A stretch of 64,000 nucleotides of DNA. It comes from an uncultured Olsenella sp. (GTDB lineage: Bacteria > Actinomycetota > Coriobacteriia > Coriobacteriales > Atopobiaceae). Each line of letters begins with the position of its first letter. The stretch's first letter is position 1. The stretch covers positions 1 through 64,000 of the forward strand of contig OMVJ01000006.1 of NCBI GenBank assembly GCA_900314495.1, read 5' to 3'. The notes under the pieces were generated by a model. It had not been told where the DNA came from and ran no database searches. It worked only from the letters and a program-made list of their open reading frames with translations. This document shows positions 1 to 64,000 of the stretch, in pieces. The position numbers and the translations under genes were made by a program.

Positions 1-75
1 ATCGCAGCCACGGCCACGGTCCAGCCGAAGCTTCCTGCGAGCTTGCCTAAGCCGTTTGCAGTTCAGGGAGCCTAA
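1..75 (+). CDS. C-terminal tail of an upstream gene, cut by the window edge
   Basis: The frame starting at base 1 is open for 24 codons and stops at TAA 73-75, two bases before the ATG of the next gene. Such tight spacing is what an operon would show, and the GGGAG ribosome site of the next gene lies inside this frame. The residues (Ala/Pro/Lys rich) are not recognisable. It could equally be a chance open frame. Confidence 0.3.
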   Translation: MAATATVQPKLPASLPKPFAVQGA

Positions 76-77
76 CT

Positions 78-827
78 ATGCCGGAGGTACTCAGCCATTT
101 ACCTGAAATAGTGGAGAGGACGTTGCCTATGGCAAGGCAGGTCAAGTCGCGCGAGCGCGTGGTGGAGCACGGCGAGGTCTTCACCAACGAGCGCGAGGTC
201 AACGCCATGCTGGACCTCGTGAAGCAGGAGACGGAGCGCATCGACTCGCGCTTCCTGGAGCCCGCGTGCGGCGACGGCAACTTCCTCGCAGAGGTGATGC
301 GACGCAAGCTCTCCGTGGTCAGGTCTCGCTACGGTAAGAGCCTGCCAGAGTACGAGAGGTACGCCTTCGTCGCGGTGGGCAGCATGTACGGCGTGGACAT
401 CCTGGCGGACAACGCGCGGGAGTGCCGCGACCGTCTCTACGGCATCGTAGAGAAGGACTACCTCGCCGTCTGCAAGAAGTCCCCGACTCCGCGGTTCCTG
501 GAATCCATCCGCTACGTGCTGGAGAAGAACATCCTCTGCGGCAACGCCCTCAGCCTTAAGCGCGTGGACGCTACCGGCAACGACACCGACGAGCCCATCA
601 TCTTCTGCGAGTGGTCCCTGGTGACGGGGGACATGGTGAAGCGCCGCGACTTCCGCCTGGACGAGATGCTGCAGGGCAGCGCCAGCCAGCAGCAGATGTC
701 CCTCTTCGGCGAGAGCGGAAGCCCCGTGACGGAGTGGGAGTACGACGAGGAGACCAAGGCCTTCATCCCCGCGCCGATCCGCGAGTACCCCCTCACGAGC
801 ATCTACGAGGTGAGCGATTGTGAGTAG
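78..827 (+). CDS. N6-adenine DNA methyltransferase-like subunit lacking motif IV
   Basis: A 249-residue protein with a motif-X-like N-terminus (GEVFTNEREVNAML) and a clear SAM-binding motif I (FLEPACGDGNF, residues about 59-69). I see no NPPY catalytic motif, so on its own it should bind SAM but not methylate adenine. The ATG at 78 follows GGGAG at good spacing; an internal ATG at 129 is an alternative. It overlaps the next gene by 8 bases, and that gene does have NPPY, so the two probably work as a heterodimeric or regulatory methyltransferase pair in a restriction-modification system. The C-terminal third matches nothing I recognise and may contact DNA or the partner. The family assignment is solid; the exact role is inferred. 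Confidence 0.75.
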   Translation: MPEVLSHLPEIVERTLPMARQVKSRERVVEHGEVFTNEREVNAMLDLVKQETERIDSRFLEPACGDGNFLAEVMRRKLSVVRSRYGKSLPEYERYAFVAVGSMYGVDILADNARECRDRLYGIVEKDYLAVCKKSPTPRFLESIRYVLEKNILCGNALSLKRVDATGNDTDEPIIFCEWSLVTGDMVKRRDFRLDEMLQGSASQQQMSLFGESGSPVTEWEYDEETKAFIPAPIREYPLTSIYEVSDCE

Positions 828-2340
828 CCTCTTCGAGCAGACCTACAACCCGGACGTGCTGAGCTGCCTGGCAAACCTGAGCAACGACGAGGTCTTCACC
901 CCACCGGAGCTTGCCAACCAGATGCTGGACCTGCTGCCCGACGAGCTATGGAGCGACCCCAACGCCAAGTTCCTGGACCCCGCGTGCAAGAGCGGCGTCT
1001 TCCTGCGCGAGATTGCCAAGCGGCTCATCGAGGGACTGGAGGGTGAGTTCCCCGACCTGCAGGAACGCCTGGACCACATCTACCACGAGCAGCTCTACGG
1101 CATTGCCATCACGGAGCTGACGAGCCTGCTCTCGCGCCGGAGTCTCTATTGCTCCAAGTACCCGAACGGGAAGTACTCCATCGTTCACTTCGATGGTCCC
1201 GAGGGGAACGTGCGATTCAGGAACGTGAAGCACACGTGGGCTAACGGACGCTGCATCTACTGCGGGGCAGCGGAGAAGGAATACAGTCGCGACTCAGCCC
1301 TTGAGCAGCATGCCTACGAGTTCATACACAGCGAATATTCCAGGAAGACTCAAAATATGAAGTTTGATGTTGTTGTTGGAAACCCACCCTACCAGCTCAG
1401 CGACGGAGGCAACAACGCCTCGGCTATGCCCATATACCAGAAGTTCGTGGAGCAGTCCAAGAAGCTCATGCCAAGATATCTGGTGATGATTACGCCATCC
1501 AGGTGGTTCAGCGGTGGCCGAGGACTCGATACATATCGAGACACAATGCTCCATGACAGGCGCATTCGGACGCTTGTGGACTTCGAAGATGCTAACGAGT
1601 GCTTCCCAGGCGTTGACATGTCGGGAGGCGTCTCCTATTTCCTCTGGGACCGTGACTACGACGGCGACTGCACCGTCGTAAACATGAAGAATGGCGTCGG
1701 CACCTCTCAAGAGCGTGATCTGGGGCGTTATGACATTCTGATTCGCTCGAACGAGGCGGTATCAATTGTTGATAAGGTCTGCGGACGCACAAGTGCATTT
1801 CTCGCAAGCTCCGTCAGCAGCCAGAAGCCCTTTGGTCTCCGAACATTTGCGAAGCCAGACAAAGATGGCGAGCTGATCCTCAGGTGGAGAGAAGGCAAGG
1901 GCCCGCTTCAGCGGGATAAGGTCACCGCCGGATTAGATTGGGTAGACAAGTGGAAGGTCATTGTCTCTCGCGTGGTGTACGAGCACGCTGGGGGTACTGA
2001 TGCTCAGGGCATGCGACGGGTTCTTTCCATTCTCGAAGTCCTTGGGCCGCAAGAGGTTTGTACAGAAACTTATATCGTGGTAAAGACCTTCGATGCTGAA
2101 TCTGAGGCCTATAACTGTCGCGACTACCTCGCGTTGAAGTTCCCGCGTTTTCTAATCAGCCAGGTTGCGTCTGCGCAGATGGTCAACAAGAAGTCGTTTG
2201 CCTTCGTGCCCGATGTCGACTTCACCCGGAGCTGGACCGACGAGGAACTCTATCGCAAGTATGGACTCACTGAGGATGAGATCTCGTATGTGGAGGCCCA
2301 CACAAAGGAAATGAGCGTGGGTGAGGGCAATGCCAAGTGA
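820..2340 (+). CDS. Eco57I-type N6-adenine DNA methyltransferase
   Basis: A 506-residue protein beginning at GTG 820 after GAGGTGA, overlapping the previous gene by 8 bases. It has motif X (EVFTPPELANQML, about residue 25), motif I (FLDPACKSG, about 51) and catalytic motif IV NPPY at residue 188, the order of gamma-class adenine methyltransferases. A CxxC zinc-ribbon-like insert (CIYCG) lies near residue 145. The C-terminal half (SRWFSGGRGLDTYRD onward) is the usual Eco57I-type target-recognition region. From about base 1310 the DNA becomes visibly more AT-rich than the first third, suggesting a mosaic gene whose recognition half came from elsewhere. It should provide the protecting methylation for the nuclease-helicase encoded next. 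Confidence 0.88.
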   Translation: MSSLFEQTYNPDVLSCLANLSNDEVFTPPELANQMLDLLPDELWSDPNAKFLDPACKSGVFLREIAKRLIEGLEGEFPDLQERLDHIYHEQLYGIAITELTSLLSRRSLYCSKYPNGKYSIVHFDGPEGNVRFRNVKHTWANGRCIYCGAAEKEYSRDSALEQHAYEFIHSEYSRKTQNMKFDVVVGNPPYQLSDGGNNASAMPIYQKFVEQSKKLMPRYLVMITPSRWFSGGRGLDTYRDTMLHDRRIRTLVDFEDANECFPGVDMSGGVSYFLWDRDYDGDCTVVNMKNGVGTSQERDLGRYDILIRSNEAVSIVDKVCGRTSAFLASSVSSQKPFGLRTFAKPDKDGELILRWREGKGPLQRDKVTAGLDWVDKWKVIVSRVVYEHAGGTDAQGMRRVLSILEVLGPQEVCTETYIVVKTFDAESEAYNCRDYLALKFPRFLISQVASAQMVNKKSFAFVPDVDFTRSWTDEELYRKYGLTEDEISYVEAHTKEMSVGEGNAK

Positions 2341-5300
2341 TGAGTTCTTCCCGCCACGCCCAGACAGCGAGCCAATCATCTACGCCTACTGCGAACCAAA
2401 GAACCGCGAGCTCAAGGGCCTCCTCAAGGTGGGATACACCTCGCGCACCATCGAAGAGCGCATGCACGAGCACTACCCCACGTTGAAGCCGGGAGAGAAA
2501 CCGTACAAGGTCGTCTTCGTGGAGCCGGCAATGCGGTCCGACGGCACGACCTTCTCGGACCACGAGGTGCACCAGAACCTGGTGCGGCATGGCAAGAAGC
2601 GCATGCGCGACCGCGACGGCAAGTACACGGAGTGGTTCCGCTGCAGCGTTGACGACGTGAGGGCATCCTACATCGCAGTGCGGGATCGCGTGGACAACGC
2701 GGAGCGGCGCACGCGCGACTTCAAGATGCGGCCGGAGCAGGAGGCCGCGGTCCACAAGACGGAGCAGTACTTCAGGTCCCTCTCCACCGAGGGCGGGGCG
2801 CGCACCCCCAAGTTCCTGTGGAACGCCAAGATGCGCTTCGGCAAGACCTTCGCCGCCTACGAGCTCGCCAAGGACATGGGCTTTAGGCGCGTGCTGGTCC
2901 TCACCTTCAAGCCGGCCGTGCAGGCCGCGTGGGAGGAGGACCTGACCACGCACATGGACTTCGAGGGCTGGCAGTTCATCAGCCGTCCCAAGGCGGCGGG
3001 CGAACCGGACATATCGCAGCAGTTCGAGGTGGCAGACAAGAAGCGGCCCATCGTGTGCTTTGGCTCCTTCCAGGACTTCCTGGGGCGCGAGCGCGGGACC
3101 GGCCGGATAAAGGCGCAGCACGAGTGGGTGCGCGAGGAGCACTGGGACCTTGTCATCTTTGACGAGTACCACTTCGGCGCCTGGAACGAGAACTCCAAGA
3201 GCCTCTTCGTACAGGATGACGAGGACGAGGCAAACACCAGCGAGTCCGTGGACACGGGCCTGGGCAAGGCCAACGAGGGCAACGTGGACGAGGGCGACCT
3301 CCCTATCGAGACCTCGTACTACCTCTTCCTCTCTGGCACGCCGTTCCGCGCGCTCAACTCTGGCGAGTTCATTGAGGAGCAGATATACAACTGGACCTAC
3401 TCCGACGAGCAGCGTGCCAAGGAGGCTTGGCCGCGCGAGCACCCCGGCGCCGCCAACCCCTACGAGTCCCTGCCGCGCATGGTCATGATGACCTACCAGA
3501 TGCCGGAGGAGATTCGCCGCATCGCGCGCGGCGGCGAGTTCAACACCTTCGACCTCAACGTGTTCTTCGAGGCCGAGGGCCAGGGCGACCAGGCGCAGTT
3601 CAAGCTCAAGGACTACGTGCAGAAGTGGCTGGACCTCATCCGGGGCGCCTACAAGCCCAGCGCGGTGGACGACCTGAAGCTGGGAGCCGAGCGGCCGCCC
3701 ATGCCCTACAGCCACGACCGGCTGCTACAGGTGCTGAACCACACGCTCTGGTACTTGCCGCGCGTGAACGCCTGCTACGCCATGCGCAACCTGCTGAGGG
3801 AGCCGCAGAACATCTTCTTCCACGACTACACCGTGAACGTGTGCGCCGGCACCGAGGCCGGCGTGGGCGAGGCGGCGCTGGACCGCGTGCGCGAGACCAT
3901 GGATGACCCCCTCAACTCCAAGACCATCACGCTGACCTGCGGAAAGCTGACCACGGGCGTCACCGTGAAGCCCTGGTGCGGCATCTTCATGCTGACCAAC
4001 ATGCGCAGTCCGGAAAGCTACTTCCAGGCGGCCTTCCGCGTGCAGTCCCCCTGGACCACGGAGGGCGAGGGTGGCAAGCAGGTGATCCTCAAGCGGGAGT
4101 GCTACGTCTTCGACTTCGCGCTGGACCGGGCTCTGCGCATGGTGAGCGACTACTCCTGCCGGCTCAAGGTGGACGAGAGCGCGGGTCCGGAGCAGAAGGT
4201 GGGCGAGTTCATAGACTTCCTGCCCGTGCTGGCCTACGACGGCTCCTCCATGCACCAGGTGAGCGCGGCGGAGATCCTGGACATGGCCATGGCTGGCACC
4301 TCCGCCACGTTGCTGGCGCGCAGGTGGGAGAGCGCTCTTCTGGTGAACGTTGACAACGACACGCTGCGCCGCATCCTGGATAACCCCGCCGCGCTGGACG
4401 CCATCATGAAGATCGAGGGCTTCCGCGCGCTGGGTGGCGACATCATCGAGACCATCGTCAACCGGTCCGAGGACGTGAAGAAGGCCAAGCGGAAGAAGGA
4501 GAACCTGACCCCCGGCGAGAAGAAGGAGATTTCCGAGGAGGAGAAGGAACTCAAGAGCAAGCGCAAGCTGGTGCAGGAGAAGCTCATCAAGTTCGCCACG
4601 CGCATCCCCGTGTTCATGTACCTCACCGACTACCGCGAGCAGACCCTGAAGGACGTGATCACCCAGCTGGAGCCGGGGCTGTTCCGCAAGGTGACGGGCC
4701 TGGAGGTGGCGGACTTCGAGCTGCTGGTCTCGCTCGGCGTGTTCAACGACGCCCTGATGAACGATGCCGTGTACAAGTTCCGCCGCTACGAGGACTCCAG
4801 CCTCACCTACGCCGGCGTGGACAAGCACGAGGGCGAGCGCGTGGGCCTGTTCGACACCACGCTCAGTGAGTTCGACTACCTGGAGATGGCGCAGCACGAG
4901 TCCACGATCACGCCGGAGGGCTTCGCGCGGACCGTGGCGCGGGTGACGGGGGCGGCGCGGCTGGGGTCGAAGCCTGCCGCCACACCCGCGAGACCTGCCG
5001 TTCTTTCCAAGCGACCGAGCGTTGCCGAACAGAGGCCGGCCGCTCCGTCAAGGCCCGCACCCGCAGCGAAGCGTGACTGGATCGTCGACGAGCTGGATGA
5101 CGCGAGCGTCTCGTACAAGGACATGCGTGGCAGCGGTGGCTGCCTGTGGGTCGTGGATGGCAAAGCCGCAAAGGGTGCCATCGAGAAGCTCAACTCCCGC
5201 GGCGCAGGCTTTGCCCTGAGTCAACGCGGCAGCAAGGTAACCAAGCATCGCCCCGCATGGTGGACCAAGGGCTACCCGGCAGAGGTGGAGACCAAGCCTC

Positions 5301-5509
5301 AGGCTCAGAAGCCGCAGGTGGGCAAGGCCGAGCTGGAATCCCTGGAGCCTGGCGACACCGTCTTCCACAAGTCGTTCGGCTACGGACGCATCGTGGACAT
5401 CGACGGCGGATACGTGGACGTGCGGTTTGACAACGACAGCAAGAAGCGCGGCGCGCGCAAGTTCGCGTTCCCCGGTGCCTTCTACCAGGGGCTGCTGAGG
5501 ATTGGATAG
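2330..5509 (+). CDS. GIY-YIG/T5orf172-like nuclease fused to a superfamily 2 helicase (restriction subunit)
   Basis: About 1059 residues. Residues 14-48 resemble a GIY-YIG/T5orf172 module (IIYAYCEPK then LKVGYTSRTIEERMHEH). A DEAD/DEAH-type helicase follows: Walker A around residue 168 (MRFGKTF), Walker B DEYH around 278, and motif III-like SGTPF around 336. A Lys/Glu-rich stretch near residues 715-750 looks coiled. The C-terminus has a basic Pro/Ala linker, a module ending in RPAWWTKG that I associate with restriction proteins, and an SH3-like tail (FGYGRIVDIDGGYVDVRF). GTG 2321 and ATG 2330 are both possible starts; I chose ATG. It overlaps the methyltransferase gene by 11 bases, so the genes are probably translationally coupled. 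The inferred role is the ATP-dependent cleavage or translocation subunit. Confidence 0.82.
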   Translation: MPSDEFFPPRPDSEPIIYAYCEPKNRELKGLLKVGYTSRTIEERMHEHYPTLKPGEKPYKVVFVEPAMRSDGTTFSDHEVHQNLVRHGKKRMRDRDGKYTEWFRCSVDDVRASYIAVRDRVDNAERRTRDFKMRPEQEAAVHKTEQYFRSLSTEGGARTPKFLWNAKMRFGKTFAAYELAKDMGFRRVLVLTFKPAVQAAWEEDLTTHMDFEGWQFISRPKAAGEPDISQQFEVADKKRPIVCFGSFQDFLGRERGTGRIKAQHEWVREEHWDLVIFDEYHFGAWNENSKSLFVQDDEDEANTSESVDTGLGKANEGNVDEGDLPIETSYYLFLSGTPFRALNSGEFIEEQIYNWTYSDEQRAKEAWPREHPGAANPYESLPRMVMMTYQMPEEIRRIARGGEFNTFDLNVFFEAEGQGDQAQFKLKDYVQKWLDLIRGAYKPSAVDDLKLGAERPPMPYSHDRLLQVLNHTLWYLPRVNACYAMRNLLREPQNIFFHDYTVNVCAGTEAGVGEAALDRVRETMDDPLNSKTITLTCGKLTTGVTVKPWCGIFMLTNMRSPESYFQAAFRVQSPWTTEGEGGKQVILKRECYVFDFALDRALRMVSDYSCRLKVDESAGPEQKVGEFIDFLPVLAYDGSSMHQVSAAEILDMAMAGTSATLLARRWESALLVNVDNDTLRRILDNPAALDAIMKIEGFRALGGDIIETIVNRSEDVKKAKRKKENLTPGEKKEISEEEKELKSKRKLVQEKLIKFATRIPVFMYLTDYREQTLKDVITQLEPGLFRKVTGLEVADFELLVSLGVFNDALMNDAVYKFRRYEDSSLTYAGVDKHEGERVGLFDTTLSEFDYLEMAQHESTITPEGFARTVARVTGAARLGSKPAATPARPAVLSKRPSVAEQRPAAPSRPAPAAKRDWIVDELDDASVSYKDMRGSGGCLWVVDGKAAKGAIEKLNSRGAGFALSQRGSKVTKHRPAWWTKGYPAEVETKPQAQKPQVGKAELESLEPGDTVFHKSFGYGRIVDIDGGYVDVRFDNDSKKRGARKFAFPGAFYQGLLRIG

Positions 5510-5517
5510 AGGTTGGC

Positions 5518-6438
5518 ATGGCACAGCACAAGACGATGACCATACAGTTCATTGATGGCGAGGCCCAGGGGCTGCGTCTCTGCAACTGTGCCGGCTCGCT
5601 CTTCACGACGGTCTACATGCCGCGACCTTACCTCGCCAGGGCAAAGCAGCTCCAGCTCCCGATGCGTGGAATCTACTTCCTGCTCAAGGTCGATGGTTCC
5701 GAAATCAAACGTGTCTATGCTGGGCAGACCACACAAGGGATGAAGCGCCTCAACGACCACAACTCCAAGAAGAAGTGGTGGGACCGCGCGGTGCTGTTCC
5801 TCTCCGATGACATCAACAATTTCACGCTGGATACCGTGAACGGCCTCGAGAAGTTCGCCATTGAGAAGATCATGACAACCATGGGCGGAATCGTGGAGAA
5901 CAAGGTCGCGCCCAAGTACAAGATCACGCCATTCCAGATGCCCTTCATCCAGAGTCTTTACGACGAGATTGAGTTCATGATGGCAGCGCTGGGGCTAGAG
6001 CTGAAGCTGGCACAACCGGCGAGTGGCAGTTCCGGACAGAAACCTCCTGCACCAGCGTCAGGTGGTTCGGCCTCAACGGGTGGTGCCGCTCAACCCGCGC
6101 CAAGTATGGGGTGCGCAGTCAGCATGAAACGGCATGGGATTACCGTAGTAGGTACCTACAGCGGTGGGTCCAAAGGAACGCTCACGGTGCTCAAGGGCGC
6201 GACAATCGAGCTGGGCGCAAACGTTCATCCCAAGGACAAGGCGACATCCACGCTGCGTTCGCAACTCTTGGCGCAGGGCAAGCTCATGCCGCAGAACAAC
6301 GGTCTTGCCGTGCTGCTAGAGGATGTTTCCTTTGATTCTCCCACGGCTGCAGCACAATTTGTGTTTGGCGGGTCTATCAATGGTCGCGTGAACTGGAAAG
6401 ATGCGAGCGGGAAGAGCATCAAGGACCTGTTCGGGTGA
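5518..6438 (+). CDS. GIY-YIG nuclease with C-terminal DUF4357
   Basis: A 306-residue protein starting 8 bases after the helicase stop, with AGAGG before the ATG. The GIY-YIG core is clear: GIYFLL at residue 51, VYAGQTTQGMKRLNDH at about 65-80, and a likely catalytic Glu in GLEKFAIEKIM near 110. A Ser/Gly/Pro-rich linker (about 170-200) leads to DUF4357 (about 215-306), recognised by the FDSPTAAAQFV and WKDASGKSI signatures. DUF4357 commonly accompanies GIY-YIG or methyltransferase domains in restriction loci. This gives the operon a second nuclease besides the one fused to the helicase. It may be a cleavage subunit or a homing-type nuclease captured by the operon. Confidence 0.85.
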   Translation: MAQHKTMTIQFIDGEAQGLRLCNCAGSLFTTVYMPRPYLARAKQLQLPMRGIYFLLKVDGSEIKRVYAGQTTQGMKRLNDHNSKKKWWDRAVLFLSDDINNFTLDTVNGLEKFAIEKIMTTMGGIVENKVAPKYKITPFQMPFIQSLYDEIEFMMAALGLELKLAQPASGSSGQKPPAPASGGSASTGGAAQPAPSMGCAVSMKRHGITVVGTYSGGSKGTLTVLKGATIELGANVHPKDKATSTLRSQLLAQGKLMPQNNGLAVLLEDVSFDSPTAAAQFVFGGSINGRVNWKDASGKSIKDLFG

Positions 6439-6499
6439 GGTAGTTTGGCTACTTGAGAAGTTTGTTGCCCTGCCAAGCGCATGAGAGTTAGGACCACCC

Positions 6500-7375
6500 A
6501 TGGCAATCACCGCCCCCAAGTCGTACGACACGTCGCTCACGGACCTTCTCGGCGAGGTGAACTCCGGCAAGCTGCAGCTCCCGGAGTTCCAGCGTAACTG
6601 GACGTGGGACGACGAGCGCATCGTGAACATCATCGCCAGCCTTACGCAGGGCTACCCATGGGCGCGCTCATGCAGCTGGAATGCGGAGGGGACTTCAAGC
6701 TGAAGTACCGCCCGTTCGAGGGGATCTCTGGGGTCAGCAAGGACCCAGACAACCTGGTGCTGGACGGCCAGCAGCGCCTGACCTCTCTGTACTGTGCGCA
6801 TTGGCGAGCGGATCTTCCGCATGCGCGACCTGCCCTACACCACGCAGATCATCCCCCTGGCCGCGACGTGCGCGTACATCGGGAGGAAGAGGTTCTCGTC
6901 GGTGGCCACCAAAAACGTGCTGCGCCGCTGGCTGTGGTGCGGCATCTTCGGCGAGATGTACGGCGGCGCCAACGAGACCCGCTACGCCAACGACATCGAG
7001 GACCTGGTGGACCAGATCGAGGGGCGCGACTCCCAGATGCGCACCGTCAACGCCGCGCACTTCCAGGCTACGCGGCTCCTCGGCCTGCAGACCCGCAACA
7101 GCGCGGCCTACAAGGGCGTCATGGCCCTGGTCTTCCGCGAGAACGCGCTGGACTTCATCGACGGCGAGCAGGTGACCAACGCCAAGGCCGCCAACACGCC
7201 TCCCGACATCCACCACATCTTTCCGCAGGCCTACTGCGAGAGGGCGGGCCTGCCGCGCGAGCGCTGGAACTGCATCGTCAACAAGACGCCGCTCATCGCG
7301 AGCACCAACCGCATTATCGGAGGATACGGCCAAGCGCTTCGGCGTGCCGCTGGGGTTTCCGCCCCAACTTCTACT
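6500..7375 (+). pseudogene. DUF262/GmrSD-type nuclease gene, frameshifted and internally deleted
   Basis: The N-terminus (LQLPEFQRNWTWDDERIV) is a typical DUF262 start. At about 6656-6660 one C is missing relative to the expected Gly-Tyr-Pro-Met-Gly reading, shifting frame; the next frame continues with VLDGQQRLTSLYCA. At about 6790 the text jumps to FRMRDLPYTTQIIPLAA in another frame, implying loss of roughly 200 residues. The C-terminal HNH-like motif DIHHIFPQAYCERAGL follows, then near 7319 the sequence jumps and shifts again to EDTAKRFGVPLGF, normally the extreme C-terminus. GmrSD-family proteins restrict modified phage DNA; this copy cannot make an intact one. The ATG at 6500 lacks an obvious strong ribosome site. 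Confidence 0.8.
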
Positions 7376-7400
7376 GTCAGGATGATCCCAACGCGGGTAA

Positions 7401-7517
7401 TTGGGGCGAATCCCACCTGACTGCCCGTGTTGGGACGCGCCTAACACCAACAGTTGGGGCGATTCTCGACCAACAATGCGTGTTGGGACGGTCCGAACGT
7501 GGGGAGTTGGGTCGACG
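7401..7517 (+). repeat. Imperfect tandem repeat, 53-bp period
   Basis: TTGGGGCGA-type blocks begin at 7401, 7454 and 7507, exactly 53 bp apart. The 12-mer CGTGTTGGGACG recurs at 7426 and 7479, again 53 bp apart. The remaining bases are diverged. The array lies just past the DUF262 wreck and before the ATPase gene. Confidence 0.55.
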
Positions 7518-7586
7518 GGAGGAGCCGAAGAGGCCGGGGATCAGTCTCTCCCACGAGGAATCCTGGGTATGGTCCTCTGAAATGCG

Positions 7587-7657
7587 TGGTATAAGAGTAG
7601 TGGCGATACCAGACGGTATGGTCTCCAAGTGCCGGGGACGTTTTCCTCGGCTTTTTT
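7587..7657 (+). terminator. Extended -10 element and intrinsic terminator of a possible short RNA
   Basis: TGGTATAAG (7587-7595) is an extended -10 box. Downstream, GCCGGGG (7631-7637) pairs with CCTCGGC (7645-7651) with one wobble, followed by six T. The terminator is convincing; the promoter has no good -35. Together they would define a ~55-nt transcript, or the terminator simply closes the decayed operon upstream. Confidence 0.5.
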
Positions 7658-7835
7658 CTTATGGGGGCGTATGGGAGAGCCGAGCATCTTCATAGACGGG
7701 TCGGGAGGCGACAATCTTCGCGACCGATTCTCGTCCTCAGGGAGGTACGGGGCTAAGCGTCTTCCGTAGGCCTAGGTTGAGATCACATCGTCGCCGGGAA
7801 TCATTCGTCCTGATTTTCTCCAATTATGTTCATTT

Positions 7836-7877
7836 AACGTCCCTATTTTCACCAATTCGGGAGAAAATAGGGACGTT
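7836..7877. promoter_or_regulatory. Perfect 15-bp inverted repeat before the ATPase gene
   Basis: AACGTCCCTATTTTC (7836-7850) is repeated as its exact reverse complement at 7863-7877, with a 12-nt loop. It ends about 8 bases before the AAGGAGG ribosome site of the ATPase gene. It could be an operator or an mRNA hairpin controlling translation. Confidence 0.6.
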
Positions 7878-7896
7878 GCCTATTAAGGAGGAGAAA

Positions 7897-9198
7897 ATGA
7901 AGCGTCGCCTGATGAAAGACCTGATTGTTTGGAAGGATTCCAAGCGGCGCAAGCCGCTCATCCTCAACGGCGCGCGGCAGGTTGGCAAGACGTGGCTCCT
8001 CACGGAATTCGGGCGAACGCAGTTCGAAAACGTGGCGTACGTCAGTCTGGACGACAACCCAGGCATGGCGGCCCAGTTCGAATCTGGCTACGACATCCCG
8101 CGAATCTTGGCGATGATTCAGGCAGACACAGGAGAACGCATTACCGCAGGCAGGACCCTCATCATCCTCGATGAGATTCAGGAGTGCCCTAAGGCCCTCA
8201 CTTCGCTCAAGTATTTCTGCGAGAATGCCCGCGAGTACCACGTGGCGGCGGCGGGGTCCCTTCTGGGGCTTACCGTCCACGGGGGCACCGGATACCCCGT
8301 CGGCAAGGTGAATACGCTGGACCTGCACCCCCTGAGCTTCAGGGAGTTCCTCGACGCAACCGGGAACTCCATGCTCAGGGAGGCCATAGACTCAGGAGAT
8401 CAAGTCGTTATTGACAGCCTCTCCGCCAAGGCCGTGCCGTTGCTCAAGGAGTACTACTTCGTGGGCGGCATGCCCGAGGCTGTCGAGGCCTTTCTCGACG
8501 GATCCGACTTCAAGGCGGCTCGTGACGTGCAGGAGGAGATCCTCTTGGGCTATGAGAGGGACGTCTCGAAACATCTTTCTGCGCGGGAGGCGGAGTTCGT
8601 GCTGGCGGCGTGGGGATCTATCCCCCGGCAGCTCGGTAAGGAGAATAAGAAGTTCATCTTCGGCCACATCGCCGACGGGGCGCGGGCCCGAGACTACCGG
8701 TCGGCCATCACCTGGCTTTCGCAGGCGGGAATCGCTACGAGGGTGCCCCGGGTTTCAAAGCCGGGAGTCCCGCTTTCTGCCTACGCCGACGAGCCCGCGT
8801 TCAAACTGTTCCTCGTGGATGTGGGCCTGCTGGGGGCCATGGCCCAGGTCGATTCCGGCAGCATCGTAAGGGGCAGCGAGATGCTCACAGAGTTCAAGGG
8901 GTCCCTGACGGAGCAGTACGTGTGCCAGCAGCTCGTGTCCGACTGCGGCCTCTCGCCGTACTATTGGTCGGCTGAGAACTCGCAGGGCGAAATTGATTTT
9001 CTCGTCCAGGAAAGTGGAAGGACCTACCCTATTGAGGTCAAGGCCGAGGAGAACTTGAAGGCGAAGAGCCTGCGCGCATTCAACGAGCGCTACGAGGGGA
9101 TGAGCCCTCGAAGGTTCAGCCTGTCGGGCTTCCGCGACCAGGAGTGGATGCGCAACGTCCCGTTGTATGCGATTGGCAACTCGGAATGCTGGCTCTGA
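7897..9198 (+). CDS. AAA ATPase with DUF4143 domain (AAA_14 family)
   Basis: A 433-residue protein. The ATG at 7897 follows AAGGAGG and is preferred over upstream starts. Walker A is GARQVGKT (residues 25-32), Walker B LIILDEIQE (about 87-95), and the DUF4143 region spans about 190-400. Near the C-terminus, EIDFLV followed by PIEVKAEENLKAKSLRAF has the spacing of a PD-(D/E)xK nuclease-like core, usual for this family. These ATPases are common accessory genes of uncertain function. It stands alone, preceded by an inverted repeat, and is flanked on both sides by DUF262 C-terminal relics, as if it landed inside that gene or between two copies. Confidence 0.85.
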   Translation: MKRRLMKDLIVWKDSKRRKPLILNGARQVGKTWLLTEFGRTQFENVAYVSLDDNPGMAAQFESGYDIPRILAMIQADTGERITAGRTLIILDEIQECPKALTSLKYFCENAREYHVAAAGSLLGLTVHGGTGYPVGKVNTLDLHPLSFREFLDATGNSMLREAIDSGDQVVIDSLSAKAVPLLKEYYFVGGMPEAVEAFLDGSDFKAARDVQEEILLGYERDVSKHLSAREAEFVLAAWGSIPRQLGKENKKFIFGHIADGARARDYRSAITWLSQAGIATRVPRVSKPGVPLSAYADEPAFKLFLVDVGLLGAMAQVDSGSIVRGSEMLTEFKGSLTEQYVCQQLVSDCGLSPYYWSAENSQGEIDFLVQESGRTYPIEVKAEENLKAKSLRAFNERYEGMSPRRFSLSGFRDQEWMRNVPLYAIGNSECWL

Positions 9199-9315
9199 CC
9201 GCGCCAAGCGCCTCTTGGACGTGATTGAGAAGGCGATGGGCAAGGGCCGTGCCGGACCGCGCGTCGGGGGAGACAGCCAAGCGCTTCGGCGCGGTGATGG
9301 GGTGGGGGAAGGGTA
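9197..9315 (+). pseudogene. Second DUF262 C-terminal relic
   Basis: Immediately after the ATPase stop, the frame reads AKRLLDVIEKAMGK. If one extra G near 9243 is skipped, it continues AVPDRASGETAKRFGAVMGWG. This is the tail expected of a DUF262 protein, and its TAKRFG part repeats the tail of the relic at 7319-7375. The 16-mer GCCAAGCGCTTCGGCG is identical at 7329-7344 and 9276-9291. Confidence 0.55.
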
Positions 9316-9334
9316 ATGACCTCCCTCGGCAGCA

Positions 9335-9658
9335 TTATCGCCGCTCCTGCCGGGTCGCCATTTCCCTCTTGAAGGCAATCAGGTTGATTATCTCCTGCTG
9401 ATCTTCGTTCGAGAGCTCGCTGAAGCTCCTTGCGAAGACGAGCTGGTTGGAGGGGAGCTGCTCCACCCCCGTGAGGTAGTCTGCAGAGAGGTGATAGAGG
9501 CGGCAGAAGGCCGCCAGCTCGTCGCTGCTGACCTTGCGGTTGCCAAGTTCAATCTGCGTTACTGCTGACCTGCTGATGCCGAGGCACCGCGCTACATACT
9601 CCTGCGAAAAGCCGAGCTTTTCCCTCGCGTCGCGTAGCTTCTCGTAAGTCTTCCTCAT
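9335..9658 (-). CDS. XRE-family helix-turn-helix regulator
   Basis: A 107-residue protein. ATG at 9658 follows AAGGAGG and is chosen over an upstream start. Residues about 6-62 form a Cro/CI-type HTH (FSQEYVARCLGISRSAVTQIE, then LSADYLTG). The C-terminal tail (LSNEDQQEIINLIAFKREM) resembles small XRE proteins that regulate phage or toxin genes. It lies downstream of the ATP-grasp gene on the same strand with a ~90-bp gap, so they may be co-transcribed. Targets are unknown. Confidence 0.85.
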   Translation of the reverse strand: MRKTYEKLRDAREKLGFSQEYVARCLGISRSAVTQIELGNRKVSSDELAAFCRLYHLSADYLTGVEQLPSNQLVFARSFSELSNEDQQEIINLIAFKREMATRQERR

Positions 9659-9749
9659 AGATCGGCACCTCCTCCTTGCCCTCATTGTTGGTCATCAGTC
9701 CAGAACCTACTTCAACGCTTCACTGGTAGGGAGGACAGCTGTCTTGTTC

Positions 9750-11045
9750 TTACGACCAGCGCTTCCCGTCTGGGTCAAGGCTACCCAGCCATTCAATGCA
9801 GTTCTCGATCTCAGATTTCGACTCGTCCGTATTGTCCCAACTGCCACTGCAAACGTGCACGCTCGCGAACCTGGTGAAGTACCAGGCACCCGATGGATAC
9901 GTCATGGCAGTGATTATCTCCCTGTCGCGGACCTTCTCCAAGGCGAAACCCTCGAGCTTGCGCACGTTCATGACCACGCTCGTGCGTCTGTTGGAGTACC
10001 TGGGGACCCCTATTGCCGCCACGCGTTCGTCCCAGTTGGGCGGATGGAGGTAGACCTTCGTGCCAGGTGCAAAGTGCCGCGTTCCATGGACAACCCGGTG
10101 GTCTTCCCCAATTCGGTTCTCGTCACGCACCCGTGCAGTCAGACACCATATCCAATCCGGCAGGATGGGTGCTTGCGCCACTGCGGTCGCGAATTTGTCG
10201 TAGAACTCGATAATGCTGCCGCCAAGAGGAGCGTCCGTCATCTGCCCGTCAAGACAGCGTATGCATTTCCAACCACCTGCTTCCGCTAGGGCAAAATCGC
10301 AGGCGTAGAAGAGGGACCCCGCATTCGAGAACGCTTCAACGATTTCTTGCGGTGGCTCCGGGAACTCCCCGCGGGCAATGCAATAGTCAGCGTCTTTTTC
10401 GACTGGGGCAATGTAGAAGGGCAACCCGTCAAAATAGAACGCGCGCCACACGACCGGCAGGGGATTGCCGGCAATGGGGACGTACTTCTCGAAGAAAACC
10501 TCTCCGACGACGAGGCCGTTCTTCGCTCTTGCAAACTTGTCTGCAATGGCTTTGGTTTGGGCGCTCGTCTTCCAGCCAATGACGAGGCTTTCTGCGCCCT
10601 TGCCAGGCAGCACGCCATCCTCGTCACGGACGACGTAGATTGACGGTGGGATGTCGCCCGAGCCGTTGCATCCGAACGACGCGCCCGCGTTGACTGTTTC
10701 CATAAAGTACTTATCTGTGGGAAGTCCTCTGCAACGCCTGAGGTACCCGAGGTCATACGCCGCCCAGCGGTCGGTGAGCAGGCGGTAACCGAGGTGTAGA
10801 AGCTCATGTTCCAGTTGCTCGTAATGATTCTGGTCGATTGGCGGGCACCGGAGAATCGTGGGCGTATCGCGCTTTGGGGCCTTGCGGCATCTCAGGGGTT
10901 TGCCGGCAAGGAACTCGTCGAGGTTGAACACTTCCTTGCCAAAGTCGTCTCGGTCCATGAGCGATATCCACTCCGCCATGCCCCAGAGCGACGGCTGGCC
11001 CTCGTAGAATCTCGATTCCTGGAAGAGCAGCGTGATCTTCTCCAT
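9750..11045 (-). CDS. Probable R2K-clade ATP-grasp protein
   Basis: A 431-residue protein; the Met at 11045 is chosen, though 16 extra residues upstream are open and no ribosome site is strong. The clue is the segment CDFALAEAGGWKCIRCLDGQ followed by Met-Thr-Asp-Ala-Pro, matching the acidic, Asp-Gly-Gln-containing metal-binding strand of R2K ATP-grasp proteins. Upstream blocks (VIGWKTSAQTKAIADKF; FFEKYVPIAG) fit the rest of an ATP-grasp core. About 110 C-terminal residues (VYLHPPNWDERV onward) form a separate domain I do not recognise. R2K proteins are predicted peptide or amide ligases found in phage-conflict contexts, which suits this island. The substrate is unknown. Confidence 0.55.
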   Translation of the reverse strand: MEKITLLFQESRFYEGQPSLWGMAEWISLMDRDDFGKEVFNLDEFLAGKPLRCRKAPKRDTPTILRCPPIDQNHYEQLEHELLHLGYRLLTDRWAAYDLGYLRRCRGLPTDKYFMETVNAGASFGCNGSGDIPPSIYVVRDEDGVLPGKGAESLVIGWKTSAQTKAIADKFARAKNGLVVGEVFFEKYVPIAGNPLPVVWRAFYFDGLPFYIAPVEKDADYCIARGEFPEPPQEIVEAFSNAGSLFYACDFALAEAGGWKCIRCLDGQMTDAPLGGSIIEFYDKFATAVAQAPILPDWIWCLTARVRDENRIGEDHRVVHGTRHFAPGTKVYLHPPNWDERVAAIGVPRYSNRRTSVVMNVRKLEGFALEKVRDREIITAMTYPSGAWYFTRFASVHVCSGSWDNTDESKSEIENCIEWLGSLDPDGKRWS

Positions 11046-11244
11046 GGTGCACCCTAATACCAGTCGCGCCCCGGGCATGCCCAGGGCGCTCAAGATGCTT
11101 GGCCCACATGGGCCCGAACCATCCGGTTCGCGAATTCAAGTGTTGGGCTCATTGTAGTGTGACGAGCGACACCAGGCAACGGCTGTTGTCGATGCTGTAG
11201 TGGGTGAGGCCGAGCTGCGCACGTGCGCCGGTTTTCGGCGGAAC

Positions 11245-11276
11245 AAAAAAGGAAGGCCCGACGCATCGAGCCTTCC
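11245..11276 (-). terminator. Intrinsic terminator upstream of the ATP-grasp gene
   Basis: On the minus strand GGAAGGC (11276-11270) pairs with GCCTTCC (11257-11251), followed by six T. It lies about 200 bases before the start of the ATP-grasp gene on the same strand, so it either ends a short upstream transcript or acts as an attenuator. Confidence 0.7.
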
Positions 11277-11408
11277 CAGATGTCGGCCGAAGCCTTCCAC
11301 CGCCATTGGCTGGATTCTATCATGAATGACGAGCTCTAGACGCCTATTTGGAGTTGCTTACAGACTCACGAAGACCTTGCAGCTTGGGCCTGGTTGCTGT
11401 GGTTGTAC

Positions 11409-11437
11409 AAAAAACCGCCAGGGGATAAGCCCCTGGC
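11409..11437 (-). terminator. Intrinsic terminator of an unidentified minus-strand transcript
   Basis: On the minus strand GCCAGGGG and CCCCTGGC form an 8-bp stem with a 5-nt loop, followed by GG and a run of six T. No gene ends here. The minus strand between about 11640 and 11440 contains a TATAAG-like box but no convincing reading frame. Confidence 0.65.
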
Positions 11438-11586
11438 ACTTGGAGGTAGCGGATACCCACCACCTAATCTCTTATACCACAGAAGCCCTCGGGCATGCGG
11501 TTGTGCTCGGATTCGCGGGGGAGACCTTGTGCCCACGGATGCCGGAGGTAGACGTGGGGGCTGCCGCCGGAACTCGCTCCAGCCGC

Positions 11587-11631
11587 GTGTCAAAAGGGAA
11601 ATGTCAAAGGGGAAACGTCCCCCTTTGACAT
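11587..11631. repeat. GTCAAAGGGG...CCCCTTTGAC palindrome
   Basis: ATGTCAAAGGGG (11601-11612) faces CCCCCTTTGACAT (11619-11631) around an ACGT centre; a partial copy (GTGTCAAAAGGGAA) precedes it. It shares the GGGGACGT core with repeats at 12581, 22960, 48534 and 50229. Confidence 0.7.
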
Positions 11632-11658
11632 GCCGCAGGAAAAAGTTCAAAAAGGGGC

Positions 11659-11686
11659 TTGCGTCCCTTCCGAGCTTTGGTAATAT
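11659..11686 (+). promoter_or_regulatory. Promoter of tRNA-Leu(GAG)
   Basis: TTGCGT (11659-11664) and TAATAT (11681-11686) are separated by 16 bases, and the tRNA begins 50 bases downstream. Confidence 0.55.
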
Positions 11687-11735
11687 ATACCTCGCGCTGC
11701 AACGAGTGGTCTTCCACACGGAGCGGAGCAAGCAA

Positions 11736-11826
11736 GTCGGAGTGGCGGAATTGGCAGACGCGCTAGCTTGAGGTGCTAGTGACTGACTAAAAGGTCGTGC
11801 GGGTTCAAGTCCCGCCTCCGACACCA
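11736..11826 (+). tRNA. tRNA-Leu(GAG)
   Basis: The acceptor stem GTCGGAG pairs with CTCCGAC. The anticodon stem CTAGC/GCTAG encloses loop TTGAGGT with anticodon GAG at 11770-11772. There is a long variable arm as in type II tRNAs, a GGTTCAAGTCC T arm, and an encoded CCA at 11824-11826. Confidence 0.97.
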
Positions 11827-11837
11827 CGAATTTGAGG

Positions 11838-11874
11838 GAGCGCCCGCAGGCAAGTGCCTACGGGCGCTCTTCTT
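11838..11874 (+). terminator. Terminator of tRNA-Leu(GAG)
   Basis: GAGCGCCCG (11838-11846) pairs with CGGGCGCTC (11861-11869), followed by TTCTT. It starts 12 bases past the tRNA end. Confidence 0.85.
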
Positions 11875-12148
11875 ATGCTCGCGCTTATCGGGCAGCGCCG
11901 TGGTCTTGCACTGCTTCCACGGGCACAAACGCACAATGCATCAAGCATGCAATGATGGCCGCGAACGAACTCCTCGTTCGGGGGTTGCCGCCCGGGCCTA
12001 AACGGCGGCGCGGAACCTTTCGCGGAGGGGTCCCATGCGCTCGCACTTGTTTCACAGGAGCGTCGCGCTTCCGTAACACCCCGCTAATGTGCCTCTCTCA
12101 TTCTTTGCAGAAACAGGGACGCGTCATGTCCGGAGAGAGGAGCTCCTC

Positions 12149-12583
12149 ATGATCAGCCAACTCACCGTCTTCCTGAAGAACGAGCCCGGTGCCCTCGCAA
12201 AGGCAACCCAGCTCATCAGCGGTTCGGACATCCAGATTCATGGCCTCATGGTCTCGAATGTCTCTGACTTCGCCATTGCCCGCATCGTGTGCGACAAGCC
12301 GTGGCAGGCGCTGGAGACCCTGGTGGACCGCAAGTACCAGGCCAGCATCTCCCGCGTGGTCGCCATTGCGGTGGAGAACGTGCCCGGTGGCCTTGCCCGC
12401 CTGCTCAACACCTTCGCGGACGAGAACCTGAACGTTGAGTACGCCTACTGCTGCTCCATTGCAGACATGACGGTGGACATCCTCAAGGTTGCCGGCGACC
12501 CGAAGACGGTGGAGGATTCCCTGCGCAAGGCTGGCGTGAAGGAGCTCACCGCCAAGGAGATTGCCATCGAAGACCAGGCATGA
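12149..12583 (+). CDS. ACT-domain protein (tandem ACT, amino-acid sensing)
   Basis: A 144-residue protein with two ACT domains, about 1-67 (MISQLTVFLKNEPGALAKAT) and 70-140 (VVAIAVENVPGGLARLLNTF). The NEPGAL and NVPGGL motifs are the ligand-binding turns. Free-standing tandem-ACT proteins usually sense amino acids; the ligand cannot be read here. The ATG at 12149 follows GGAGAGAGGAG, and upstream in-frame Met codons have no ribosome site. Its stop codon is the first TGA of a palindromic repeat at 12581. A terminator follows at 12637, so the gene is probably monocistronic. The preceding ~270 bases hold no recognisable gene. Confidence 0.88.
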   Translation: MISQLTVFLKNEPGALAKATQLISGSDIQIHGLMVSNVSDFAIARIVCDKPWQALETLVDRKYQASISRVVAIAVENVPGGLARLLNTFADENLNVEYAYCCSIADMTVDILKVAGDPKTVEDSLRKAGVKELTAKEIAIEDQA

Positions 12584-12626
12584 CAAAAGGGGACGTTTCC
12601 CTTTTGTCATCTCCCTTTTGACACGG
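12581..12626. repeat. TGACAAAA...TTTTGTCA palindrome abutting the ACT gene stop
   Basis: TGACAAAAGGGGACG is mirrored by TTTCCCTTTTGTCA over 12581-12609 (29 nt), with a partial unit to 12626. The first three bases are the ACT gene's stop codon. It has the same architecture as the repeats at 22960, 48534 and 50229. Confidence 0.8.
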
Positions 12627-12636
12627 GTACCATAGG

Positions 12637-12666
12637 GACCGTGGGCCATGTGCCCGCGGTCTTTTT
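12637..12666 (+). terminator. Terminator after the ACT-domain gene
   Basis: GACCGTGGGC (12637-12646) pairs with GCCCGCGGTC (12652-12661), followed by TTTTT. It ends 16 bases before the phosphatase start, so that gene needs its own promoter or readthrough. Confidence 0.85.
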
Positions 12667-12682
12667 CATGAGGGGAGCGGCA

Positions 12683-14890
12683 ATGGCGGGCGGCGGACTG
12701 CAGAAGAGGCGCATAGAGGGCATTGGCGAGGGGTCCGTCACGGGTGCCTTCGCGGGGCTCCTTTCGCTCACCAGCGACGCGGTGCTGGTGTTCGACGGCC
12801 TGGGCAGGATCCTGCTGGCCAACGACGAGGTCCCCAGCCTGTTCGCGTGCCCGGCAAGCGGCGTCATCGGGTCTGACGTGCGGCTTCTGTTCCCGCCCGC
12901 CGTGGGCGTGGTGCCGGACGCCGCCTTCACGCTCAAGTCCCTGCCCTTCGGCACGGACGGCAGCTCCACAACGCTCAGCTGCGTTGGCTCCGCCGGCCAG
13001 GTGGTGGACGTCAACATTCGCTGCCAGAAGGTGCGTGCCCCCGGCGAGACCTACCTGCTGGTCGCGCACGCCAGCTTTGCGGACGACGCCGCCCGGCGCG
13101 ACAACGAACGCCTGGTGGGGGAGCTCTCCCGCGCCAACCGCAGGCTCTCCGGCACCTTGCAGATCGTGCTCTCCACCCTGGACTCGGAGGACGTGAACAC
13201 CCTCTTCCACCGCGTGCTGGACGAGATCTCCTCCACCATGGACGCGGCCGGCACCCTTGTTTACCTGGCCGAAAGCGACGGCTTCCACCTGCGCGGCACC
13301 TCCGAGGCCTTCCGGGGCGGGAAGATGCCGCGCTTCATGCCCTTCGGCCGCACCATAGAGACGCTGGCCACGCGCGAGGGCAAGGCCCTGCGCCTGCGTG
13401 TGCTTCCGCCCGGCCGCGACGCCCTGCGCCAGGGCCGGCTCACCAAGCGCGAGGTGGTGGACGAGGAGACGCACGAGGTCCACACCGTGCGCGCCAACGT
13501 CCTGCCGCCCTTTGCCAGCTTCATCGCCGTGCCCGTGTGGTTTGGCGGGCACGTCATCGCCATCCTGGAGGTGGGCTGGAAGGAGATTCACCCCATGCGT
13601 CGCGAGGACGCGCAGCTGCTGGACGCGGTGGCGGAGTACCTGTCCGTGCAGCTGATGGGCGCCTTCGCCTCCCTGCGGTCCCAGCGGGCGGAGCACCTGG
13701 ACGCCGTCTGCACGGACCTGCGGGACCGCCTGATGGCTTCCAACGAGGTCACGCCAGACCGCCTGAGAACCGTTCTGACGGAGGCCAGCCGCGAGCTTGG
13801 TGCAAGTCTGGTGCATGTGGAGCTGGACCCCGCGGGCGGGGAGATGAGGGCCCAGCTGCCCATTGGCGGCATGACGGTGCTGCCCTTCTCGCTGCAGGCG
13901 CTGGAGGAGGACGTGCCGGAGGGCGAGACCAACGTGGAGGGCATTGTGCCGGACGGTGACCTGGCCGTGTGGCTGCGCGGCCGGGGCGAGCCCTGCCTGG
14001 GCGCACTGGTGGACGTGGGGGAGCTGCACGACGCGCGCAGCGTGTGGCTCATGCTGCGGCCGGCGGACTCCGAGCCCATGAGCGACATAGAGCTCACCTT
14101 CCTGGAGCGGCTCGCGGACGACATCCACGAGGTGGCGGAGGGCGACGAGGCCCGCACGCAGGACAAGCACATCTCCCAGGCGCTGCAGACGGGTATGAAG
14201 AACGAGCTGCAGCGGGTGGACGGCATAACCGCGCAGGGCCTGTACTCATCCGCCACGGCGTCGGCCTTCGTGGGCGGCGACTTCTACGACCTGATCCGCC
14301 TGCCCAACCGCTGTGCCTGCGTGATCATGGGCGACGTCTCCGGCAAGGGCGTGGAGGCGGCCTCCGTCTCCGCCGCGGTGAAGACGGCCCTGGGCGCCTA
14401 CGCCTGGGAGGGCCTGCGCCCCGCGCGCATGGTGCGGTCGCTGAACGAGTTCCTGCTGGGCTTCTCGCGCATCGAGACCTTTGCCACCCTCTTCGTGGGC
14501 ATAGTGGACCTGCCCAGCTCGACCATCACCTATTGCTCCGCCGGTCACCCGCCCGCGATCCTGCGCCGCGCGCAGACGGGCGAGCTGGTCTCACTGGACG
14601 TGCAGTCCGGCGTGGTGGGCGCCTTCCACGACATGCTGTACCAGGACGGCGAGATAGGCATTGGCGCGGGCGACGTCCTCATGCTGTACACCGACGGCAC
14701 GACGGAGGCGCGCGACCCCCGCGGCGCCTTCTTTGGCGAGGACGGCCTGCGCGACGCCCTCACGCGGGAGTGCGCGTGCGGCTTTGACGGCCTGACGGAC
14801 CGGCTGCTGGCAACCCTGGACGACTTCACGGGCAACAACCTGGAGGACGACGTTGCCATGGTGGCCCTGCGCTTTGACGAGGTGGGCTAG
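12683..14890 (+). CDS. PAS/GAF-sensor SpoIIE-family serine phosphatase
   Basis: A 735-residue protein; ATG 12683 follows GAGGGG. The N-terminus (about 10-130) looks like a PAS fold (DAVLVFDGLGRILLANDEV). A GAF-like domain covers about 160-330, and a second GAF-like region about 350-470. The C-terminal PP2C/SpoIIE phosphatase has its metal motifs: GGDFYD (about 531), GDVSGKG (about 551), SAGHPP (about 620) and YTDGTTEARD (about 670). No membrane segments are seen, so it should be cytoplasmic. The next gene encodes a STAS domain with a Ser at the phosphorylation site, the expected substrate. The pair therefore forms a partner-switching module; the input signal and final target are unknown. Confidence 0.9.
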   Translation: MAGGGLQKRRIEGIGEGSVTGAFAGLLSLTSDAVLVFDGLGRILLANDEVPSLFACPASGVIGSDVRLLFPPAVGVVPDAAFTLKSLPFGTDGSSTTLSCVGSAGQVVDVNIRCQKVRAPGETYLLVAHASFADDAARRDNERLVGELSRANRRLSGTLQIVLSTLDSEDVNTLFHRVLDEISSTMDAAGTLVYLAESDGFHLRGTSEAFRGGKMPRFMPFGRTIETLATREGKALRLRVLPPGRDALRQGRLTKREVVDEETHEVHTVRANVLPPFASFIAVPVWFGGHVIAILEVGWKEIHPMRREDAQLLDAVAEYLSVQLMGAFASLRSQRAEHLDAVCTDLRDRLMASNEVTPDRLRTVLTEASRELGASLVHVELDPAGGEMRAQLPIGGMTVLPFSLQALEEDVPEGETNVEGIVPDGDLAVWLRGRGEPCLGALVDVGELHDARSVWLMLRPADSEPMSDIELTFLERLADDIHEVAEGDEARTQDKHISQALQTGMKNELQRVDGITAQGLYSSATASAFVGGDFYDLIRLPNRCACVIMGDVSGKGVEAASVSAAVKTALGAYAWEGLRPARMVRSLNEFLLGFSRIETFATLFVGIVDLPSSTITYCSAGHPPAILRRAQTGELVSLDVQSGVVGAFHDMLYQDGEIGIGAGDVLMLYTDGTTEARDPRGAFFGEDGLRDALTRECACGFDGLTDRLLATLDDFTGNNLEDDVAMVALRFDEVG

Positions 14891-14983
14891 CGGAACTTGC
14901 GCGGCGGCGGCCCCGGCCTTTATTGCTGGCCGTTTGCTGGGAGCGAGGCGTTAGACACCTGCAAAAGTGGGAACAAGTCCACT

Positions 14984-15730
14984 ATGACACGCGATGCGAA
15001 CATAGTGCTGCTTCCCGTCGGAGGAGACTTGGACGTCAGGTCCGTCTCCCGGGTACGGCGCACCATAGACGGCATGATCGCAAGCGGCTGCAGGCGCATC
15101 ATCCTCAACCTTGCAGACACCTCGTTCGTGGATTCCGCGGGCATGGCACTTATCTTGCTGGAGGTTCGCAAGATGCGCTCCGTCGGCGGCCTGCTTTCAC
15201 TCATGAACGTGCCAGACAGAGTCATGCGCTCGCTGAAGATGTCGCGCTTGGTGGACTACATTCCCGTCTCTGGCGGGTCCGCCCGACCCAAGGTGCACGA
15301 GCTGGACCCCTCCGTCAGGCCCCTTTGGCGCACGTCCGTTCCCGTGGACGGGAACGACCTGGGGCCGGCGAGGTCTCGCGTGGAGGAGCTGCTGGGCACC
15401 ATGCCGCTTTCCAGGGACGACGTGTTCGACATGACGCTGGCGGTGGGGGAGGCCATGGGCAACGCGGTTGACCACACGGACGGCTGCGGCGTGCTGGCCA
15501 CGGTGATCGCCTACCCCGACCGCGCGATTGTGGAGGTCACGGACTGCGGGGACGGCTTCCGGCTTGGGCCCGACGAGGAGCCCGTGTCTTCCTGCGGGGA
15601 GGAGCGCGGCCGCGGCATCAAGCTCATGCGGCTGCTGGCAGATTCAGTCTCCATTGACGTGCGGTCCGCCGGGGTCGGCACGGTGGTCCGGCTGGTGAAG
15701 CTGGTTCCCGCGCGCCACGCCCGTGCCTAG
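14984..15730 (+). CDS. STAS anti-sigma antagonist fused to a GHKL anti-sigma kinase domain
   Basis: A 248-residue protein. Residues about 1-100 are STAS, with the phosphoacceptor motif FVDSAGM (Ser near residue 51). Residues about 120-245 are a HATPase_c kinase of the SpoIIAB/RsbW type: N box EAMGNAVDH near 157, G1 box DCGDGF, and ERGRGIKLM as the G2 region. These modules are normally separate proteins that bind each other; here they are one chain, which suggests a self-contained switch reset by the upstream phosphatase. ATG 14984 is chosen because the STAS fold begins there, but its ribosome site is weak. No sigma factor gene is nearby. Confidence 0.82.
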   Translation: MTRDANIVLLPVGGDLDVRSVSRVRRTIDGMIASGCRRIILNLADTSFVDSAGMALILLEVRKMRSVGGLLSLMNVPDRVMRSLKMSRLVDYIPVSGGSARPKVHELDPSVRPLWRTSVPVDGNDLGPARSRVEELLGTMPLSRDDVFDMTLAVGEAMGNAVDHTDGCGVLATVIAYPDRAIVEVTDCGDGFRLGPDEEPVSSCGEERGRGIKLMRLLADSVSIDVRSAGVGTVVRLVKLVPARHARA

Positions 15731-15832
15731 CCAGGGCGGCTGCTTCCGCCGCCGGCTTGGCTCCTGCGGACGACCTGCCACACTAATATATGAGGTCAGC
15801 GCTAGGAGGTCAGCGCGAGAAACACGGCCCAA

Positions 15833-15861
15833 CGAAAAAGGCCAGCCGATTGGCTGGCCTT
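15833..15861 (-). terminator. Terminator of tRNA-Gly copy 1
   Basis: On the minus strand AAGGCCAGCC pairs with GGCTGGCCTT, followed by TTTC, directly downstream of the tRNA. Confidence 0.85.
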
Positions 15862-15872
15862 TGAAGATTCAC

Positions 15873-15948
15873 TGGAGCGGGCTACGGGGTTCGAACCCGC
15901 GACCTCCACCTTGGCAAGGTGGCGCGCTACCAACTGCGCTAAGCCCGC
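15873..15948 (-). tRNA. tRNA-Gly(GCC), copy 1
   Basis: A minus-strand cloverleaf with acceptor GCGGGCT/AGCCCGC, anticodon loop TTGCCAA between CCACC and GGTGG, TTCGAAC T loop and encoded CCA. It is identical in sequence to copies at 16417 and 17118. Confidence 0.97.
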
Positions 15949-16035
15949 GACGCAAGGAGAAAGTATACGGGATGTGCGAGCCCAAGGCAAGAAGAATCTT
16001 TGGGCAGAGTCGCTTCGGTCCGGGGCCGGCCGGCT

Positions 16036-16260
16036 TCACATCCTCAACCTTGCAGCTACCTCGCGTATGTGAAGCACGTCCCTGGCGTCGAACACCTCGT
16101 CGCTCTCGAACGCGAGCTCGTACAGGCCCATGCCAAGGGGAATGGTATCCCACAGCTCCATGTCGTACTTGGTGCCTTCGCCGTCCTCGAACTGGCGAAT
16201 CAGCTCATCGTTGGCCCGCACGGTGATGATCCATTGGTACTTGTGCCGTCCCAAAATCAC
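16036..16260 (-). CDS. Small protein of unknown function
   Basis: A 74-residue protein, acidic in its second half (EDGEGTKYDMELWDT; ELAFESDEVFDARDV). I chose GTG 16260, preceded by GAGGCG, because the upstream open frame is low-complexity and runs into a tRNA terminator. The composition (Trp-, Tyr- and acidic-rich with a regular pattern) looks like a real globular domain. It lies between two tRNA-Gly genes on the same strand. No family is recognised. Confidence 0.55.
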   Translation of the reverse strand: MILGRHKYQWIITVRANDELIRQFEDGEGTKYDMELWDTIPLGMGLYELAFESDEVFDARDVLHIREVAARLRM

Positions 16261-16376
16261 ACCCCCGGTCTCGCCTCGATTGCGTCTGCCGTTCGCTCCT
16301 AGCTGAATTGTATGCGGACGCGACGCGTCTTGCCCCCGCGAAGGGGAGGGAGTTGCCAAGACTTGCCCTCGAAAAC

Positions 16377-16407
16377 AAAAAAAGGTAGGTGGCAAAACCA
16401 CCTACCC
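16377..16407 (-). terminator. Terminator of tRNA-Gly copy 2
   Basis: On the minus strand GGTAGGTGG and CCACCTACC form a 9-bp stem followed by a run of seven T. Confidence 0.9.
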
Positions 16408-16416
16408 GAGAATTCC

Positions 16417-16492
16417 TGGAGCGGGCTACGGGGTTCGAACCCGCGACCTCCACCTTGGCAAGGTGGCGCGCTACCAACTGCGCTAAGCCCGC
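16417..16492 (-). tRNA. tRNA-Gly(GCC), copy 2
   Basis: The same 76-nt sequence as copy 1, including the encoded CCA and anticodon GCC, with its own terminator 10 bases downstream. Confidence 0.97.
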
Positions 16493-16967
16493 GACGCGAG
16501 GAAATATACTACGCGAGTAATCGCCTCAGCGCAAGCATAAACTTTGGAAAATTGGCCCTGCCACTGCCGGGTGAACCTAGATGGGCGCTGGCCGACCAAG
16601 ATTTGACCCACTGGCAGCCCTGACTTGAGATGGCAGGGGACCCCGACGCGCAAGAAGGCCGCCTCGTGTATATTCATCGCGATTTGGGCCTGGGGCCGAG
16701 AAAGGCGCACCGCCCCTGAGCTGGGGTTTCGTGGCGGAGCTTTGGCGGTGGGAGTGCGATTTCCTACGGTGGGAGATAGGCACTTTTCGACGATACCTCT
16801 GACCTGCGACTATAGCACGTGTTTTGGTCGAAGCTCTATACACGAAACGCGATTAGTGCGCGTCGGGGTCTGAGTGTCGGGCGGAGGCGGGGCGCTATGG
16901 CAAGAATGCAGAGCAATCGCCGGCTTTAGGTGCAAAACAAGGGCAGCCACACAAGCATCCGCGCAAG
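16493..16967. other. Intergenic stretch with no gene recognised
   Basis: Open frames here have atypical composition and no ribosome site. The right end leads into the tRNA-Cys terminator, and promoter elements for tRNA-Gly copy 2 presumably lie at the left end. Nothing else can be supported. Confidence 0.5.
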
Positions 16968-16996
16968 AAAAAGGGCACCCGCCGGAACGGGTGCCC
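16968..16996 (-). terminator. Terminator of the tRNA-Gly/tRNA-Cys unit
   Basis: On the minus strand GGGCACCCG pairs with CGGGTGCCC, followed by five T. It closes the two-tRNA transcript from about 17193 to 17007. Confidence 0.9.
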
Positions 16997-17006
16997 TGAT
17001 CTTGTA

Positions 17007-17080
17007 TGGAGGCGAGACCCGGATTCGAACCGGGGGTAAAGGCTTTGCAGGCCTCTGCCTTACCACTTGGCCATCTCGCC
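17007..17080 (-). tRNA. tRNA-Cys(GCA)
   Basis: A 74-nt minus-strand tRNA with acceptor GGCGAGA/TCTCGCC, anticodon GCA in loop CTGCAAA, TTCGAAT T loop and encoded CCA. It is 37 bases downstream of tRNA-Gly copy 3 and probably co-transcribed with it. Confidence 0.97.
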
Positions 17081-17117
17081 ATGAAAAAGGCCGAATGAAC
17101 CGGCCCGGAGAAAACTC

Positions 17118-17193
17118 TGGAGCGGGCTACGGGGTTCGAACCCGCGACCTCCACCTTGGCAAGGTGGCGCGCTACCAACTGCGCTAAGCCCGC
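17118..17193 (-). tRNA. tRNA-Gly(GCC), copy 3
   Basis: Identical to copies 1 and 2. It is the first gene of a two-tRNA transcript with tRNA-Cys. Confidence 0.97.
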
Positions 17194-17338
17194 GTCGCAG
17201 AGATAAATATACGGAAAGGCAGCCACGGATGCAAGGACTATTTTGAGAAAAATCGCCTTCGGCGCGGATGCCGGCCCGGAAGCAGCCCTTGCATGGCGTA
17301 TGCTGACTGCTCGTAACGGATGCATGGGAGGTGCCATT

Positions 17339-18604
17339 TTGCTGCAAGAGGACCGCAAGGCTCAAGGTGCGTACCTGGACTATGCCGCGGCGACGCCCAT
17401 GGACCCAGAGGTCCTCTCGGCGGAGTTGCCCTACCTGACGGAGCTCTTCGAGAACCCCTCGGCACCATACGCGCGGGCCCGTGCCGTTCGCGCCGACTAC
17501 GAGGCGGCCCGCGGGACGCTCGCACGCCTCATTGGCGCGAAGCCGGACAACGTCACCATGACGGCGGGGGCCACGGAGGCCAACAACCTCGCGTTTGCCG
17601 CGGTGGACGGCAAGGTCCTGGTGGATGCCATTGAGCACGAGTCCGTCATGGCGTGCGCGGAGGCTCGCGACCACGCGATTGTGCCGGTTCGTGCGGATGG
17701 CCTGCTGGACCCCGCGCAGCTGCGTGCTAGCTTGTCGCCAGATGTGGAGCTCGTCTCCATAGAGCTTGCCAACGGCGAGATTGGTGCCATTCAGCCCATC
17801 CGCGCATGCGCGCAGCTTGTGCGGGAGGAGCGCGAGCGCCGCCTTCGCGAGGGCCAGGCCCGCCCCATCTGGCTGCATGTGGATGCGTCGCAGGCCGCCG
17901 GCTACCTCTCCGTGAACGTGGCCTCCCTCGGGGCGGACCTGCTCACCCTCTCCGCGGCGAAGATCTACGGCCCCAAGCAAGTCGGTCTGCTGTGGGCGGC
18001 GGACGGCGTGCGGCTTCGCCCGCTCGTGCGCGGCGGCGGGCAGGAGAACGGCGTGCGGTCCGGCACGGAGAACGTGGCCGGCACCGTGGGCTTCGCGCGT
18101 GCACTGGAGCTGGCACAGTCACGTCGCAGCAGCGAGGCAAAGCGCTTGCAGAAGCTACGCGACGGCATGCAACGAACCCTCAAGCGGGAGTTCCCGTGGG
18201 CGGTGGTCTCCGGCCCGCGCAAGTCCGCCCACAGGCTGCCGAACCTGCTGCACATCTCGTTCCCGGGTGTGGAGGCCCGCCGCCTGGTTATTCTGCTGGA
18301 ACGCGAGGGCGTTTCGGTTGGAACGGGTTCCGCGTGCGCGGCAAGCAAGATGCGGGTCTCCAGAGTGCTGGACGCCATTGGCATGCCGCGGTGGGCAAGC
18401 GAGGGGAGCATCCGCATCACCCTTGGTCACCCCACCACGGAGGCCGAGGTGGAGTATGCCACTGCCGCAATCGTGCGTGCCGTGCGAGGCGAGCTCAATC
18501 GCACGGGCATAAGCGAAGTGGAACTGCGCGAGCGTGGTGCGGAGGCCGTGTTTGGCGGGACGAATGCAGCGACTGCAGTTGCTCATGGGGAGGTTGAGAA
18601 CTGA
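17339..18604 (+). CDS. Cysteine desulfurase (IscS/NifS family)
   Basis: About 421 residues. I chose TTG 17339 because GGGAGGT lies 7 bases upstream and the conserved fold begins nearby (YLDYAAATPMDP). PLP-enzyme landmarks are present: TAGATEANN, the HVDASQAAG block, the PLP lysine in LSAAKIYGPKQVG, and the catalytic cysteine loop TGSACAASK. It removes sulfur from cysteine to give a persulfide. It overlaps mnmA by one base (TGATG), so the two are translationally coupled and this enzyme most likely feeds sulfur to tRNA 2-thiouridylation. About 25 residues past the usual C-terminus are low-complexity. Confidence 0.92.
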   Translation: MLQEDRKAQGAYLDYAAATPMDPEVLSAELPYLTELFENPSAPYARARAVRADYEAARGTLARLIGAKPDNVTMTAGATEANNLAFAAVDGKVLVDAIEHESVMACAEARDHAIVPVRADGLLDPAQLRASLSPDVELVSIELANGEIGAIQPIRACAQLVREERERRLREGQARPIWLHVDASQAAGYLSVNVASLGADLLTLSAAKIYGPKQVGLLWAADGVRLRPLVRGGGQENGVRSGTENVAGTVGFARALELAQSRRSSEAKRLQKLRDGMQRTLKREFPWAVVSGPRKSAHRLPNLLHISFPGVEARRLVILLEREGVSVGTGSACAASKMRVSRVLDAIGMPRWASEGSIRITLGHPTTEAEVEYATAAIVRAVRGELNRTGISEVELRERGAEAVFGGTNAATAVAHGEVEN

Positions 18605-19719
18605 TGGCACAAACCGTCTTCCTTGGCATGAGCGGTGGCGTGGACTCCGCCCTTGCGGCGGCGCTTCTGGTGGAGCAGGGCTACGCGGTGCGCGGCATCT
18701 ACATGCGCAACTGGTCGCGGGACCTGCCGGGCTTCAAGTGCACCTGGGCGGACGACTTGGCGGACGCGGAACGTGTGGCCGTTACGCTTGGCATTGACCT
18801 CGACGTCTGGGACTGCGAGCGGAAGTACAAGGAGACCGTGGTCGACTACCTGGTGGACGCCTACGCGCACGGCCTTACGCCCAACCCGGACGTCATGTGC
18901 AACCAGACGGTCAAGTTCGGCACCTTTGCGGACCGGGCCTTCCGCGAGGGCGCGGACCTTATCGCCACCGGTCACTATGCGCGAACCTTGCACGCACCCA
19001 GCGCGGACCTTCCCGCAACCTTGCTGCGCGCCGCAGACGAGCACAAGGACCAGACCTACTTCCTCTGGCGCGTTGCCGGCCAGGTCTTCAACAGGGTGCT
19101 CTTTCCCATTGGCGACTACGCCAGCAAGGCGGACGTGCGCGCGGCCTGCGCCGAGCGCGGCCTGGGCGTGGAGCGCAAGCCGGACTCGGACGGAATCTGC
19201 TTCGTGGGCGAGGTCGGCATCCGCACCTTTTTGCTGGACACGCTGCAACAGCGGGCCGGTGACATAGTGGAGTGGGAGAACGGCCGCGTGCTGGGCCAGC
19301 ACGACGGCGCCTTCCTCTTCACCGTGGGGCAGCGGAAGGGCCTGAACCTGGGCGGCGGCCCCGCGCGGTACGTGGTGAGCACGGACACGGCGAACAACGT
19401 GGTGTACGTGACGGCGGACCGCGACTGCCCGGGCCTGTGGACCCGCGAGCTGCAGCTCTGTGACGTGCACTGGATTGCCGGAAAGCCGCCAGCCACAGGC
19501 CAGTACCTGGTGCGCACCCGCCACACGGGCCAGCTGCGCCCGGCGCGATTGGAGCTTGCAGCTGCCGCCAGCGACGCGGCAACGGCCCGCGTGGTCTTCC
19601 CGGAGCCCGTTCGCACCGTTGCCCCCGGCCAGAGCGCCGTCATCTACGACGGCACCACCTGCCTGGGCGGCGGCATCGTGCAGAGGTCTGCCAGCTCGCT
19701 GCCAGCTTTCGCGCGCTAG
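18604..19719 (+). CDS. mnmA: tRNA-specific 2-thiouridylase MnmA
   Basis: A 371-residue protein of normal family length. The PP-loop motif is GMSGGVDS (residues 8-15). The two catalytic cysteines are Cys99 in NPDVMCN and Cys199 in GICFVG. It makes the 2-thio group on U34 of Lys, Glu and Gln tRNAs using sulfur relayed from a cysteine desulfurase, which is the gene directly upstream with a one-base overlap. The start ATG lies within the upstream stop. The last ~15 residues are Ala/Ser rich. The gene is convergent with yaaA. Confidence 0.96.
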   Translation: MAQTVFLGMSGGVDSALAAALLVEQGYAVRGIYMRNWSRDLPGFKCTWADDLADAERVAVTLGIDLDVWDCERKYKETVVDYLVDAYAHGLTPNPDVMCNQTVKFGTFADRAFREGADLIATGHYARTLHAPSADLPATLLRAADEHKDQTYFLWRVAGQVFNRVLFPIGDYASKADVRAACAERGLGVERKPDSDGICFVGEVGIRTFLLDTLQQRAGDIVEWENGRVLGQHDGAFLFTVGQRKGLNLGGGPARYVVSTDTANNVVYVTADRDCPGLWTRELQLCDVHWIAGKPPATGQYLVRTRHTGQLRPARLELAAAASDAATARVVFPEPVRTVAPGQSAVIYDGTTCLGGGIVQRSASSLPAFAR

Positions 19720-19744
19720 GTTTCGCGCGCCAGGACTCTCCCCG

Positions 19745-20569
19745 CTACGACTCTTGCAGGCAGAAGACCATGACCTCGTTGCCAGCCCCGTGCGAGCCCG
19801 CTGCCTGCCGCCTGCCAGCCGGCTGCTGGCGCCTGGTCGCGTCCTGCGACCGTGCCGGGTCGTATCGGTAGCCCCGCTCCGCAAAGTCGCGGAAGTCGTA
19901 GGGGTCCTCCACGCGGTTCTCCGCGCACCAGCGCACGAAGGTGCCGCGCGCCGCCTTGGCCTCGGTGGACTTCTGCACCAGGCCCAGCTCTCCGCGGGGC
20001 TCCCCAAAGAGGCAGGTCACCATGCGCGGACCGCCCTCCATTGCGTGGCGCGTCACGGCGCGCGCGTACTCCACGGAGGCCACGTTCACAATGGTGTCCG
20101 CCTCCGCCGCCAGCGCGTCGTACAGGCTCGTGCCCCAGAACTCGTACAGGTCCTTGGCACCGCCCACGCTGAGCTTTGCCTGCATCTCCAGCCGGTAGGG
20201 GACCACCCCGTCCAGCGGCCGCAGCACCCCGTAGAAGCCGGAGAGTATGCGCAAGTGGTCCTGCAGCCAGGCAAGCTGGCCGGCGCTCATGACCTGCGCG
20301 CACAGGTGCTGGTACTGTATGCCCTCGTACGCGCAGACCGCCGCGGAGCTGGCCTGCGTCAGGTCCATGGCCTGAAAGCGCTGGTAGTTGGGCCGCGCCA
20401 GCTTGTCGGAGCACTTCCAAAGCTCGCGGCACTCCTCGTAGCTGAGCCGCTGGACCTCGTGCATGAGGCGGATGGTCTGCGCCAAGAAGACGGGCTGCGT
20501 GCGCGGGTGCGGCTCGTCGTCCACCACGTTCATCTTCTTCGCCGGAGAGACGATGATGCGGTAGCTCAT
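19745..20569 (-). CDS. yaaA: Peroxide stress protein YaaA (DUF328)
   Basis: A 274-residue protein starting IIVSPAKKMN, the typical YaaA N-terminus, with the conserved YQRFQAMDLTQASSAAVCAY and LSGFYGVLRPLDGVVPYRLEM blocks split by short spacers. The family limits intracellular iron and oxidative DNA damage and binds DNA through a HhH-like fold. The C-terminal ~30 residues (Arg/Gln/Ala rich) exceed the usual domain. The start overlaps the stop of the upstream phosphatase gene by 4 bases (ATGA), so the two form a coupled operon. Confidence 0.93.
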   Translation of the reverse strand: MSYRIIVSPAKKMNVVDDEPHPRTQPVFLAQTIRLMHEVQRLSYEECRELWKCSDKLARPNYQRFQAMDLTQASSAAVCAYEGIQYQHLCAQVMSAGQLAWLQDHLRILSGFYGVLRPLDGVVPYRLEMQAKLSVGGAKDLYEFWGTSLYDALAAEADTIVNVASVEYARAVTRHAMEGGPRMVTCLFGEPRGELGLVQKSTEAKAARGTFVRWCAENRVEDPYDFRDFAERGYRYDPARSQDATRRQQPAGRRQAAGSHGAGNEVMVFCLQES

Positions 20570-21495
20570 GACTTCACCTCGCTGGGGGAAGGTTCAACCG
20601 TGCCGCCGGCGCGATCCGCAACAGCACGCGCGTGCTTGGGCCGCGGCCGCGGGCGACCTTGCGCCGTGGGTGCCTCGCCGGGTTCGTGCAGGTAGAAGTC
20701 CCGCAGGGCCGCCAGGCGCTCCGCGTCCAGGCCAAACTCCGCCTGGAAGTAGGCCTCCAGCGTGCCGTACTGCTGGTGTATCTCCTCGAACACGCGCTCG
20801 CCAAACTCGCGGATCACGCCCTCGGCAAACTGCACGATCAGCCGCAGAATCGGCAGGCGGGACATGATGACGCGGTGGCCGTCTATGGCGTGGGAGAGGC
20901 TTTCCCGCCGGTACTCGTTGGTGAGCACGTACCGGTCCACGATTACGTCCTCGTCGTAGCCCAGGGCGGCCAGCACCAGCATGGCCGCGATGCCCGTGCG
21001 GTCCTTGCCCTGGCTGCAGTGGAAGAGCAGCGGTACGTTGCCGGCCTCCAGCTGCTTGAAGAGCTCCCGGTAGGCGGGGTTATCGAAGGCGACCGAGGCG
21101 TAGAGCCCGGCCACGGAAGCAACGCGGTTGGGCTGCTTGTCCGGGTCCCGGCGGCGCGGGTGCATGGCCAGGCGGATGAACCCCAGCGGGGACATGTTAA
21201 TCTCGTGCCCGGCGGCGTCGGTGGCGCCGCACACGCGCACCTGCCGCACGCCGGGGATGTTTGGGTCTGGGTTGCGCCGCGCCTCCACGGCTGTGCGCAG
21301 GTCAAGCACGTAGCGAAGGTGCAGGTTGCGCAGGTTGTTCAGCTCCACCTTGTTCAGGTTGCCCAGCGCGCCGGACCGGAAGACCAGCCCACGCGTCATG
21401 ACCCTGCCGTCCATGGCGGGCATGCCGCCAAGGTCGCGCAGGTTGTTCTCGTCCCTGAAGCCAGGCACGTATGTCGGCATATGTGAGAGGTCCAT
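20566..21495 (-). CDS. Protein tyrosine/serine phosphatase (Tyr_phosphatase3 family)
   Basis: A 309-residue protein. The CX5R signature is FHCSQGKDRTG, with catalytic Cys and Arg intact. The N-terminal block NLRDLGGMPAMDGRVMTRGLVFRSG is typical of IphP/LipA-like phosphatases, here summarised as NLRDLGG then FRSG. ATG 21495 follows GGAG. About 40 residues at the C-terminus are basic and Pro-rich (RPRPRPKHARAV). Substrates could be phosphotyrosine proteins or phosphoinositides. It overlaps yaaA by 4 bases and diverges from the MATE gene. Confidence 0.88.
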   Translation of the reverse strand: MDLSHMPTYVPGFRDENNLRDLGGMPAMDGRVMTRGLVFRSGALGNLNKVELNNLRNLHLRYVLDLRTAVEARRNPDPNIPGVRQVRVCGATDAAGHEINMSPLGFIRLAMHPRRRDPDKQPNRVASVAGLYASVAFDNPAYRELFKQLEAGNVPLLFHCSQGKDRTGIAAMLVLAALGYDEDVIVDRYVLTNEYRRESLSHAIDGHRVIMSRLPILRLIVQFAEGVIREFGERVFEEIHQQYGTLEAYFQAEFGLDAERLAALRDFYLHEPGEAPTAQGRPRPRPKHARAVADRAGGTVEPSPSEVKS

Positions 21496-21523
21496 GCAGG
21501 CTCCGCACTGCGGTACATAATGG

Positions 21524-21552
21524 TTGGCGCGAATCGTACAAGACAGTATAGG
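21524..21552 (+). promoter_or_regulatory. Candidate promoter of the MATE gene
   Basis: TTGGCG (21524-21529) and TATAGG (21547-21552) are separated by 17 bases, about 70 bases before the start codon. Confidence 0.45.
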
Positions 21553-21620
21553 TTGGCGGCGGGACGGAAATACGGGGAACCGCGCGAGCCGCGAACTTGC
21601 GACGGAGGAGATTGAAGCAG

Positions 21621-22991
21621 ATGGCAGAGCGCGCAGCCAAGGGGCGTGCAGGCAAACAGATAGATATGACTCAGGGAAGCATGTGGGACAAGATCCTGCT
21701 CTTCAGCATTCCCGTTGCGGTGACCGCCATCTTGCAGCAGCTGTACAACACGGCGGACATTGCCGTCGCCGGCCAGCTGGTGGGCACCAACGCCGAGGCG
21801 GGCGTGGGCAGCAACGCGTTCATCATCTCACTGCTGGTGTCGCTGTTCCAGGGAATCTCGTTGGGGGCCAACGTGGTTGTTGCGACGGCCATTGGCGCCG
21901 GGGACGCCGAGAGGGCCCACCGCGCCGTGCACACGGCCGTGCTGCTCGCGCTCATTGGTGGCGTGGCCTTTGCTCTTCTCACGCAGCTGCTTGTCACGCC
22001 GCTGCTGGTTGCGCTTTCCGTCCCCGCCGAGGTCTTCGATTTTGCCGCCTCCTACCTGCGCGTGTACCTGCTGGGCCTGCCCATCATCTTCCTGTACGAC
22101 TTTGAGGCGGCCATCCTGCGCAGCGTGGGAGACACCTGGTCGCCCCTGCGCGCGCTTGCCGTCTCCAGCGTGCTGAACCTTGCACTTGACGTGCTGGTTG
22201 CCGGCCCCCTGGGGCAGGGGACCGTGGGGCTTGCCGTTACCACCATTCTCTCCAACGGGGTTGCGGTGGCCATTTTGCTGCACGGCTTGCTCCACACTGA
22301 CACGGAGGTGCGGCTCGTCCCCTCCGACCTGCGGCTGGATGCCTGGGCCATGAGGCGCATCCTCAGCGTGGGCCTACCCGCTGGCATCCAGAGCGCGCTT
22401 TTCTCGGTGGCCAACATCGTGATCCAGGGGGCGATCAACGGCCTGGGTGCCACGGTCATGGCGGGCAGCTCCGCGTCTGCCAGCATCGAGTCCATCTCGT
22501 ACTACAACATAAACGCGTTCGGACAGGCGGCGACCACCTTCGTGGGGCAGAACAACGGGGCACGCAGGCAGGACCGATGCGCCAAGACGCTGCGGCTGTG
22601 CCTCTTGGAGGGCTATGGCGTGTGCGGCGTCTTCATTGCGCTGATACTCGTCTTCGGCCGGCAGCTGGTGGGCATATTCAACCCTGACCCGGCGGTGATT
22701 GCGGAGGGCTACACGCGCATCTGCTATGTCATCAGCGCGCACCTGTTCAGCATCTCCATCGAGGTGTTCTCCGGATACTTGCGCGGATATGGCATCAGTC
22801 TGCCGCCGGCGGTGTGGACGTTCTTCTCCATTGTGGTGGTGCGCCTGGCCTACGTGTTCTTCCTGTACCCCGGCGACCCCACCTTCACGCACCTGCTGCT
22901 GGTGTACCCCATCACGCTGGGCCTGAACGCCGCCGGCCTGATCGCCCTCTACTTCATGATGAGACAGGGGGACGCACCTTCTGTCTCATGA
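21621..22991 (+). CDS. MATE-family efflux transporter
   Basis: A 456-residue, 12-helix membrane protein. Conserved features include the N-terminal MWDKILLFSIPVAVTAILQQLYNTADI segment (abbreviated here as QQLYNTADI) and the second-half repeat beginning ILSVGLPAGIQSALFS. It belongs to the DinF-like branch and should export cationic or amphipathic compounds by Na+ or H+ antiport. ATG 21621 follows GGAGGAG at somewhat long spacing. Unusually, the last residues (Arg-Gln-Gly-Asp-Ala-Pro-Ser-Val-Ser) are encoded by a 29-nt intergenic palindrome, and the stop codon is the first TGA of a second copy. Confidence 0.93.
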   Translation: MAERAAKGRAGKQIDMTQGSMWDKILLFSIPVAVTAILQQLYNTADIAVAGQLVGTNAEAGVGSNAFIISLLVSLFQGISLGANVVVATAIGAGDAERAHRAVHTAVLLALIGGVAFALLTQLLVTPLLVALSVPAEVFDFAASYLRVYLLGLPIIFLYDFEAAILRSVGDTWSPLRALAVSSVLNLALDVLVAGPLGQGTVGLAVTTILSNGVAVAILLHGLLHTDTEVRLVPSDLRLDAWAMRRILSVGLPAGIQSALFSVANIVIQGAINGLGATVMAGSSASASIESISYYNINAFGQAATTFVGQNNGARRQDRCAKTLRLCLLEGYGVCGVFIALILVFGRQLVGIFNPDPAVIAEGYTRICYVISAHLFSISIEVFSGYLRGYGISLPPAVWTFFSIVVVRLAYVFFLYPGDPTFTHLLLVYPITLGLNAAGLIALYFMMRQGDAPSVS

Positions 22992-23017
22992 GACACGGGG
23001 ACGGTTCTTGCGTCTCA
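22960..23017. repeat. Two tandem 29-nt TGAGACA...TGTCTCA palindromes
   Basis: Unit a covers 22960-22988 (TGAGACAGGGGGACG, then CTTCTGTCTCA). Unit b covers 22989-23017 (TGAGACACGGGGACG, then CTTGCGTCTCA). Unit a lies inside the end of the MATE gene, and unit b starts with its stop codon. Related copies lie at 48534 and 50229. Confidence 0.9.
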
Positions 23018-23101
23018 TCGTGTCAATTGCTCGTAGCTAGGCAGAAATGCAGCATGGAAACGTGGAACGCATGTGTCGTTCGACCAGCGATGAACTCTCT
23101 G

Positions 23102-24289
23102 TCACTCAGCCACATACTGATAGTCCGTCACTAGACCGTTTTCGTCAGTAAGAATCCTGAATGAGTGACTGTCCGTGCCTCTGTGGTCCCCGCCCGCTTC
23201 GGTTACGTTCACTTTGACGGTCACGACGGTGCCATCATCGCTCAGAACCTCGGAGCTATCTGCATGTGTGAAGCCGAGGTAGAAGTAGTTGATACCTTCG
23301 GTTGCCAGCTTGGAGCCAGGTGCAACGTACTTCATGGCCAAAGCCTCCGCATCGTAATCTCGTGGTGCGATATCCTTGCTTGTGTCCGGCCAGTTGGTGA
23401 GCACCTGTTCCGCAAATGCCTGCGCGTTGGCCTCGCGCTTTTGCTTGGCCTGTTCGGCAGCCGCCTTCTCTGCTGCGGCCTTCTCCGCCGCGACGACGGC
23501 GGGGTCCTTCTCCCACTGCGCGTACAGGGTGACGGTGCCGCTGGCGTCTGCCAGCGCCGATACGGCCTGGCCGTCCGAGTAGCTGGTGCCGCTGCCATCT
23601 GCCTGCGTGTTCCAGCCGGTGAACACGTAGTCTTGCATGCGGAAGGCATTTGCGGCGAGGTTGGCGCCGTCGCTTGCGGCCGTCTGTGCCGGCATGGTTC
23701 CGTCCCCGCCGTTGGGGTTGAAGACGATGGTGTACGTTTGCGCTTCGTCTGCTGCGCCCGCGGGGTCCGCCAGCGCAGCTGCCGCCGAGCTGCCAGCTTC
23801 CTGCGAGACTGCCTGTGGCGCGGCCGGCTGCGTGGATACGTAAACGGCACCTCCGACGCTCGCGACCGCGACGACCGTGGCCACGGTGACGAGGGGCTTC
23901 CCGACCACAACCTGCCAGATGCCGTGCCTCGCAGCTGCGGGCACGTGGCCGACTGGGGCCTGCGCGGACGCCTGGCTAGCGGTTTTGGCAACCTGAGCCT
24001 GGGCCGCTGTTGGCTGGGCCTTTCGAACCTCGTATGTTGGCGGCTGGACCTCGGGCGACTGGACCGCCGGTGCTGGCGGCTCCACTTCCGGCGGTTGGAC
24101 CGCCGACGACTGGACCGCCGGCGGCTGGACCGCCGACGGCTCGGAAGGCGATGGCGCAATGCGGGCGGCAACGGTACTGCCGATGGCTATGGGCATGGCG
24201 TCAGCCTCGCGCTTCTCGACCTTCTGCCCGCACTTGGGGCAGAACTTCGCGTCTTCCGGCAGCTTGTTGCCACAGTTTCCGCAGTACAC
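23102..24289 (-). CDS. Zinc-ribbon membrane protein with an InlB B-repeat
   Basis: A 395-residue protein. It starts with a zinc ribbon (MYCGNCGNKL...FCPKCGQK; four Cys). A Pro/Val/Gln linker of near-repeats follows (PPAVQSS, PPEVEPP, SPEVQPP; about 50-95), then one membrane helix near 135-155 (VTVATVVAVASVGGAVYV). After this come one InlB B-repeat (about 185-260: IVFNPNGGDGTMP ... FTGWNTQADGSG ... LYAQWEKD), an Ala/Lys/Glu helix (about 262-290) and a C-terminal domain. The topology predicts a cytoplasmic ribbon and an extracellular repeat region. The repeat family often mediates adhesion. No operon partner is seen. Confidence 0.85.
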   Translation of the reverse strand: MYCGNCGNKLPEDAKFCPKCGQKVEKREADAMPIAIGSTVAARIAPSPSEPSAVQPPAVQSSAVQPPEVEPPAPAVQSPEVQPPTYEVRKAQPTAAQAQVAKTASQASAQAPVGHVPAAARHGIWQVVVGKPLVTVATVVAVASVGGAVYVSTQPAAPQAVSQEAGSSAAAALADPAGAADEAQTYTIVFNPNGGDGTMPAQTAASDGANLAANAFRMQDYVFTGWNTQADGSGTSYSDGQAVSALADASGTVTLYAQWEKDPAVVAAEKAAAEKAAAEQAKQKREANAQAFAEQVLTNWPDTSKDIAPRDYDAEALAMKYVAPGSKLATEGINYFYLGFTHADSSEVLSDDGTVVTVKVNVTEAGGDHRGTDSHSFRILTDENGLVTDYQYVAE

Positions 24290-24560
24290 GGTTGCCTCGA
24301 ATCTCTATGCCTTGCCGGCCGCTCTCACGTTACGGTGACATGTTATGCAACTGGCTGGCAGATTTGTTGCGCAACAAAGCGCTCGCCGCGGGGGTTGCGC
24401 GGCGGCGGGGGAGTGGATCGCGTTCGCGGAGTCTTCCGCTTGCGGAACTGGATCGACGAGTACCAGGCGGGCGGCGTCATCGGGGTGCTGCAGAACTTGC
24501 GGGCAGCGGCGCGGCTGTGATGAGTGGCCCCGTCAAACGGCGTGGTCATTCGTGTACCGC
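24290..24560. other. Intergenic stretch, possible gene debris
   Basis: One plus-strand frame ending at 24520 reads RNWIDEYQAGGVIGVLQNLR before its stop and looks protein-like, but it has no start or family match. Nothing else is supported until the palindrome at 24561. Confidence 0.25.
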
Positions 24561-24599
24561 GCGCATTCTGTGGAATGCGCACTGCTGCCGTGCCCGCCG
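24561..24599. repeat. GCGCATTC...GAATGCGC palindrome, copy 1
   Basis: GCGCATTC-TGTG-GAATGCGC followed by CACTGC-T-GCCGTGCCCGC. The full 39 bases recur with two changes at 26186-26224, and the palindrome alone recurs at 26063. Confidence 0.85.
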
Positions 24600-24673
24600 C
24601 CAGCCCCTGCGGCCGCCGCCCTCGGTTGGACGTTGCATGTACAATGGCAGCACGGGCAAACGGGAGGTGCGAA

Positions 24674-25225
24674 ATGCCGCTACCAAAGCACGAATACACT
24701 GCAGAAGACTACTGGGCGCTGCCGGACGGCACGCGTGCGGAGCTCATTGACGGGGAACTGTGGGACCTCGCCTCGCCGAGCAGGACTCATCAGCGGCTTG
24801 CACTGGAGCTGGCGGCAGATTTGAGGGACTTCATCCGCGAACACGGTGGCTCGTGCGAGGTCAATGCCGCGCCATTTGCCGTCAACCTCTTTGCCGATGA
24901 TGCGACCTTCGTGGAGCCCGACGTAACCGTGGTGTGCGACCGCGACAAGCTGACCGACCGCGGCTGCAACGGCGCGCCGGACTTCGTGGTTGAGGTTGTC
25001 TCGCCCAGCAGCGGTGGCATGGATTACGTGACCAAGCTGTCGCTCTACCGCGACGCGGGCGTCCGCGAGTACTGGATCTGCGACCCCGCCAGGCGTCGTA
25101 CCATGGTGTACCCGTTCGGCATGGACGTTGCCGTGCCCACGATCTACCCCTTCGCAGAACCGGTGCCGTCCAGCGTGCTGACCAGTTTTGCCATGGACTT
25201 CGAGCGCGTGATCAACGGGCTGTAG
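24674..25225 (+). CDS. Uma2-family PD-(D/E)xK nuclease-fold protein
   Basis: A 183-residue protein. ATG 24674 follows GGGAGG. The N-terminal YTAEDYWALPDGTRAELIDG and the central EPDVTVVCD and PDFVVEVVSPSS blocks are the Uma2 hallmarks, with the presumed acidic active site (Asp in EPDVTVV, Glu in VVEVVSPSS and a following Lys region, MDYVTKLSLY). The family has a restriction-endonuclease fold and is often multi-copy; its function is unproven. Here it is bracketed by copies of a 39-bp repeat, and a relic of a second Uma2 C-terminus lies just past the right-hand copy. Confidence 0.88.
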   Translation: MPLPKHEYTAEDYWALPDGTRAELIDGELWDLASPSRTHQRLALELAADLRDFIREHGGSCEVNAAPFAVNLFADDATFVEPDVTVVCDRDKLTDRGCNGAPDFVVEVVSPSSGGMDYVTKLSLYRDAGVREYWICDPARRRTMVYPFGMDVAVPTIYPFAEPVPSSVLTSFAMDFERVINGL

Positions 25226-25282
25226 GCACGGTGCCGTGGTGGGGGCGATAGTCGCCAGTGAGACGCCACCTGCCGCAACGGA

Positions 25283-25912
25283 TCAAATGAGACCGCCCGC
25301 ATGGGCGAAGAGGACCACGACGACGTCCAGGACAACAAAGACCGGCAGCCCCCAAACGAAATACCATTTTCTTGTCTTGTGATGGGCAAGACGCATGGCA
25401 AGCATTCCGCCCACAGCGCCGCCAACAAGGCTGAGCCCAAGCAGTCGCGCTTCCGGCATACGCCTGTCGTGCGCGTTGCCGGTTGCGGCCACGTGCTTGT
25501 CCCAAACGAATGCGGCAAAGGTGACGACGTTGATAACGGCGAGGTAGATGCCCAGGATTTTGAGCCTGCCTAAGTTCCAACCCGCAACTATGCTGCCAAC
25601 GCTCGCAGGCAGGGCCACGAAGCCGTATCTAGCTGCAATGACGAGCGCCCACACAACTAGGCAGACGAAGGCAAGGAACCACCATGCGATGTTGTCCTTG
25701 TTCATGCGGTGGCCGCGCCCTCGTCCTCCGAAGACGAACAGGGCGAGCAGCATTCCGATGGCGCCGCCCGCTATTGGAAACACGTCGAGAACAAGCGCGT
25801 TGGCGGTCTTCTCGTCGAGCTCCGGGATCCTCGCGCAAAGGAACCAATCGATGGCGAACGCCAGGAACGCCACCGCGTTGACCGAAATCAGGTAGAGAAG
25901 AAACGTGTCCAA
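25283..25912 (-). CDS. Membrane protein with two DUF1294-like halves
   Basis: About 209 residues. I prefer TTG 25912, preceded by AAGGAG at 7 bases, over an upstream ATG without a ribosome site. The C-terminal half is a clear DUF1294: AVINVVTFAAFVWDKHVA, then RMPEARLLGLSLVGGAVGGM and MRLAHHKTRKWYF. The N-terminal half follows the same plan (SVNAVAFLAFAIDWFLC, then FPIAGGAIGMLLAL, then KDNIAWWF). It therefore looks like an internal duplication of a normally ~90-residue unit. It should have about eight membrane helices. The function of DUF1294 is unknown. Confidence 0.8.
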   Translation of the reverse strand: MDTFLLYLISVNAVAFLAFAIDWFLCARIPELDEKTANALVLDVFPIAGGAIGMLLALFVFGGRGRGHRMNKDNIAWWFLAFVCLVVWALVIAARYGFVALPASVGSIVAGWNLGRLKILGIYLAVINVVTFAAFVWDKHVAATGNAHDRRMPEARLLGLSLVGGAVGGMLAMRLAHHKTRKWYFVWGLPVFVVLDVVVVLFAHAGGLI

Positions 25913-26062
25913 GAGCGGGCTCCTTGCGCTTGCGAGCTGTTGTTCGCGGCAGTATACCATCCGGTCGCAGTGGCCCCGTGCGCTGGAGGCCTAGCAGTCT
26001 CACTGGCCGTCGTGGTCGGGTTGGATGAGCCCTGCCAAACGGCGGGGCCTTCCTTAAGCAAC

Positions 26063-26125
26063 GCGCATTCTGTGGAATGCGCACTGCCTGGCGCCGATAA
26101 CGCGCACGTGGTGGAATGTACGTGC
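26063..26125. repeat. GCGCATTC...GAATGCGC palindromes, copy 2 and a degenerate copy
   Basis: GCGCATTCTGTGGAATGCGC at 26063-26082 (plus CACTGC... continuing to 26087), then a degenerate relative (GCGCACGTGGTGGAATGTACGTGC in two parts) at 26102-26125. Confidence 0.75.
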
Positions 26126-26185
26126 TACAAAGCCAGTTGATGCGACGGCACGCGAATGGCGTGCGCGCTGTTTCGCTTCGGGAGT

Positions 26186-26224
26186 GCGCATTCTGTGGAA
26201 TGCGCACTGCGGCCGTGCCCGCGG
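26186..26224. repeat. GCGCATTC...GAATGCGC palindrome, copy 3 with the 39-bp flank
   Basis: Matches 24561-24599 at 37 of 39 positions, including the GCCGTGCCCGC extension. It runs directly into the Uma2 relic. Confidence 0.85.
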
Positions 26225-26290
26225 TCTACCCCCTCTCAGAACCGGTGCCTCTTACCGCACCTTCTGGCTTTGCCGTGAAATCTGTCTGCG
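26211..26290 (+). pseudogene. C-terminal relic of a second Uma2 gene
   Basis: One frame reads AVPAVYPLSEPVPLTAPSGFAV, which aligns residue for residue with the C-terminus of the intact Uma2 protein (AVPTIYPFAEPVPSSVLTSFAM). No upstream part is left; the 39-bp repeat takes its place. Confidence 0.6.
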
Positions 26291-26329
26291 ATCGCAGCCC
26301 CAGAGCAGGCACAGCTCCACCTGCCAGCC

Positions 26330-26524
26330 CTAGTCCAGCAAGCCGTACACCTTGTACCGGGCCAAAATGCTCTGCAGCGTCAGCTTGGTGCCCATGAGCT
26401 GCCTGAAGGTGGCGGACTTGACCTTCCCATCGGCCCTCAGCTTCTCCATCTTGGCGGTGGTGTTGTCGTATTCCGCCAGAACGGCCTGCAGCATGGCCTC
26501 GAACTTGGCTTCTCGTTCCGACAT
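26330..26524 (-). CDS. Small helical protein of unknown function
   Basis: A 64-residue protein starting MSEREAKFEAMLQAVLAEYD and ending ILARYKVYGLLD; predicted almost entirely helical and highly charged. The internal ATG at 26524 is chosen because the upstream extension is not protein-like. The composition and regular heptad-like spacing argue for a genuine gene, possibly a coiled-coil oligomer. It sits alone, with the tRNA-Val terminator to its right. Confidence 0.6.
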   Translation of the reverse strand: MSEREAKFEAMLQAVLAEYDNTTAKMEKLRADGKVKSATFRQLMGTKLTLQSILARYKVYGLLD

Positions 26525-26590
26525 CCGGCTCTCCCGCGCTCGTATTCCAACAAAGACGTGCTGGTTCGGTGCTTGGCCACCCTGCACATC

Positions 26591-26628
26591 AGAAAGGCCC
26601 TGTACCGCATCTTCGCAGGTACAGGGCC
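26591..26628 (-). terminator. Terminator of tRNA-Val (minus)
   Basis: On the minus strand GGCCCTGTACC pairs with GGTACAGGGCC (11 bp), then TTTCT, ten bases past the tRNA. Confidence 0.85.
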
Positions 26629-26637
26629 TAGAATTTC

Positions 26638-26712
26638 TGGTGGGCGTTAGAAGATTTGAACTTCTGACCTCTTCCGTGTCAGGGAAGCGCTCTCCCCCTG
26701 AGCTAAACGCCC
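26638..26712 (-). tRNA. tRNA-Val(GAC), copy 1
   Basis: A 75-nt cloverleaf: acceptor GGGCGTT/AACGCCC, anticodon stem CTTCC/GGAAG with loop CTGACAC (anticodon GAC), and encoded CCA. It is identical to the plus-strand copy at 38174. Confidence 0.97.
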
Positions 26713-26752
26713 GAAAGTATGCGCACGCATAGGGGTATGCAGTGCGTTGTTT

Positions 26753-26781
26753 ATATTACGGTGACGGTTCGAGAATTGCAA
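26753..26781 (-). promoter_or_regulatory. Promoter of tRNA-Val copy 1
   Basis: On the minus strand TTGCAA (26781-26776) and TAATAT (26758-26753) are spaced by 17 bases, about 40 bases before the tRNA. Copy 2 has the same -35 hexamer. Confidence 0.65.
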
Positions 26782-26861
26782 GTCTTTTCTCGCCTTGATT
26801 TTAGTCGTCGTACCGCGCTTGGCTTGCACCTGGCTCGGCCCCCTACGGCGCTGATCAACAT

Positions 26862-27218
26862 CTAGAACAGCAGGCTGACCAGGCACAGAATCGCCAGGCC
26901 GCCCTGCTTAAGAATGATGTCCTTGCTCACGGTGGCGCTGCCGTAGGCCGCCACGGCCACAATGTACAGCATGAGTGCGGCGACGGCGCCCGCGTTCTTC
27001 ATGACAAGGGCGGCGAGCAGCACCAGCACGGCGATGCCCAGGTTGTACACGCCCTGGTTCTTCATGGAGGTCGCCATGTGCGGCTCGGCCAGGACGCTGG
27101 GCTCCATGCCAAAGACGCGCGCGGTGTTGCTGGAGCTGGTGGCGATGGTCTCCAGGTAGAAGATGTAGACGAACTCCGCCGCAACGGCGACGGCAAGAAT
27201 GGTGCTGATCAAGCTCAT
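26862..27218 (-). CDS. DUF1304 family membrane protein
   Basis: A 118-residue protein with four predicted membrane helices. The conserved pattern EFVYIFYLETIA near the N-terminus and NQGVYNLGIAV in the middle identify DUF1304. The family is widespread, small and of unknown role. ATG 27218 is chosen because the first helix begins right after it. The gene diverges from the Gfo/Idh/MocA fusion gene. Confidence 0.88.
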   Translation of the reverse strand: MSLISTILAVAVAAEFVYIFYLETIATSSSNTARVFGMEPSVLAEPHMATSMKNQGVYNLGIAVLVLLAALVMKNAGAVAALMLYIVAVAAYGSATVSKDIILKQGGLAILCLVSLLF

Positions 27219-27452
27219 GTGAGGTCCCTTCGAATGGTGGTTGCGGGCGCCAGTTGGTAGAGCCCAAGGCATACTACCACCCTCGTGCCCGAAAGTCTCT
27301 TCCTCCCGGGAGCCAACTTTCTGCTGGAAATTCGAACTTTCATGCCGAACTAATCGCACGTGCCGCTGGCTGTCGCATTGTGACGGTATCTTAAGGTGCT
27401 GAACACTGATTGTCGTGCCGCGAGCCTTGCACAGCGAGTGGGGGAGAAGCTT

Positions 27453-29021
27453 ATGGTCAATTGGGGAATCCTTGGGGCGGGGAACATTGCACATCGGTTT
27501 GCGCGGAGCCTCTCGCGCGTGGAAGGGGCCCAGCTGGTGGCAGTGAGCTGCCGGTCTGCGCAGAAGGCGGCAAGCTTCGCGCAGGAGTTCGGCGTGGATG
27601 TCGCTCGCGCCTATTCCGACGAGGCCCTTGGCGCTCCGAATGCCGCGCACGAGGCCCTGCTTGCAGACTCGCAGGTGGATGCCATCTATTTGGCGCTCCC
27701 GCACGACCTGCACCACGACTGGGCCATCCGCGCCATGCGCGCCGGCAAGGCGGTCCTGTGCGAGAAGCCCGCCTGCCTCAATGCGCAGCAGGTAGAGGAC
27801 GTTGCGCGCGTCGCGCGGGAGACGGGCTGCCTCTTTATGGAGGGCATGAAGTCGCGCTTCACGCCGGCATACCGTGCGGTTCGGGCTGCCGTGGACGCGG
27901 GGGAGATTGGCGCGGTGACCGCCGTTCGCACTTCCTTGTGCAACGACATGCGCGACCTGCTGGCTTCCGGCAAGACCTACCACAGCCAGCCGCAAGTCGG
28001 CGGCGTGCTGCTTGACTGTGGCATCTATTGCGCGGGCGTCATCGACGACTTCCTGCCGGAGGGTGACGCGGAGCTGGCGGGCTTTGCCGGCATCAACGGC
28101 GACCAAGGGGTGGAGACCTACGTGGACGCGAGCCTTCGCATTGCCGGTCGCACCGCCACCCTGGAGTGCGCGTTCGACCGCGCCAAGCCGCGCACGGCGA
28201 CCATCGAAGGCACGAATGGGCGCATCGTGCTGGAGGAGCTGCACCGCCCGCAGCGGGCCACAGTGTACGCGTTCACGCCCAATGGCTTTCCCTACCAGAC
28301 GCGCGTCATTGACCTGCCGTACGAGGTGGACGACTTCTTCGGTGAGGCGGACCACTTCACGCGCCTGGTGGAGGCTGGCACCAAGGAGAGCCCCATCGTG
28401 CCTCTGACCTCTTCCGTCCGCATGGCACGGATCTTGGACGTGGCTCGCACGGGTCTTGCCGTGACGCCGCGGAGCCTGGCCACGCTGGAGGCCCAGGAGA
28501 GTGCCCTCCGCTACCCGGCGTGGGAGCACTTCGACTCCAGCAAGGCCTTTGAGCTGGGCTGCATTGCCATGCGCCTCTCCACTGAGTATGATCGCGGCGT
28601 CAGCATACGCGTCACGCGCGAAAGCGACGGCCTGGTCATGTTCGAGTGGGCGGCGGACGACAAGGCCCCGCGCAACCAGGTCTTCATGGAGGGCAAGCGG
28701 CAGGTCTCGCTGGAGACGGGCCACTCCAGCCTGTGGGCCTGGGTCGCGCACGAGCTGGACGGCCGTTGCCGGGACCTGTTTGACCGCATGACCGCGGGTC
28801 CCGCGGCGGCCACGCCCGAGAAGCCCTTCGCGTGCGTCACGGCCGGCGCCTTCCCCATATGCGCGGCCACGGCAGACGGCCGCGCGGAGCGGGTGGCCAC
28901 GCTGACGGTGAGCGGCCTGCACGAGGGGCGCGACCACGAGGTTGCTGTGCGCGCGCTGACGGAGGCGCTGAACCTGCGCTACGGCACCGACGTGCCGGCC
29001 TACTGCTCGCTTGCCAAGTAG
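27453..29021 (+). CDS. Gfo/Idh/MocA oxidoreductase fused to a UPF0303 (DUF336-like) domain
   Basis: A 522-residue protein. ATG 27453 follows GGGGGAGA. Residues 1-330 are a Gfo/Idh/MocA dehydrogenase: Rossmann GILGAGNIAHRFARSL, the catalytic-site motif CEKPACLN, and the C-terminal sheet domain. From about 350 to 522 there is a second domain with UPF0303/heme-degrading-family features: FDSSKAFELGCIAMRLS, then RNQVFMEGKRQVSLETGHSS, and GAFPIC followed by VATLTVSGLHEGRDHEV. The oxidoreductase probably acts on a sugar or polyol with NAD(P). The fusion suggests the UPF0303 domain acts on, or signals about, the same substrate. The continuous reading frame argues against a sequencing artefact. Confidence 0.82.
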   Translation: MVNWGILGAGNIAHRFARSLSRVEGAQLVAVSCRSAQKAASFAQEFGVDVARAYSDEALGAPNAAHEALLADSQVDAIYLALPHDLHHDWAIRAMRAGKAVLCEKPACLNAQQVEDVARVARETGCLFMEGMKSRFTPAYRAVRAAVDAGEIGAVTAVRTSLCNDMRDLLASGKTYHSQPQVGGVLLDCGIYCAGVIDDFLPEGDAELAGFAGINGDQGVETYVDASLRIAGRTATLECAFDRAKPRTATIEGTNGRIVLEELHRPQRATVYAFTPNGFPYQTRVIDLPYEVDDFFGEADHFTRLVEAGTKESPIVPLTSSVRMARILDVARTGLAVTPRSLATLEAQESALRYPAWEHFDSSKAFELGCIAMRLSTEYDRGVSIRVTRESDGLVMFEWAADDKAPRNQVFMEGKRQVSLETGHSSLWAWVAHELDGRCRDLFDRMTAGPAAATPEKPFACVTAGAFPICAATADGRAERVATLTVSGLHEGRDHEVAVRALTEALNLRYGTDVPAYCSLAK

Positions 29022-29062
29022 CGCGCGGGGGAGCCACGCGCCAAGAATCGCACGCCACAGAT

Positions 29063-29099
29063 CGCGCCCGAGGGCAGTTTGGCCCTCGGGCGCGTTTGT
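29063..29099 (+). terminator. Terminator of the Gfo/Idh/MocA fusion gene
   Basis: CGCGCCCGAGGGC (29063-29075) pairs perfectly with GCCCTCGGGCGCG (29082-29094), followed by TTTGT. Confidence 0.88.
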
Positions 29100-29108
29100 A
29101 GTCTCAGA

Positions 29109-29177
29109 AGTTGTAAAGAGTTGTAAAAGCCACGCAAAGTTGTAAAGAGTTGTAAAAGCATTCTGAGGTTGTAAAAG
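29109..29177. repeat. AGTTGTAAAG direct repeats
   Basis: A 22-base unit, AGTTGTAAAG then AGTTGTAAAAGC, occurs at 29109-29130 and again at 29138-29159. A third half-unit (GGTTGTAAAAG) lies at 29167-29177. Confidence 0.85.
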
Positions 29178-29269
29178 GGGTGGCCGTCTCTTCCGAGTAC
29201 GGCCACCTCGAATTTGCCCTCCCGCGCTTCCGCGAGTTTGTTCTGCGCAGGTACGAGCTCTTCGGCTAA
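29168..29269 (+). pseudogene. Possible C-terminal gene remnant
   Basis: A short frame reading SEYGHLEFALPRFREFVLRR and ending at TAA 29267 has protein-like composition but no start. An in-frame stop lies about 15 bases upstream. It may be the tail of a lost gene; no family is recognised. Confidence 0.25.
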
Positions 29270-29304
29270 GCGTTAGCGCTTGTCGCTAGCCCTAGCAGCC
29301 AGCC

Positions 29305-32300
29305 CTAGTCGGCATCCTGCTTCGCTGCGTGCTTGCCCTTCCTCTGTGCCTTCTTGTCTCGCCTTGCCTGCTTCTTGGCCGCCTTCCTTGCCTTCTTGTC
29401 CTCGAAGGAGGTGTCGGGGTTGTTCCTGCGCTTGCGGGCATAGAAGACCCAGCCAGCTGCCAGCGCACCCACAACGGCCACCGTACCTGCAGTGACACCA
29501 GCCTTCCAACCGGCGGTGCCCTGGCTCACCTTGGCGCCGGGCGCAATCCCGTTCATGGCGTTGGAGTTTGCCACCGCGTAGCAGATGCGGTGCAGGGACT
29601 CGCGCATGACGGTTCGGGCCGTGGCGCTGTCGTAGTCGCTCGCGCTGCCGATGAAGCCGGCCAGCCACATGTCGCAGCCCGCGCGCAGAATGAGGTCGTG
29701 CTCGGTGGAGCCGGCAACGGAAAGGTCACTCACCACGGCACCGTCGAAGCCCCACTCGTCGCGAAGGACGCTAGTCAGCAGGCCGTGGTGCGCACAACCC
29801 GTCACGCAGCCCACGTTGCTTTGGGCCGCCATGACGCCCGTGCCGGTGCAGATGGTCCGCTGCTGAGCGGCGCCAGATTCGTCCAGGTAGCGGACGTCGC
29901 TGCGAGCGTCCTGCAGGGCAATCTGGAAGGGGCGCAGGTAGATCTCTCGCACGGTCTGCTCGGTTGCCCAAGTGGCAAGGTTGCCGGCGCGGTTGGTCTC
30001 CTGCTCGTTCAGGGCGAAGTGCTTGAGGTAGCTGATCACGCCCTTGTCGCCTGCGCCGCCAATCTGCGCCGCAGCCAGCTTGCCCGCAAGCAGGCCGTCC
30101 TCCGAGAAGTACTCGTACACGCGGCCGCCGAAGGCAGACCGGTGGGTGTTGACTGCGGGGGCGTACCAACCGGTAAAGCCAAAGTGCAGTGACTCCTCGC
30201 CAATGGCCCTGCCCATCTGGCGCATGAGGTCGCAGTTCCAGGTGGAGGCCAGCAGGTTGGCGGACGCCCAGCTTGAGGCGCCGGCGGACTGGGTGCCACC
30301 CCAACCCATGGCGCCGTCGCGGTCCTTGGTGGCCGGCTTGCCCACGCTTTTGATCACGCGCGTGTGGTAGTTGGACATGAACAGAAGCTCCTGAACGTCG
30401 GATTTCTCCGCATCCCAGTCCACCTGGTCCAGCAGGGAGTTCCAGCGCTCGTCGTCATAGGGGACGCCGCGCAGGGTCGCCAGGGTGAGGCCGTTGTCGG
30501 CCCCGGAGGCGGGCATGCCGTCCGCGTAGACCTCAGAGCCCTGGACGTTGCCCAGCAGGGAGTCGGTGGTGGGGTCGAAGCTGGTCATCCACTCGCGCTC
30601 GTCCACGGCAACCTGCGGGGCCTCCTTCTGGCGCCCCTCCGGCATGGTGGGCTGGGTGCCCTGCCAGTCGGCGCGGGACAGCTTGGTCACGGAGGGGTCG
30701 TCCATGTAGCTCACGAGCGTGGGGAACTCGTTGTGCGCGGCCACAAAGCCCTCTGCGGACTTGGGCTCGCTGGTGGGGTTGCCGTCCTGGTCAAGCTGGG
30801 CCTGGCCGGCGCGGTCGCGGCTGGTGGGGTTGGTGCCCTCAAACCAGGTGGTGGCGCCAACGGTCACGGGCATGCTGTCCAGCACCGTGTGCGCGTTCGC
30901 GCGCAGGCTGACGGAGTAGTCGCCCTCCTCCAGCATCCAGGCGCCCGTGGTGCCGTCGGCGTTTGCGTGATGGTCGTCGTAGGATGCCATGTCATCCAGC
31001 GGGAAAGTCAGCTCCACCTGCGCGGACTGGCCCGGCTGCAGCAGGTCGGTCTTGGCGAAGGCAACCAGGTTGGCGGCAGGCTTCTCCACACCCTCCTGGC
31101 GGTCGTAGTCCGTGTAGGGGGCGCTGAAGTAGGCCTGCACCACCTCCTTGCCGGCCACGTCGCCCGTGTTGGTGACCTTTACGGTCATGGTCACGCGGTC
31201 GTCGTCGCTAGTGAAGCCGCGCACCTGCTGGTCGAAGGTGGTGTAAGAGAGGCCGTGGCCAAAGGGGTAGGCAACCGTGGCGTCGTAGTCGAAGTTGGGG
31301 TCCTCCGCGGCGGCCGTCTCGTAGTAGCGGTAGCCCAGGTACACGCCTTCCTCGTACTCCACGAAGCCCATGGGGTTGGTGCCGTTGCTGATGTTGGTGT
31401 AGCGATAGTCGCCAAAGTTCTGGTAGGTGGGGTCAGAGAAGAGGTCCAGCGCCCAGGTGTCGGTAAGGCGGCCGGAGGGGTTGACCTGGCCCGCAAGGAT
31501 CTTGCCCAGGGACGCGAAGCCCCTCGTGCCGGCGGTTCCCATCCACAGAATGGCGTCGGCCTCGCACTCGCCCGAGACAAGCTCGCCCACCTCGATGGGG
31601 TTGGCGGTGTTGAGAACCACCACCATGGCGTCGCAGCTGCTCTTGGCCGAGGCGATCATGGCCTTCTCGGCCTCGGTCAGCGCCAGATAGTGGGGCGTGC
31701 CGTCGTCGTAGGCCTCGGTGCGCTTGTCAAGGCCCTCGGATCCGTTGCGGCAAATGAAGACCACAGCCGTGGTACCACTTGCGTCCACGCCTTGGTACAC
31801 GGAGGAGTCGAACTCATAGATCTTGTCGGCCTCCACGGAGTTGGTGGTGCCGCCCATGCCGCTCTGGCCGCTGCCCAGCGCAGGAGTTCCGGCGGCGGCG
31901 TCGGGGGAGGCTGCCTCGGCCTTGCCCATGGCGTCGGTCATTGCGGTGTTGATGCTGAAGAAGGGCGTAAGGCCAGCTTCCGGGGTCACCTGGGTGGAGT
32001 CGTTTGCCGCGGCGGCGCCGGTGCCGGAATAGGCGGGGTTCAGGTAGCCGTAGCCGTAGGGGGTCACCGCGGTTCCCTGTGCCAGGGGGAGCGCGCCGTT
32101 GTTCTTGAGCAGGACAATGCCCTCGTCGCACAGCTGCTCGGAGACGGCGTCGCTGGCCTGCTTGGCCTCCTCCAAAGAGCCGGTTGCGGCGGGAACGTAG
32201 GTGGTGTCCCAGCCCTCGGTCCCGGCGGGGGCGTCCGCCTTGGTGTCGCCCGCACCCAAAATGCCGTCGGCAAGCGGCGAGAGCATGTTGGCTGCCCCCG

Positions 32301-32373
32301 TCGCCACGCCCGCCAGCGCTCCGCCCACGATGCTGCCGCCGATCAAGAATCTCCTGCGCGTGATGTCCTTCAT
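29305..32373 (-). CDS. GH3 beta-glycosidase with permuted domain order, exported and membrane-anchored
   Basis: A 1022-residue protein. A Tat-like signal (TRRRFLIGG then a hydrophobic run) opens the protein. The GH3 C-domain comes first (about 75-400; EGIVLLKNNGALPL), then the fibronectin-III-like domain (about 420-530; VTNTGDVAGKEVVQAYF), and the catalytic (beta/alpha)8 domain last (about 640-950; KHFALNEQETNR and the nucleophile Asp in GAVVSDLS). This inverts the usual GH3 order. A membrane helix near 975-995 (AVVGALAAGWVFYARKRR) and a Lys-rich cytoplasmic tail follow, so the enzyme should face outward. It probably removes terminal beta-linked glucose or related sugars. A sensor/regulator pair lies immediately upstream. 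Confidence 0.9.
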   Translation of the reverse strand: MKDITRRRFLIGGSIVGGALAGVATGAANMLSPLADGILGAGDTKADAPAGTEGWDTTYVPAATGSLEEAKQASDAVSEQLCDEGIVLLKNNGALPLAQGTAVTPYGYGYLNPAYSGTGAAAANDSTQVTPEAGLTPFFSINTAMTDAMGKAEAASPDAAAGTPALGSGQSGMGGTTNSVEADKIYEFDSSVYQGVDASGTTAVVFICRNGSEGLDKRTEAYDDGTPHYLALTEAEKAMIASAKSSCDAMVVVLNTANPIEVGELVSGECEADAILWMGTAGTRGFASLGKILAGQVNPSGRLTDTWALDLFSDPTYQNFGDYRYTNISNGTNPMGFVEYEEGVYLGYRYYETAAAEDPNFDYDATVAYPFGHGLSYTTFDQQVRGFTSDDDRVTMTVKVTNTGDVAGKEVVQAYFSAPYTDYDRQEGVEKPAANLVAFAKTDLLQPGQSAQVELTFPLDDMASYDDHHANADGTTGAWMLEEGDYSVSLRANAHTVLDSMPVTVGATTWFEGTNPTSRDRAGQAQLDQDGNPTSEPKSAEGFVAAHNEFPTLVSYMDDPSVTKLSRADWQGTQPTMPEGRQKEAPQVAVDEREWMTSFDPTTDSLLGNVQGSEVYADGMPASGADNGLTLATLRGVPYDDERWNSLLDQVDWDAEKSDVQELLFMSNYHTRVIKSVGKPATKDRDGAMGWGGTQSAGASSWASANLLASTWNCDLMRQMGRAIGEESLHFGFTGWYAPAVNTHRSAFGGRVYEYFSEDGLLAGKLAAAQIGGAGDKGVISYLKHFALNEQETNRAGNLATWATEQTVREIYLRPFQIALQDARSDVRYLDESGAAQQRTICTGTGVMAAQSNVGCVTGCAHHGLLTSVLRDEWGFDGAVVSDLSVAGSTEHDLILRAGCDMWLAGFIGSASDYDSATARTVMRESLHRICYAVANSNAMNGIAPGAKVSQGTAGWKAGVTAGTVAVVGALAAGWVFYARKRRNNPDTSFEDKKARKAAKKQARRDKKAQRKGKHAAKQDAD

Positions 32374-32509
32374 GGTTGACCTCCCCTTGTGTGTGCCTGT
32401 GTTGGTTGCACCATAGGGGAGGAGCGGGCTTCGTGCCGCCTGCCTGCACGAACTGCTTGTTTGGGTGCACGAACTGCCAGCGTCGGCGCGGCGCCGCAGC
32501 GTCCGGGCG

Positions 32510-33841
32510 CTACTTCTTGCTGGACGGCGCCAGGAAGGCGCCCATGGAAAGGACTCCGTTGGTTGCCCGCACGCTCAGCTCTCCGTGGTAGCGGCTGGCC
32601 ACCCTCTGCGCGGACCGAAGCGAAAGAGAGTTCGCACTCGGCGCGGTTCCCTCGTAGCCGCCCGTCAGCGTCACGGCAACCATGTTGCCACGCGAGCGAA
32701 CGTCCAAGGTAACGGCGCGGCGGGACTGGTCCGACACGCCCTCCGCGGCCGTGATGGCCATCTCCAGCATGTTGCCGAAGAAGGCGTACAGGCTTGAGGC
32801 GTCCATGAACAGGAGGGCGGCGCCGTCCACCATTACGTTAAGAGCCACCCCGTTGGACTGGCAGCGCAGGTTCTGCTCGCTCAGCAGAACGTCCATGGAA
32901 GCGTTGCCGGTGTGCGCCATGGCGTTGAAGGACTGCACTGCGCGGTCAATTTGGTCTGCGCGGCGCGCGGCCACGCGGTCGATGGCGTCCGTCCCCGCGT
33001 TGCCTTGGCCGGCAAGCGTGCGGGTCACCTCCTTCAGGTCGTGCATGGCCTCGTCTATGTTGGCGAAGTCGCGCTTCAGGAGCTCCAGGTGGTGAAGGCG
33101 CATCTCGTCCTGGCGGCGCATGAGGTCGAGCTCCCCCTGAATGACGTCTTCGCGCGAGACAAGCAGAAGCAGGGCCATGGCCAAGAGGGAGAGCGCGGCG
33201 TCGTAGAGCAGGGACGCGAGCCGGGCGGAAAGCCCCAGTTGAAGCTGGTCCAGCACTAGGTTGACCACAATCGCCGCGTACAGAACGGCGACGCAGCCCA
33301 CGACCCATCCCACCTTTCCGCGCGTGCGCTCACGGTCGATGACCAGGTGTCGCCCAACCAGCACCCACGCAAGCAGGCAGAGGGCTGCGTCGACGGCCAG
33401 CTGCAGAAGGAGTTCCGCTTGCGGGCCGGGGGAGAGGCCCGCGATCTGCAGGGCCCGGTCCACGGCTTGGCTCACATCCGAGGTCAGGTGCTGCAACAGG
33501 TACGAAAGGGTGGCGGCCACCAGGCACTCCAACCAGCTGGCGCCCGCGCCCGCGCGCAGGCATGCCACAAGCACCGCGGCACACGAAGCAAAGTAAAGGG
33601 CGCTCGGCAGAAGGCTCGTGGGGGCCAGCTGGGCCGCCGCGATGGCGCCGCCCGATGCGAGCAGCAGGGGCGGGCCACCGCCGAAGAGCTGAATCACGAT
33701 TGAGACAACCGGCAGCGCGCACGCCGCATATGCTATGAGCAGGCACACGGCCAGCTTTGGCGTTGGGCGGGACAGGCTACCGCAGAAGACAAGCGCGCAC
33801 GCAAGGAGTTGAAGGGGGAACCCCAGAAGGACGCTGGGCAT
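32510..33841 (-). CDS. GHKL-type sensor histidine kinase (AgrC-like)
   Basis: A 443-residue protein with start at 33841, 9 bases after the regulator stop. The N-terminal ~215 residues hold six or seven membrane helices. The presumed phosphoacceptor is His in EAMHDLKEV. The ATPase domain covers the last ~130 residues, with an Asn in the N box (FFGNMLEMAITAAEG). The G2 region is degenerate (GGYEGTAPSANSLSLRSAQR) compared with the usual Gly-rich lid, so ATPase activity may be weak. With the LytTR regulator upstream it forms a two-component system likely to sense an extracellular peptide or sugar. Confidence 0.82.
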   Translation of the reverse strand: MPSVLLGFPLQLLACALVFCGSLSRPTPKLAVCLLIAYAACALPVVSIVIQLFGGGPPLLLASGGAIAAAQLAPTSLLPSALYFASCAAVLVACLRAGAGASWLECLVAATLSYLLQHLTSDVSQAVDRALQIAGLSPGPQAELLLQLAVDAALCLLAWVLVGRHLVIDRERTRGKVGWVVGCVAVLYAAIVVNLVLDQLQLGLSARLASLLYDAALSLLAMALLLLVSREDVIQGELDLMRRQDEMRLHHLELLKRDFANIDEAMHDLKEVTRTLAGQGNAGTDAIDRVAARRADQIDRAVQSFNAMAHTGNASMDVLLSEQNLRCQSNGVALNVMVDGAALLFMDASSLYAFFGNMLEMAITAAEGVSDQSRRAVTLDVRSRGNMVAVTLTGGYEGTAPSANSLSLRSAQRVASRYHGELSVRATNGVLSMGAFLAPSSKK

Positions 33842-33849
33842 GGGAGCCC

Positions 33850-34566
33850 CTATGCGCCTAGGTAGGCGGCCAAGGCCTGTGGGAACTCCCGCCGGCGCGA
33901 GCGGCTCAGGGGCAGGAGCTCGCCGGTGTCCAGCTCCGCCTGGCCATCCGTGATACCGCGCACCCACGCAAGGTTGACGAGCGCATACCTGTTGGCAAGG
34001 CTGAACGGCTCCCCGGCGAGCTGGGACGAAATGTCCTTGAGGCTGCCCCGCGTCCTGTAGGTGGCGTCCGCCGTGTGGAACAGGAGGTTGTGGCGGTCGA
34101 CCTCCACGTAGCGCACGTCCCGCGACTGAAGAATGCGCATGCCGCCATCTACCGCGACGCGAATGGTGACGCCCGCCTGCGCCTTCATGAGCTTCTGCAC
34201 CTTGCGCATGACCAGCCGGAACAGGGGGTACTCGATGGGCTTGATCAGGTAGCCCAGCGCGTCCACGTTGTAGCCCATGGCCGCGAGCTGGGCCACCTTG
34301 GTGGTGAACACGATCTGGATGGACGAGCCAGCTTGGCGCAGCCGCGCCGCTATGCGCATCCCGTTGTCGCCCTCCGTCTCTATGTCAAGAAAGGCGAGGT
34401 CGTAGGCGGTGGGGTTCTTCTCGTAGGCCTCCAGGAAATCCTCGCCGGTGGGGAAGCGGGTGACGGTTGGGGTGTCGACGCCCTCCTCCGCGGACCAACG
34501 CTCTATGCACGACAGGGTGACCCGCGCGTCGCGGTCCGTGTCTTCCACAAGGGCAACTCTGAGCAC
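33850..34566 (-). CDS. LytTR-family response regulator
   Basis: A 238-residue protein; GTG 34566 follows AAGGGAG at 5 bases and starts the receiver domain exactly (VLRVALVEDTDRDAR). The phosphoacceptor Asp lies in DLAFLDIE and the conserved Lys in GYLIKPIEY. A LytTR DNA-binding domain follows (about 135-235; VRYVEVDRHNLLFH, then YALVNLAWVRGI). It works with the adjacent GHKL kinase. Flanking GH3 genes and GtrA are plausible targets. The region just upstream contains a 15-bp inverted repeat. Confidence 0.9.
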   Translation of the reverse strand: MLRVALVEDTDRDARVTLSCIERWSAEEGVDTPTVTRFPTGEDFLEAYEKNPTAYDLAFLDIETEGDNGMRIAARLRQAGSSIQIVFTTKVAQLAAMGYNVDALGYLIKPIEYPLFRLVMRKVQKLMKAQAGVTIRVAVDGGMRILQSRDVRYVEVDRHNLLFHTADATYRTRGSLKDISSQLAGEPFSLANRYALVNLAWVRGITDGQAELDTGELLPLSRSRRREFPQALAAYLGA

Positions 34567-34668
34567 GGCGCTCCCTTCAACGGGTTCCCTTCCAAGCCAT
34601 GTCAGAGCATTGTAGGCCATGACGCGGGCGCTTGGAGCGCCGCGACCGCCGCGAGTGGGCCAAATTGA

Positions 34669-34738
34669 GTGTACGGAACTCGCACTCTGCGGTGTGTTTG
34701 CCCAGTTGAGAATCGAGCCAGACGCGAGTTCCGTACAC
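34669..34738. repeat. Perfect 15-bp inverted repeat upstream of the regulator
   Basis: GTGTACGGAACTCGC (34669-34683) and its exact reverse complement (34724-34738) are 40 bases apart, between the GtrA-like gene and the LytTR regulator. Confidence 0.75.
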
Positions 34739-34787
34739 CCGTTTTGGGTGCCTGGCGACCCCGTACCCGCCGCGGTCGCGCCCTTGC

Positions 34788-35300
34788 TTACTTCTCTCCC
34801 TTCTTGTCCGGCGCGATCCAGAACTTGAGCAAAGGGAAGCTCACGACCACGGCCAGCACCGTGTTCACCACAGAGGCAATGGTGCCAGCCAGGCCCGCGT
34901 CCATGCCCAGGGTGCCCATGCAGAAATTGGTCACGTGACCCGGCAGGATGAGGTTCACCACCACGATGAGCACTGCCAGCACGGCGTACTTGGGCGCGGA
35001 CTCGCTGGCCGCGGCGTCGGACTTGAAGACCAGCTTCATCTGCACGAAGTAGTTGACCACCTGCGCGAGCACCTCGGCCACTAGGAACGTGATGAAGCCG
35101 CCCACGCCGTTGGAGTTGGGCGCCGTGTAGTCAAAGATGAGGAAGCGGAAGGGGCTGGTCAGGCCCATGCCGGCGATGAAGATCGCCGTGCCGACCCACG
35201 TGCACACGAAGCGCGTGATGGTGGAGATGTTACTGAGAATGTTGAAGAGGATGAACTCCCACAGGCTCTGGTGATCGGCCTTCCACTGCTTGAACGACAT
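34788..35300 (-). CDS. GtrA-like membrane protein
   Basis: A 170-residue protein with four predicted membrane helices. ATG 35300 follows AGAGAGGGG. The pattern (FNILSNISTITRFVCTWV; VAEVLAQVVNYFVQMKLVFKS; VVSFPLLKFWI) fits the GtrA family, which flips or handles polyprenyl-linked sugars in O-antigen glucosylation and teichoic-acid decoration. It is directly downstream of the second GH3 gene on the same strand, suggesting a joint role in handling glycans at the membrane. Confidence 0.72.
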   Translation of the reverse strand: MSFKQWKADHQSLWEFILFNILSNISTITRFVCTWVGTAIFIAGMGLTSPFRFLIFDYTAPNSNGVGGFITFLVAEVLAQVVNYFVQMKLVFKSDAAASESAPKYAVLAVLIVVVNLILPGHVTNFCMGTLGMDAGLAGTIASVVNTVLAVVVSFPLLKFWIAPDKKGEK

Positions 35301-35391
35301 TGTCTTGCCCCTCTCTGGCTGCGGGCGCTGGCGCGCCGCTTGCACGTACCTTACTGCTTGCTCGCCGCGGCCTTACGCGGCGATGCGCCTG

Positions 35392-37911
35392 CTACTCCTT
35401 GATTGCCTTGACGAACGGGCGGTTCCTGATTGCATTGGCCACAATGGCGACGGCTATGGGCGCCAGCACCCAGAGCAGCCACATGCGAACGAACCCCTTG
35501 CCCGCCAGCAGCTGCACCACCAGCGCGGGGATGATGCCTGCAAGGCCCCAGCCTCGTGCCTCCCTCACCACGGCGTTCACGAAGTTCATGCCCAGGCCGG
35601 GGACCATCTTGCCCAGCGCGCGCAGCGGCATGTTGTAAATGAAGAGCACGTTGATGTTGGGCTTGCCCGCCCGCCGCGCCTTGGCGTCCATGGCCTTGAG
35701 CACCTGGCTCACCGCCCAAAGGATGGGGCTGCGGCTGTGGCCCATATCGCGGAAGCAGGAGCTCTGGTCGATTGTCTTGCTTTCTGCGGGCAGGGCGTGA
35801 CCCAGCAGTGCGGAGAACTCAGCGTCGGAGACCTTCGCGACCTTGCCCGTGCGGTAGGCGTCCAGCGAGAGACCCGCGTAGGGGTCGGGCGCGCCGGTGC
35901 CGGCCAGCTCCACCGCAGCGGTCGCGCGGATGTCCTCGCAGCTGGCGCCCACGCCGATGTTGTACGTGCCTGCCTCGCGCTCCCAGCTGCTGGTCCGCAC
36001 GTTGAAGTACATGAAGGCGTGCGGGTCCAGCTGCACGGTCACGTCCTGCGCCTCGCCGGGTTCCAGCGTCACGCGGGCGAAACCAGCCAGCACCTGCGCC
36101 GGGCGGAAGACCTGCGCGTTGGGCTTGTGCACGTACACCTGCACGACCTCGGTGCCGCAGACCTGGCCTTCGTTGCTCACGCGCACGGTGACGGAGTTGC
36201 CGTCCGCCGCGGCGCGCGCCTGACCGTAGGCAAAGCTGGTGTAGGAAAGTCCGTAGCCAAAGGGGAAGGCCACGGGCACGCCGGCCGTCTGGTAGTAGCG
36301 GTAGCCCACGTACAGGCCCTCGCGGTACAGGGCGGCGCGCGCCTCGCTGGGGAAGTTGCCGTAGGTTGGCGTGTCCTCAAGGCGCACAGGCCAGGTCTCT
36401 GCCAGCTTGCCGCAAGGGTTGACTGCGCCAGTCAGCGCCGCCAGCGTGGCAGACCCGCCCGCCTGGCCGCTGAGCCCCAGGTAGAGCAGGGCGCGGGCGT
36501 CCTTGGCCCAGCCCGTCTCCACGCAGCTGCCCGCGGAGAGGACCACCACCACGTTGGGGTTGACCTGCGCCACGCGGGCCAGCAGGTCAATCTGGTTCTG
36601 AGCCAGCTTCATGTCCATGCGGTCAGCGCCCTCGGTCTCCTTGGACTCGTCCAGGCCCAGGCAGCACACAACCACGTCCGCCTTGCCGGCCAGGTCCACG
36701 ACCGCCGCGGCCAGCGTCTCGTCCGCGTCGCCCCCGCGCTGAAAGCCGGGCTCAAAGCCTACCAGCTTCACGTCGGCCGACGCCTTCATGGCGTCCAACA
36801 GGGTTTCTACCTGCGTCGCATTCACTAGCGAGGAGCCCGCGCCCTGGTAGCGCGGCGTCTGCGCAAAGTCGCCGACAAGCGCCACGCTCGTGCCCGCCGC
36901 CAGCGGCAGCAGGGGAGAGTTTGCCAGCTTGGTGCCAGCTGCGCCGGGCTCATTCTTGAGCAGGACCATGCCCTCCTCAGCGGCCTCGCGCGCCAGCTTG
37001 TGGTGGCCGGCGGCATCAAACTCCGCAGGGTAGGCCCGCTTGGCTGCGTCCGTGGTCAGGATCAGCTCCAGGGCGTCGTCCACGCAGGCATCCACAGCGG
37101 CTTCGGAAAGCTTGCCCGCGCGCACGGCCTCCGCCAGCTCGCGAGCGCTGGAGATGTCCGGGTTGGGCATCTCAAAGGCCGACCCCTCGCGCACACCGGC
37201 CACGTGGTCGTTGGAGCCGCCCCAGTCGGTGACCACGGCGCCGTCGAAGCCCCACTCGTCGCGCAGAATCTCCTGCAGCAGGTGGTGGTTCTCGTTGGCG
37301 TAGGTGCCGTTCACCAGGTTGTAGCTGGACATTATTGACTTGGGGTGCGCCTCGCGCACCACGGTCTCAAAGCCTGCAAGGTAAATCTCGCGCAGGGTGC
37401 GCTCGTCCAGCACGGAGTCCGACGCCTGGCGGCGGGTCTCCTGGCTGTTGACAGCAAAGTGCTTGGGGCAGGCGGCCAGTCCGCGCTCCTGCATGCCTCG
37501 CACGTAGCCGGCAGCCATCTTGCCGCTAACCAGCGGGTCCTCGGAGAAATACTCAAAGTTGCGGCCGCAGAGGGGGCTGCGCTTGATGCACAGGCCAGGG
37601 CCCAGCATAACGTTCACGCCCATGGTTGCCGCTTCCTCCGCCAGCGCCGCGCCTACGCGCTGGGCCAGCTGCGGGTCCCAGCTCTGCGCGATGGTGACCG
37701 CGGTGGGGAAGCAGGTGGCGGGATCGGACCCGCCAATGCCCAGGTGGTTGGCGCCCTCGCTCTGGTGGCGCAGGCCGTGAGGCCCGTCGGAGAAGCTGAG
37801 CGAAGGAATGCCCAGCTCAGGGTAGGCGCGCGTGTCGAAGGCCGTCTCGCCCGAGAGCAGCGCGCACTTCTGCTCCAAGGTCATCCTGCCAATGGTGTCG
37901 GCGTGCTTCAT
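35392..37911 (-). CDS. GH3 beta-glucosidase, canonical order, with C-terminal membrane anchor
   Basis: An 839-residue protein. The catalytic domain is first (about 10-280: LSFSDGPHGLR; KHFAVNSQETRR; nucleophile Asp in GAVVTDWGG). The GH3 C-domain follows (about 300-520; EEGMVLLKNEPGA), then a fibronectin-III-like domain (about 570-640; RVSNEGQVCGTEVVQVYV). The last ~110 residues are unusual for the family: a spacer, a hydrophobic patch and a final helix (WLLWVLAPIAVAIVANA). There is no N-terminal signal, so the enzyme may sit on the cytoplasmic face. It probably hydrolyses imported beta-glucosides. It shares the neighbourhood with a second, exported GH3. Confidence 0.9.
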   Translation of the reverse strand: MKHADTIGRMTLEQKCALLSGETAFDTRAYPELGIPSLSFSDGPHGLRHQSEGANHLGIGGSDPATCFPTAVTIAQSWDPQLAQRVGAALAEEAATMGVNVMLGPGLCIKRSPLCGRNFEYFSEDPLVSGKMAAGYVRGMQERGLAACPKHFAVNSQETRRQASDSVLDERTLREIYLAGFETVVREAHPKSIMSSYNLVNGTYANENHHLLQEILRDEWGFDGAVVTDWGGSNDHVAGVREGSAFEMPNPDISSARELAEAVRAGKLSEAAVDACVDDALELILTTDAAKRAYPAEFDAAGHHKLAREAAEEGMVLLKNEPGAAGTKLANSPLLPLAAGTSVALVGDFAQTPRYQGAGSSLVNATQVETLLDAMKASADVKLVGFEPGFQRGGDADETLAAAVVDLAGKADVVVCCLGLDESKETEGADRMDMKLAQNQIDLLARVAQVNPNVVVVLSAGSCVETGWAKDARALLYLGLSGQAGGSATLAALTGAVNPCGKLAETWPVRLEDTPTYGNFPSEARAALYREGLYVGYRYYQTAGVPVAFPFGYGLSYTSFAYGQARAAADGNSVTVRVSNEGQVCGTEVVQVYVHKPNAQVFRPAQVLAGFARVTLEPGEAQDVTVQLDPHAFMYFNVRTSSWEREAGTYNIGVGASCEDIRATAAVELAGTGAPDPYAGLSLDAYRTGKVAKVSDAEFSALLGHALPAESKTIDQSSCFRDMGHSRSPILWAVSQVLKAMDAKARRAGKPNINVLFIYNMPLRALGKMVPGLGMNFVNAVVREARGWGLAGIIPALVVQLLAGKGFVRMWLLWVLAPIAVAIVANAIRNRPFVKAIKE

Positions 37912-38089
37912 GGTGTTCCTCCCCGTGAACGCTTTTCATCACGCTCTAGGGTAGGCGTTGGGTGCGCACTGCGGCGCAAAGCGGCGCAAACGGTACGCAG
38001 GGCGGCACATTCTGCAGCACGCGGCCGCTTGTTTGCCGCCAATGCTGCCCTCGGGGGTGACACCGCGCAAACTCGCCGAAAAAAAGTTC

Positions 38090-38118
38090 TTGCAATTGGG
38101 CCGCAGCGCCCGTATCAT
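38090..38118 (+). promoter_or_regulatory. Promoter of tRNA-Val copy 2
   Basis: TTGCAA (38090-38095) and TATCAT (38113-38118) are separated by 17 bases, with the tRNA 55 bases downstream. Confidence 0.65.
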
Positions 38119-38173
38119 GAAGAACGCACGCGCGACCCCACGCGCTGTGCGCCGCGAAAGCGGACCTATATTC

Positions 38174-38248
38174 GGGCGTTTAGCTCAGGGGGAGAGCGCT
38201 TCCCTGACACGGAAGAGGTCAGAAGTTCAAATCTTCTAACGCCCACCA
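38174..38248 (+). tRNA. tRNA-Val(GAC), copy 2
   Basis: Identical to the minus-strand gene at 26638-26712, including anticodon GAC and encoded CCA. Confidence 0.97.
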
Positions 38249-38257
38249 TATGCTACA

Positions 38258-38292
38258 GCCCCTCACCTGCGGAAGCGTGGTGAGGGGCTTTT
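38258..38292 (+). terminator. Terminator of tRNA-Val copy 2
   Basis: GCCCCTCACC (38258-38267) pairs with GGTGAGGGGC (38279-38288), followed by TTTT. Confidence 0.88.
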
Positions 38293-38505
38293 GGTTTCCC
38301 TGGGTTGGTTCCCAGACGGTCGTACCTCTCCACGATTGCCCGCGTGGCCCGCATGGTCGTCGCCGTCTCGTAGGCATGGTTGTGGATGTAGTCGGGCAGC
38401 CGGTGTTTGGCTCGGGCAACGACGGGCGCCCCTGCTCGGTATGAACGTCAAATAGGTAACGTGGCCATGAACTGTTCCTGTCGAGGGGCTATTTGGATCC
38501 CCCGC

Positions 38506-40455
38506 TTAAATCTCCATGGCTGCGTCGAAGCCCTGGCGCACTGCGGTGCGCACGCTGCCGACTTTTGCGCAGTCGCCTATGACGTGGAGCTCCCATGAGC
38601 CGCAATCGAGCCGCGCCGCCGCATCCGCGTTCGGCTCCATGCCGCATGCGAGCACGACCTTGTCGGCCGGGAGCTCGTAGGAATAACCCGCTTGCTCCGC
38701 GATAACGCTGCCCTCGCGCACCTCGCGCACGTGGGTCCTCGCGACGGGCAGGCACGACTTCTGCAGGTGCTTCATCAGGGCGCCGCGCGCGATGGGCCCC
38801 GCCGACGGCGCGAACTCGCCTCCGCGCTTCGTCACGTAGACCGTGCCCTTGCCAAGCGTCTCAGCAAGGTATACCCCCGTCTCGCAGCCCGTCTCGCCGC
38901 CGCCGATGACGACGAAGGAGTCGCCCTCGAGCTTCTCACCAGCGCGGTACACGTCGCTCGCAGTGATCACGTTCTCACCGTTGATACCGGGCACGTCCGG
39001 TCTCAGGTAACTTGCGCCTGTGGCAGCGATGACCGCGTCCGGCGAGAACGCGGCAACCAGCTCGGGCGTTGCTTCGCACCCGAGCCGCACGTCAACGCCG
39101 AGCCTTCCCACCATGCGGATGAGGTAGTCGCGAAAGCTGCACAGGTCGCGCTTGAAGGGCACGCCGTCGAAGAGGGCCAGCGTGCCGCCCAGGCGGTCGC
39201 CCTTCTCCAACAGCACGACCTCGTGCCCGCGCCGTCTCGCGGTGATCGCCGCCTGCATGCCCGCGGGGCCACCGCCCACGACGACCAAGCGCTTGCTCAC
39301 CTCGGCGGGTTCCACGTCGTCTGCGGCCGGCAGCCCCACCTCGCGGCCCACGGTCGGGTTCACCGAGCAGGCGAGCTCGGACGCGCGCCCGTAGTCCAGG
39401 CAGTGGAAGCAGCGGATGCAGGGGATAACCTCGTCGGCTCGCCCGGAGGCGGCCTTGCGCACGACGCACGGGTCGGCGATGGTGCCCCGCGCCATGGCCA
39501 CGAGGTCGGCCTTTCCCTCCGCGATGACGCGCTCGATGTCGTCGGGCATCTGCAGCGCCCCCAGCGTGAGCACGGGCAGGTGGATGTCCGGGTCGGCCTT
39601 GATCGCCTCAGCTAGGTAGACGTTGCGCCCGGCGTCCTCGAACTGGCTCGGGGCCATGAGGTCGTCGGTGCCCGTGGCGAACCCTCCCGCGCTCACGTGC
39701 GCGATGTCGATGCGGTCCTGCACGAGCTTCAGGAACGCGGCGCACTCCTCGATGCCGAAGTTGCCGTCTGCGCCCGAGTACTCGTCGCCCGAGATGCGGT
39801 ACTCGATGAGCAGGTCGCGGCCCACGCGCTCCTGTATCGCGTCCAGAATCATGAGCGGGAACCTCGCGCGGTTCTCCAAGCTGCCGCCGAACTCGTCGGT
39901 GCGCCTGTTGAAGGCGGAGGAGATCATCTGACCGAGCGGCAGGCCGTGGCCGCCGTGGACGAGCACGGCGTCGAAGCCGCAGTCGCGCGCGCAGGCGGCG
40001 GCGCTGCCGTAGAGCGCTGCGATGCGCTCCATGGCCTCACGGTCGAGCGCCCTCTCGCCGCGCCCGCCCATCACGCCGTAGCGGACGGGCCGGCCGTCCG
40101 GGTCGGGCAGGCTGTAGCCGAAGGCGAGCAGCTCCAGCGACGCGCGGGCGCCCTCCTCGTGGATGGCCGCCGTGAGGGCGCGCCAGGAATCATGTGAGCT
40201 AACGTCCAGGATGTTCAGGTTGCCGTGGTAGGGGTTCGGCGGCGCCCACAGGTCCATGTCCTGCGCGGACACGGTGACGCAGGCTGTGCCGCCGGCGGCC
40301 TTGCGCCGGTAGTAGGCCACCGTCTCGTCTGTTATGTTGCGCGTGTCGTCCATGAGCAGAAACATCGCCGCAGTTGCGCTCCACACGCGGTTGCGGAACT
40401 CCACGCCGCCGATGCGCACGGGGCTCAGCATGTGGGGATAGCTTCTCTCGGCCAT
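38506..40455 (-). CDS. Old-yellow-enzyme-like NADH:flavin oxidoreductase with Fe-S cluster and NAD(P)/FAD domain
   Basis: A 649-residue protein. ATG 40455 follows AAAGGA. Residues 1-340 are an FMN-binding TIM barrel (SPVRIGGVEFRNRV; FGGSLENRARFP). Cysteines in CIRCFHC and the following ELACSVNP (about 345-365) should hold a 4Fe-4S cluster. Residues 390-649 form a FAD/NAD(P) domain (VVVGGGPAGMQAA; VVIGGGETGCETG). This is the 2,4-dienoyl-CoA reductase / BaiCD-BaiH plan, reducing conjugated C=C bonds or enones. It is followed upstream in the operon by a SnoaL-like protein, with a divergent HxlR regulator. The natural substrate cannot be told from sequence. Confidence 0.9.
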   Translation of the reverse strand: MAERSYPHMLSPVRIGGVEFRNRVWSATAAMFLLMDDTRNITDETVAYYRRKAAGGTACVTVSAQDMDLWAPPNPYHGNLNILDVSSHDSWRALTAAIHEEGARASLELLAFGYSLPDPDGRPVRYGVMGGRGERALDREAMERIAALYGSAAACARDCGFDAVLVHGGHGLPLGQMISSAFNRRTDEFGGSLENRARFPLMILDAIQERVGRDLLIEYRISGDEYSGADGNFGIEECAAFLKLVQDRIDIAHVSAGGFATGTDDLMAPSQFEDAGRNVYLAEAIKADPDIHLPVLTLGALQMPDDIERVIAEGKADLVAMARGTIADPCVVRKAASGRADEVIPCIRCFHCLDYGRASELACSVNPTVGREVGLPAADDVEPAEVSKRLVVVGGGPAGMQAAITARRRGHEVVLLEKGDRLGGTLALFDGVPFKRDLCSFRDYLIRMVGRLGVDVRLGCEATPELVAAFSPDAVIAATGASYLRPDVPGINGENVITASDVYRAGEKLEGDSFVVIGGGETGCETGVYLAETLGKGTVYVTKRGGEFAPSAGPIARGALMKHLQKSCLPVARTHVREVREGSVIAEQAGYSYELPADKVVLACGMEPNADAAARLDCGSWELHVIGDCAKVGSVRTAVRQGFDAAMEI

Positions 40456-40536
40456 TGCCGGTCCTTTCACGATGAGGCCCCGCAGGCATGAGCGCCCACG
40501 GGGCCTGATAGTCCGTCCGTTGCGGAAAGCGGTTCC

Positions 40537-40950
40537 CTACTCGGCCGCCCCCAGCAGCGCGAGCGCCTGGCCGAGCGCGACCGGGTTCATGTACTCGCGG
40601 TACTCGCGGATCTTGCCCGCCGCGTCGAGGCGCATGTAGAACACGTAGTTCTGCACGTAAGAGTCGCCGGTGGGCAGCTCGCCGTCAGCGTGCGCGAAGC
40701 CGACGGCGAAGTCGGGGTCGGTCGTCTCCACGATCTCGACGTCGCTGTACGCGAGCTTCTTGAACATCATCGGCAGCCCGCGGAAGTTCGCCGAGACCGC
40801 CTCCTTGCCCTCAATCATGTCCGGCGTGCCTTCGGGCGCGAACGGCACCCCCTGGCTCACGTCGTCGGCGAACATGTCGACCACCTTGTCGATGTCGAGC
40901 GCCTGGATGGCATCGAGGTAGACTTTCATGGTTTCGGTTGCCTTGGACAT
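40537..40950 (-). CDS. SnoaL/NTF2-fold protein (PhzA/B-like)
   Basis: A 137-residue protein; ATG 40950 follows AAGGAGGAC. The fold signature is clear: YLDAIQALDIDKVVDMFADD at the N-terminus, and KIREYREYMNPVALGQAL at the C-terminus, the latter typical of PhzA/PhzB and related dehydratase or isomerase-like proteins. It lies 81 bases upstream of the flavoenzyme on the same strand, so it is probably the first gene of a two-gene operon. It may dehydrate or isomerise the flavoenzyme's substrate or product. The chemistry is an inference. Confidence 0.8.
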   Translation of the reverse strand: MSKATETMKVYLDAIQALDIDKVVDMFADDVSQGVPFAPEGTPDMIEGKEAVSANFRGLPMMFKKLAYSDVEIVETTDPDFAVGFAHADGELPTGDSYVQNYVFYMRLDAAGKIREYREYMNPVALGQALALLGAAE

Positions 40951-41016
40951 CTCGTCCTCCTTCTCTTGCGGTTCTCTTCTTCGGGTGCTATTAAAGGAAA
41001 GACGATAAGCAAGAAC

Positions 41017-41024
41017 AAGTACTT
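41017..41024. promoter_or_regulatory. Candidate operator in the HxlR/SnoaL divergent promoter
   Basis: AAGTACTT is a perfect 8-bp palindrome in an AT-rich stretch of the 108-base divergent region. HxlR regulators usually bind such sites next to their own gene. It is short, so chance cannot be excluded. Confidence 0.3.
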
Positions 41025-41058
41025 AAAATAAACTTAGCGTAACGGACGTGGAGGGAAC

Positions 41059-41388
41059 ATGGAGGACTGCCCCAACAAGTACGCGCTCGACATCCTCGCT
41101 GGCAAGTGGAAGCTCAAGTGCGTCTACGTGCTCACGCAACACGACTCGATGCGCTTCAACGAGCTGCAGCGCCAGGTGGGCGAGGTGTCCGCCGTCATGC
41201 TCTCGAAGACCTTGCAGGAGCTGGAGGCTGACGGCATCGTGGACCGCCACGACTTCGGCGAGATACCCCCGCACGTGGAGTACTCGCTCACCGAGGCCGG
41301 CGCAGGCGTGTCTGATGCCATGGCGCTCCTCGGCGAATGGGGCCACTGCATGTACGTGAGCAACTCGCAGTGGGCAGCCACTCCATGA
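41059..41388 (+). CDS. HxlR-family transcriptional regulator
   Basis: A 109-residue winged-helix protein: CPNKYALDILAGKWKLKCVY at the N-terminus, including the conserved N-terminal Cys (residue 4) that many HxlR proteins use to sense aldehydes or oxidants, then RFNELQRQVGEVSAVMLSKT and LEADGIVDR. ATG 41059 follows GGAGGG. It is divergent from the SnoaL/flavoenzyme operon, the standard layout for an HxlR regulator controlling its neighbours. A reactive carbonyl substrate or product may be the signal. Confidence 0.9.
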   Translation: MEDCPNKYALDILAGKWKLKCVYVLTQHDSMRFNELQRQVGEVSAVMLSKTLQELEADGIVDRHDFGEIPPHVEYSLTEAGAGVSDAMALLGEWGHCMYVSNSQWAATP

Positions 41389-41481
41389 GCGCCTTGACGG
41401 CAATGCTCGCCTTAGAAACCGCCGAAGACCAGGGAGGCAACAGGAGGCTAACCCTGTCTGCTTACCCCGCCGGTGCGCTCT

Positions 41482-41880
41482 TTAGACTTTTCGCGTCGCA
41501 GCAGCATCATTACGCATGATGTCAACGTCAAGTACCGAAGACCCCGCGCGGAAGATGTTGCACACGTTGGCGATCTGCTCCACGCTGTAGGGCGGGCACT
41601 CGTAGCAGGCCTGGAGCCACTCCACCATGCAGCGCGGGGTGTGGAGCCGGTCGCCCGTGGGCCCGTTGCTGCGCGTGAGGGCGATGTTGGACTTGGCCAG
41701 CACCGTGCGCTCTATCTCGTCGATCACGTCGTAGGTGCTGGGGAAGTAGACGTAGAAGGTCGACCGCACGATGCCCACGCGCCGACGCAGCTCCGTCACC
41801 GTAATCTTCTCGTAGGGCATCTCGCGCATCATCTGCACGTAGGCGTCGATGATCGACTGCCTGGTTCGTTCCGTCTTCCC
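41482..41880 (-). pseudogene. TetR-family regulator, both ends damaged
   Basis: The HTH is intact (RTRQSIIDAYVQMMREMPYE, then VTELRRRVGIVRSTFYVYFP). No usual start codon lies in frame, and upstream of about 41880 the frame becomes antisense to an unrelated membrane-protein tail. After ACYECPPYS the C-terminus no longer resembles a TetR ligand domain. It is best read as a truncated gene. Confidence 0.6.
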
Positions 41881-42036
41881 ATACAGCTCACGGTGCTCCT
41901 GGTCTGCCTGGCACTCTCCGCAATCTTCATGGCCTGCGTCTTCGGCCTGCTCAAGGCAGTCTTGGGCTTCGCCCCCATCAAGCTCACCTTTAGTGACGAT
42001 GACCCGCAGGCGGAACCTAAGGACGGGCAACGCTAG
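41866..42036 (+). pseudogene. C-terminal fragment of a membrane protein
   Basis: One frame reads LTVLLVCLALSAIFMACVFG, one complete membrane helix, then an acidic tail ending DGQR and a stop at 42034. A good terminator follows at 42063. There is no start; the left end collides with the TetR fragment near 41880, marking a rearrangement junction. Confidence 0.45.
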
Positions 42037-42062
42037 CAACATACTCATCACAGGCACGACCT

Positions 42063-42100
42063 GCCCCGCTGACCCTAACAAGGAGCCGGCGGGGCTTTAT
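42063..42100 (+). terminator. Terminator after the membrane-protein fragment
   Basis: GCCCCGC (42063-42069) pairs with GCGGGGC (42089-42095), with further pairing inside, followed by TTTAT. Confidence 0.65.
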
Positions 42101-42552
42101 GCTGGCACGATAGCCGCCGGGTGCCGAGAATGCTTGGCCCACAGAATACCCAGCAGCATGCCGAAGGCGGAGATAAGCGCCCCCGCCACCAACATTCCCT
42201 ACTCCGGTGCGTTCAGCTTGTCAAAGGCAAGGTTGTTTGAGACTTTGAAGGTGTCATACTCGGCGAGCATGTACATCAGGCCAAAGAGTAGGGCGGACGC
42301 CCACTTGCCCCTTCCCCAATAGTCGTTCTTGCCAATGATGAGTGAGACGACGAGCGTCGTGACGGGCAGAATGATCCAGAGGAACATCAGGCTGTACCCC
42401 ATGGCGTCGCTTCCGCTGGTGAAGAACCAGTACACGATCATGGCGACGGCCCAGATGAGCAGGTAGGCAAGGACTATGGCTATCCTGTTCTTGGCTGTGT
42501 TGCTTCTAACGACGTCCGTGCTCTCCTCCAGGTAGTTTGTGGGATCGGTGGT
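42097..42552 (-). pseudogene. Small membrane protein with an in-frame amber codon and no start
   Basis: The frame runs TDPTNYLEESTDVVRS, then helices (IAIVLAYLLIWAVAMIVYWF; LMFLWIILPVTTLVVSLIIG), then DKLNAPE and a TAG at 42199-42201. Past the TAG it continues in the same frame with another helix (GMLVAGALISAFGMLLGILW) to TAA 42097. No ATG, GTG or TTG lies at the expected start, although AGAGAGGAG and a TATAAT-like box precede it. Both lesions point to a dead gene. Confidence 0.6.
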
Positions 42553-42720
42553 GCCCGGCGCACTCCTCTCTTACAACTTTGATTATATGGAGGCCGCTGC
42601 TCGTGCCCAGCAAATGGCTTTTACAAGGATCGAATAGGCGCGTCAAAATCCTTTTACATCCCGCTCAACCACGCATCTTCGCGGGTTTTCCAGCAGCGCA
42701 ACAGGGAGCCAGGGTTTGCC

Positions 42721-42900
42721 TTATTTGCCCTTGGGCCGCTTGAACGAGTCGCGGCGCATGCGGTAGATCTGGTACTGCTCGTCGGCAGTTGGCGTGTGGC
42801 TGGAGTCCTCGCGCGCCGACGCGACGATTATCTGTCTTACCAGGAGTACGCCGAGTGCGAGCACAAACGCCATGGCTGCAAGCACGCCGGGGTCATCCAT
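42721..42900 (-). CDS. Small single-helix membrane protein
   Basis: A 59-residue protein; ATG 42900 follows AGGAGG at 7 bases, a strong ribosome site. One membrane helix (VLAAMAFVLALGVLLVRQII) is followed by a basic cytoplasmic tail (RMRRDSFKRPKGK). Function is unknown. The preceding ~180 bases (42553-42720) contain nothing recognisable. Confidence 0.65.
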   Translation of the reverse strand: MDDPGVLAAMAFVLALGVLLVRQIIVASAREDSSHTPTADEQYQIYRMRRDSFKRPKGK

Positions 42901-43205
42901 GGCGGGCCTCCTGTTCTTGGGATGGCTGAAGGGGCGCTGCGCACTTGGCAGTGATTGACAACCAGAATTGCTGACCCAGAGTCTATTATGCCTTCCCCTC
43001 ACACAATGTGGTGCCTCGGTCCGCGTCCCTGGGGTCGGGGGACCAGTTTAGTGGTCAAGGTCATCTTTCATGACGCTCTGACCTGCAGTTTATTCAAAGA
43101 GTTGACGAATGACCCGACCCCGTCAACGGAGGCGGGGTCCATCCAGAGTCCATTTCTGTTAGCTTGGAAGGCAAGCCCTTTGCCCACCTGACCCTGGAGA
43201 CTGAC

Positions 43206-43973
43206 ATGTTTGATGTTCAAATGACCCCCAACCTGCTTGGCATCAAAATCTCGGGTGCATATGACGATCTTGATCAGCTTTACGACTCCGTCTGGGACTT
43301 GTGCCTTACGGATGACGACTATGAGTCTGGCAGAAAGGCGACGGTGGATGAGCTCATCATGTGCAACCGCCTGCTCGCCCTCTGCTATGACTTGCGCCAC
43401 GCCTACCAAGGCTCGCGGAACATCGAGGTGGTGCCGGGCGACGTCTCTCAGGAGGCCGCGGAGTGGCAGGGGATTGAGATTCCGGACAAGCGCGTGGTGC
43501 TCTCGGTTGAGGTGCTGTACCCAGAGGCCATGTACGAACTTCTGGTGCTCGACTACCTCATCACGCGCCGTCATCGGCAAGAAAAGTGCGATGTGGACCA
43601 CGAGAAGAGCGTCTCGATGGTGCGCCTCTACCTCGCGAAACTCTTGGACGCGGTGGGGAAGGTGGCCAGCAAGGGCAGGTTCTCGCGCATCCGCAAGATT
43701 GTGTCGCTCGGGGTTTGGAACCTGCCGGCCATGTACACCCAGTGGGTCGACATCTTGGATTGCGACTACGGCATGATGTCAAAGAAGCAGAGGTCAGAGG
43801 CCCTTTCCACCATCGTGCGTGACCTGGCCGAATACAGCCTCCACGACGACTATCGTCGCATGAAGCGCGACGTCGACCAGTGGGTGCAGAAGCAGGATCA
43901 CCCGTTCCCAGTCTCGCGCGACGACGTGCGGCTGAACTTGCAGTGGCCGAGCGAGGAGGATGTTCCTTGGTAG
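43206..43973 (+). CDS. Conserved-looking protein of unknown function
   Basis: A 255-residue soluble protein. ATG 43206 follows TGGAGA and is preferred over an upstream TTG without a ribosome site. The sequence is rich in charged and aromatic residues and predicted mixed alpha/beta, with DDLDQLYDSVWDLC early, ALCYDLRHAYQGSRNIEVVP in the middle and YSLHDDYRRMKRDVDQWVQK at the end. No motif identifies an enzyme. It is convergent with the PNPOx-like gene, with a 6-base gap. Confidence 0.7.
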   Translation: MFDVQMTPNLLGIKISGAYDDLDQLYDSVWDLCLTDDDYESGRKATVDELIMCNRLLALCYDLRHAYQGSRNIEVVPGDVSQEAAEWQGIEIPDKRVVLSVEVLYPEAMYELLVLDYLITRRHRQEKCDVDHEKSVSMVRLYLAKLLDAVGKVASKGRFSRIRKIVSLGVWNLPAMYTQWVDILDCDYGMMSKKQRSEALSTIVRDLAEYSLHDDYRRMKRDVDQWVQKQDHPFPVSRDDVRLNLQWPSEEDVPW

Positions 43974-43979
43974 CGGTGC

Positions 43980-44516
43980 CTACGCCTCCCACCACTGGCG
44001 GGCGGAGTAACCGTTCTTCTTGAAGCCGGACGAAAGCACGTCGATGCGCGTGGGCGTCACCTTCACCAGGTGCATGGGGGAGGCTAGCTTTCGCAGCGCC
44101 TCCACCGGCACGCCTTGGGCCTTCGCGTGGGCAACATACTCCTCGCAGAAGGGCGCGACCAGCCGCGCCAAGCCCTGTACCTGCACTCCATTGGTGGTGC
44201 CGAAGCCGGCGTAGGGGTCGAAGACCGCGACACTCACCTGCGGGTTGGCAAGGAGCCCGTGGAGCTTCTGGCCGCCCTCGGTGAAGATCCAGAGGGCGTC
44301 GTCGTGGAAGCCGTACTCCACGGGCGTGCAGCGAACGTATCCGTCGGTCCCCGTCGCGAGCGCGCAGGTGTTGTGCGAGCCCAGGAAGCTGCGGATGTAG
44401 GCGGCAAGCTCGTCCGCTGGCATGCGCTTCGCCTCCGGCTCCCGCGCGGTCCAGTAGCCGACTGCCGCCTGACGCTGCTCTGCCGTGAACTGCTCGTCCG
44501 TCTCGTTTGCTTCCAT
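43980..44516 (-). CDS. Pyridoxamine 5'-phosphate oxidase-like flavin-binding protein
   Basis: A 178-residue protein; ATG 44516 follows AAGGAGG at 5 bases. The split-barrel flavin fold is recognisable: HNTCALATGTDGYVRCTPVEYGF, summarised as LATGTDGYVRCTPVEYGF, then LWIFTEGGQKLHGLLANPQV and VKVTPTRIDVL. Such proteins bind FMN, F420 or heme and often reduce small molecules. Upstream is a promoter region containing repeated CACGCGTG palindromes. Confidence 0.82.
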   Translation of the reverse strand: MEANETDEQFTAEQRQAAVGYWTAREPEAKRMPADELAAYIRSFLGSHNTCALATGTDGYVRCTPVEYGFHDDALWIFTEGGQKLHGLLANPQVSVAVFDPYAGFGTTNGVQVQGLARLVAPFCEEYVAHAKAQGVPVEALRKLASPMHLVKVTPTRIDVLSSGFKKNGYSARQWWEA

Positions 44517-44599
44517 TGCGCCCTCCTTGTGATGCGCCATCTTGTCGTGACCGTTATACCCCAAAACTGTTGCGTTTCATGTAGGGTGCGTTGGCGCGT

Positions 44600-44733
44600 G
44601 GCACGCGTGTTATGCAAAACCCGTAACACGCGTGCCGTGGGGATGTGCTCGTGCCAACTGGGGTGATAGCATGTCATCAAGCTGGCACGCGTGTTGTTTG
44701 CTCCCAATAACACGCGTGTGATAACACGCGTGC
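44600..44733. repeat. Array of CACGCGTG palindromes
   Basis: CACGCGTG occurs at 44602, 44627, 44686, 44711 and 44725. The first two sit in a perfect 13-bp inverted repeat, GGCACGCGTGTTA (44600-44612) and TAACACGCGTGCC (44624-44636). The third and fourth form a similar arrangement with the same 25-bp spacing. The array lies upstream of the PNPOx-like gene and behind a GGTATAAC -10 candidate. Confidence 0.85.
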
Positions 44734-44785
44734 GGCAGCACTGGCGTTGCTGACAGGGTCAGGCGTCGGGGCAGCTTGCTTCGTA

Positions 44786-45835
44786 CTAGTCCTTTTGCTT
44801 GAGAAGGTAGTCGTTGTTAATGACCTTCATGGAGAGCGGCCCACCCAGCGTTGCGGAGTACACGGGCACGACCGGCCTGATTACAATGCCTTCCTTGCGC
44901 CGGCCGGACTTGTACGTGCCCTTGGCGCGCTCGATGAGTTCGTCCTCCGTGCGGTAGGGGAAGGCGGGACCCCGCTCCTCGACGGGCACGGTTTGGAGCC
45001 CAAGTGCGTCACAGGTCGCAAGCAGGTCGTCCAGCGGCATGCGCTCGTGCGTGGCTAGGTCGATGAGCGTGAAGCAGAAGAGCTCGTTCCGCATGAGCAC
45101 AAGCGGGTTCTTTTGGATGCCGGGCCCGCAGAACTCGCCTTGAATGGCAAGGTCCCTGCCAGAATCGTGCGCAAACGCGGCGAACTTCTCGGGCAGGCCG
45201 TGCTCGTGGGCGTAGTTCCACATGGCGCAGGTGGGCGTGTCCTTGTACTCGAAGTTGTGGCCGCACACGCCAAAGACCCCGTGCTCGAAGTACATGGTGC
45301 AGCTGGTGCCGTCCATCTTGGTGGATATGTAGTACTCGCCGGCGGCTGTAAGCTCGCCGATGAGCCCGGGCTCCGATTGCACGCGCGTCTCGTCCGTCTT
45401 GGGGATGCCGGCGTGAAAGGACCCGAGGGAGACCCCGGCGCCCGTGTCTTGTTCGGGCATCTCCCACTTGCGCACGCGGAGAAGTTGGGTCACATCTGTG
45501 CCAACCTCGGCGTTTGCACCCACCTCGGGGAACTGCGAGAGCGGCAGGACCAAGCCTTGCGAGAGTTGCCCGCGGAGCTTCATGGTGCGGATGCGCATGC
45601 CGCGCCCCATGAACTCGTTGCTGCGGAACGACCGCGCGCGAAGGAACTCGAACCGGGGGTCGTCGTCGGGGAGGAAGGAATCCACCTCAAAGTAAACGCA
45701 CTTGTCGCCGGGCTTGAAGTCACCCTTGTTCACGACAACCTTCCAGCCCAGGATCTGTGCGCAAACCAGCCGGTCGGCACCCTCAATGGGCTCGATGCTC
45801 AACACTTCTTGCACGCTTGCCAACTTTCTTGCCAC
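44786..45835 (-). CDS. RNA ligase of the DRB0094 (Rnl5) family
   Basis: A 349-residue protein. The N-terminal ~150 residues form the OB-like module of this family (MARKLASVQEVLSIEPIEGA; GDKCVYFEVDSFLP). The adenylyltransferase domain follows, with motif I STKMDGTS (Lys near 173), motif IIIa-like GEFCGPGI, motif IV EGIVIRP and motif V SMKVINNDYLLK. Rnl5 ligases seal 3'-OH/5'-phosphate RNA ends, including nicks in duplexes. A second, mechanistically different ligase (RtcB) lies 1.1 kb away on the other strand. The gene appears monocistronic. Confidence 0.92.
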   Translation of the reverse strand: MARKLASVQEVLSIEPIEGADRLVCAQILGWKVVVNKGDFKPGDKCVYFEVDSFLPDDDPRFEFLRARSFRSNEFMGRGMRIRTMKLRGQLSQGLVLPLSQFPEVGANAEVGTDVTQLLRVRKWEMPEQDTGAGVSLGSFHAGIPKTDETRVQSEPGLIGELTAAGEYYISTKMDGTSCTMYFEHGVFGVCGHNFEYKDTPTCAMWNYAHEHGLPEKFAAFAHDSGRDLAIQGEFCGPGIQKNPLVLMRNELFCFTLIDLATHERMPLDDLLATCDALGLQTVPVEERGPAFPYRTEDELIERAKGTYKSGRRKEGIVIRPVVPVYSATLGGPLSMKVINNDYLLKQKD

Positions 45836-45916
45836 GTTTTTCTCCTTTCCTGTGGCGTGTCGCGCAACGCGGCCGTACTTGATGCGGCCGTGCTTGGCGT
45901 TGGAGTTGATCGATAT

Positions 45917-45953
45917 AGAAAAAGCGGGCCCGGAGGATGCTCCGAGCCCGCTT
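45917..45953 (-). terminator. Minus-strand terminator upstream of the RNA ligase gene
   Basis: On the minus strand AAGCGGGCTCGGAG and CTCCGGGCCCGCTT form a 14-bp stem followed by TTTTTC. Its stem closely resembles the plus-strand terminator at 46672. It ends an unidentified minus-strand transcript from the 46-kb region. Confidence 0.85.
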
Positions 45954-45976
45954 GCCCTATCTGGTGCTACTCTTGC

Positions 45977-46162
45977 CTAGGGGTTGCGTCTGAAGGCGCA
46001 ACGACCTTGGCCGGAAGGGCGGGCTCGGTCCTGGGAGCTATAATCCAGGCACAGTGACTGCTGGGGCAGCTGCTGCAGCCACGGCTGCGGCAGGGAGTGA
46101 CTATTGCGGCGGTCTGCCGCAACGTTCCACGCGTTTGCCCTGTATGCCGCCATGAGTGCCAT
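45977..46162 (-). CDS. Doubtful small open frame before a terminator
   Basis: A 61-codon frame (MALMAAYRANAWNVAADRR onward) starts 9 bases after GGAG and stops 24 bases before the terminator at 45953, so its position suits a gene. Its C-terminal composition (Gln, Ser, Arg rich) is poor. The transcript may instead be non-coding. Confidence 0.2.
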   Translation of the reverse strand: MALMAAYRANAWNVAADRRNSHSLPQPWLQQLPQQSLCLDYSSQDRARPSGQGRCAFRRNP

Positions 46163-46385
46163 GCCTGTAGCTCCGTCCGTGTGATGAGTGCTGGGTTGGT
46201 GTTGGGGTTGGCCGGTCCGGCACAAGCCGTAATCAGGTTGAATTCGTGGCAAAGAAACTAGCCCCCGCGGCGGTGCCCCGTCAAGCGTCATCGGACGGCT
46301 TTTTTCGAAAGTCGCCTTTGTGTCCCTTACAAGGGACAGTGACGCGAGTTTCTTCCCGCTGGGGTGACATTCTTTGGATTCTGGC
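46163..46385. other. Intergenic region with no gene recognised
   Basis: No convincing frame or RNA family is visible. A minus-strand promoter for whatever ends at 45917 may lie here, but I cannot point to it. Confidence 0.4.
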
Positions 46386-46415
46386 TTGACGGCCTTGGCG
46401 TGCGGATGGTAGTTT
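46386..46415 (+). promoter_or_regulatory. Candidate promoter of the 53-residue gene
   Basis: TTGACG (46386-46391) and TAGTTT (46410-46415) are 18 bases apart, about 65 bases before the ATG at 46479. Confidence 0.45.
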
Positions 46416-46478
46416 CCAGCTGAACGCGGTGAATACCGCGCAACTCAATCACCCTCAACAACAGGACGAGAAGCCAAC

Positions 46479-46640
46479 ATGCAGCTCAGGACCCACATCA
46501 CCAACAACGCGCAGCTCGCGGGCCATGCCCTCGGGTGCAGCCTCGTTGTGCCTCAGGGCTACCTGTATGTGCAGGGGCGCAATCTGCTGGTGGCAAATTG
46601 CCGGCTTCGAGTCCACGGCGTCGGGACCAATGGGTCCTAA
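46479..46640 (+). CDS. 53-residue protein of unknown function
   Basis: ATG 46479 follows AGGACGAG. The sequence runs MQLRTHITNNAQLAGHALGC, then SLVVPQGYLYVQGRNLLVAN, and ends HGVGTNGS. It looks like a compact beta-rich fold rather than random frame. A promoter-like element precedes it and a good terminator follows 32 bases after the stop, so it forms a complete transcription unit. It lies between the two RNA ligase genes. No family is recognised. Confidence 0.55.
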   Translation: MQLRTHITNNAQLAGHALGCSLVVPQGYLYVQGRNLLVANCRLRVHGVGTNGS

Positions 46641-46671
46641 GACGTCAACCACACCCAAAGGGGAATGTGAG

Positions 46672-46700
46672 CGGGCTCGGAGCAATCCGGGCCCGTTTTC
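46672..46700 (+). terminator. Terminator of the 53-residue gene
   Basis: CGGGCTCGG (46672-46680) pairs with CCGGGCCCG (46687-46695) with one wobble, then TTTTC. Its stem sequence is nearly the same as the terminator at 45917. Confidence 0.82.
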
Positions 46701-46745
46701 TTCATCTCGCGGAACGCGTGCGAACAGCTTGCGCGCAAATGACAC

Positions 46746-46834
46746 GCCCCCGTGGCGGAACTGGCAGACGCGGCGGCTTCAGGAGCCGTTGCCGGCAACA
46801 CGGCGTCCGAGTTCGAATCTCGGCGGGGGCACCA
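46746..46834 (+). tRNA. tRNA-Leu(CAG)
   Basis: Acceptor GCCCCCG/CGGGGGC, anticodon loop TTCAGGA with anticodon CAG, long variable arm, GTTCGAATC T arm and encoded CCA (46832-46834). Confidence 0.97.
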
Positions 46835-46921
46835 ACAATGAGCGGCGGGCTGCGCGCGCGAGCAGCCAGCTTGTGCGATATGAACTGAGTAAGTTGCAAG
46901 AAGAGGGAAGGAAACATCAAT

Positions 46922-48121
46922 ATGTTTACGATTGAGGGCAAGTACGCCACGGCTGAGTGCTTTGCCACGCTCATCGACGACGGTGCCGTGGAACAGGTCC
47001 GCGCCATGTGTGACCAGCCCTTTACTGAAGGCGCCAACGTTCGCATCATGCCCGACGCACACGCAGGCAAGGGCTGCGTCATCGGCACCACCATGCGCGT
47101 AACAGACAAGGCGGTGCCCAACGTCGTGGGCGTGGACATAGGCTGCGGCATGCTGACGGTGGACGTTGGCAAGGCTCCCATCGACCTGCCCAGGCTGGAC
47201 GAAGCTTGCCATGAGGTTCCCTCGGGCAAGCGCGTGTGGGACGGCCGACGCGAGCGCTTTGACCTGGAGGAGCTGCGTTGCTTCCGCCAGCTCAAGGACA
47301 CCAAGCGGCTGGGCCGCAGCATAGGCACGCTGGGCGGTGGCAACCACTTCGTGGAGGTGGACGTGGATACCAACGGCGTCCAGCACCTGGTCATCCACTC
47401 GGGCTCGCGCAATTTGGGCACCCAGGTGGCAAACCTCTATCAGGAGCTGGCCATTGGCCTGCACCAGGGCATGGAGGAGTACTTCGCCAGGAAGGACGCG
47501 CTCATTGTCGAGTACAAGGCCACGGGTCGCCGCAAGGAGATTCGGTCCGCCCTGCAGGCGCTGCGTTGGCAGAACCACGAGCCGGACGCGCCGGCGGAGC
47601 TCTGCTGGCTGTATGGCAGCTACCTGGCAGACTACCTGCACGACGTCGCGGTGTGCCAGCGCTTTGCCCGCCTCAACCGCGAGGTCATGGCGCGAGAGAT
47701 TTGCCAGCGCGCGGGTCTGGCGCCTGGCGACGTCTTCCACACGGTGCACAACTACATAGACACCGGCGAGATGATCCTGCGCAAGGGTGCCATCGCGGCG
47801 CACGCGGGCGAGCTGGTGCTGATTCCGCTCAACATGCGCGACGGCTCGGTGCTGGCGCGCGGCCGCGGCAACGCGGACTGGAACTTCTCGGCCCCGCACG
47901 GCGCGGGCCGGCTGATGTCGCGCACGGACGCCTTCGCGAACCTCTCCATGGCGGACTACCGCGAGGCCATGGCCGGCGTCTACACCACATCCGTCACGGA
48001 GCGCACGCTGGACGAGGCGCCGGGCGCCTACAAGTCCGTGGACGACATCATGGGCCCCATCGCTGCGTCCGTGGACGTGCTCGACGTCATGAAGCCCATC
48101 TACAACTTCAAGGCGCAATAA
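46922..48121 (+). CDS. rtcB: RtcB-family RNA ligase
   Basis: A 399-residue protein; ATG 46922 follows AAGGAAA. Signature blocks include MPDAHAGKGCVIGTTM, GVDIGCGML (Asp and Cys of the metal site), GTLGGGNHFVEV, VIHSGSRNLG and the C-terminal SARGRGN-like turn LARGRGNADWN preceding the GTP-linked His region (APHGAGRLMSR). RtcB seals 2',3'-cyclic phosphate or 3'-phosphate ends to 5'-OH using GTP and Mn2+. It is 88 bases downstream of tRNA-Leu(CAG). It may repair tRNA cut by toxins; that is inference from the family. Confidence 0.95.
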   Translation: MFTIEGKYATAECFATLIDDGAVEQVRAMCDQPFTEGANVRIMPDAHAGKGCVIGTTMRVTDKAVPNVVGVDIGCGMLTVDVGKAPIDLPRLDEACHEVPSGKRVWDGRRERFDLEELRCFRQLKDTKRLGRSIGTLGGGNHFVEVDVDTNGVQHLVIHSGSRNLGTQVANLYQELAIGLHQGMEEYFARKDALIVEYKATGRRKEIRSALQALRWQNHEPDAPAELCWLYGSYLADYLHDVAVCQRFARLNREVMAREICQRAGLAPGDVFHTVHNYIDTGEMILRKGAIAAHAGELVLIPLNMRDGSVLARGRGNADWNFSAPHGAGRLMSRTDAFANLSMADYREAMAGVYTTSVTERTLDEAPGAYKSVDDIMGPIAASVDVLDVMKPIYNFKAQ

Positions 48122-48193
48122 GGTTGGTGCCGCTTCCTTTCCTGGAAACGGCACCAACACATGCGGCACGGGGCGGTTGGCTCCGTCGGATGG

Positions 48194-48352
48194 TCAGTGA
48201 GTCATAGCTTTTGCGTGGGCAATGTCGCCTAGAACAGCATTTATGAACCCTTGGTTGCCATCTTCGAGCGCGGCATTTAGGTATGCCACGGCGTCCTCAT
48301 CTGTTTCCAGGAATTCAGATCCGTCCCACGGCTCAGACTTTTTCAGTTTCAT
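48194..48352 (-). pseudogene. Truncated addiction-module antidote (HigA-like)
   Basis: Fifty-two residues: MKLKKSEPWDGSEFLETDED, then AVAYLNAALEDGN and AVLGDIAHAKAMTH. This is the N-terminal half of the putative addiction-module antidote family, which normally runs on through a full HTH (Met-Thr-Gln ... Ala-Leu). The stop comes just before the DNA-binding helix. It overlaps the frameshifted frame upstream, as expected of a toxin-antidote pair. Confidence 0.6.
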
Positions 48353-48519
48353 TAGTCTTGCCCCACTCGTACTCGACATGCAGCTTCTTTGCGAGGTTCG
48401 TCAACTCCCTAGTACAGCGAGAGGTACACACGCGCATGCGGGTTGCGGATGAGCCGCAAAGTGGACTTGCCAAAGGCCGGCGCCAGCGAGCCGTACACGT
48501 CGATGATGCTGCTGGCCAT
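48333..48519 (-). pseudogene. Frameshifted small gene upstream of the antidote relic
   Basis: From ATG 48519 the frame reads MASSIIDVYGSLAPAFGKST ... ARVYLSLY and stops. A +1 shift there continues RELTNLAKKLHVEYEWG to a stop at 48333 that overlaps the antidote start. The joined reading is protein-like. Its place suggests the toxin partner, but I cannot match it to a toxin family. Confidence 0.35.
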
Positions 48520-48533
48520 GGGCCTCCTTCAGG

Positions 48534-48562
48534 TGATTCAGGGGGACGGTTCTTGCGTCTCA
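48534..48562. repeat. 29-nt GGGGGACG palindrome, single copy
   Basis: TGATTCAGGGGGACG followed by GTTCTTGCGTCTCA; the left arm is degraded relative to the copies at 22960 and 50244. Confidence 0.8.
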
Positions 48563-48918
48563 TTTTCGTCCTATTGTAGGACGGGCGACCGTGGCGTTGC
48601 TTCGCGAAGGCCCATCTTTCCCGGCGGAACCAATGCCGAGCCCACTGCTGGATAGCCGGATGGCGGCAAAAACCGCGAGCCCCTGAGAGCCGTTCTAAGG
48701 CCGTCTTTGGTTTCCCTGCGAGGAATTACACCTCGATGAAGCTTGTTGCCGTTCGCGGCAGAAGGTGCCCTTTGCCCCGGTGTGCAAACGAGCCCAAAAA
48801 ACACCCCGTTTGACCTGCGGTTTTTCTGGTGGCCATACCGCACGTAGGCGAAGACCCCACTCAAGAACACGTGCTTTTACCTGCGCGTTTTCATGGGCTG
48901 GTAGGTTCGAGCCTCAGA
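48563..48918. other. Intergenic region with no gene recognised
   Basis: Frames here lack ribosome sites and plausible composition. I see no RNA family. It leads into the inverted-repeat promoter at 48919. Confidence 0.4.
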
Positions 48919-49009
48919 AAAACCGTCGCACCTTTGTCCGCTATAATGAAGAAACTGCAGGTGGTATAATCAAGTATCGAAGTAAAACTTGTAAAGGTGC
49001 GACGGTTTT
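48919..49009. promoter_or_regulatory. Promoter framed by a perfect 17-bp inverted repeat
   Basis: AAAACCGTCGCACCTTT (48919-48935) and its exact reverse complement (48993-49009) enclose 57 bases that contain two TATAAT boxes (48942, 48965). The second has an extended TGG. The right arm ends just before the GGAGG ribosome site of the AbiEi-like gene, so binding of both arms would block transcription. Confidence 0.8.
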
Positions 49010-49019
49010 GGAGGGCCGA

Positions 49020-50231
49020 ATGTACGTAGCAATAGATGACACTGCGTTACGTATCATCAGATCACTCAGATGCCAGTGGGCGACCTTCGCGCTGCCGCAT
49101 CGTGAGACTCCCACGCGGTCGCTTGTCCTCAAGCCGGGTGACCCCGACCCCGCACACTCTGGCAACTATGAGTATCGCGTGAGTGAGGATGACTCTTTTG
49201 AGCTTCTTGGACAAACCCTGCGCGACTGCGATGAGCAGACTCCACGTGACGATCTGGACGTATTGCGCCTGAACGAGATAGTTGCTAATACACACTTTGA
49301 TTTCTCTCCCATTGGCAACTTGGGAGAGTTCAGCGAAGAAAGGCCATGTAGGCTTGGGGTATTCAAGCGAGAACAACACGTACGGCGCAAGAAGCTCCAA
49401 GTCAGCCTCCTGTCGCCCAACCTTCCCGTGGAGTCAATCGTCCTCTTCAACAGGGACATTGCCTTCGCGTCGCCGGAGCTGTGCGTCATCCAGCTCGCCT
49501 CGCACCTGGATGCCATCTCTCTGGCGCAGGTGATCATGGAGTTCTGCGGTACCTACGCGGTTTCTCCCACCGATGACGCCGCATTCTATGATCGCCAGAC
49601 GGAGTACGGGGTGGAGCCGGTCATGTCGCTCGCCAGCCTGAAGGCGATGTCCGACGCCATCCGCATGTGGCGCGGCAGGGATGTGCTCCGCCGCGCGATG
49701 GCCATGTCGCGCGAAGGGGCGGCGTCGCCTTCCGAGGCCAACGTGGGCATTGTGATGGGGCTTCCCATGGACGCGGGTGGGTACGACCTGGGCTTCCCCG
49801 AGTTCAACGTCAAGCTCGAGCTGGACGAGCTGCAATCATCGCATGTTCTGCAGCACACGTACTACTTGGATGCCTTCTGGCCCGACTGCCTGGCCGACAT
49901 GGAGTACGACAGCGTTTCGTTCCATTTGGACCCCGCGTTTGCGACGTCAACCGTGGAGCGTGACCGTTGGCGCCTGCTGCAGGTTGAGAAGGCCGACGCA
50001 GACAGGCTTCGCAGCCGCGAGCTGCAACTGCTGGGGTTGGAGGTCATCCCGGTTACCAAGATTGACTTCCAGAAGCTGGCACGCATGGACCAAGTTGCCT
50101 GGTCACTGGCGGTGCGCAGGCACCGCGTGGACGGAATGGACCTGGAGGAGTTCCAGAACGACCTGGAGCGGAGGTCCAATTGGATTGCGCGCGCAGAGTT
50201 GCCGGGGAGCCTCAGGCGGAGCGGCACATGA
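49020..50231 (+). CDS. AbiEi-like protein with DUF559-type endonuclease domain
   Basis: A 403-residue protein; ATG 49020 follows GGAGG. The N-terminal half resembles the AbiEi-type C-terminal region (LFNRDIAFASPELCVIQLAS; EFCGTYAV). The C-terminal ~130 residues look like a DUF559/VSR-related nuclease core: TYYLDAFWP, then EYDSVSFH, then RDRWRLLQVEKADADRLRSR and LGLEVIPVT. Actinobacterial proteins combining an AbiEi-like antitoxin part with DUF559 are common, often without an obvious toxin partner. None is visible here. Its TGA stop is the start of a 29-nt palindrome. Confidence 0.62.
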   Translation: MYVAIDDTALRIIRSLRCQWATFALPHRETPTRSLVLKPGDPDPAHSGNYEYRVSEDDSFELLGQTLRDCDEQTPRDDLDVLRLNEIVANTHFDFSPIGNLGEFSEERPCRLGVFKREQHVRRKKLQVSLLSPNLPVESIVLFNRDIAFASPELCVIQLASHLDAISLAQVIMEFCGTYAVSPTDDAAFYDRQTEYGVEPVMSLASLKAMSDAIRMWRGRDVLRRAMAMSREGAASPSEANVGIVMGLPMDAGGYDLGFPEFNVKLELDELQSSHVLQHTYYLDAFWPDCLADMEYDSVSFHLDPAFATSTVERDRWRLLQVEKADADRLRSRELQLLGLEVIPVTKIDFQKLARMDQVAWSLAVRRHRVDGMDLEEFQNDLERRSNWIARAELPGSLRRSGT

Positions 50232-50272
50232 GACAGGGGGACGTGAGACAGGGGGACGTACCTTTTGTCTCA
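50229..50272. repeat. 29-nt TGAGACA...TGTCTCA palindrome, one partial and one full copy
   Basis: The partial unit TGAGACAGGGGGACG (50229-50243) begins with the stop codon of the preceding gene. The full unit spans 50244-50272 (TGAGACAGGGGGACG, then TACCTTTTGTCTCA). Confidence 0.9.
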
Positions 50273-50306
50273 CGCTCGTGCTGGATTGTGTCCTCGACCT
50301 CGTGGC

Positions 50307-51182
50307 CTAGCCCGCGCACACGCGGCGCAGCTCGTCCAGGAAGACCTGTGTCTGCGGCGTGGTGAGCGTCTTTCTCCACAGCAGGCCGTGGCGGGCCTCC
50401 AGCTTGGGGGCGAGCTCGCGGAAGCAGAGGCCGCCGCGGGGCCAGTCGTCCACCAGGCCGCCGTAGGTTATCAGGGCGCCGCAGTCCTCCTCAACCAGGA
50501 ACTTGCAGTTGAGTGGCAGCTCGTAGGTGGCCACGACGTCCATGCGGGGAAGCGAGTCGCCCGCCCACGTGCCGAACTTGCGGCCCAGCCCCTGGGACGA
50601 GAGCATGACCGCCTGCCCTTCCAGGTCCTGCCGCGTCACCACGTCCAGCTTCGCCAGCGGGCTGTCCTCCCGCACGATGGCACCCCACACGTCGCTAACG
50701 GGCAGCTGCATGCAGTTGAGGTTCTCGTGCGGTTGCAGGTCGCACTCCAGCAGCACATCCAAGAAGCCCTTTACCAGCAGTTCCATGAGCTCGGCCGTGG
50801 TTCCGTCGCGCACATCGAAGCTGATCCCGGGGTAGGTCTGCCGCACGGCGCGCATGGCGCGGCCCAGCAGCCCCATGGCCTTGGTCTCTCCGGCGCCAAT
50901 GTGCACCACGCCGTTGACGGAGGTGCCGGGCGCGCCCACGTCCGCCTCGGCCTTGCTGGCCAGGTCAAGGATGTCGCACGCGTAGCGGTAGAGGATGGTC
51001 CCGCGCTCCGTGAGCTCCACGCCGCCGTGCCCGCGCACGAAGAGCGGCTGACCCAGCTCCGCCTCCAGCTGGGCAATCTGGCGCGAGAGCGTGGGCTGCG
51101 TCACGTGCAGCACGTTGGCTGCGTTGGTGATGTTGCCCTCGTCGGCCACGGTGCGGAAGTAGTTGAGCGTGCGGAGTTCCAT
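50307..51182 (-). CDS. LysR-family transcriptional regulator
   Basis: A 291-residue protein; ATG 51182 follows AAGGAG. The HTH is MELRTLNYFRTVADEGNITN, then AANVLHVTQPTLSRQIAQLE. The effector domain spans about 90-290 (VVHIGAGETKAMGLLG onward). It is divergent from the cyclophilin-like gene, and a T-N11-A box lies between them, so it likely controls the cyclophilin/lipoprotein/hydrolase genes and itself. The effector is unknown. Confidence 0.92.
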   Translation of the reverse strand: MELRTLNYFRTVADEGNITNAANVLHVTQPTLSRQIAQLEAELGQPLFVRGHGGVELTERGTILYRYACDILDLASKAEADVGAPGTSVNGVVHIGAGETKAMGLLGRAMRAVRQTYPGISFDVRDGTTAELMELLVKGFLDVLLECDLQPHENLNCMQLPVSDVWGAIVREDSPLAKLDVVTRQDLEGQAVMLSSQGLGRKFGTWAGDSLPRMDVVATYELPLNCKFLVEEDCGALITYGGLVDDWPRGGLCFRELAPKLEARHGLLWRKTLTTPQTQVFLDELRRVCAG

Positions 51183-51231
51183 GGGCGGGCTCCTTGGTGA
51201 TCGGCTCCTTGGCGGGCGTACGCGCTGGTCC

Positions 51232-51266
51232 ATACGACGTGCGTATTGTTATCCACTCAGTATAGG
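51232..51266 (+). promoter_or_regulatory. LysR box overlapping the -35 region, with a -10 candidate
   Basis: ATACGACGTGCGTAT (51232-51246) is an interrupted palindrome containing an exact T-N11-A (51233 and 51245). TATAGG at 51261-51266 is the likely -10 of the plus-strand genes, so the box covers their -35. Confidence 0.5.
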
Positions 51267-51339
51267 CATTTGCAATGCATGGTACGAGGCGTCACGATTG
51301 TCTCGTCAAGAGGAACGAGCTTGGGAGGGGAACGTGAGC

Positions 51340-51705
51340 ATGGCGCGCATTCGTATGAGATTCGGTGAGACCGTTGTTCACGCGGAGACGAACGACGCGC
51401 CGACCGCGCGGGCTTTCGTGGCCAAGCTGCCTTGCACCATTCACGTTTCTGGCACTGGCATGGACTTCTGCGGCCGCATTCCCTTCTCGCTGCCGTACGA
51501 GCAGAGCCAGGTGCACCATGGCTGGTCCAACGGGGACGTGAACTACAACCCGGGAGGCGGCTGGTTTGCCGTGCTGTACGACGGCGCCGAGCGCTCGCAA
51601 CGGTACGGGGACCAAGTGACGATGGCCCGCGTGGACGCGGCGGACCTGCCGGCGTTGCGGGCGCTGGACGGTTCGTTCGACGCTCGCATCGAGCTTGTGG
51701 GGTAG
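51340..51705 (+). CDS. Cyclophilin-like fold protein, cytoplasmic
   Basis: A 121-residue protein. ATG 51340 follows GGGAGGGG; GTG 51334 is a close alternative. Family blocks are ARAFVAKLPCTIHVSG, GRIPFSLPYEQSQ, NYNPGGGWFAVLYDG and QVTMARVDAADLPALRALD. These single-domain cyclophilin_like proteins are not proven prolyl isomerases. The next gene encodes an exported relative of the same fold, so the pair may act on the same ligand inside and outside the cell. Confidence 0.82.
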   Translation: MARIRMRFGETVVHAETNDAPTARAFVAKLPCTIHVSGTGMDFCGRIPFSLPYEQSQVHHGWSNGDVNYNPGGGWFAVLYDGAERSQRYGDQVTMARVDAADLPALRALDGSFDARIELVG

Positions 51706-51714
51706 GAGGCCATC

Positions 51715-52281
51715 ATGCGTATGAAACCGATGACCAGGAAGTCATTTCTCACCATTGTAGGAGGGGTCGCGTTGACTGCCTTGGCTGCTTGCTCGAATAG
51801 CGTGCCATCTTCGCAGGTCCGCGCGGAAGGCTCCACAGAGGGTTCTGCGGGTTCCGCTGCGACCTTGGCCGGCGGGAGCGATGAGGAGAGGGTCTCGAGT
51901 ACCGCGGGCGCCTCTGGTGCTGCGTCCGCAGTCGCCCGGCGGATCAATGTCTCTGACGGCACGAATTCGGTCAGCTACGAGCTGAACGGCACTGCCGCGG
52001 CAAGCTCGCTGTACGACCAGCTGCCCCTCTCGCTTGAGGTTGGCGACTATTCGGACAACGAGAAGACTTTCTACCCGCAGAAGCTGGACACCACTGGGGC
52101 GGTTGACTCGAATGGCGCCGTGGGAACGCTCGCGTACTTTTCGCCCTGGGGCGGTGTGGTTATGTACTACGGGCACGATGCGGGCCCCTACCAGGGGCTT
52201 TATGACCTGGGGACCGCGGTTGAGGGCGCAGAGAACGTGCAGAATCTTCAAGGCACGATCACGGTGACAAAGGTGGAGTAG
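51715..52281 (+). CDS. Cyclophilin-like lipoprotein
   Basis: A 188-residue protein with a signal peptide and lipobox (LTALAAC, Cys near 23). A Ser/Gly/Ala linker (about 24-75) precedes a cyclophilin-like domain (about 78-188: SSLYDQLPLSLEVGDYSDNE; TLAYFSPWGGVVMYYGHDAG). It should be tethered outside the membrane. ATG 51715 follows AGGAGG and starts 9 bases after the upstream cyclophilin-like gene, so they are co-transcribed. Confidence 0.85.
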   Translation: MRMKPMTRKSFLTIVGGVALTALAACSNSVPSSQVRAEGSTEGSAGSAATLAGGSDEERVSSTAGASGAASAVARRINVSDGTNSVSYELNGTAAASSLYDQLPLSLEVGDYSDNEKTFYPQKLDTTGAVDSNGAVGTLAYFSPWGGVVMYYGHDAGPYQGLYDLGTAVEGAENVQNLQGTITVTKVE

Positions 52282-52318
52282 ACCGGGCATCCCCGTGGCG
52301 CGCACTTGCCGGCAATAC

Positions 52319-52344
52319 GGCCGCAAACACATCGGCGGCCTTTC
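52319..52344 (+). terminator. Weak terminator after the lipoprotein gene
   Basis: GGCCGC (52319-52324) pairs with GCGGCC (52335-52340), followed by TTTC. It may attenuate expression of the hydrolase gene. Confidence 0.45.
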
Positions 52345-52380
52345 GGTTGGATCAGTCAAACAAAGGAACAGGAGAACATC

Positions 52381-53385
52381 ATGCAGAACGAGCAGCTCAA
52401 CCTGACGCAGGAGTGGGACAAGACCTTCCCGCAGTCCGACAAGGTGGACCACCAGAAGGTGACCTTCACCAACCTGTACGGCATTACGCTGGCGGCGGAC
52501 CTGTACAAGCCCAAGGCGGCTGCGGCTGGCACCAAACTGGCGGCCATCGCCGTGAGCGGACCCTTCGGCGCTGTGAAGGAGCAGGCCAGCGGCTTGTACG
52601 CCCAGCACCTGGCCGAGGTCGGCTACCTTACCATCGCCTTCGACCCCAGCTTTACCGGCGAGTCCGGCGGCGCGGCGCGATTCAACGCCAGCCCGGACCT
52701 CAACACCGAGGACTTCATGGCCGCCGTTGACTACCTCAGCAACCGCGAGGACGTGGACCCGGAGCGCGTGGGCGTCGTGGGCATCTGCGGCTGGGGTGGC
52801 ATCGCCCTCAACGCCGCCGCGGCCGACCCGCGCATCAAGGCCACGCTGGTCTCAACCATGTACGACATGACCCGCGTCAGCGGCAACGGCTACTTCGACG
52901 CGGACGACTCCGCGGAGAAGCGCATCGCTGCTCGCCGGGCCATGGCCGCCGTCCGCACGGCGGAGTACGCCTCCGGCCAGCACAAGCGCGCCGGTGGTTG
53001 CCTGGAGTACCCGGCGCCCGCGGACACGCCCGACTTCGTGCAGCAGTACAGCGCCTACTACAAGACTCCGCGCGGCTACCACGCGCGCTCGCTCAACTCC
53101 AACGAGGGCTGGAACGTGACGGGCACCCTGGCCTACTCCAACGCCCGCTTCCTGCGCTACACCAACGAGATCCAGAATGCGGTGCTGATGATCCACGGCG
53201 AGAAGGCCCACAGCCGCTACATGGGCGAGGGAGCCTTCGCGGACATGATGAACGGCAGCGTGAACCCCGGCAACAAGGAACTCTACATCGTGTCGGGCGC
53301 CACCCACTGCGACCTGTACGACGGCGGCGAGGGCGACTTCATTCCCTGGGAGAAGATCGAGGGCTTCTTCGCGCAGTACCTGTAG
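52381..53385 (+). CDS. Alpha/beta hydrolase with a Gly-x-Cys-x-Gly elbow
   Basis: A 334-residue protein; ATG 52381 follows a purine-rich AGGAGAAC. It begins with a beta-strand typical of the family (HQKVTFTNLYGITLAADLYK), then KAAAIAVSGPFGAVKEQASG-like core. The nucleophile elbow reads GICGWGG, with Cys136 where most relatives have Ser, as in dienelactone hydrolase. The likely His is in GATHCDLYDGG (about 309). A Cys elbow favours lactone or thioester-type substrates. It is third in the LysR-controlled cluster. Confidence 0.85.
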   Translation: MQNEQLNLTQEWDKTFPQSDKVDHQKVTFTNLYGITLAADLYKPKAAAAGTKLAAIAVSGPFGAVKEQASGLYAQHLAEVGYLTIAFDPSFTGESGGAARFNASPDLNTEDFMAAVDYLSNREDVDPERVGVVGICGWGGIALNAAAADPRIKATLVSTMYDMTRVSGNGYFDADDSAEKRIAARRAMAAVRTAEYASGQHKRAGGCLEYPAPADTPDFVQQYSAYYKTPRGYHARSLNSNEGWNVTGTLAYSNARFLRYTNEIQNAVLMIHGEKAHSRYMGEGAFADMMNGSVNPGNKELYIVSGATHCDLYDGGEGDFIPWEKIEGFFAQYL

Positions 53386-53740
53386 TTTCTCCCTGTAATT
53401 CGTCACCCCTAAATCGAAGAGCGCCGTCGCGTTGCTGGTTCGCGCGGCGGCGCAACGCATGTGTCGGGTAGTCCGCCGTGTGTCCCGTGGAATCTTGGAC
53501 AGTTTTGGGCACCAAGAGCTCCATCTTTGTCCAAGAATCTGTGGGACACATTTTGAGACACCATGCCGACCTGTGCCCCACGGGATTTTGGACACTTCAG
53601 AGCTCTGAAGAGACCGAATCTGTCCAGGATTCCACGGGGCAGCGTTGGGACCTCAGGCTCTGAGAAACCATAGCTGAGCAACGCACCTCAGAGCGCGCCT
53701 CACGCTATTGTGATGCAACGATCGCTGTCTTCGCTGTTTT
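53386..53740. repeat. Two adjacent hairpins with related TGTCCC...TTGGACA arms
   Basis: Hairpin 1 pairs 53478-53500 (TGTGTCCCGTGG, ATCTTGGACA) with 53527-53549. Hairpin 2 pairs 53571-53593 (TGTGCCCCACGG, ATTTTGGACA) with 53620-53640. The arms of the two hairpins are themselves homologous. No gene is seen in this 355-base gap. Confidence 0.7.
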
Positions 53741-54517
53741 CTAGTACCCCACCGTGCAGGGAATGTCCAGCGCGCGGACGCGCGCGGCAATGCCGTCCAG
53801 CACCTCGGGTGCCGCCTTCGCGAGGCCGGCAACCGGCGTCTCTCGCGCAACGGTGTAGATGGTCGCGCCCTCGGGGCGGATGCGAGCCAGCGCCTGCAAC
53901 CAGGGCCCCACGTACTTCTCGCCCGTGTTGTCCACGCTGCGGCTGCGCACGGAACCCGTCAGGAACATGGTCTGAATTATCACGTGTCCGCCGAAGGATG
54001 CCGCCAGCTCCACCTGGCGAGCGACGTCGTAAGCGCCCTGCGGCTGGTCCAGCATCTCAATAAACGCCTGGTCAACGGTATCGAGCTTGAAGAGGTTGGC
54101 GTCAACGCGCATGAGTGCCGCGTGCACGGCGGGACGTCCGGCCGCGGTCCCGTTGGAGATGACCGTCACGCGGGCGTTGGGCGCCAGCTGGTCTCGAAGG
54201 CGGAGAACTACGTCCACCACCTGCGGAAACTCCGGGTTGAGCGTGGGCTCGCCGTTGCCTGCCAGCGTGATGTCATCCAGCTGCTGGCCGCTTGCAGCAA
54301 GCTGGCGCAGCCGGGCGTCCAGCGCAGTGGAGATTTCGGCCGCGGTGGGCGGCTTGCTGGCGGTGCGATGGTCCTCGTTGAGGCCGCACTCGCAGTAGAT
54401 GCAGTTGAAGCTGCAGATTTTGCCGTCCGCCGGCGCCAGGTTCACGCCGAGCGAGAGGCCCAGGCGGCGGCTGCGCACCGGCCCGTAAATGGGCGCGTCA
54501 AAGAGGATGGTCGACAT
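53741..54517 (-). CDS. Radical SAM protein
   Basis: A 258-residue protein; ATG 54517 follows AAGGAAG. The cluster motif CSFNCIYC (CxxxCxxC, about residues 35-42) and GNGEPTLNPEFP identify a radical SAM core; VISNGTAAGRP and a C-terminal IYTVARETPVAGL complete it. It starts with SRRLGLSLGVNLAP, typical of a small uncharacterised radical SAM group. There is no second cluster domain. The reaction is unknown. It is divergent from the AlbA_2 gene. Confidence 0.9.
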   Translation of the reverse strand: MSTILFDAPIYGPVRSRRLGLSLGVNLAPADGKICSFNCIYCECGLNEDHRTASKPPTAAEISTALDARLRQLAASGQQLDDITLAGNGEPTLNPEFPQVVDVVLRLRDQLAPNARVTVISNGTAAGRPAVHAALMRVDANLFKLDTVDQAFIEMLDQPQGAYDVARQVELAASFGGHVIIQTMFLTGSVRSRSVDNTGEKYVGPWLQALARIRPEGATIYTVARETPVAGLAKAAPEVLDGIAARVRALDIPCTVGY

Positions 54518-54682
54518 TCTGCTTCCTTTCCGTTCGTTCGGGCCCATTATGCGACCCTTACACGGGCCGGCAGCCGTGCGCCATGAAAATGAGACAATGG
54601 ATGCATTGTGGCGAGGCGCGCTCGTACCGCCTGCCCGCGCCGCTGACGCTCGTGCCCGTGCCGCGCACGCAAGGAGGCCCCA

Positions 54683-55954
54683 ATGTTCAGCCCGTTTCGC
54701 GACAAGGACGGCCGTCCCAAGGCCCTGCCGGACGTGACGTGGGATGACCTCGCTCAGCTCAAGGAGATGGACGAGGGCTTCGTGCTTGAGTTCAAGTGCT
54801 CCAACACGCCGTCCGTGCGCCGCAAGATTCCCAAGATCGTGGCGTCGTTCGCCAACTCGCGCGGCGGCTGGCTGGTGGTGGGCATAGCCGACGAGACCAA
54901 GGAGCTCACGCCCATCCCGCGTCCGCAGGCAGACTTCAGCCAGACGGTGGGGGAGCTCTGCCGCCGGCACGTCTCGCCGGCGCCCCCGTTTGACGTGCGC
55001 TTTTTGGTGGACCCGGCGAACGACCGCCAGGGCGTGGGCCTGGTGCAGGTGGCGGAGGGCGACTTCCCGCCCTACGTGGCCGACGGCGTGGTGGAGATTC
55101 GCGAGGGCTCTACCTCTGGCCCCGCCACTGGCGCCGAGCTGGTGGAGCTGTACAACAAGACCACGCGGCGCCACTCGGAGGTGGCCAGCTTCTGCAGGCG
55201 CACGGTGTATTACCCGGGCGCAACTGGCACTTCTCTGCCGGGCGTGCAGCCGCTGGGCACGCCGCTCTTCGACCTCTACCTATTCCGCATGGGCCAGCGC
55301 ACCAGTGAGGCACCCTCGCGCGCGGAGCTGGCGGGCCATCTGGATGCCATGCGCGCGGGTTTCTCGCGCCAGGGAATAGAAAGCTACGTGCAACATGCGC
55401 ACGACTCGCTGATTTTCCGCAGCACGCCGCCCATGCGCCTGGGCGAGCTGCATTCCGCCATCGAGCTCTTCGGCGACGAGTCCATGAAGCTCACGGTGCC
55501 CGCGGTGCCGCTTGCCGGCGCCGAGCGCGCCCGCGCCGTTGCGAGCCTGGCCGCGGCGGGCCTGGCCGTGCCAGACGGCAGCCAGATTGTGGACGCGCGG
55601 CAGACGCTCCGGCGCGTCACGCGCATGGCGTCCGTGCTGGACCGCTACGTGCGCGAGCGCGGGATCAGCTGGCAGAGCTACGCCGTGGCCTACGAGCTGG
55701 AGGACATGGCGGGCATCGTGCTGTGGAGCGACGACGACGCCTACCTCAGCTACGTGCGCGAACGCGGCGTGCTCTTCTGCGGCACCACTGACGGCCGCAG
55801 TCGCGTGCGCTACCTGGACGACGGCGCGCACGACTCCTTCCGCGCGCGGCAGTTTGCGGGCAGCCACTTCTTCGAGGCGTGCGGGCTGCCGCTGGGCTCC
55901 ACCGACCCCAAGGACGTTGCGCTGGTGGACGCGCTGCTGAGCACGAGCAGGTAG
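54683..55954 (+). CDS. AlbA_2 (Schlafen-type) putative DNA/RNA-binding protein
   Basis: A 423-residue protein; ATG 54683 follows AAGGAGG. Residues about 25-130 form the AlbA_2 domain (EGFVLEFKCSNTPSVRRKIP; SFANSRGGWLVVGIAD; PPYVADGVVEIREGST). The rest (about 150-423) has no recognised family, with a likely winged-helix region near 210-245 (APSRAELAGHLDAMRAGFS). Such proteins are often regulators or defence-linked nucleases. It is monocistronic. Confidence 0.8.
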   Translation: MFSPFRDKDGRPKALPDVTWDDLAQLKEMDEGFVLEFKCSNTPSVRRKIPKIVASFANSRGGWLVVGIADETKELTPIPRPQADFSQTVGELCRRHVSPAPPFDVRFLVDPANDRQGVGLVQVAEGDFPPYVADGVVEIREGSTSGPATGAELVELYNKTTRRHSEVASFCRRTVYYPGATGTSLPGVQPLGTPLFDLYLFRMGQRTSEAPSRAELAGHLDAMRAGFSRQGIESYVQHAHDSLIFRSTPPMRLGELHSAIELFGDESMKLTVPAVPLAGAERARAVASLAAAGLAVPDGSQIVDARQTLRRVTRMASVLDRYVRERGISWQSYAVAYELEDMAGIVLWSDDDAYLSYVRERGVLFCGTTDGRSRVRYLDDGAHDSFRARQFAGSHFFEACGLPLGSTDPKDVALVDALLSTSR

Positions 55955-56189
55955 GTGCGGGCATCAGGCAGGCGCTGGCCAGACCACCTCAGCATAAGAT
56001 TGAGATTAATCTGGGCTCCTGGGGTGCCTGTATTGTCTCGACCTTATGCCGACCCCTGCGGCGCTAGCCTGTCTGGCGCAACCCCCCCAGTGGCGCGACT
56101 CGACTTGCGCTAGGGGCTGTCACGATGCGTGTTGTCGCGCGCCCGCTTCTCGCGATGCTAGAATTCCCTCAAATGAAGGAGGTTTTGCC

Positions 56190-56450
56190 ATGCTGTACGA
56201 CTACGCGGAGCTTGAGGACGGAACGCAGTTTGCCTATTCGGACGTGAACGAAGACAACACCGTGCGCGTGTCGGTGGAGCGTCCGCGCGACTGGGGGTTC
56301 GATTCTGCCTCGTGTCTTATGCCGTCGTACGCATGGTCTGACGTGGATGGCTTCAGCGAGGAGGAGCTCGCTGGTTTCACGGACTTCTTGAAGCGGAATG
56401 CGCCGCTCATCTTCCGTTTTGCGCGCGAGGGAAGGCGTCGGTATGCCTAA
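56190..56450 (+). CDS. Small acidic protein paired with a DUF4160 gene
   Basis: An 86-residue protein; ATG 56190 follows AAGGAGG. The sequence is acidic (YAELEDGTQFAYSDVNEDNT; WSDVDGFSEEELAGFTDFLK) with a basic C-terminus. Its last 8 bases overlap the DUF4160 gene, so the two are translationally coupled. In related loci DUF4160 sits next to a small partner in what look like toxin-antitoxin pairs, and this would be the partner. The family is not recognised. Confidence 0.7.
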   Translation: MLYDYAELEDGTQFAYSDVNEDNTVRVSVERPRDWGFDSASCLMPSYAWSDVDGFSEEELAGFTDFLKRNAPLIFRFAREGRRRYA

Positions 56451-56715
56451 GCTCTTCCGCTTCGGCAGCTACATCATCTTTTTCTGGGCCGGAGAGAACG
56501 GTGAGCCGGTTCACGTGCACGTTTCTGTGAAGCGACCAGAGAAGGACTCCACCAAGATATGGCTCACGCGCGCGGGTGGCTGCCTGCTGGCCAACAACCG
56601 CAGCAACATTCCTGCGCGAGACTTGCGTGACCTGCAGGAATTCGTCACCTATAACCACCAGGAGATATGCAAGCGGTGGTTGGATACTTTTGGCGAGATT
56701 AGCTTCTACCGGTAG
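56443..56715 (+). CDS. DUF4160 protein
   Basis: A 90-residue protein; ATG 56443 overlaps the upstream gene. The signature MPKLFRFGSYIIFFWAGENG, then PVHVHVSVKRPEKDSTKIWL and RDLRDLQEFVTYNHQEICKR, is DUF4160. The paired His in PVHVHV is conserved in the family and suggests metal or RNA-end chemistry. The function is unproven; adjacency to a small acidic gene suits a toxin-antitoxin-like module. Confidence 0.85.
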   Translation: MPKLFRFGSYIIFFWAGENGEPVHVHVSVKRPEKDSTKIWLTRAGGCLLANNRSNIPARDLRDLQEFVTYNHQEICKRWLDTFGEISFYR

Positions 56716-56761
56716 AGTTACGAGGTAGCTGTAGCTGCCTCGGGCTGTTACGCTCTTCATG

Positions 56762-56860
56762 CCCTCTGCAGCAATGGGCGTCAACGCCTCTTCGAGACAA
56801 TACAGCCCTCGGAAGGGCGTCATTTTGTCTTGAATGGGTGTTCACGCCAGCCCAAGACAA
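56762..56860. repeat. GTCTTGAA-GGCGTTAACGCC-TTCAAGAC palindromes, left cluster
   Basis: A half-degraded unit (GGGCGTCAACGCCTCTTCGAGACAA at 56776-56800) is followed by a full unit at 56822-56860 (ATTTTGTCTTGAATGGG, then TGTTCACGCCAGCCCAAGAC). They lie just downstream of the AbiEi-like gene. Confidence 0.8.
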
Positions 56861-56882
56861 GTGCGCAATGCGTTAGGGTTAC

Positions 56883-58040
56883 CTAACGGTGGACGGTGCG
56901 CGGCAGCCGAAAGCCTTCGTGTTTCGTGCGCCTGGCCTTGCCACGCACGACCAGCTGTAGTTTGCCATCCGTCTTGACGAGTTCCTTGTACTGGCCGGGA
57001 ACGAGCGAGGCATCTGCAGGGTCGTGTACCTTGCGCTCCGGCTGGGCGCAATACGCCATTTCCTGCGGAATTCCATAGGCGTCCAGCAACGGGTCAAGCT
57101 GCCTGGGGTTCGCCGCAGTTTCGGCAGAGAACCTCATTGCGCGGACACCGTATACGCTAATCTGCGACTCTCGCATTTTCTCGTCGTAAATGACGTCGAA
57201 CTCGGACCGTGTCACCCCATCCTTCGTTTGCCGGTACTTTTCCTTGAGGTACTTGAGCTTGCCGTCCATCTCGCCCGCCACTGGGCCACCAGTGGCATCG
57301 AGCCAAAAGAAGTCCTGACGATACCAGCTCTCCTCTTCAAACGGATTGGCGACATGAACCTGTAACTCAGGCATCTCTCGGCCGAGCTGTATGATGCTGG
57401 CGCGCGCAAGCGATTCTCCGCCGCTTTCCGCCTGCCAACTGGCATATGAAGCGGTTGTCAGGGCATGCTCAATCCCGTCACTGATGCCCATGCGGGCTAG
57501 GTTCTCCAGGTAGTTCTCCAGCTGCGGCGCATCCCAGCCAAGCCGCGCAAGGCATGCGTCGGCTACAACGAGTCCCTCCGAGAAGCAGAGCCTTCGCGTG
57601 CAGTCTGCCGTGGTGCGTGGCAGCGACGTAACCGGAAGTCCGTTCACGCGCACGACATCGGGGTACTTGACGCCGTGGCACGCCAAAGCGGAATAGCTGC
57701 GCCACCGCGGGGAGCTTCCCCTGATCAGGTGAATCTTGCCGAGCAGAGAATACGAGACGTCTATGCCAAAGATTGCCGCTGCGGTCACGTCGCAGAAGAT
57801 CCAGTCGGGATGCAGCTTGTTGAGCGCGCGGGCAATGTGGACATGGCGCTCCGCCTTGTCGAGCTCGTCCCAGTAGGATGGGCGCGCGTATAGTCCCCGG
57901 TACGGCCTCAAGAGCGCGCCACGCTCGACCAAACGATCAAGTTGCCGTTGCTCTGTGTTGTCGGATGGAAATGCGCACCTGTGCTCCCGTTCGGCGCGAC
58001 CGAGGCATTCGCCGATTCGCTCCTTCGTTGCGCTGCCCAT
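56883..58040 (-). CDS. AbiEi-like protein with endonuclease-fold C-terminus
   Basis: A 385-residue protein; ATG 58040 follows GGGGTGA. The N-terminus carries an AbiEi-type winged helix (LDRLVERGALLRPYRGLYAR). The middle (SLPRTTADCTRRLCFSEGLV) is the typical AbiEi-4 linker. Residues about 240-310 resemble a PD-(D/E)xK core: QDFFWLD, then AGEMDGKLKY, then DEKMRESQISVYGVRAMRF. AbiEi proteins normally neutralise an AbiEii nucleotidyltransferase toxin; none is adjacent. The gene is bracketed by clusters of a ~39-nt palindrome. Confidence 0.72.
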   Translation of the reverse strand: MGSATKERIGECLGRAEREHRCAFPSDNTEQRQLDRLVERGALLRPYRGLYARPSYWDELDKAERHVHIARALNKLHPDWIFCDVTAAAIFGIDVSYSLLGKIHLIRGSSPRWRSYSALACHGVKYPDVVRVNGLPVTSLPRTTADCTRRLCFSEGLVVADACLARLGWDAPQLENYLENLARMGISDGIEHALTTASYASWQAESGGESLARASIIQLGREMPELQVHVANPFEEESWYRQDFFWLDATGGPVAGEMDGKLKYLKEKYRQTKDGVTRSEFDVIYDEKMRESQISVYGVRAMRFSAETAANPRQLDPLLDAYGIPQEMAYCAQPERKVHDPADASLVPGQYKELVKTDGKLQLVVRGKARRTKHEGFRLPRTVHR

Positions 58041-58538
58041 GAATCACCCCCGTGCTCGACTGCATTAGTGAGCGTTCTTCTTCCCGGGATGAATGCGACT
58101 TTTGATTCACATTTGCTGAACGGTGCCTCAGATGCCATGAGCGCGCTACAAACCCCTGCAGGAGGCTCGCAGCAAACTGTTCGCAGGTAAAATGGCAAGT
58201 TTCTGCAAACAAATTGCTGCGTCACCCTTCTCCCGAGACGTGCTTGACTGGCTGTGACATGGGTTGTTGCATGCTCCACCGCGCTACTCGCACTGCTCTA
58301 CTCGCGCTCACGTGCTGTCTTCAAGTGGCGTTGACACCTCTCCAAGACAAAATGGGTGTCGGTTGGGCCCGCTTTCGTCTCGAAACGGTGTTAACGCAAC
58401 TTCAAGACAACGCGTGGAAGGCCTTCTCCTGTGTCTGAAACAGGCGTCAACACCGGAACGAGACAAAACAAGCCCCATATGAGGCCCGTTTTGTCTTGAA
58501 GAGGCGTTACCGCCAAAGCGAGCAGGCCGTGAATCCTG
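58041..58538. repeat. GTCTTGAA-GGCGTTAACGCC-TTCAAGAC palindromes, right cluster
   Basis: Four units occupy 58316-58352, 58373-58411, 58430-58468 and 58488-58523. Each has a TTTTGTCTTGAA arm, a GGCGTTAACGCC-like centre and a TTCAAGACAAAA arm, with scattered changes. The rest of this 500-base gap holds only the AbiEi-like gene's promoter region. Confidence 0.85.
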
Positions 58539-59192
58539 TTACTCCAGCTCACCTGCGGCGAGGAGGTCGCGCACGTCCAGCAGGCTCCCGCACACGGCGT
58601 CAGCGAGGGTGGCAATCTCCTCCGTGGGCTGCATGAGGTCCGGCACCATCACGGTGACGAAACCACCCGCGTGACCTGCGCGAACGCCGGCAAAGCTGTC
58701 TTCCAGCACCAGGCTGCGCGAGGGTTCCGCGCCAACGGCGGCTGCAGCTGCCAAGAAGACGTCTGGCGCCGGCTTGCCGTGCTCCACGTCGCGTCCGCTC
58801 ACGGCGGCGCGGAAGTACTGCGCCACGCCCGTGCGCTCCAGGTTGCCGCGGATCATCTCGTGCGAGCTGGAAGACGCAACCACGCAGGGCACGCTAGCAG
58901 CGTCTAGCCAGGCCAACAGCTCGTCCAACCCCGGCTTCTTAGTCATCTCGCGCGCGATGATCTGCGCCGCCTCGCCGTCCAGGGCCTGCGTGATCGCATG
59001 GACGTCGTAGCCGGGGAAGTGGCGCGAAATGACGGCGTCGCGAACCGCGCCGGACGTGCCGCGGCACTCGTCGGCAAGCGTGTCGTCCAGCGTGAGCCCA
59101 AACCGTGCCAGCGCGGGCGTCCACGCCTTGTACCACAGCGGCTCCGTGTCGAACATGAGGCCGTCCATATCGAAGATTGCCGCTTGAATCAT
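58539..59192 (-). CDS. HAD-family phosphatase (phosphoglucomutase-like)
   Basis: A 217-residue protein; ATG 59192 follows GGGAG. Motif I is FDMDGLMFDTEP, motif II VASSSSHEM, and motif III/IV lie in GKPAPDVFLAAAAAVGAEPS and LEDSFAGVRAG. This is the beta-phosphoglucomutase-like subfamily (sugar-phosphate phosphatase or mutase). The substrate is not determinable. It is followed on the same strand by another HAD gene, probably co-transcribed. Confidence 0.9.
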   Translation of the reverse strand: MIQAAIFDMDGLMFDTEPLWYKAWTPALARFGLTLDDTLADECRGTSGAVRDAVISRHFPGYDVHAITQALDGEAAQIIAREMTKKPGLDELLAWLDAASVPCVVASSSSHEMIRGNLERTGVAQYFRAAVSGRDVEHGKPAPDVFLAAAAAVGAEPSRSLVLEDSFAGVRAGHAGGFVTVMVPDLMQPTEEIATLADAVCGSLLDVRDLLAAGELE

Positions 59193-59252
59193 CGTGCGCT
59201 CCCTCTGCGTGCCGCGCGCGGCGGCCCGCACTCCTTGCGTCCCGCGCGCCAG

Positions 59253-60047
59253 CTATTCGCCCTGCTCGTCCAACAGTCCCAGCCGCTTGAAGGCGTTCCA
59301 CAGCCCGTTGTCGTCCATATCGGTGGTCACGAAGTCCGCCGCAGCCTTGGCCTCCTGCGTGCCGTTGCCCATGGCCACGCCCACGTCCGCGGCGCGCAGC
59401 ATGGGCACGTCGTTGCCGGAATCGCCCATGGCCACGGTGCGGTAGTTACCGCCCAGCAGATCCGCCATCACGCGCACGGCGCGACCCTTGCTCACTCCCT
59501 CGCGCGTGACCTCCACCGCACGGGTCATGTCGGTCTTCACGAAGCCGGAGGGCAAGGGAGGGAGCTTGTTGGCGTCCGGCGCCGCGCCCATGAACACGGA
59601 GTACTTATATATCTGTGCAAAGTCGGCGTCGGTCATCTCGGAGATGTCGCGCTGCTCAAAGAAACGCTCCCCGTGGGCGCGCGCGTCGTCGCGCAACCGC
59701 TGCAGCACGGCGGGGTCGTAGCCGTGGACGAAGCACTCGTCCCCGCCCTCGGCCATGACAACTCCGCGGCCAGCCAGAAGCCCCAGCAGCATCTTGGCGT
59801 CCTCCACGCCCAGCGGCAGGTCCACCACGCGCTCGCTGCCCTGGTAAATCTCCGCGCCAGCGGCGTAGGAGCGCAGGTCAAAGCCGTAGGCCGTCAGGTC
59901 GGGAGTCTCCCCGCGGGAACGGCCGGTGCACGAGACAACCTTGTGACCCAGCTCCTGCGCGCGCCGCACGGCGGCCACCGCGGACTCGGGCGCGTGTCCC
60001 ATGAACCAAAACGTACCATCAAGGTCGAGAAAGACGACCGACTTCAT
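59253..60047 (-). CDS. Cof-type HAD phosphatase
   Basis: A 264-residue protein; ATG 60047 follows GGAGG. Motif I FLDLDGTFWF, motif III Lys in the KGRAVRVMADLLGG block and motif IV MGDSGNDVPMLRAADVGVAM place it in the Cof/YbjI group, with a C2 cap between. These enzymes dephosphorylate sugar phosphates or flavin and PLP precursors. It lies 60 bases upstream of the other HAD gene. Confidence 0.92.
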   Translation of the reverse strand: MKSVVFLDLDGTFWFMGHAPESAVAAVRRAQELGHKVVSCTGRSRGETPDLTAYGFDLRSYAAGAEIYQGSERVVDLPLGVEDAKMLLGLLAGRGVVMAEGGDECFVHGYDPAVLQRLRDDARAHGERFFEQRDISEMTDADFAQIYKYSVFMGAAPDANKLPPLPSGFVKTDMTRAVEVTREGVSKGRAVRVMADLLGGNYRTVAMGDSGNDVPMLRAADVGVAMGNGTQEAKAAADFVTTDMDDNGLWNAFKRLGLLDEQGE

Positions 60048-60193
60048 GCTGCCTCCAGGGGGTGATCAGGGTGTGGGGGTGTCCTGCCGTGTTAGCCATG
60101 GTACGACATGGACCTTCATGGCAATGTCAGCCCACGCGCGGGAAACCGTTTCTCCTTGAAGCGGGACACTTGGGGTGCCTGAGCCGCTGCGGC

Positions 60194-62698
60194 CTAGATG
60201 AACGCCCCCGTCACACTCTGCGGGCAGGCGCGCACGTCGCCCGGCGTTCCGGCAACCACCACGCGGCCGCCCTCGGTGCCGCCGCCCGGGCCCATGTCCA
60301 CGATCCAGTCCGCGTTGCGGATCACGTCCAGGTCGTGCTCGATCACCACCACCGTGGCGCCTTGGTCGATGAGCCCCTGGAACACGCCAAGCAGCGTGCG
60401 AACGTCCAGCGGGTGCAGGCCAATCGTCGGCTCGTCAAAGACGAAGACCGAGCCCTCCTGCCCGCGGCCCATCTCGCTGGCCAGCTTCAGGCGCTGCGCC
60501 TCTCCGCCAGAGAGGCCGGGCGTCTCCTCGCCCAGCGTCAGGTAGCCAAGGCCCAGGTCATGCAGGGTCTGCAGCCGGCGCTGCGGTAGCTTGAGGCCGC
60601 GGCAGGCGTCCAGCGCCTCGTCCACGGACATGTCCATGAGCTCCGGCAGGCTGTGGGGCAGGCCGTCCTTGGCGGTGCGCGTCACGTCCCATGCCGCGCG
60701 TGCGTAGCGGGAGCCGCGGCAGTCCGGGCACGTTATGTTCACGTCTGGCAGGAACTGCACGTCCAGGGAGATCTGCCCCGTGCCGTCGCAGGTGGGACAG
60801 CGCAGCTTGCCCGTGTTGTAGGAGAAGTCGCCCGCCTTGTAGCCCAGCGCCTTGGCGCCGGGCGTGCGGGCGAAGACCTTGCGCAGCTCGTCGTGGACGC
60901 CGGCGTAGGTGGCCACGGTGCTTCGAACGTTGATGCCAATGGGCGTGGCGTCGATGAGCTTGGCCTGCGTTATGCCGGGTGCGTCCAGCTCGCGCACGTG
61001 GGCGGGCAGGGGCTCGCCGGCAATGTGCGCCTGCAACGCAGGGATCAGACTCTCCAGCACCAGGGTGGTCTTGCCGGATCCGCTGACGCCCGTGACCACC
61101 GTCAGCCTGCCCTTTGGCAGGTCCACCTCCAGCGGGTGCACGGTGTGGATGGCGCTGGTGGAGAGGTGCAGCACGCCCGCGGAGAAGAGCTCCTCCTCCG
61201 GCACGGTAGGCCGCACGCGCTCGGAGCGCTCCGTTGCCAGGAAGGGCCCGATGCGCGAGGCCGGGTCCGCCGCCACGTCCGCCACCGGCCCCTGGGCAAT
61301 GACATTGCCGCCATCCGCGCCGGCGTCGGGGCCCATCTCCACAATCCAGTCCGCGTGGCGCAGCACCTGTGTGTCGTGGTCAACCAGCACCACGGAGTTG
61401 CCGTCCGCCACCAGGTCGTCCATGACGCCGGTGAGACCGCGCAGGTTGTGGGGGTGCAGGCCAATGGAGGGCTCGTCCAGCACGTAGAGCACGCCGGTGG
61501 TGCGGTTGCGTACGGCGCGGGCCAGCTGCACGCGCTGGCGCTCGCCGGTACTGAGCGTTGCCGCCGCGCGGTCCAGGCTCAGGTAGCCCAAGCCCAGGTC
61601 CATGAGCCGGCGCGACGTGTCCAGGAAGCTCTCGCAGATGGTCCGCGCCATGGGGCGCATCTCCTCCGGCAGGGAGTCCGGCACGCCGCGCACCCACTCC
61701 ACCAGGTCCGTCAGCGTCATGGCCGTGGCCTGGTCCAGCCCAATGCCGCGCAGCCGCGGCGCGCGGGCAGACTCGGAAAGCCGCGTGCCGTGGCAGTCCG
61801 GGCACACGTCCTCGCGCAGGAACTTCTCTATGCGCTTCATGCCCTTCTCGTCCTTGGCCTTGGCCAGCGAGTTCAGCACGGAGTTGACGGCGGAGTAATA
61901 GGTGAAGTCCATCTCCGTGGACTGGCCGTTCTTGGGGTTGAGGTAGTGCAGGTGGTGCTTCTCCTGCGCACCGTGGTAGACGATCTCCTTCTCTTCCGGC
62001 GTGAGGTCGCGGAAGGGCACGTCCGTGCGAACGCCCAGGTCGCGGGCCATGTCTGCCATGAGGGACCACATGAGGGTGCCCCACACCACCACGGCGCCCT
62101 CGTCGATGGTCTTCGTGTCGTCCGGCACCAGGGTGGACTCGTCAACCGTGCGCACGATGCCCGTTCCGCCGCAGGTAGGGCATGCGCCCGTGGAGTTGAA
62201 GGCCAGCTCCTCCGCGCTGGGGCCATAAAACTTTGCACCGCAGGTGGGGCAGGTGATTGCTTGCCCTGCTGCCACCGCCAGCGACGGCGGCACGTAGTGG
62301 CCGTTGGGGCACCGATGGCTGGCCAGGCGGGAAAACATGAGCCGCAGGCTGTTGAGAAGCTCGGACATGGTGCCGAAGGTGGAACGGATGCCAGGTACGC
62401 CGGGCCGTTGCCGTAGGGCCAGGGCCGCCGGCACGTAGCGCACGTCCGTCACGTCCGCTCGCTCTGCCTGCGTCATGCGCCGCCGCGTGTAGGTGGAGAG
62501 GGACTCCAGGTAGCGCCGAGACCCCTCCGCATAGAGGATGCCCAGCGCCAGCGACGACTTGCCGGAGCCGGAGACACCCGCCACGCCCACGATCTGCCCC
62601 AGCGGTATGTCCACGTCCACGTTCTTGAGGTTGTGCACGCGCGCACCGCGGACCTCTATGTGCGTGGGCTGGGCGGGGCGATGGTCGTTCGTTGGCAT
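60194..62698 (-). CDS. Short UvrA-like ABC protein (UvrA2/DrrC type)
   Basis: An 834-residue protein; ATG 62698 follows AAGGAG. Two ABC modules are present: Walker A GVSGSGKS near 41-48 and GVSGSGKTTL near 537, signatures LSTGERQRVQLA and LSGGEAQRLKLA, and Walker B VYVLDEPSIG-like and VFVFDEPTIG. Zinc-knuckle cysteines occur in CPTCGGTG, CPDCHGTRL and CPTCDGTGQ. It is about 100 residues shorter than UvrA, with little room for the UvrB-binding domain, as in UvrA2 or DrrC proteins linked to DNA-intercalating drug tolerance. No uvrB or uvrC is nearby. Confidence 0.9.
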   Translation of the reverse strand: MPTNDHRPAQPTHIEVRGARVHNLKNVDVDIPLGQIVGVAGVSGSGKSSLALGILYAEGSRRYLESLSTYTRRRMTQAERADVTDVRYVPAALALRQRPGVPGIRSTFGTMSELLNSLRLMFSRLASHRCPNGHYVPPSLAVAAGQAITCPTCGAKFYGPSAEELAFNSTGACPTCGGTGIVRTVDESTLVPDDTKTIDEGAVVVWGTLMWSLMADMARDLGVRTDVPFRDLTPEEKEIVYHGAQEKHHLHYLNPKNGQSTEMDFTYYSAVNSVLNSLAKAKDEKGMKRIEKFLREDVCPDCHGTRLSESARAPRLRGIGLDQATAMTLTDLVEWVRGVPDSLPEEMRPMARTICESFLDTSRRLMDLGLGYLSLDRAAATLSTGERQRVQLARAVRNRTTGVLYVLDEPSIGLHPHNLRGLTGVMDDLVADGNSVVLVDHDTQVLRHADWIVEMGPDAGADGGNVIAQGPVADVAADPASRIGPFLATERSERVRPTVPEEELFSAGVLHLSTSAIHTVHPLEVDLPKGRLTVVTGVSGSGKTTLVLESLIPALQAHIAGEPLPAHVRELDAPGITQAKLIDATPIGINVRSTVATYAGVHDELRKVFARTPGAKALGYKAGDFSYNTGKLRCPTCDGTGQISLDVQFLPDVNITCPDCRGSRYARAAWDVTRTAKDGLPHSLPELMDMSVDEALDACRGLKLPQRRLQTLHDLGLGYLTLGEETPGLSGGEAQRLKLASEMGRGQEGSVFVFDEPTIGLHPLDVRTLLGVFQGLIDQGATVVVIEHDLDVIRNADWIVDMGPGGGTEGGRVVVAGTPGDVRACPQSVTGAFI

Positions 62699-62783
62699 GT
62701 GTGACTCCTTGGATGCGAGGTGGTGCGTGAGACCTAGGTTACATCGTAGAGCAGGGAGGTGCCCCGCGCGAGCTGCCGCAGCG

Positions 62784-63596
62784 CTACTCCCCGAGCACGC
62801 TGCGGTAAATTCTTTCGTCCTTCTCGCCAAAGACATCGAAGATCACGTGCATAGGTGGCTCACCTGCGGCTTCGAACGCGTCCAGCCAAGCTCGCACGGT
62901 GCGCGCGGCAATCTGCGCGGCCTCGCGCTGCGGGAAGCCGAAGATTCCTGTGCTGATGCAGCAGAACGCGATGCTGGTGCAAGCTTGCGCGGCGGCAGCG
63001 TCCAGGCAGCTCTGGTAGCAGCGGGCGAGAAGGGCGCGATCGCGTGCGGTCAGCCGGCCCTGCACGATGGGCCCCACGGTGTGGATGACGTAGCTTGCCG
63101 GCAGGTTGTACGCGGCAGTAACTTTGGCCTGGCCGGTTGGCTCCTCGTGGCCCTGCGCTGCCATGACGCGCGCGCACTCCGCGCGCAGCTGCACGCCGGC
63201 GAAGCTGTGGATGGCGTTGTCTATGCAGTGGTGGCCCGGCACCCAGCAGCCAAGCATCTGCGAGTTTGCGGCGTTCACGATGGCGTCCACGCGGATGCGC
63301 GTGATGTCTCCGCGCCACAAAGAAATGCGCTGGTCAACGGCGGTGCGGGGGAGTGCGGCCGCGTCCGTCACCCCCGCCGCGGCTATGCGTGCCTGCAGCA
63401 TGCGGTCTTGCGCGGCAAGCCACTCGGCGGGCACGGGGTCGGGCTCGCGAACGTTCACGAGCGCGCGGTACAGGGTGAAGAGGTCCTCGGGGTCATCGCC
63501 CGCCTGCGCAAGCAGCTTCTCGGCGTCGCCGGCGTCCAGTCGCTCCTGCGCAAGCCAGCGCGTGCAGTACTTGAGGTCATCGACTTCGGTGGTCAT
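62784..63596 (-). CDS. Zn-dependent macrodomain protein-ADP-ribosylhydrolase
   Basis: A 270-residue protein; ATG 63596 follows GGAAGG. A helical N-terminal extension (about 1-85) precedes the macrodomain: WRGDITRIRVDAIVNAANSQ, then MLGCWVPGHHCIDNAIH with the Cys/His ligands of the zinc-macro subgroup, YVIHTVGPIVQG, and CISTGIFGFP. Such enzymes remove ADP-ribose from lipoylated GcvH-like proteins made by SirTM; no SirTM or lipoate ligase is in this window. It is monocistronic. Confidence 0.9.
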   Translation of the reverse strand: MTTEVDDLKYCTRWLAQERLDAGDAEKLLAQAGDDPEDLFTLYRALVNVREPDPVPAEWLAAQDRMLQARIAAAGVTDAAALPRTAVDQRISLWRGDITRIRVDAIVNAANSQMLGCWVPGHHCIDNAIHSFAGVQLRAECARVMAAQGHEEPTGQAKVTAAYNLPASYVIHTVGPIVQGRLTARDRALLARCYQSCLDAAAAQACTSIAFCCISTGIFGFPQREAAQIAARTVRAWLDAFEAAGEPPMHVIFDVFGEKDERIYRSVLGE

Positions 63597-63816
63597 GGTG
63601 GTTCCTTCCGCTGGAAGCCTCGCTGCGAGGCCGCGTCCTTTCACATGGCAGACTACCGCGCGCCGCATGCAAGCGTAAGTACGCACAACAAAGTGCGGTA
63701 GGCACCAGCAGGTAACCGTTCGCCGCAAGCCACCCCGCCGCGTTGGCTGCGAGCCAAGCGCCGCAATTCAGTATGATGTGGGTGGTCGAGAAAAGCGCTA
63801 CCAAGGGGGAGCACTC

Positions 63817-64000
63817 ATGAGCATTACGGTGAATCTGTACTATACGGGTAAGAACGGCTCCGCACGCCAATTTGCCCAGGAGATGGAGTCCTCCGGCGTA
63901 GCCGCTGCCATTCGCGCGGAGGAGGGCAACGAGTGCTACTGCTACTTCCAGCCACTGGACGATCCGGAGACAATCCTTCTCATTGACCGCTGGCGCGACC
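63817..64000 (+). CDS. Antibiotic biosynthesis monooxygenase-like protein, cut by the window edge
   Basis: ATG 63817 follows AAGGGGGAG. Sixty-one codons are visible (MSITVNLYYTGKNGSARQFA onward; CYCYFQPLDDPETILLIDRW). The dimeric ferredoxin-like ABM fold (quinol monooxygenase or heme-degrading type) is suggested by the final LLIDRWRD strand. The frame is open to the edge, so about a third of a typical gene is missing. Confidence 0.72.
   Translation, partial: MSITVNLYYTGKNGSARQFAQEMESSGVAAAIRAEEGNECYCYFQPLDDPETILLIDRWRD

Follow-up and report, generated by a model that had tools for sequence, protein, structure and literature searches.

A Gfo/Idh/MocA dehydrogenase fused to a UPF0303 domain in an uncultured Olsenella: recurrent pairing of the two families and a putative carbonyl-binding role for UPF0303

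UPF0303 proteins range from bacteria to yeast and, to our knowledge, are without a settled biochemical role; their bacterial members carry the label 'heme-degrading'. In the window, that is, the whole 64,000-nucleotide stretch of Olsenella DNA analysed here, one gene joins such a domain to a dehydrogenase of the Gfo/Idh/MocA (GIM) family, which raises the question of what a UPF0303 domain contributes to an enzyme of this kind. The first-pass annotation had described an uninterrupted fusion with a UPF0303/DUF336-type C-terminus, and had suggested two possible roles for UPF0303, a place in the dehydrogenase's own sugar or polyol pathway, or binding of that enzyme's product or cofactor. The features on which the following analysis draws are:

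27453..29021 (+), fused GIM-UPF0303 protein, 522 aa, ATG to TAG
27456..27845 (+), NAD(P)-binding Rossmann domain, PF01408, residues 2-131, Pfam match
27870..28229 (+), GIM C-terminal domain, PF22725, residues 140-259, Pfam match; structural matches extend to about residue 336
27765..27767 (+), K105 of the EKP motif, by alignment at the position of K97 in dimeric dihydrodiol dehydrogenase, and invariant in 24 fused proteins
28014..28028 (+), D188 to Y192; in the alignment with dimeric dihydrodiol dehydrogenase these two fall on its residues 176 and 180
28473..28976 (+), UPF0303/DUF336 domain, residues 341-508, profile and fold matches
28695..28697 (+), K415, probable counterpart of EfgA K57, present in 61/61 rows; alignment ambiguous by two residues
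28911..28934 (+), S487 to D494 (SGLHEGRD), counterparts of EfgA S114 and D121 by alignment
29063..29094 (+), terminator-like hairpin of 13 pairs followed by a T-rich tail, directly 3' of the gene; suggestive only

The 522-residue translation of positions 27453-29021 (+) contained no stop, with the GIM dehydrogenase first and the UPF0303/DUF336 domain second, as had been claimed. A start at an upstream GTG (27396) would lengthen the protein by 19 residues; the ATG at 27453 coincides in the alignment with the starts chosen for the relatives. An AlphaFold2 model of the whole protein, built as a monomer from an alignment of 24 fused proteins, reached a mean pLDDT of 90.3, and 91.7 for the second domain alone. 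The gene stands by itself, with a DUF1304 gene upstream and a GH3 gene downstream, both on the other strand, and forms no operon with sugar genes; the hairpin that follows it was the only one found, against 1.5 expected in shuffled sequences. The neighbouring GH3 glycosidase (29305-32373, minus strand, 1022 residues) has its GH3 domains in reversed order, the C-terminal domain (86-348) preceding the N-terminal one (680-904), and, on visual inspection, begins with a twin-arginine-like stretch and ends in a basic tail.

The first part of the protein was readily assigned. Pfam matches to PF01408 (residues 2-131, E 5.8e-26, 92 bits against a cut-off of 24) and PF22725 (residues 140-259, E 7.2e-15, 55.5 bits against 27) were obtained, and the best structural match was dimeric dihydrodiol dehydrogenase (PDB 2o48; Z 39.7, 1.8 Å over 310 residues), which was also the best sequence match, at 30% identity. 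The solved chain of 2o48 has 334 residues and lacks a UPF0303 domain, whereas the window protein has one. K105, D188 and Y192, which we take to be the catalytic residues of the GIM active site, align with 2o48 residues 97, 176 and 180 and are invariant among the 24 fused proteins aligned; as judged from this alignment, the catalytic residues are intact. Assignment as the inositol 2-dehydrogenase IolG (TIGR04380) was rejected, the score being 94 bits against a cut-off of 355. The inositol dehydrogenases IolG and IolW (YvaA) are GIM enzymes, like the first part of the window protein. The genome from which the window comes has 7 matches above the GIM cut-off.

The second part matched PF03928 (HbpS-like/DUF336) at residues 360-502 (E 1.7e-11, 44.7 bits against a cut-off of 25). 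NCBIfam NF002696, of the PRK02487 series that presumably stands for UPF0303, covered residues 341-508 with E 2e-15; since its 56-60 bits fall below the curated cut-off of 146, the domain belongs to a divergent branch. A profile search, named in the first-pass annotation as the test on which its assignment hung, did find UPF0303 similarity: a profile made from 29 such domains retrieved the yeast 'UPF0303 protein' Ybr137w with E 1.3e-12. The predicted structure agreed, with Ybr137w (PDB 4clc) as its best fold match (Z 20.4, 2.4 Å over 153 residues, 24% identity), so that this protein is the nearest solved relative by both profile and fold; next came DUF336 proteins including PduOC, HbpS, EfgA and NahX (Z 13.3-15.2), and the likeness to GAF and IclR ligand-binding domains was weak (Z about 5-6.6). 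One search of the window's genome for a second UPF0303 domain found none. According to the papers that provide background on these relatives (PMC11959614, PMC8153426, PMC4923194, PMC10433868), Ybr137w, unlike the fused window domain, stands free as a decamer and has been implicated in protein targeting through the GET pathway, and PduO of Salmonella is an adenosyltransferase with a C-terminal DUF336 domain, hence a precedent for an enzyme joined to DUF336, although its enzyme part differs from the dehydrogenase considered here.

The NCBI family name points to a heme-binding or heme-degrading redox domain. Here the 'heme-degrading' label derives from that name and gained no support from the analysis; two members of the superfamily, HbpS and PduOC, are described as binding heme, the latter through His18. 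By the range of the structural alignment, which is not residue-level, this histidine falls near F366, and in contrast to PduOC the window domain has no histidine counterpart within that range; the fused relatives have F or L at the position, and L061 has W. The PduOC paper states that the yeast UPF0303 protein has Phe at the His18 place, without evidence of heme, and that Thr or Gln occupies it in other bacterial structures, HbpS included. Because HbpS lacks that histidine, its absence alone does not exclude heme, which may be bound another way. Heme degradation was nevertheless set aside as the leading idea, no histidine lying at the PduOC His18 place by alignment range, and among the explanations weighed here we give a heme function the least credence, regarding it as hardly probable at all.

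How widely the fusion occurs was assessed with a scan of the genome collection that used one nine-residue motif. It returned 34 loci, comprising 24 with a fusion, 5 with the domain beside a GIM gene, 2 with a GIM gene further off and 3 without; two of the loci, L063 and L064, are domain fragments, L064 being among the 5 adjacent cases and one fragment among the 2 further-off cases. Within the window's own family, Atopobiaceae, 43 of 140 genomes had the domain and 21 of 140 had it fused. Outside the family, fusions were found at three Paenibacillus loci and in one Erysipelotrichaceae metagenome-assembled genome, and a further one lies on a 3.8-kb contig titled Lachnospiraceae that could be misbinned. 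A chance event or an assembly artefact was therefore rejected, the fusion occurring in 21 genomes of the family as well as in other groups.

We then considered the history of the two parts in two trees, both of them quick and with some long branches. The UPF0303 tree held 61 of 95 distinct domains (those with fewer than 115 residues, with X, or more than 90% identical with the same state were dropped), and the GIM tree 60 rows (dropping those with fewer than 230 residues, with X, or more than 88% identical with the same state). All 22 fused GIM rows fell into one clade of 29 with an SH-aLRT support of 99, whose seven members not fused to UPF0303 include three fused to MurB; close kin of the GIM part without UPF0303 are found in L005, L006, L007 and L009. 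Fused and unfused UPF0303 rows intermixed, and the fewest switches between the two states were 9 on the UPF0303 tree (60 of its 61 rows counted) and 5 among the 60 GIM rows. One fusion with later losses and several independent fusions both fit these sequence trees. The MurB fusions, at the C-terminus of the GIM part, come from three further genomes of the family, in which the open frame runs to 637-642 residues (L008 646-2556, minus strand; L010 1468-3384, plus strand; L011 586-2511, minus strand). MurB is a cell-wall enzyme, and the GIM-MurB fusion is the only MurB_C match in G021, a second and weaker one being present in G004 and G023.

At L062 (6807-8519, plus strand) a lone UPF0303 domain, 62% identical to that of the window, lies about 50 bases behind another GIM gene, at a place where its relatives L031 and L032 carry the fused gene; the arrangement appears to be a natural fission or a loss of the GIM half. 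Both this locus and the interchange of fused and unfused forms on the trees would suit a neutral fusion, in which adjacent genes were joined although their products are not functionally coupled. Such a reading has to account for the unfused UPF0303 genes as well, in which the two families also meet.

Among 54 Bacilli loci, 20 had a same-strand GIM gene within 400 bases of UPF0303, 1 was fused and 1 had a GIM gene elsewhere within 11 kb, the remaining 32 having none within 11 kb. (The set comprised 54 of the 56 rows above 60 bits, leaving out the fused gene of L048 and a second copy in G549; lower, GlcG-like rows were not counted.) In 40 control stretches at chosen offsets, of which Bacilli supplied 36 and the window's family 4, no GIM gene was found, against 22 of 54 at the Bacilli loci within 11 kb (Fisher p 6e-7, an overstated value, as rows of one lineage are not independent). 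In the class to which the Erysipelotrichaceae genome belongs, 8 of 247 genomes matched, one of them with the fusion; a same-strand GIM frame overlapped the domain or lay within about 20 bases of it in 6 of the 7 unfused matches, and of five read further, four had the order UPF0303-GIM-GIM and one GIM-GIM-UPF0303. Matches were found in 15 of 396 Actinomycetota genomes, and an overlapping same-strand GIM frame was present in 9/9 examined besides the window's (5 further matches were left out), which amounts to few events because all nine belong to one genus.

Plasmids were sampled as 19 records chosen from 30 listed among 80, plus one from another search. A GIM gene lay within 4 kb in 7 of these 20 records, the hosts being Vibrio, two Rhizobium, two Agrobacterium, Lactiplantibacillus plantarum and, with a neighbour that scores as a true IolG, Ligilactobacillus salivarius. 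Near UPF0303 in the other 13 of the 20 there was no GIM gene: iolE adjoined it in one (Klebsiella), four had it close to sugar-transporter genes or to a GMC/gluconate 2-dehydrogenase set, four by partitioning or replication genes, one was unannotated and three had nothing telling. Loci L132, L146, L147 and L152 were likewise without a GIM gene. A GIM enzyme is thus not an obligatory partner of UPF0303, none being near in 32/54 Bacilli loci and 13/20 plasmid records. Further orders were GIM-UPF, GIM-UPF-GIM and, at L025, GIM-regulator-UPF, the regulator being RpiR-like by eye. The search for other fusions and adjacent pairs suggested by the first-pass annotation thus came out positive in several groups, with differing gene orders and GIM subfamilies.

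The partner enzymes were also diverse. From the large Actinomycetota genomes one GIM was tested, that of L243; YvaA-type structures were its nearest, and B. subtilis YvaA is listed as IolW, a scyllo-inositol dehydrogenase. For this GIM and those of L105 (a 3-Mb Bacilli genome) and L195 (Vibrio), PRK11579 was the nearest model, with scores slightly short of the cut-off. Of the two GIMs of L245, the second was YhhX-like (PRK10206, again slightly short of the cut-off) and the first fitted no model well. At L207 the GIM beside UPF0303 was a true IolG (375 bits against a cut-off of 355). The fused GIM, dihydrodiol-dehydrogenase-like, is unlike these partners of free UPF0303. Regulators beside the sets were of RpiR (L036, L245), DeoR (L105) and ROK (L243) types, and the neighbours included iolG, iolE, a 3-keto-disaccharide hydrolase, sugar transporters and RpiB. 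Since orders, partners and regulators differ, a functional link is a better account than one inherited arrangement. Such recurrent adjacency, in several groups and with differing orders and GIM types, argues against a neutral fusion, which we consider very improbable.

Several of these neighbourhoods deserve description in their own right. On Rhizobium and Agrobacterium plasmids (L204 1214-4444 and L210 1228-4459, plus strand), a sugar-type ABC transporter, DUF1080, GIM, Tol/PD40-type and UPF0303 genes stand in a row; the DUF1080 gene belongs to the 3-keto-disaccharide hydrolase family, PF06439 being confirmed for L204. At L038 (4890-8510) and L040 (4872-8507), both on the plus strand, three consecutive GIM genes end with the fusion, with an RpiB/LacAB isomerase upstream of the run at L040, and these triple-GIM runs suggest a possible multi-step redox pathway acting on one sugar. 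Upstream of the fused gene, however, a further GIM gene lay at only 4 of those 19 fused loci of the collection for which 3 kb or more of upstream sequence was available.

What UPF0303 might bind was approached through EfgA (PDB 6bws), which has the same superfamily fold as the window domain (Z 13.8, 16% identity) and is described as a free-standing formaldehyde sensor, found almost only in methylotrophs and not an enzyme, whose pocket is formed by K57, S114 and D121. Through an alignment of EfgA with a GlcG-like protein, combined with one of the GlcG-like family with the window domain, S114 and D121 correspond to S487 and D494. The K57 position falls at a two-residue gap in the profile alignment; an ungapped reading gives K415, the only residue at that spot identical in all 61 rows, so that K415 is probably its counterpart. 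K415 and D494 were present in 61/61 UPF0303 rows and S487 in 57/61. By analogy with EfgA, we infer that the pocket is largely kept and putatively binds a carbonyl compound, a ligand class indicated by this kinship together with the keto-sugar and inositol genes in the neighbourhood. Because the pocket is largely kept, binding of the product is favoured over binding of the cofactor. The earlier proposal of a shared sugar or polyol pathway, or of product or cofactor binding, accordingly gained genomic support from the fusions, pairs, neighbours and EfgA-like pocket.

A conserved pocket is equally what the main rival explanation would expect, in which UPF0303 would bind some carbonyl metabolite, be it the substrate, the product or a stray aldehyde, and regulate the dehydrogenase without chemistry of its own. 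EfgA offers a precedent from the same superfamily, and the weak likeness to GAF and IclR domains fits too. However, K404, N408, R416, H490, E491 and H495 are also invariant in the 24 fused proteins, suggesting a more elaborate site, and free UPF0303 beside several types of GIM is less expected of a dedicated allosteric domain; we consider a sensor rather unlikely, though it ranks first among the alternatives. Scaffolding comes next. An oligomerisation or localisation module would gather dehydrogenase subunits without any ligand, and it is consistent with the multimeric state reported for relatives (PduOC octamer, Ybr137w decamer) and with a GIM clade that occurs fused, unfused or fused to MurB. 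It leaves the conservation of the pocket residues unexplained, and unfused UPF0303 beside GIM genes cannot tether them covalently, which makes this explanation improbable.

The reading that we prefer, tentatively and with rather less than full conviction that it is right even in outline, is a two-part enzyme of keto-sugar (or cyclitol or dicarbonyl) metabolism, whose UPF0303 part would hold the carbonyl product and may convert it. The first part would be a GIM dehydrogenase that depends on NAD(P) and belongs to the branch of dimeric dihydrodiol dehydrogenase; on a sugar-like substrate it would turn a hydroxyl into a carbonyl or the reverse. The UPF0303 part would assemble into an oligomer, as its relatives do. 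The resulting carbonyl compound would be held in the UPF0303 pocket around K415, S487 and D494, most probably for a next step in which the keto-sugar would be isomerised, epimerised or enolised. Both the substrate and the assignment of a catalytic, not purely sensing, role to the second part are guesses on our part.

The combination of both families in one protein is presumably present in automatic domain databases. In the openly licensed literature no title or abstract start named a GIM-UPF0303 fusion, a search in which mentions in the body of a paper could escape and in which the phrase 'Gfo Idh MocA' may miss the slashed spelling; PMC3612039, as far as its text bears on these families, lists genes of the two kinds, GIM and GlcG, as having been transferred separately in fungi and is not relevant to the fusion.

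Both domains are already known, and the worth of the finding is that it makes the function of UPF0303 testable. The fusion, together with the recurrent gene pair with dehydrogenases of known chemistry, points to keto-sugars, inososes and aldehydes as the ligand class, and a single protein allows both halves to be assayed together. It is possible, although on balance doubtful, that UPF0303 is an unrecognised keto-sugar or inosose enzyme (an isomerase, an epimerase or an enolising enzyme with a K-S-D pocket) acting on GIM products in Actinomycetota, Bacillota and Pseudomonadota, and that the fusion is bifunctional, passing a keto-sugar between its two sites. Should the second half prove to be an enzyme, current annotation would lack one step in the metabolism of sugars or inositol.
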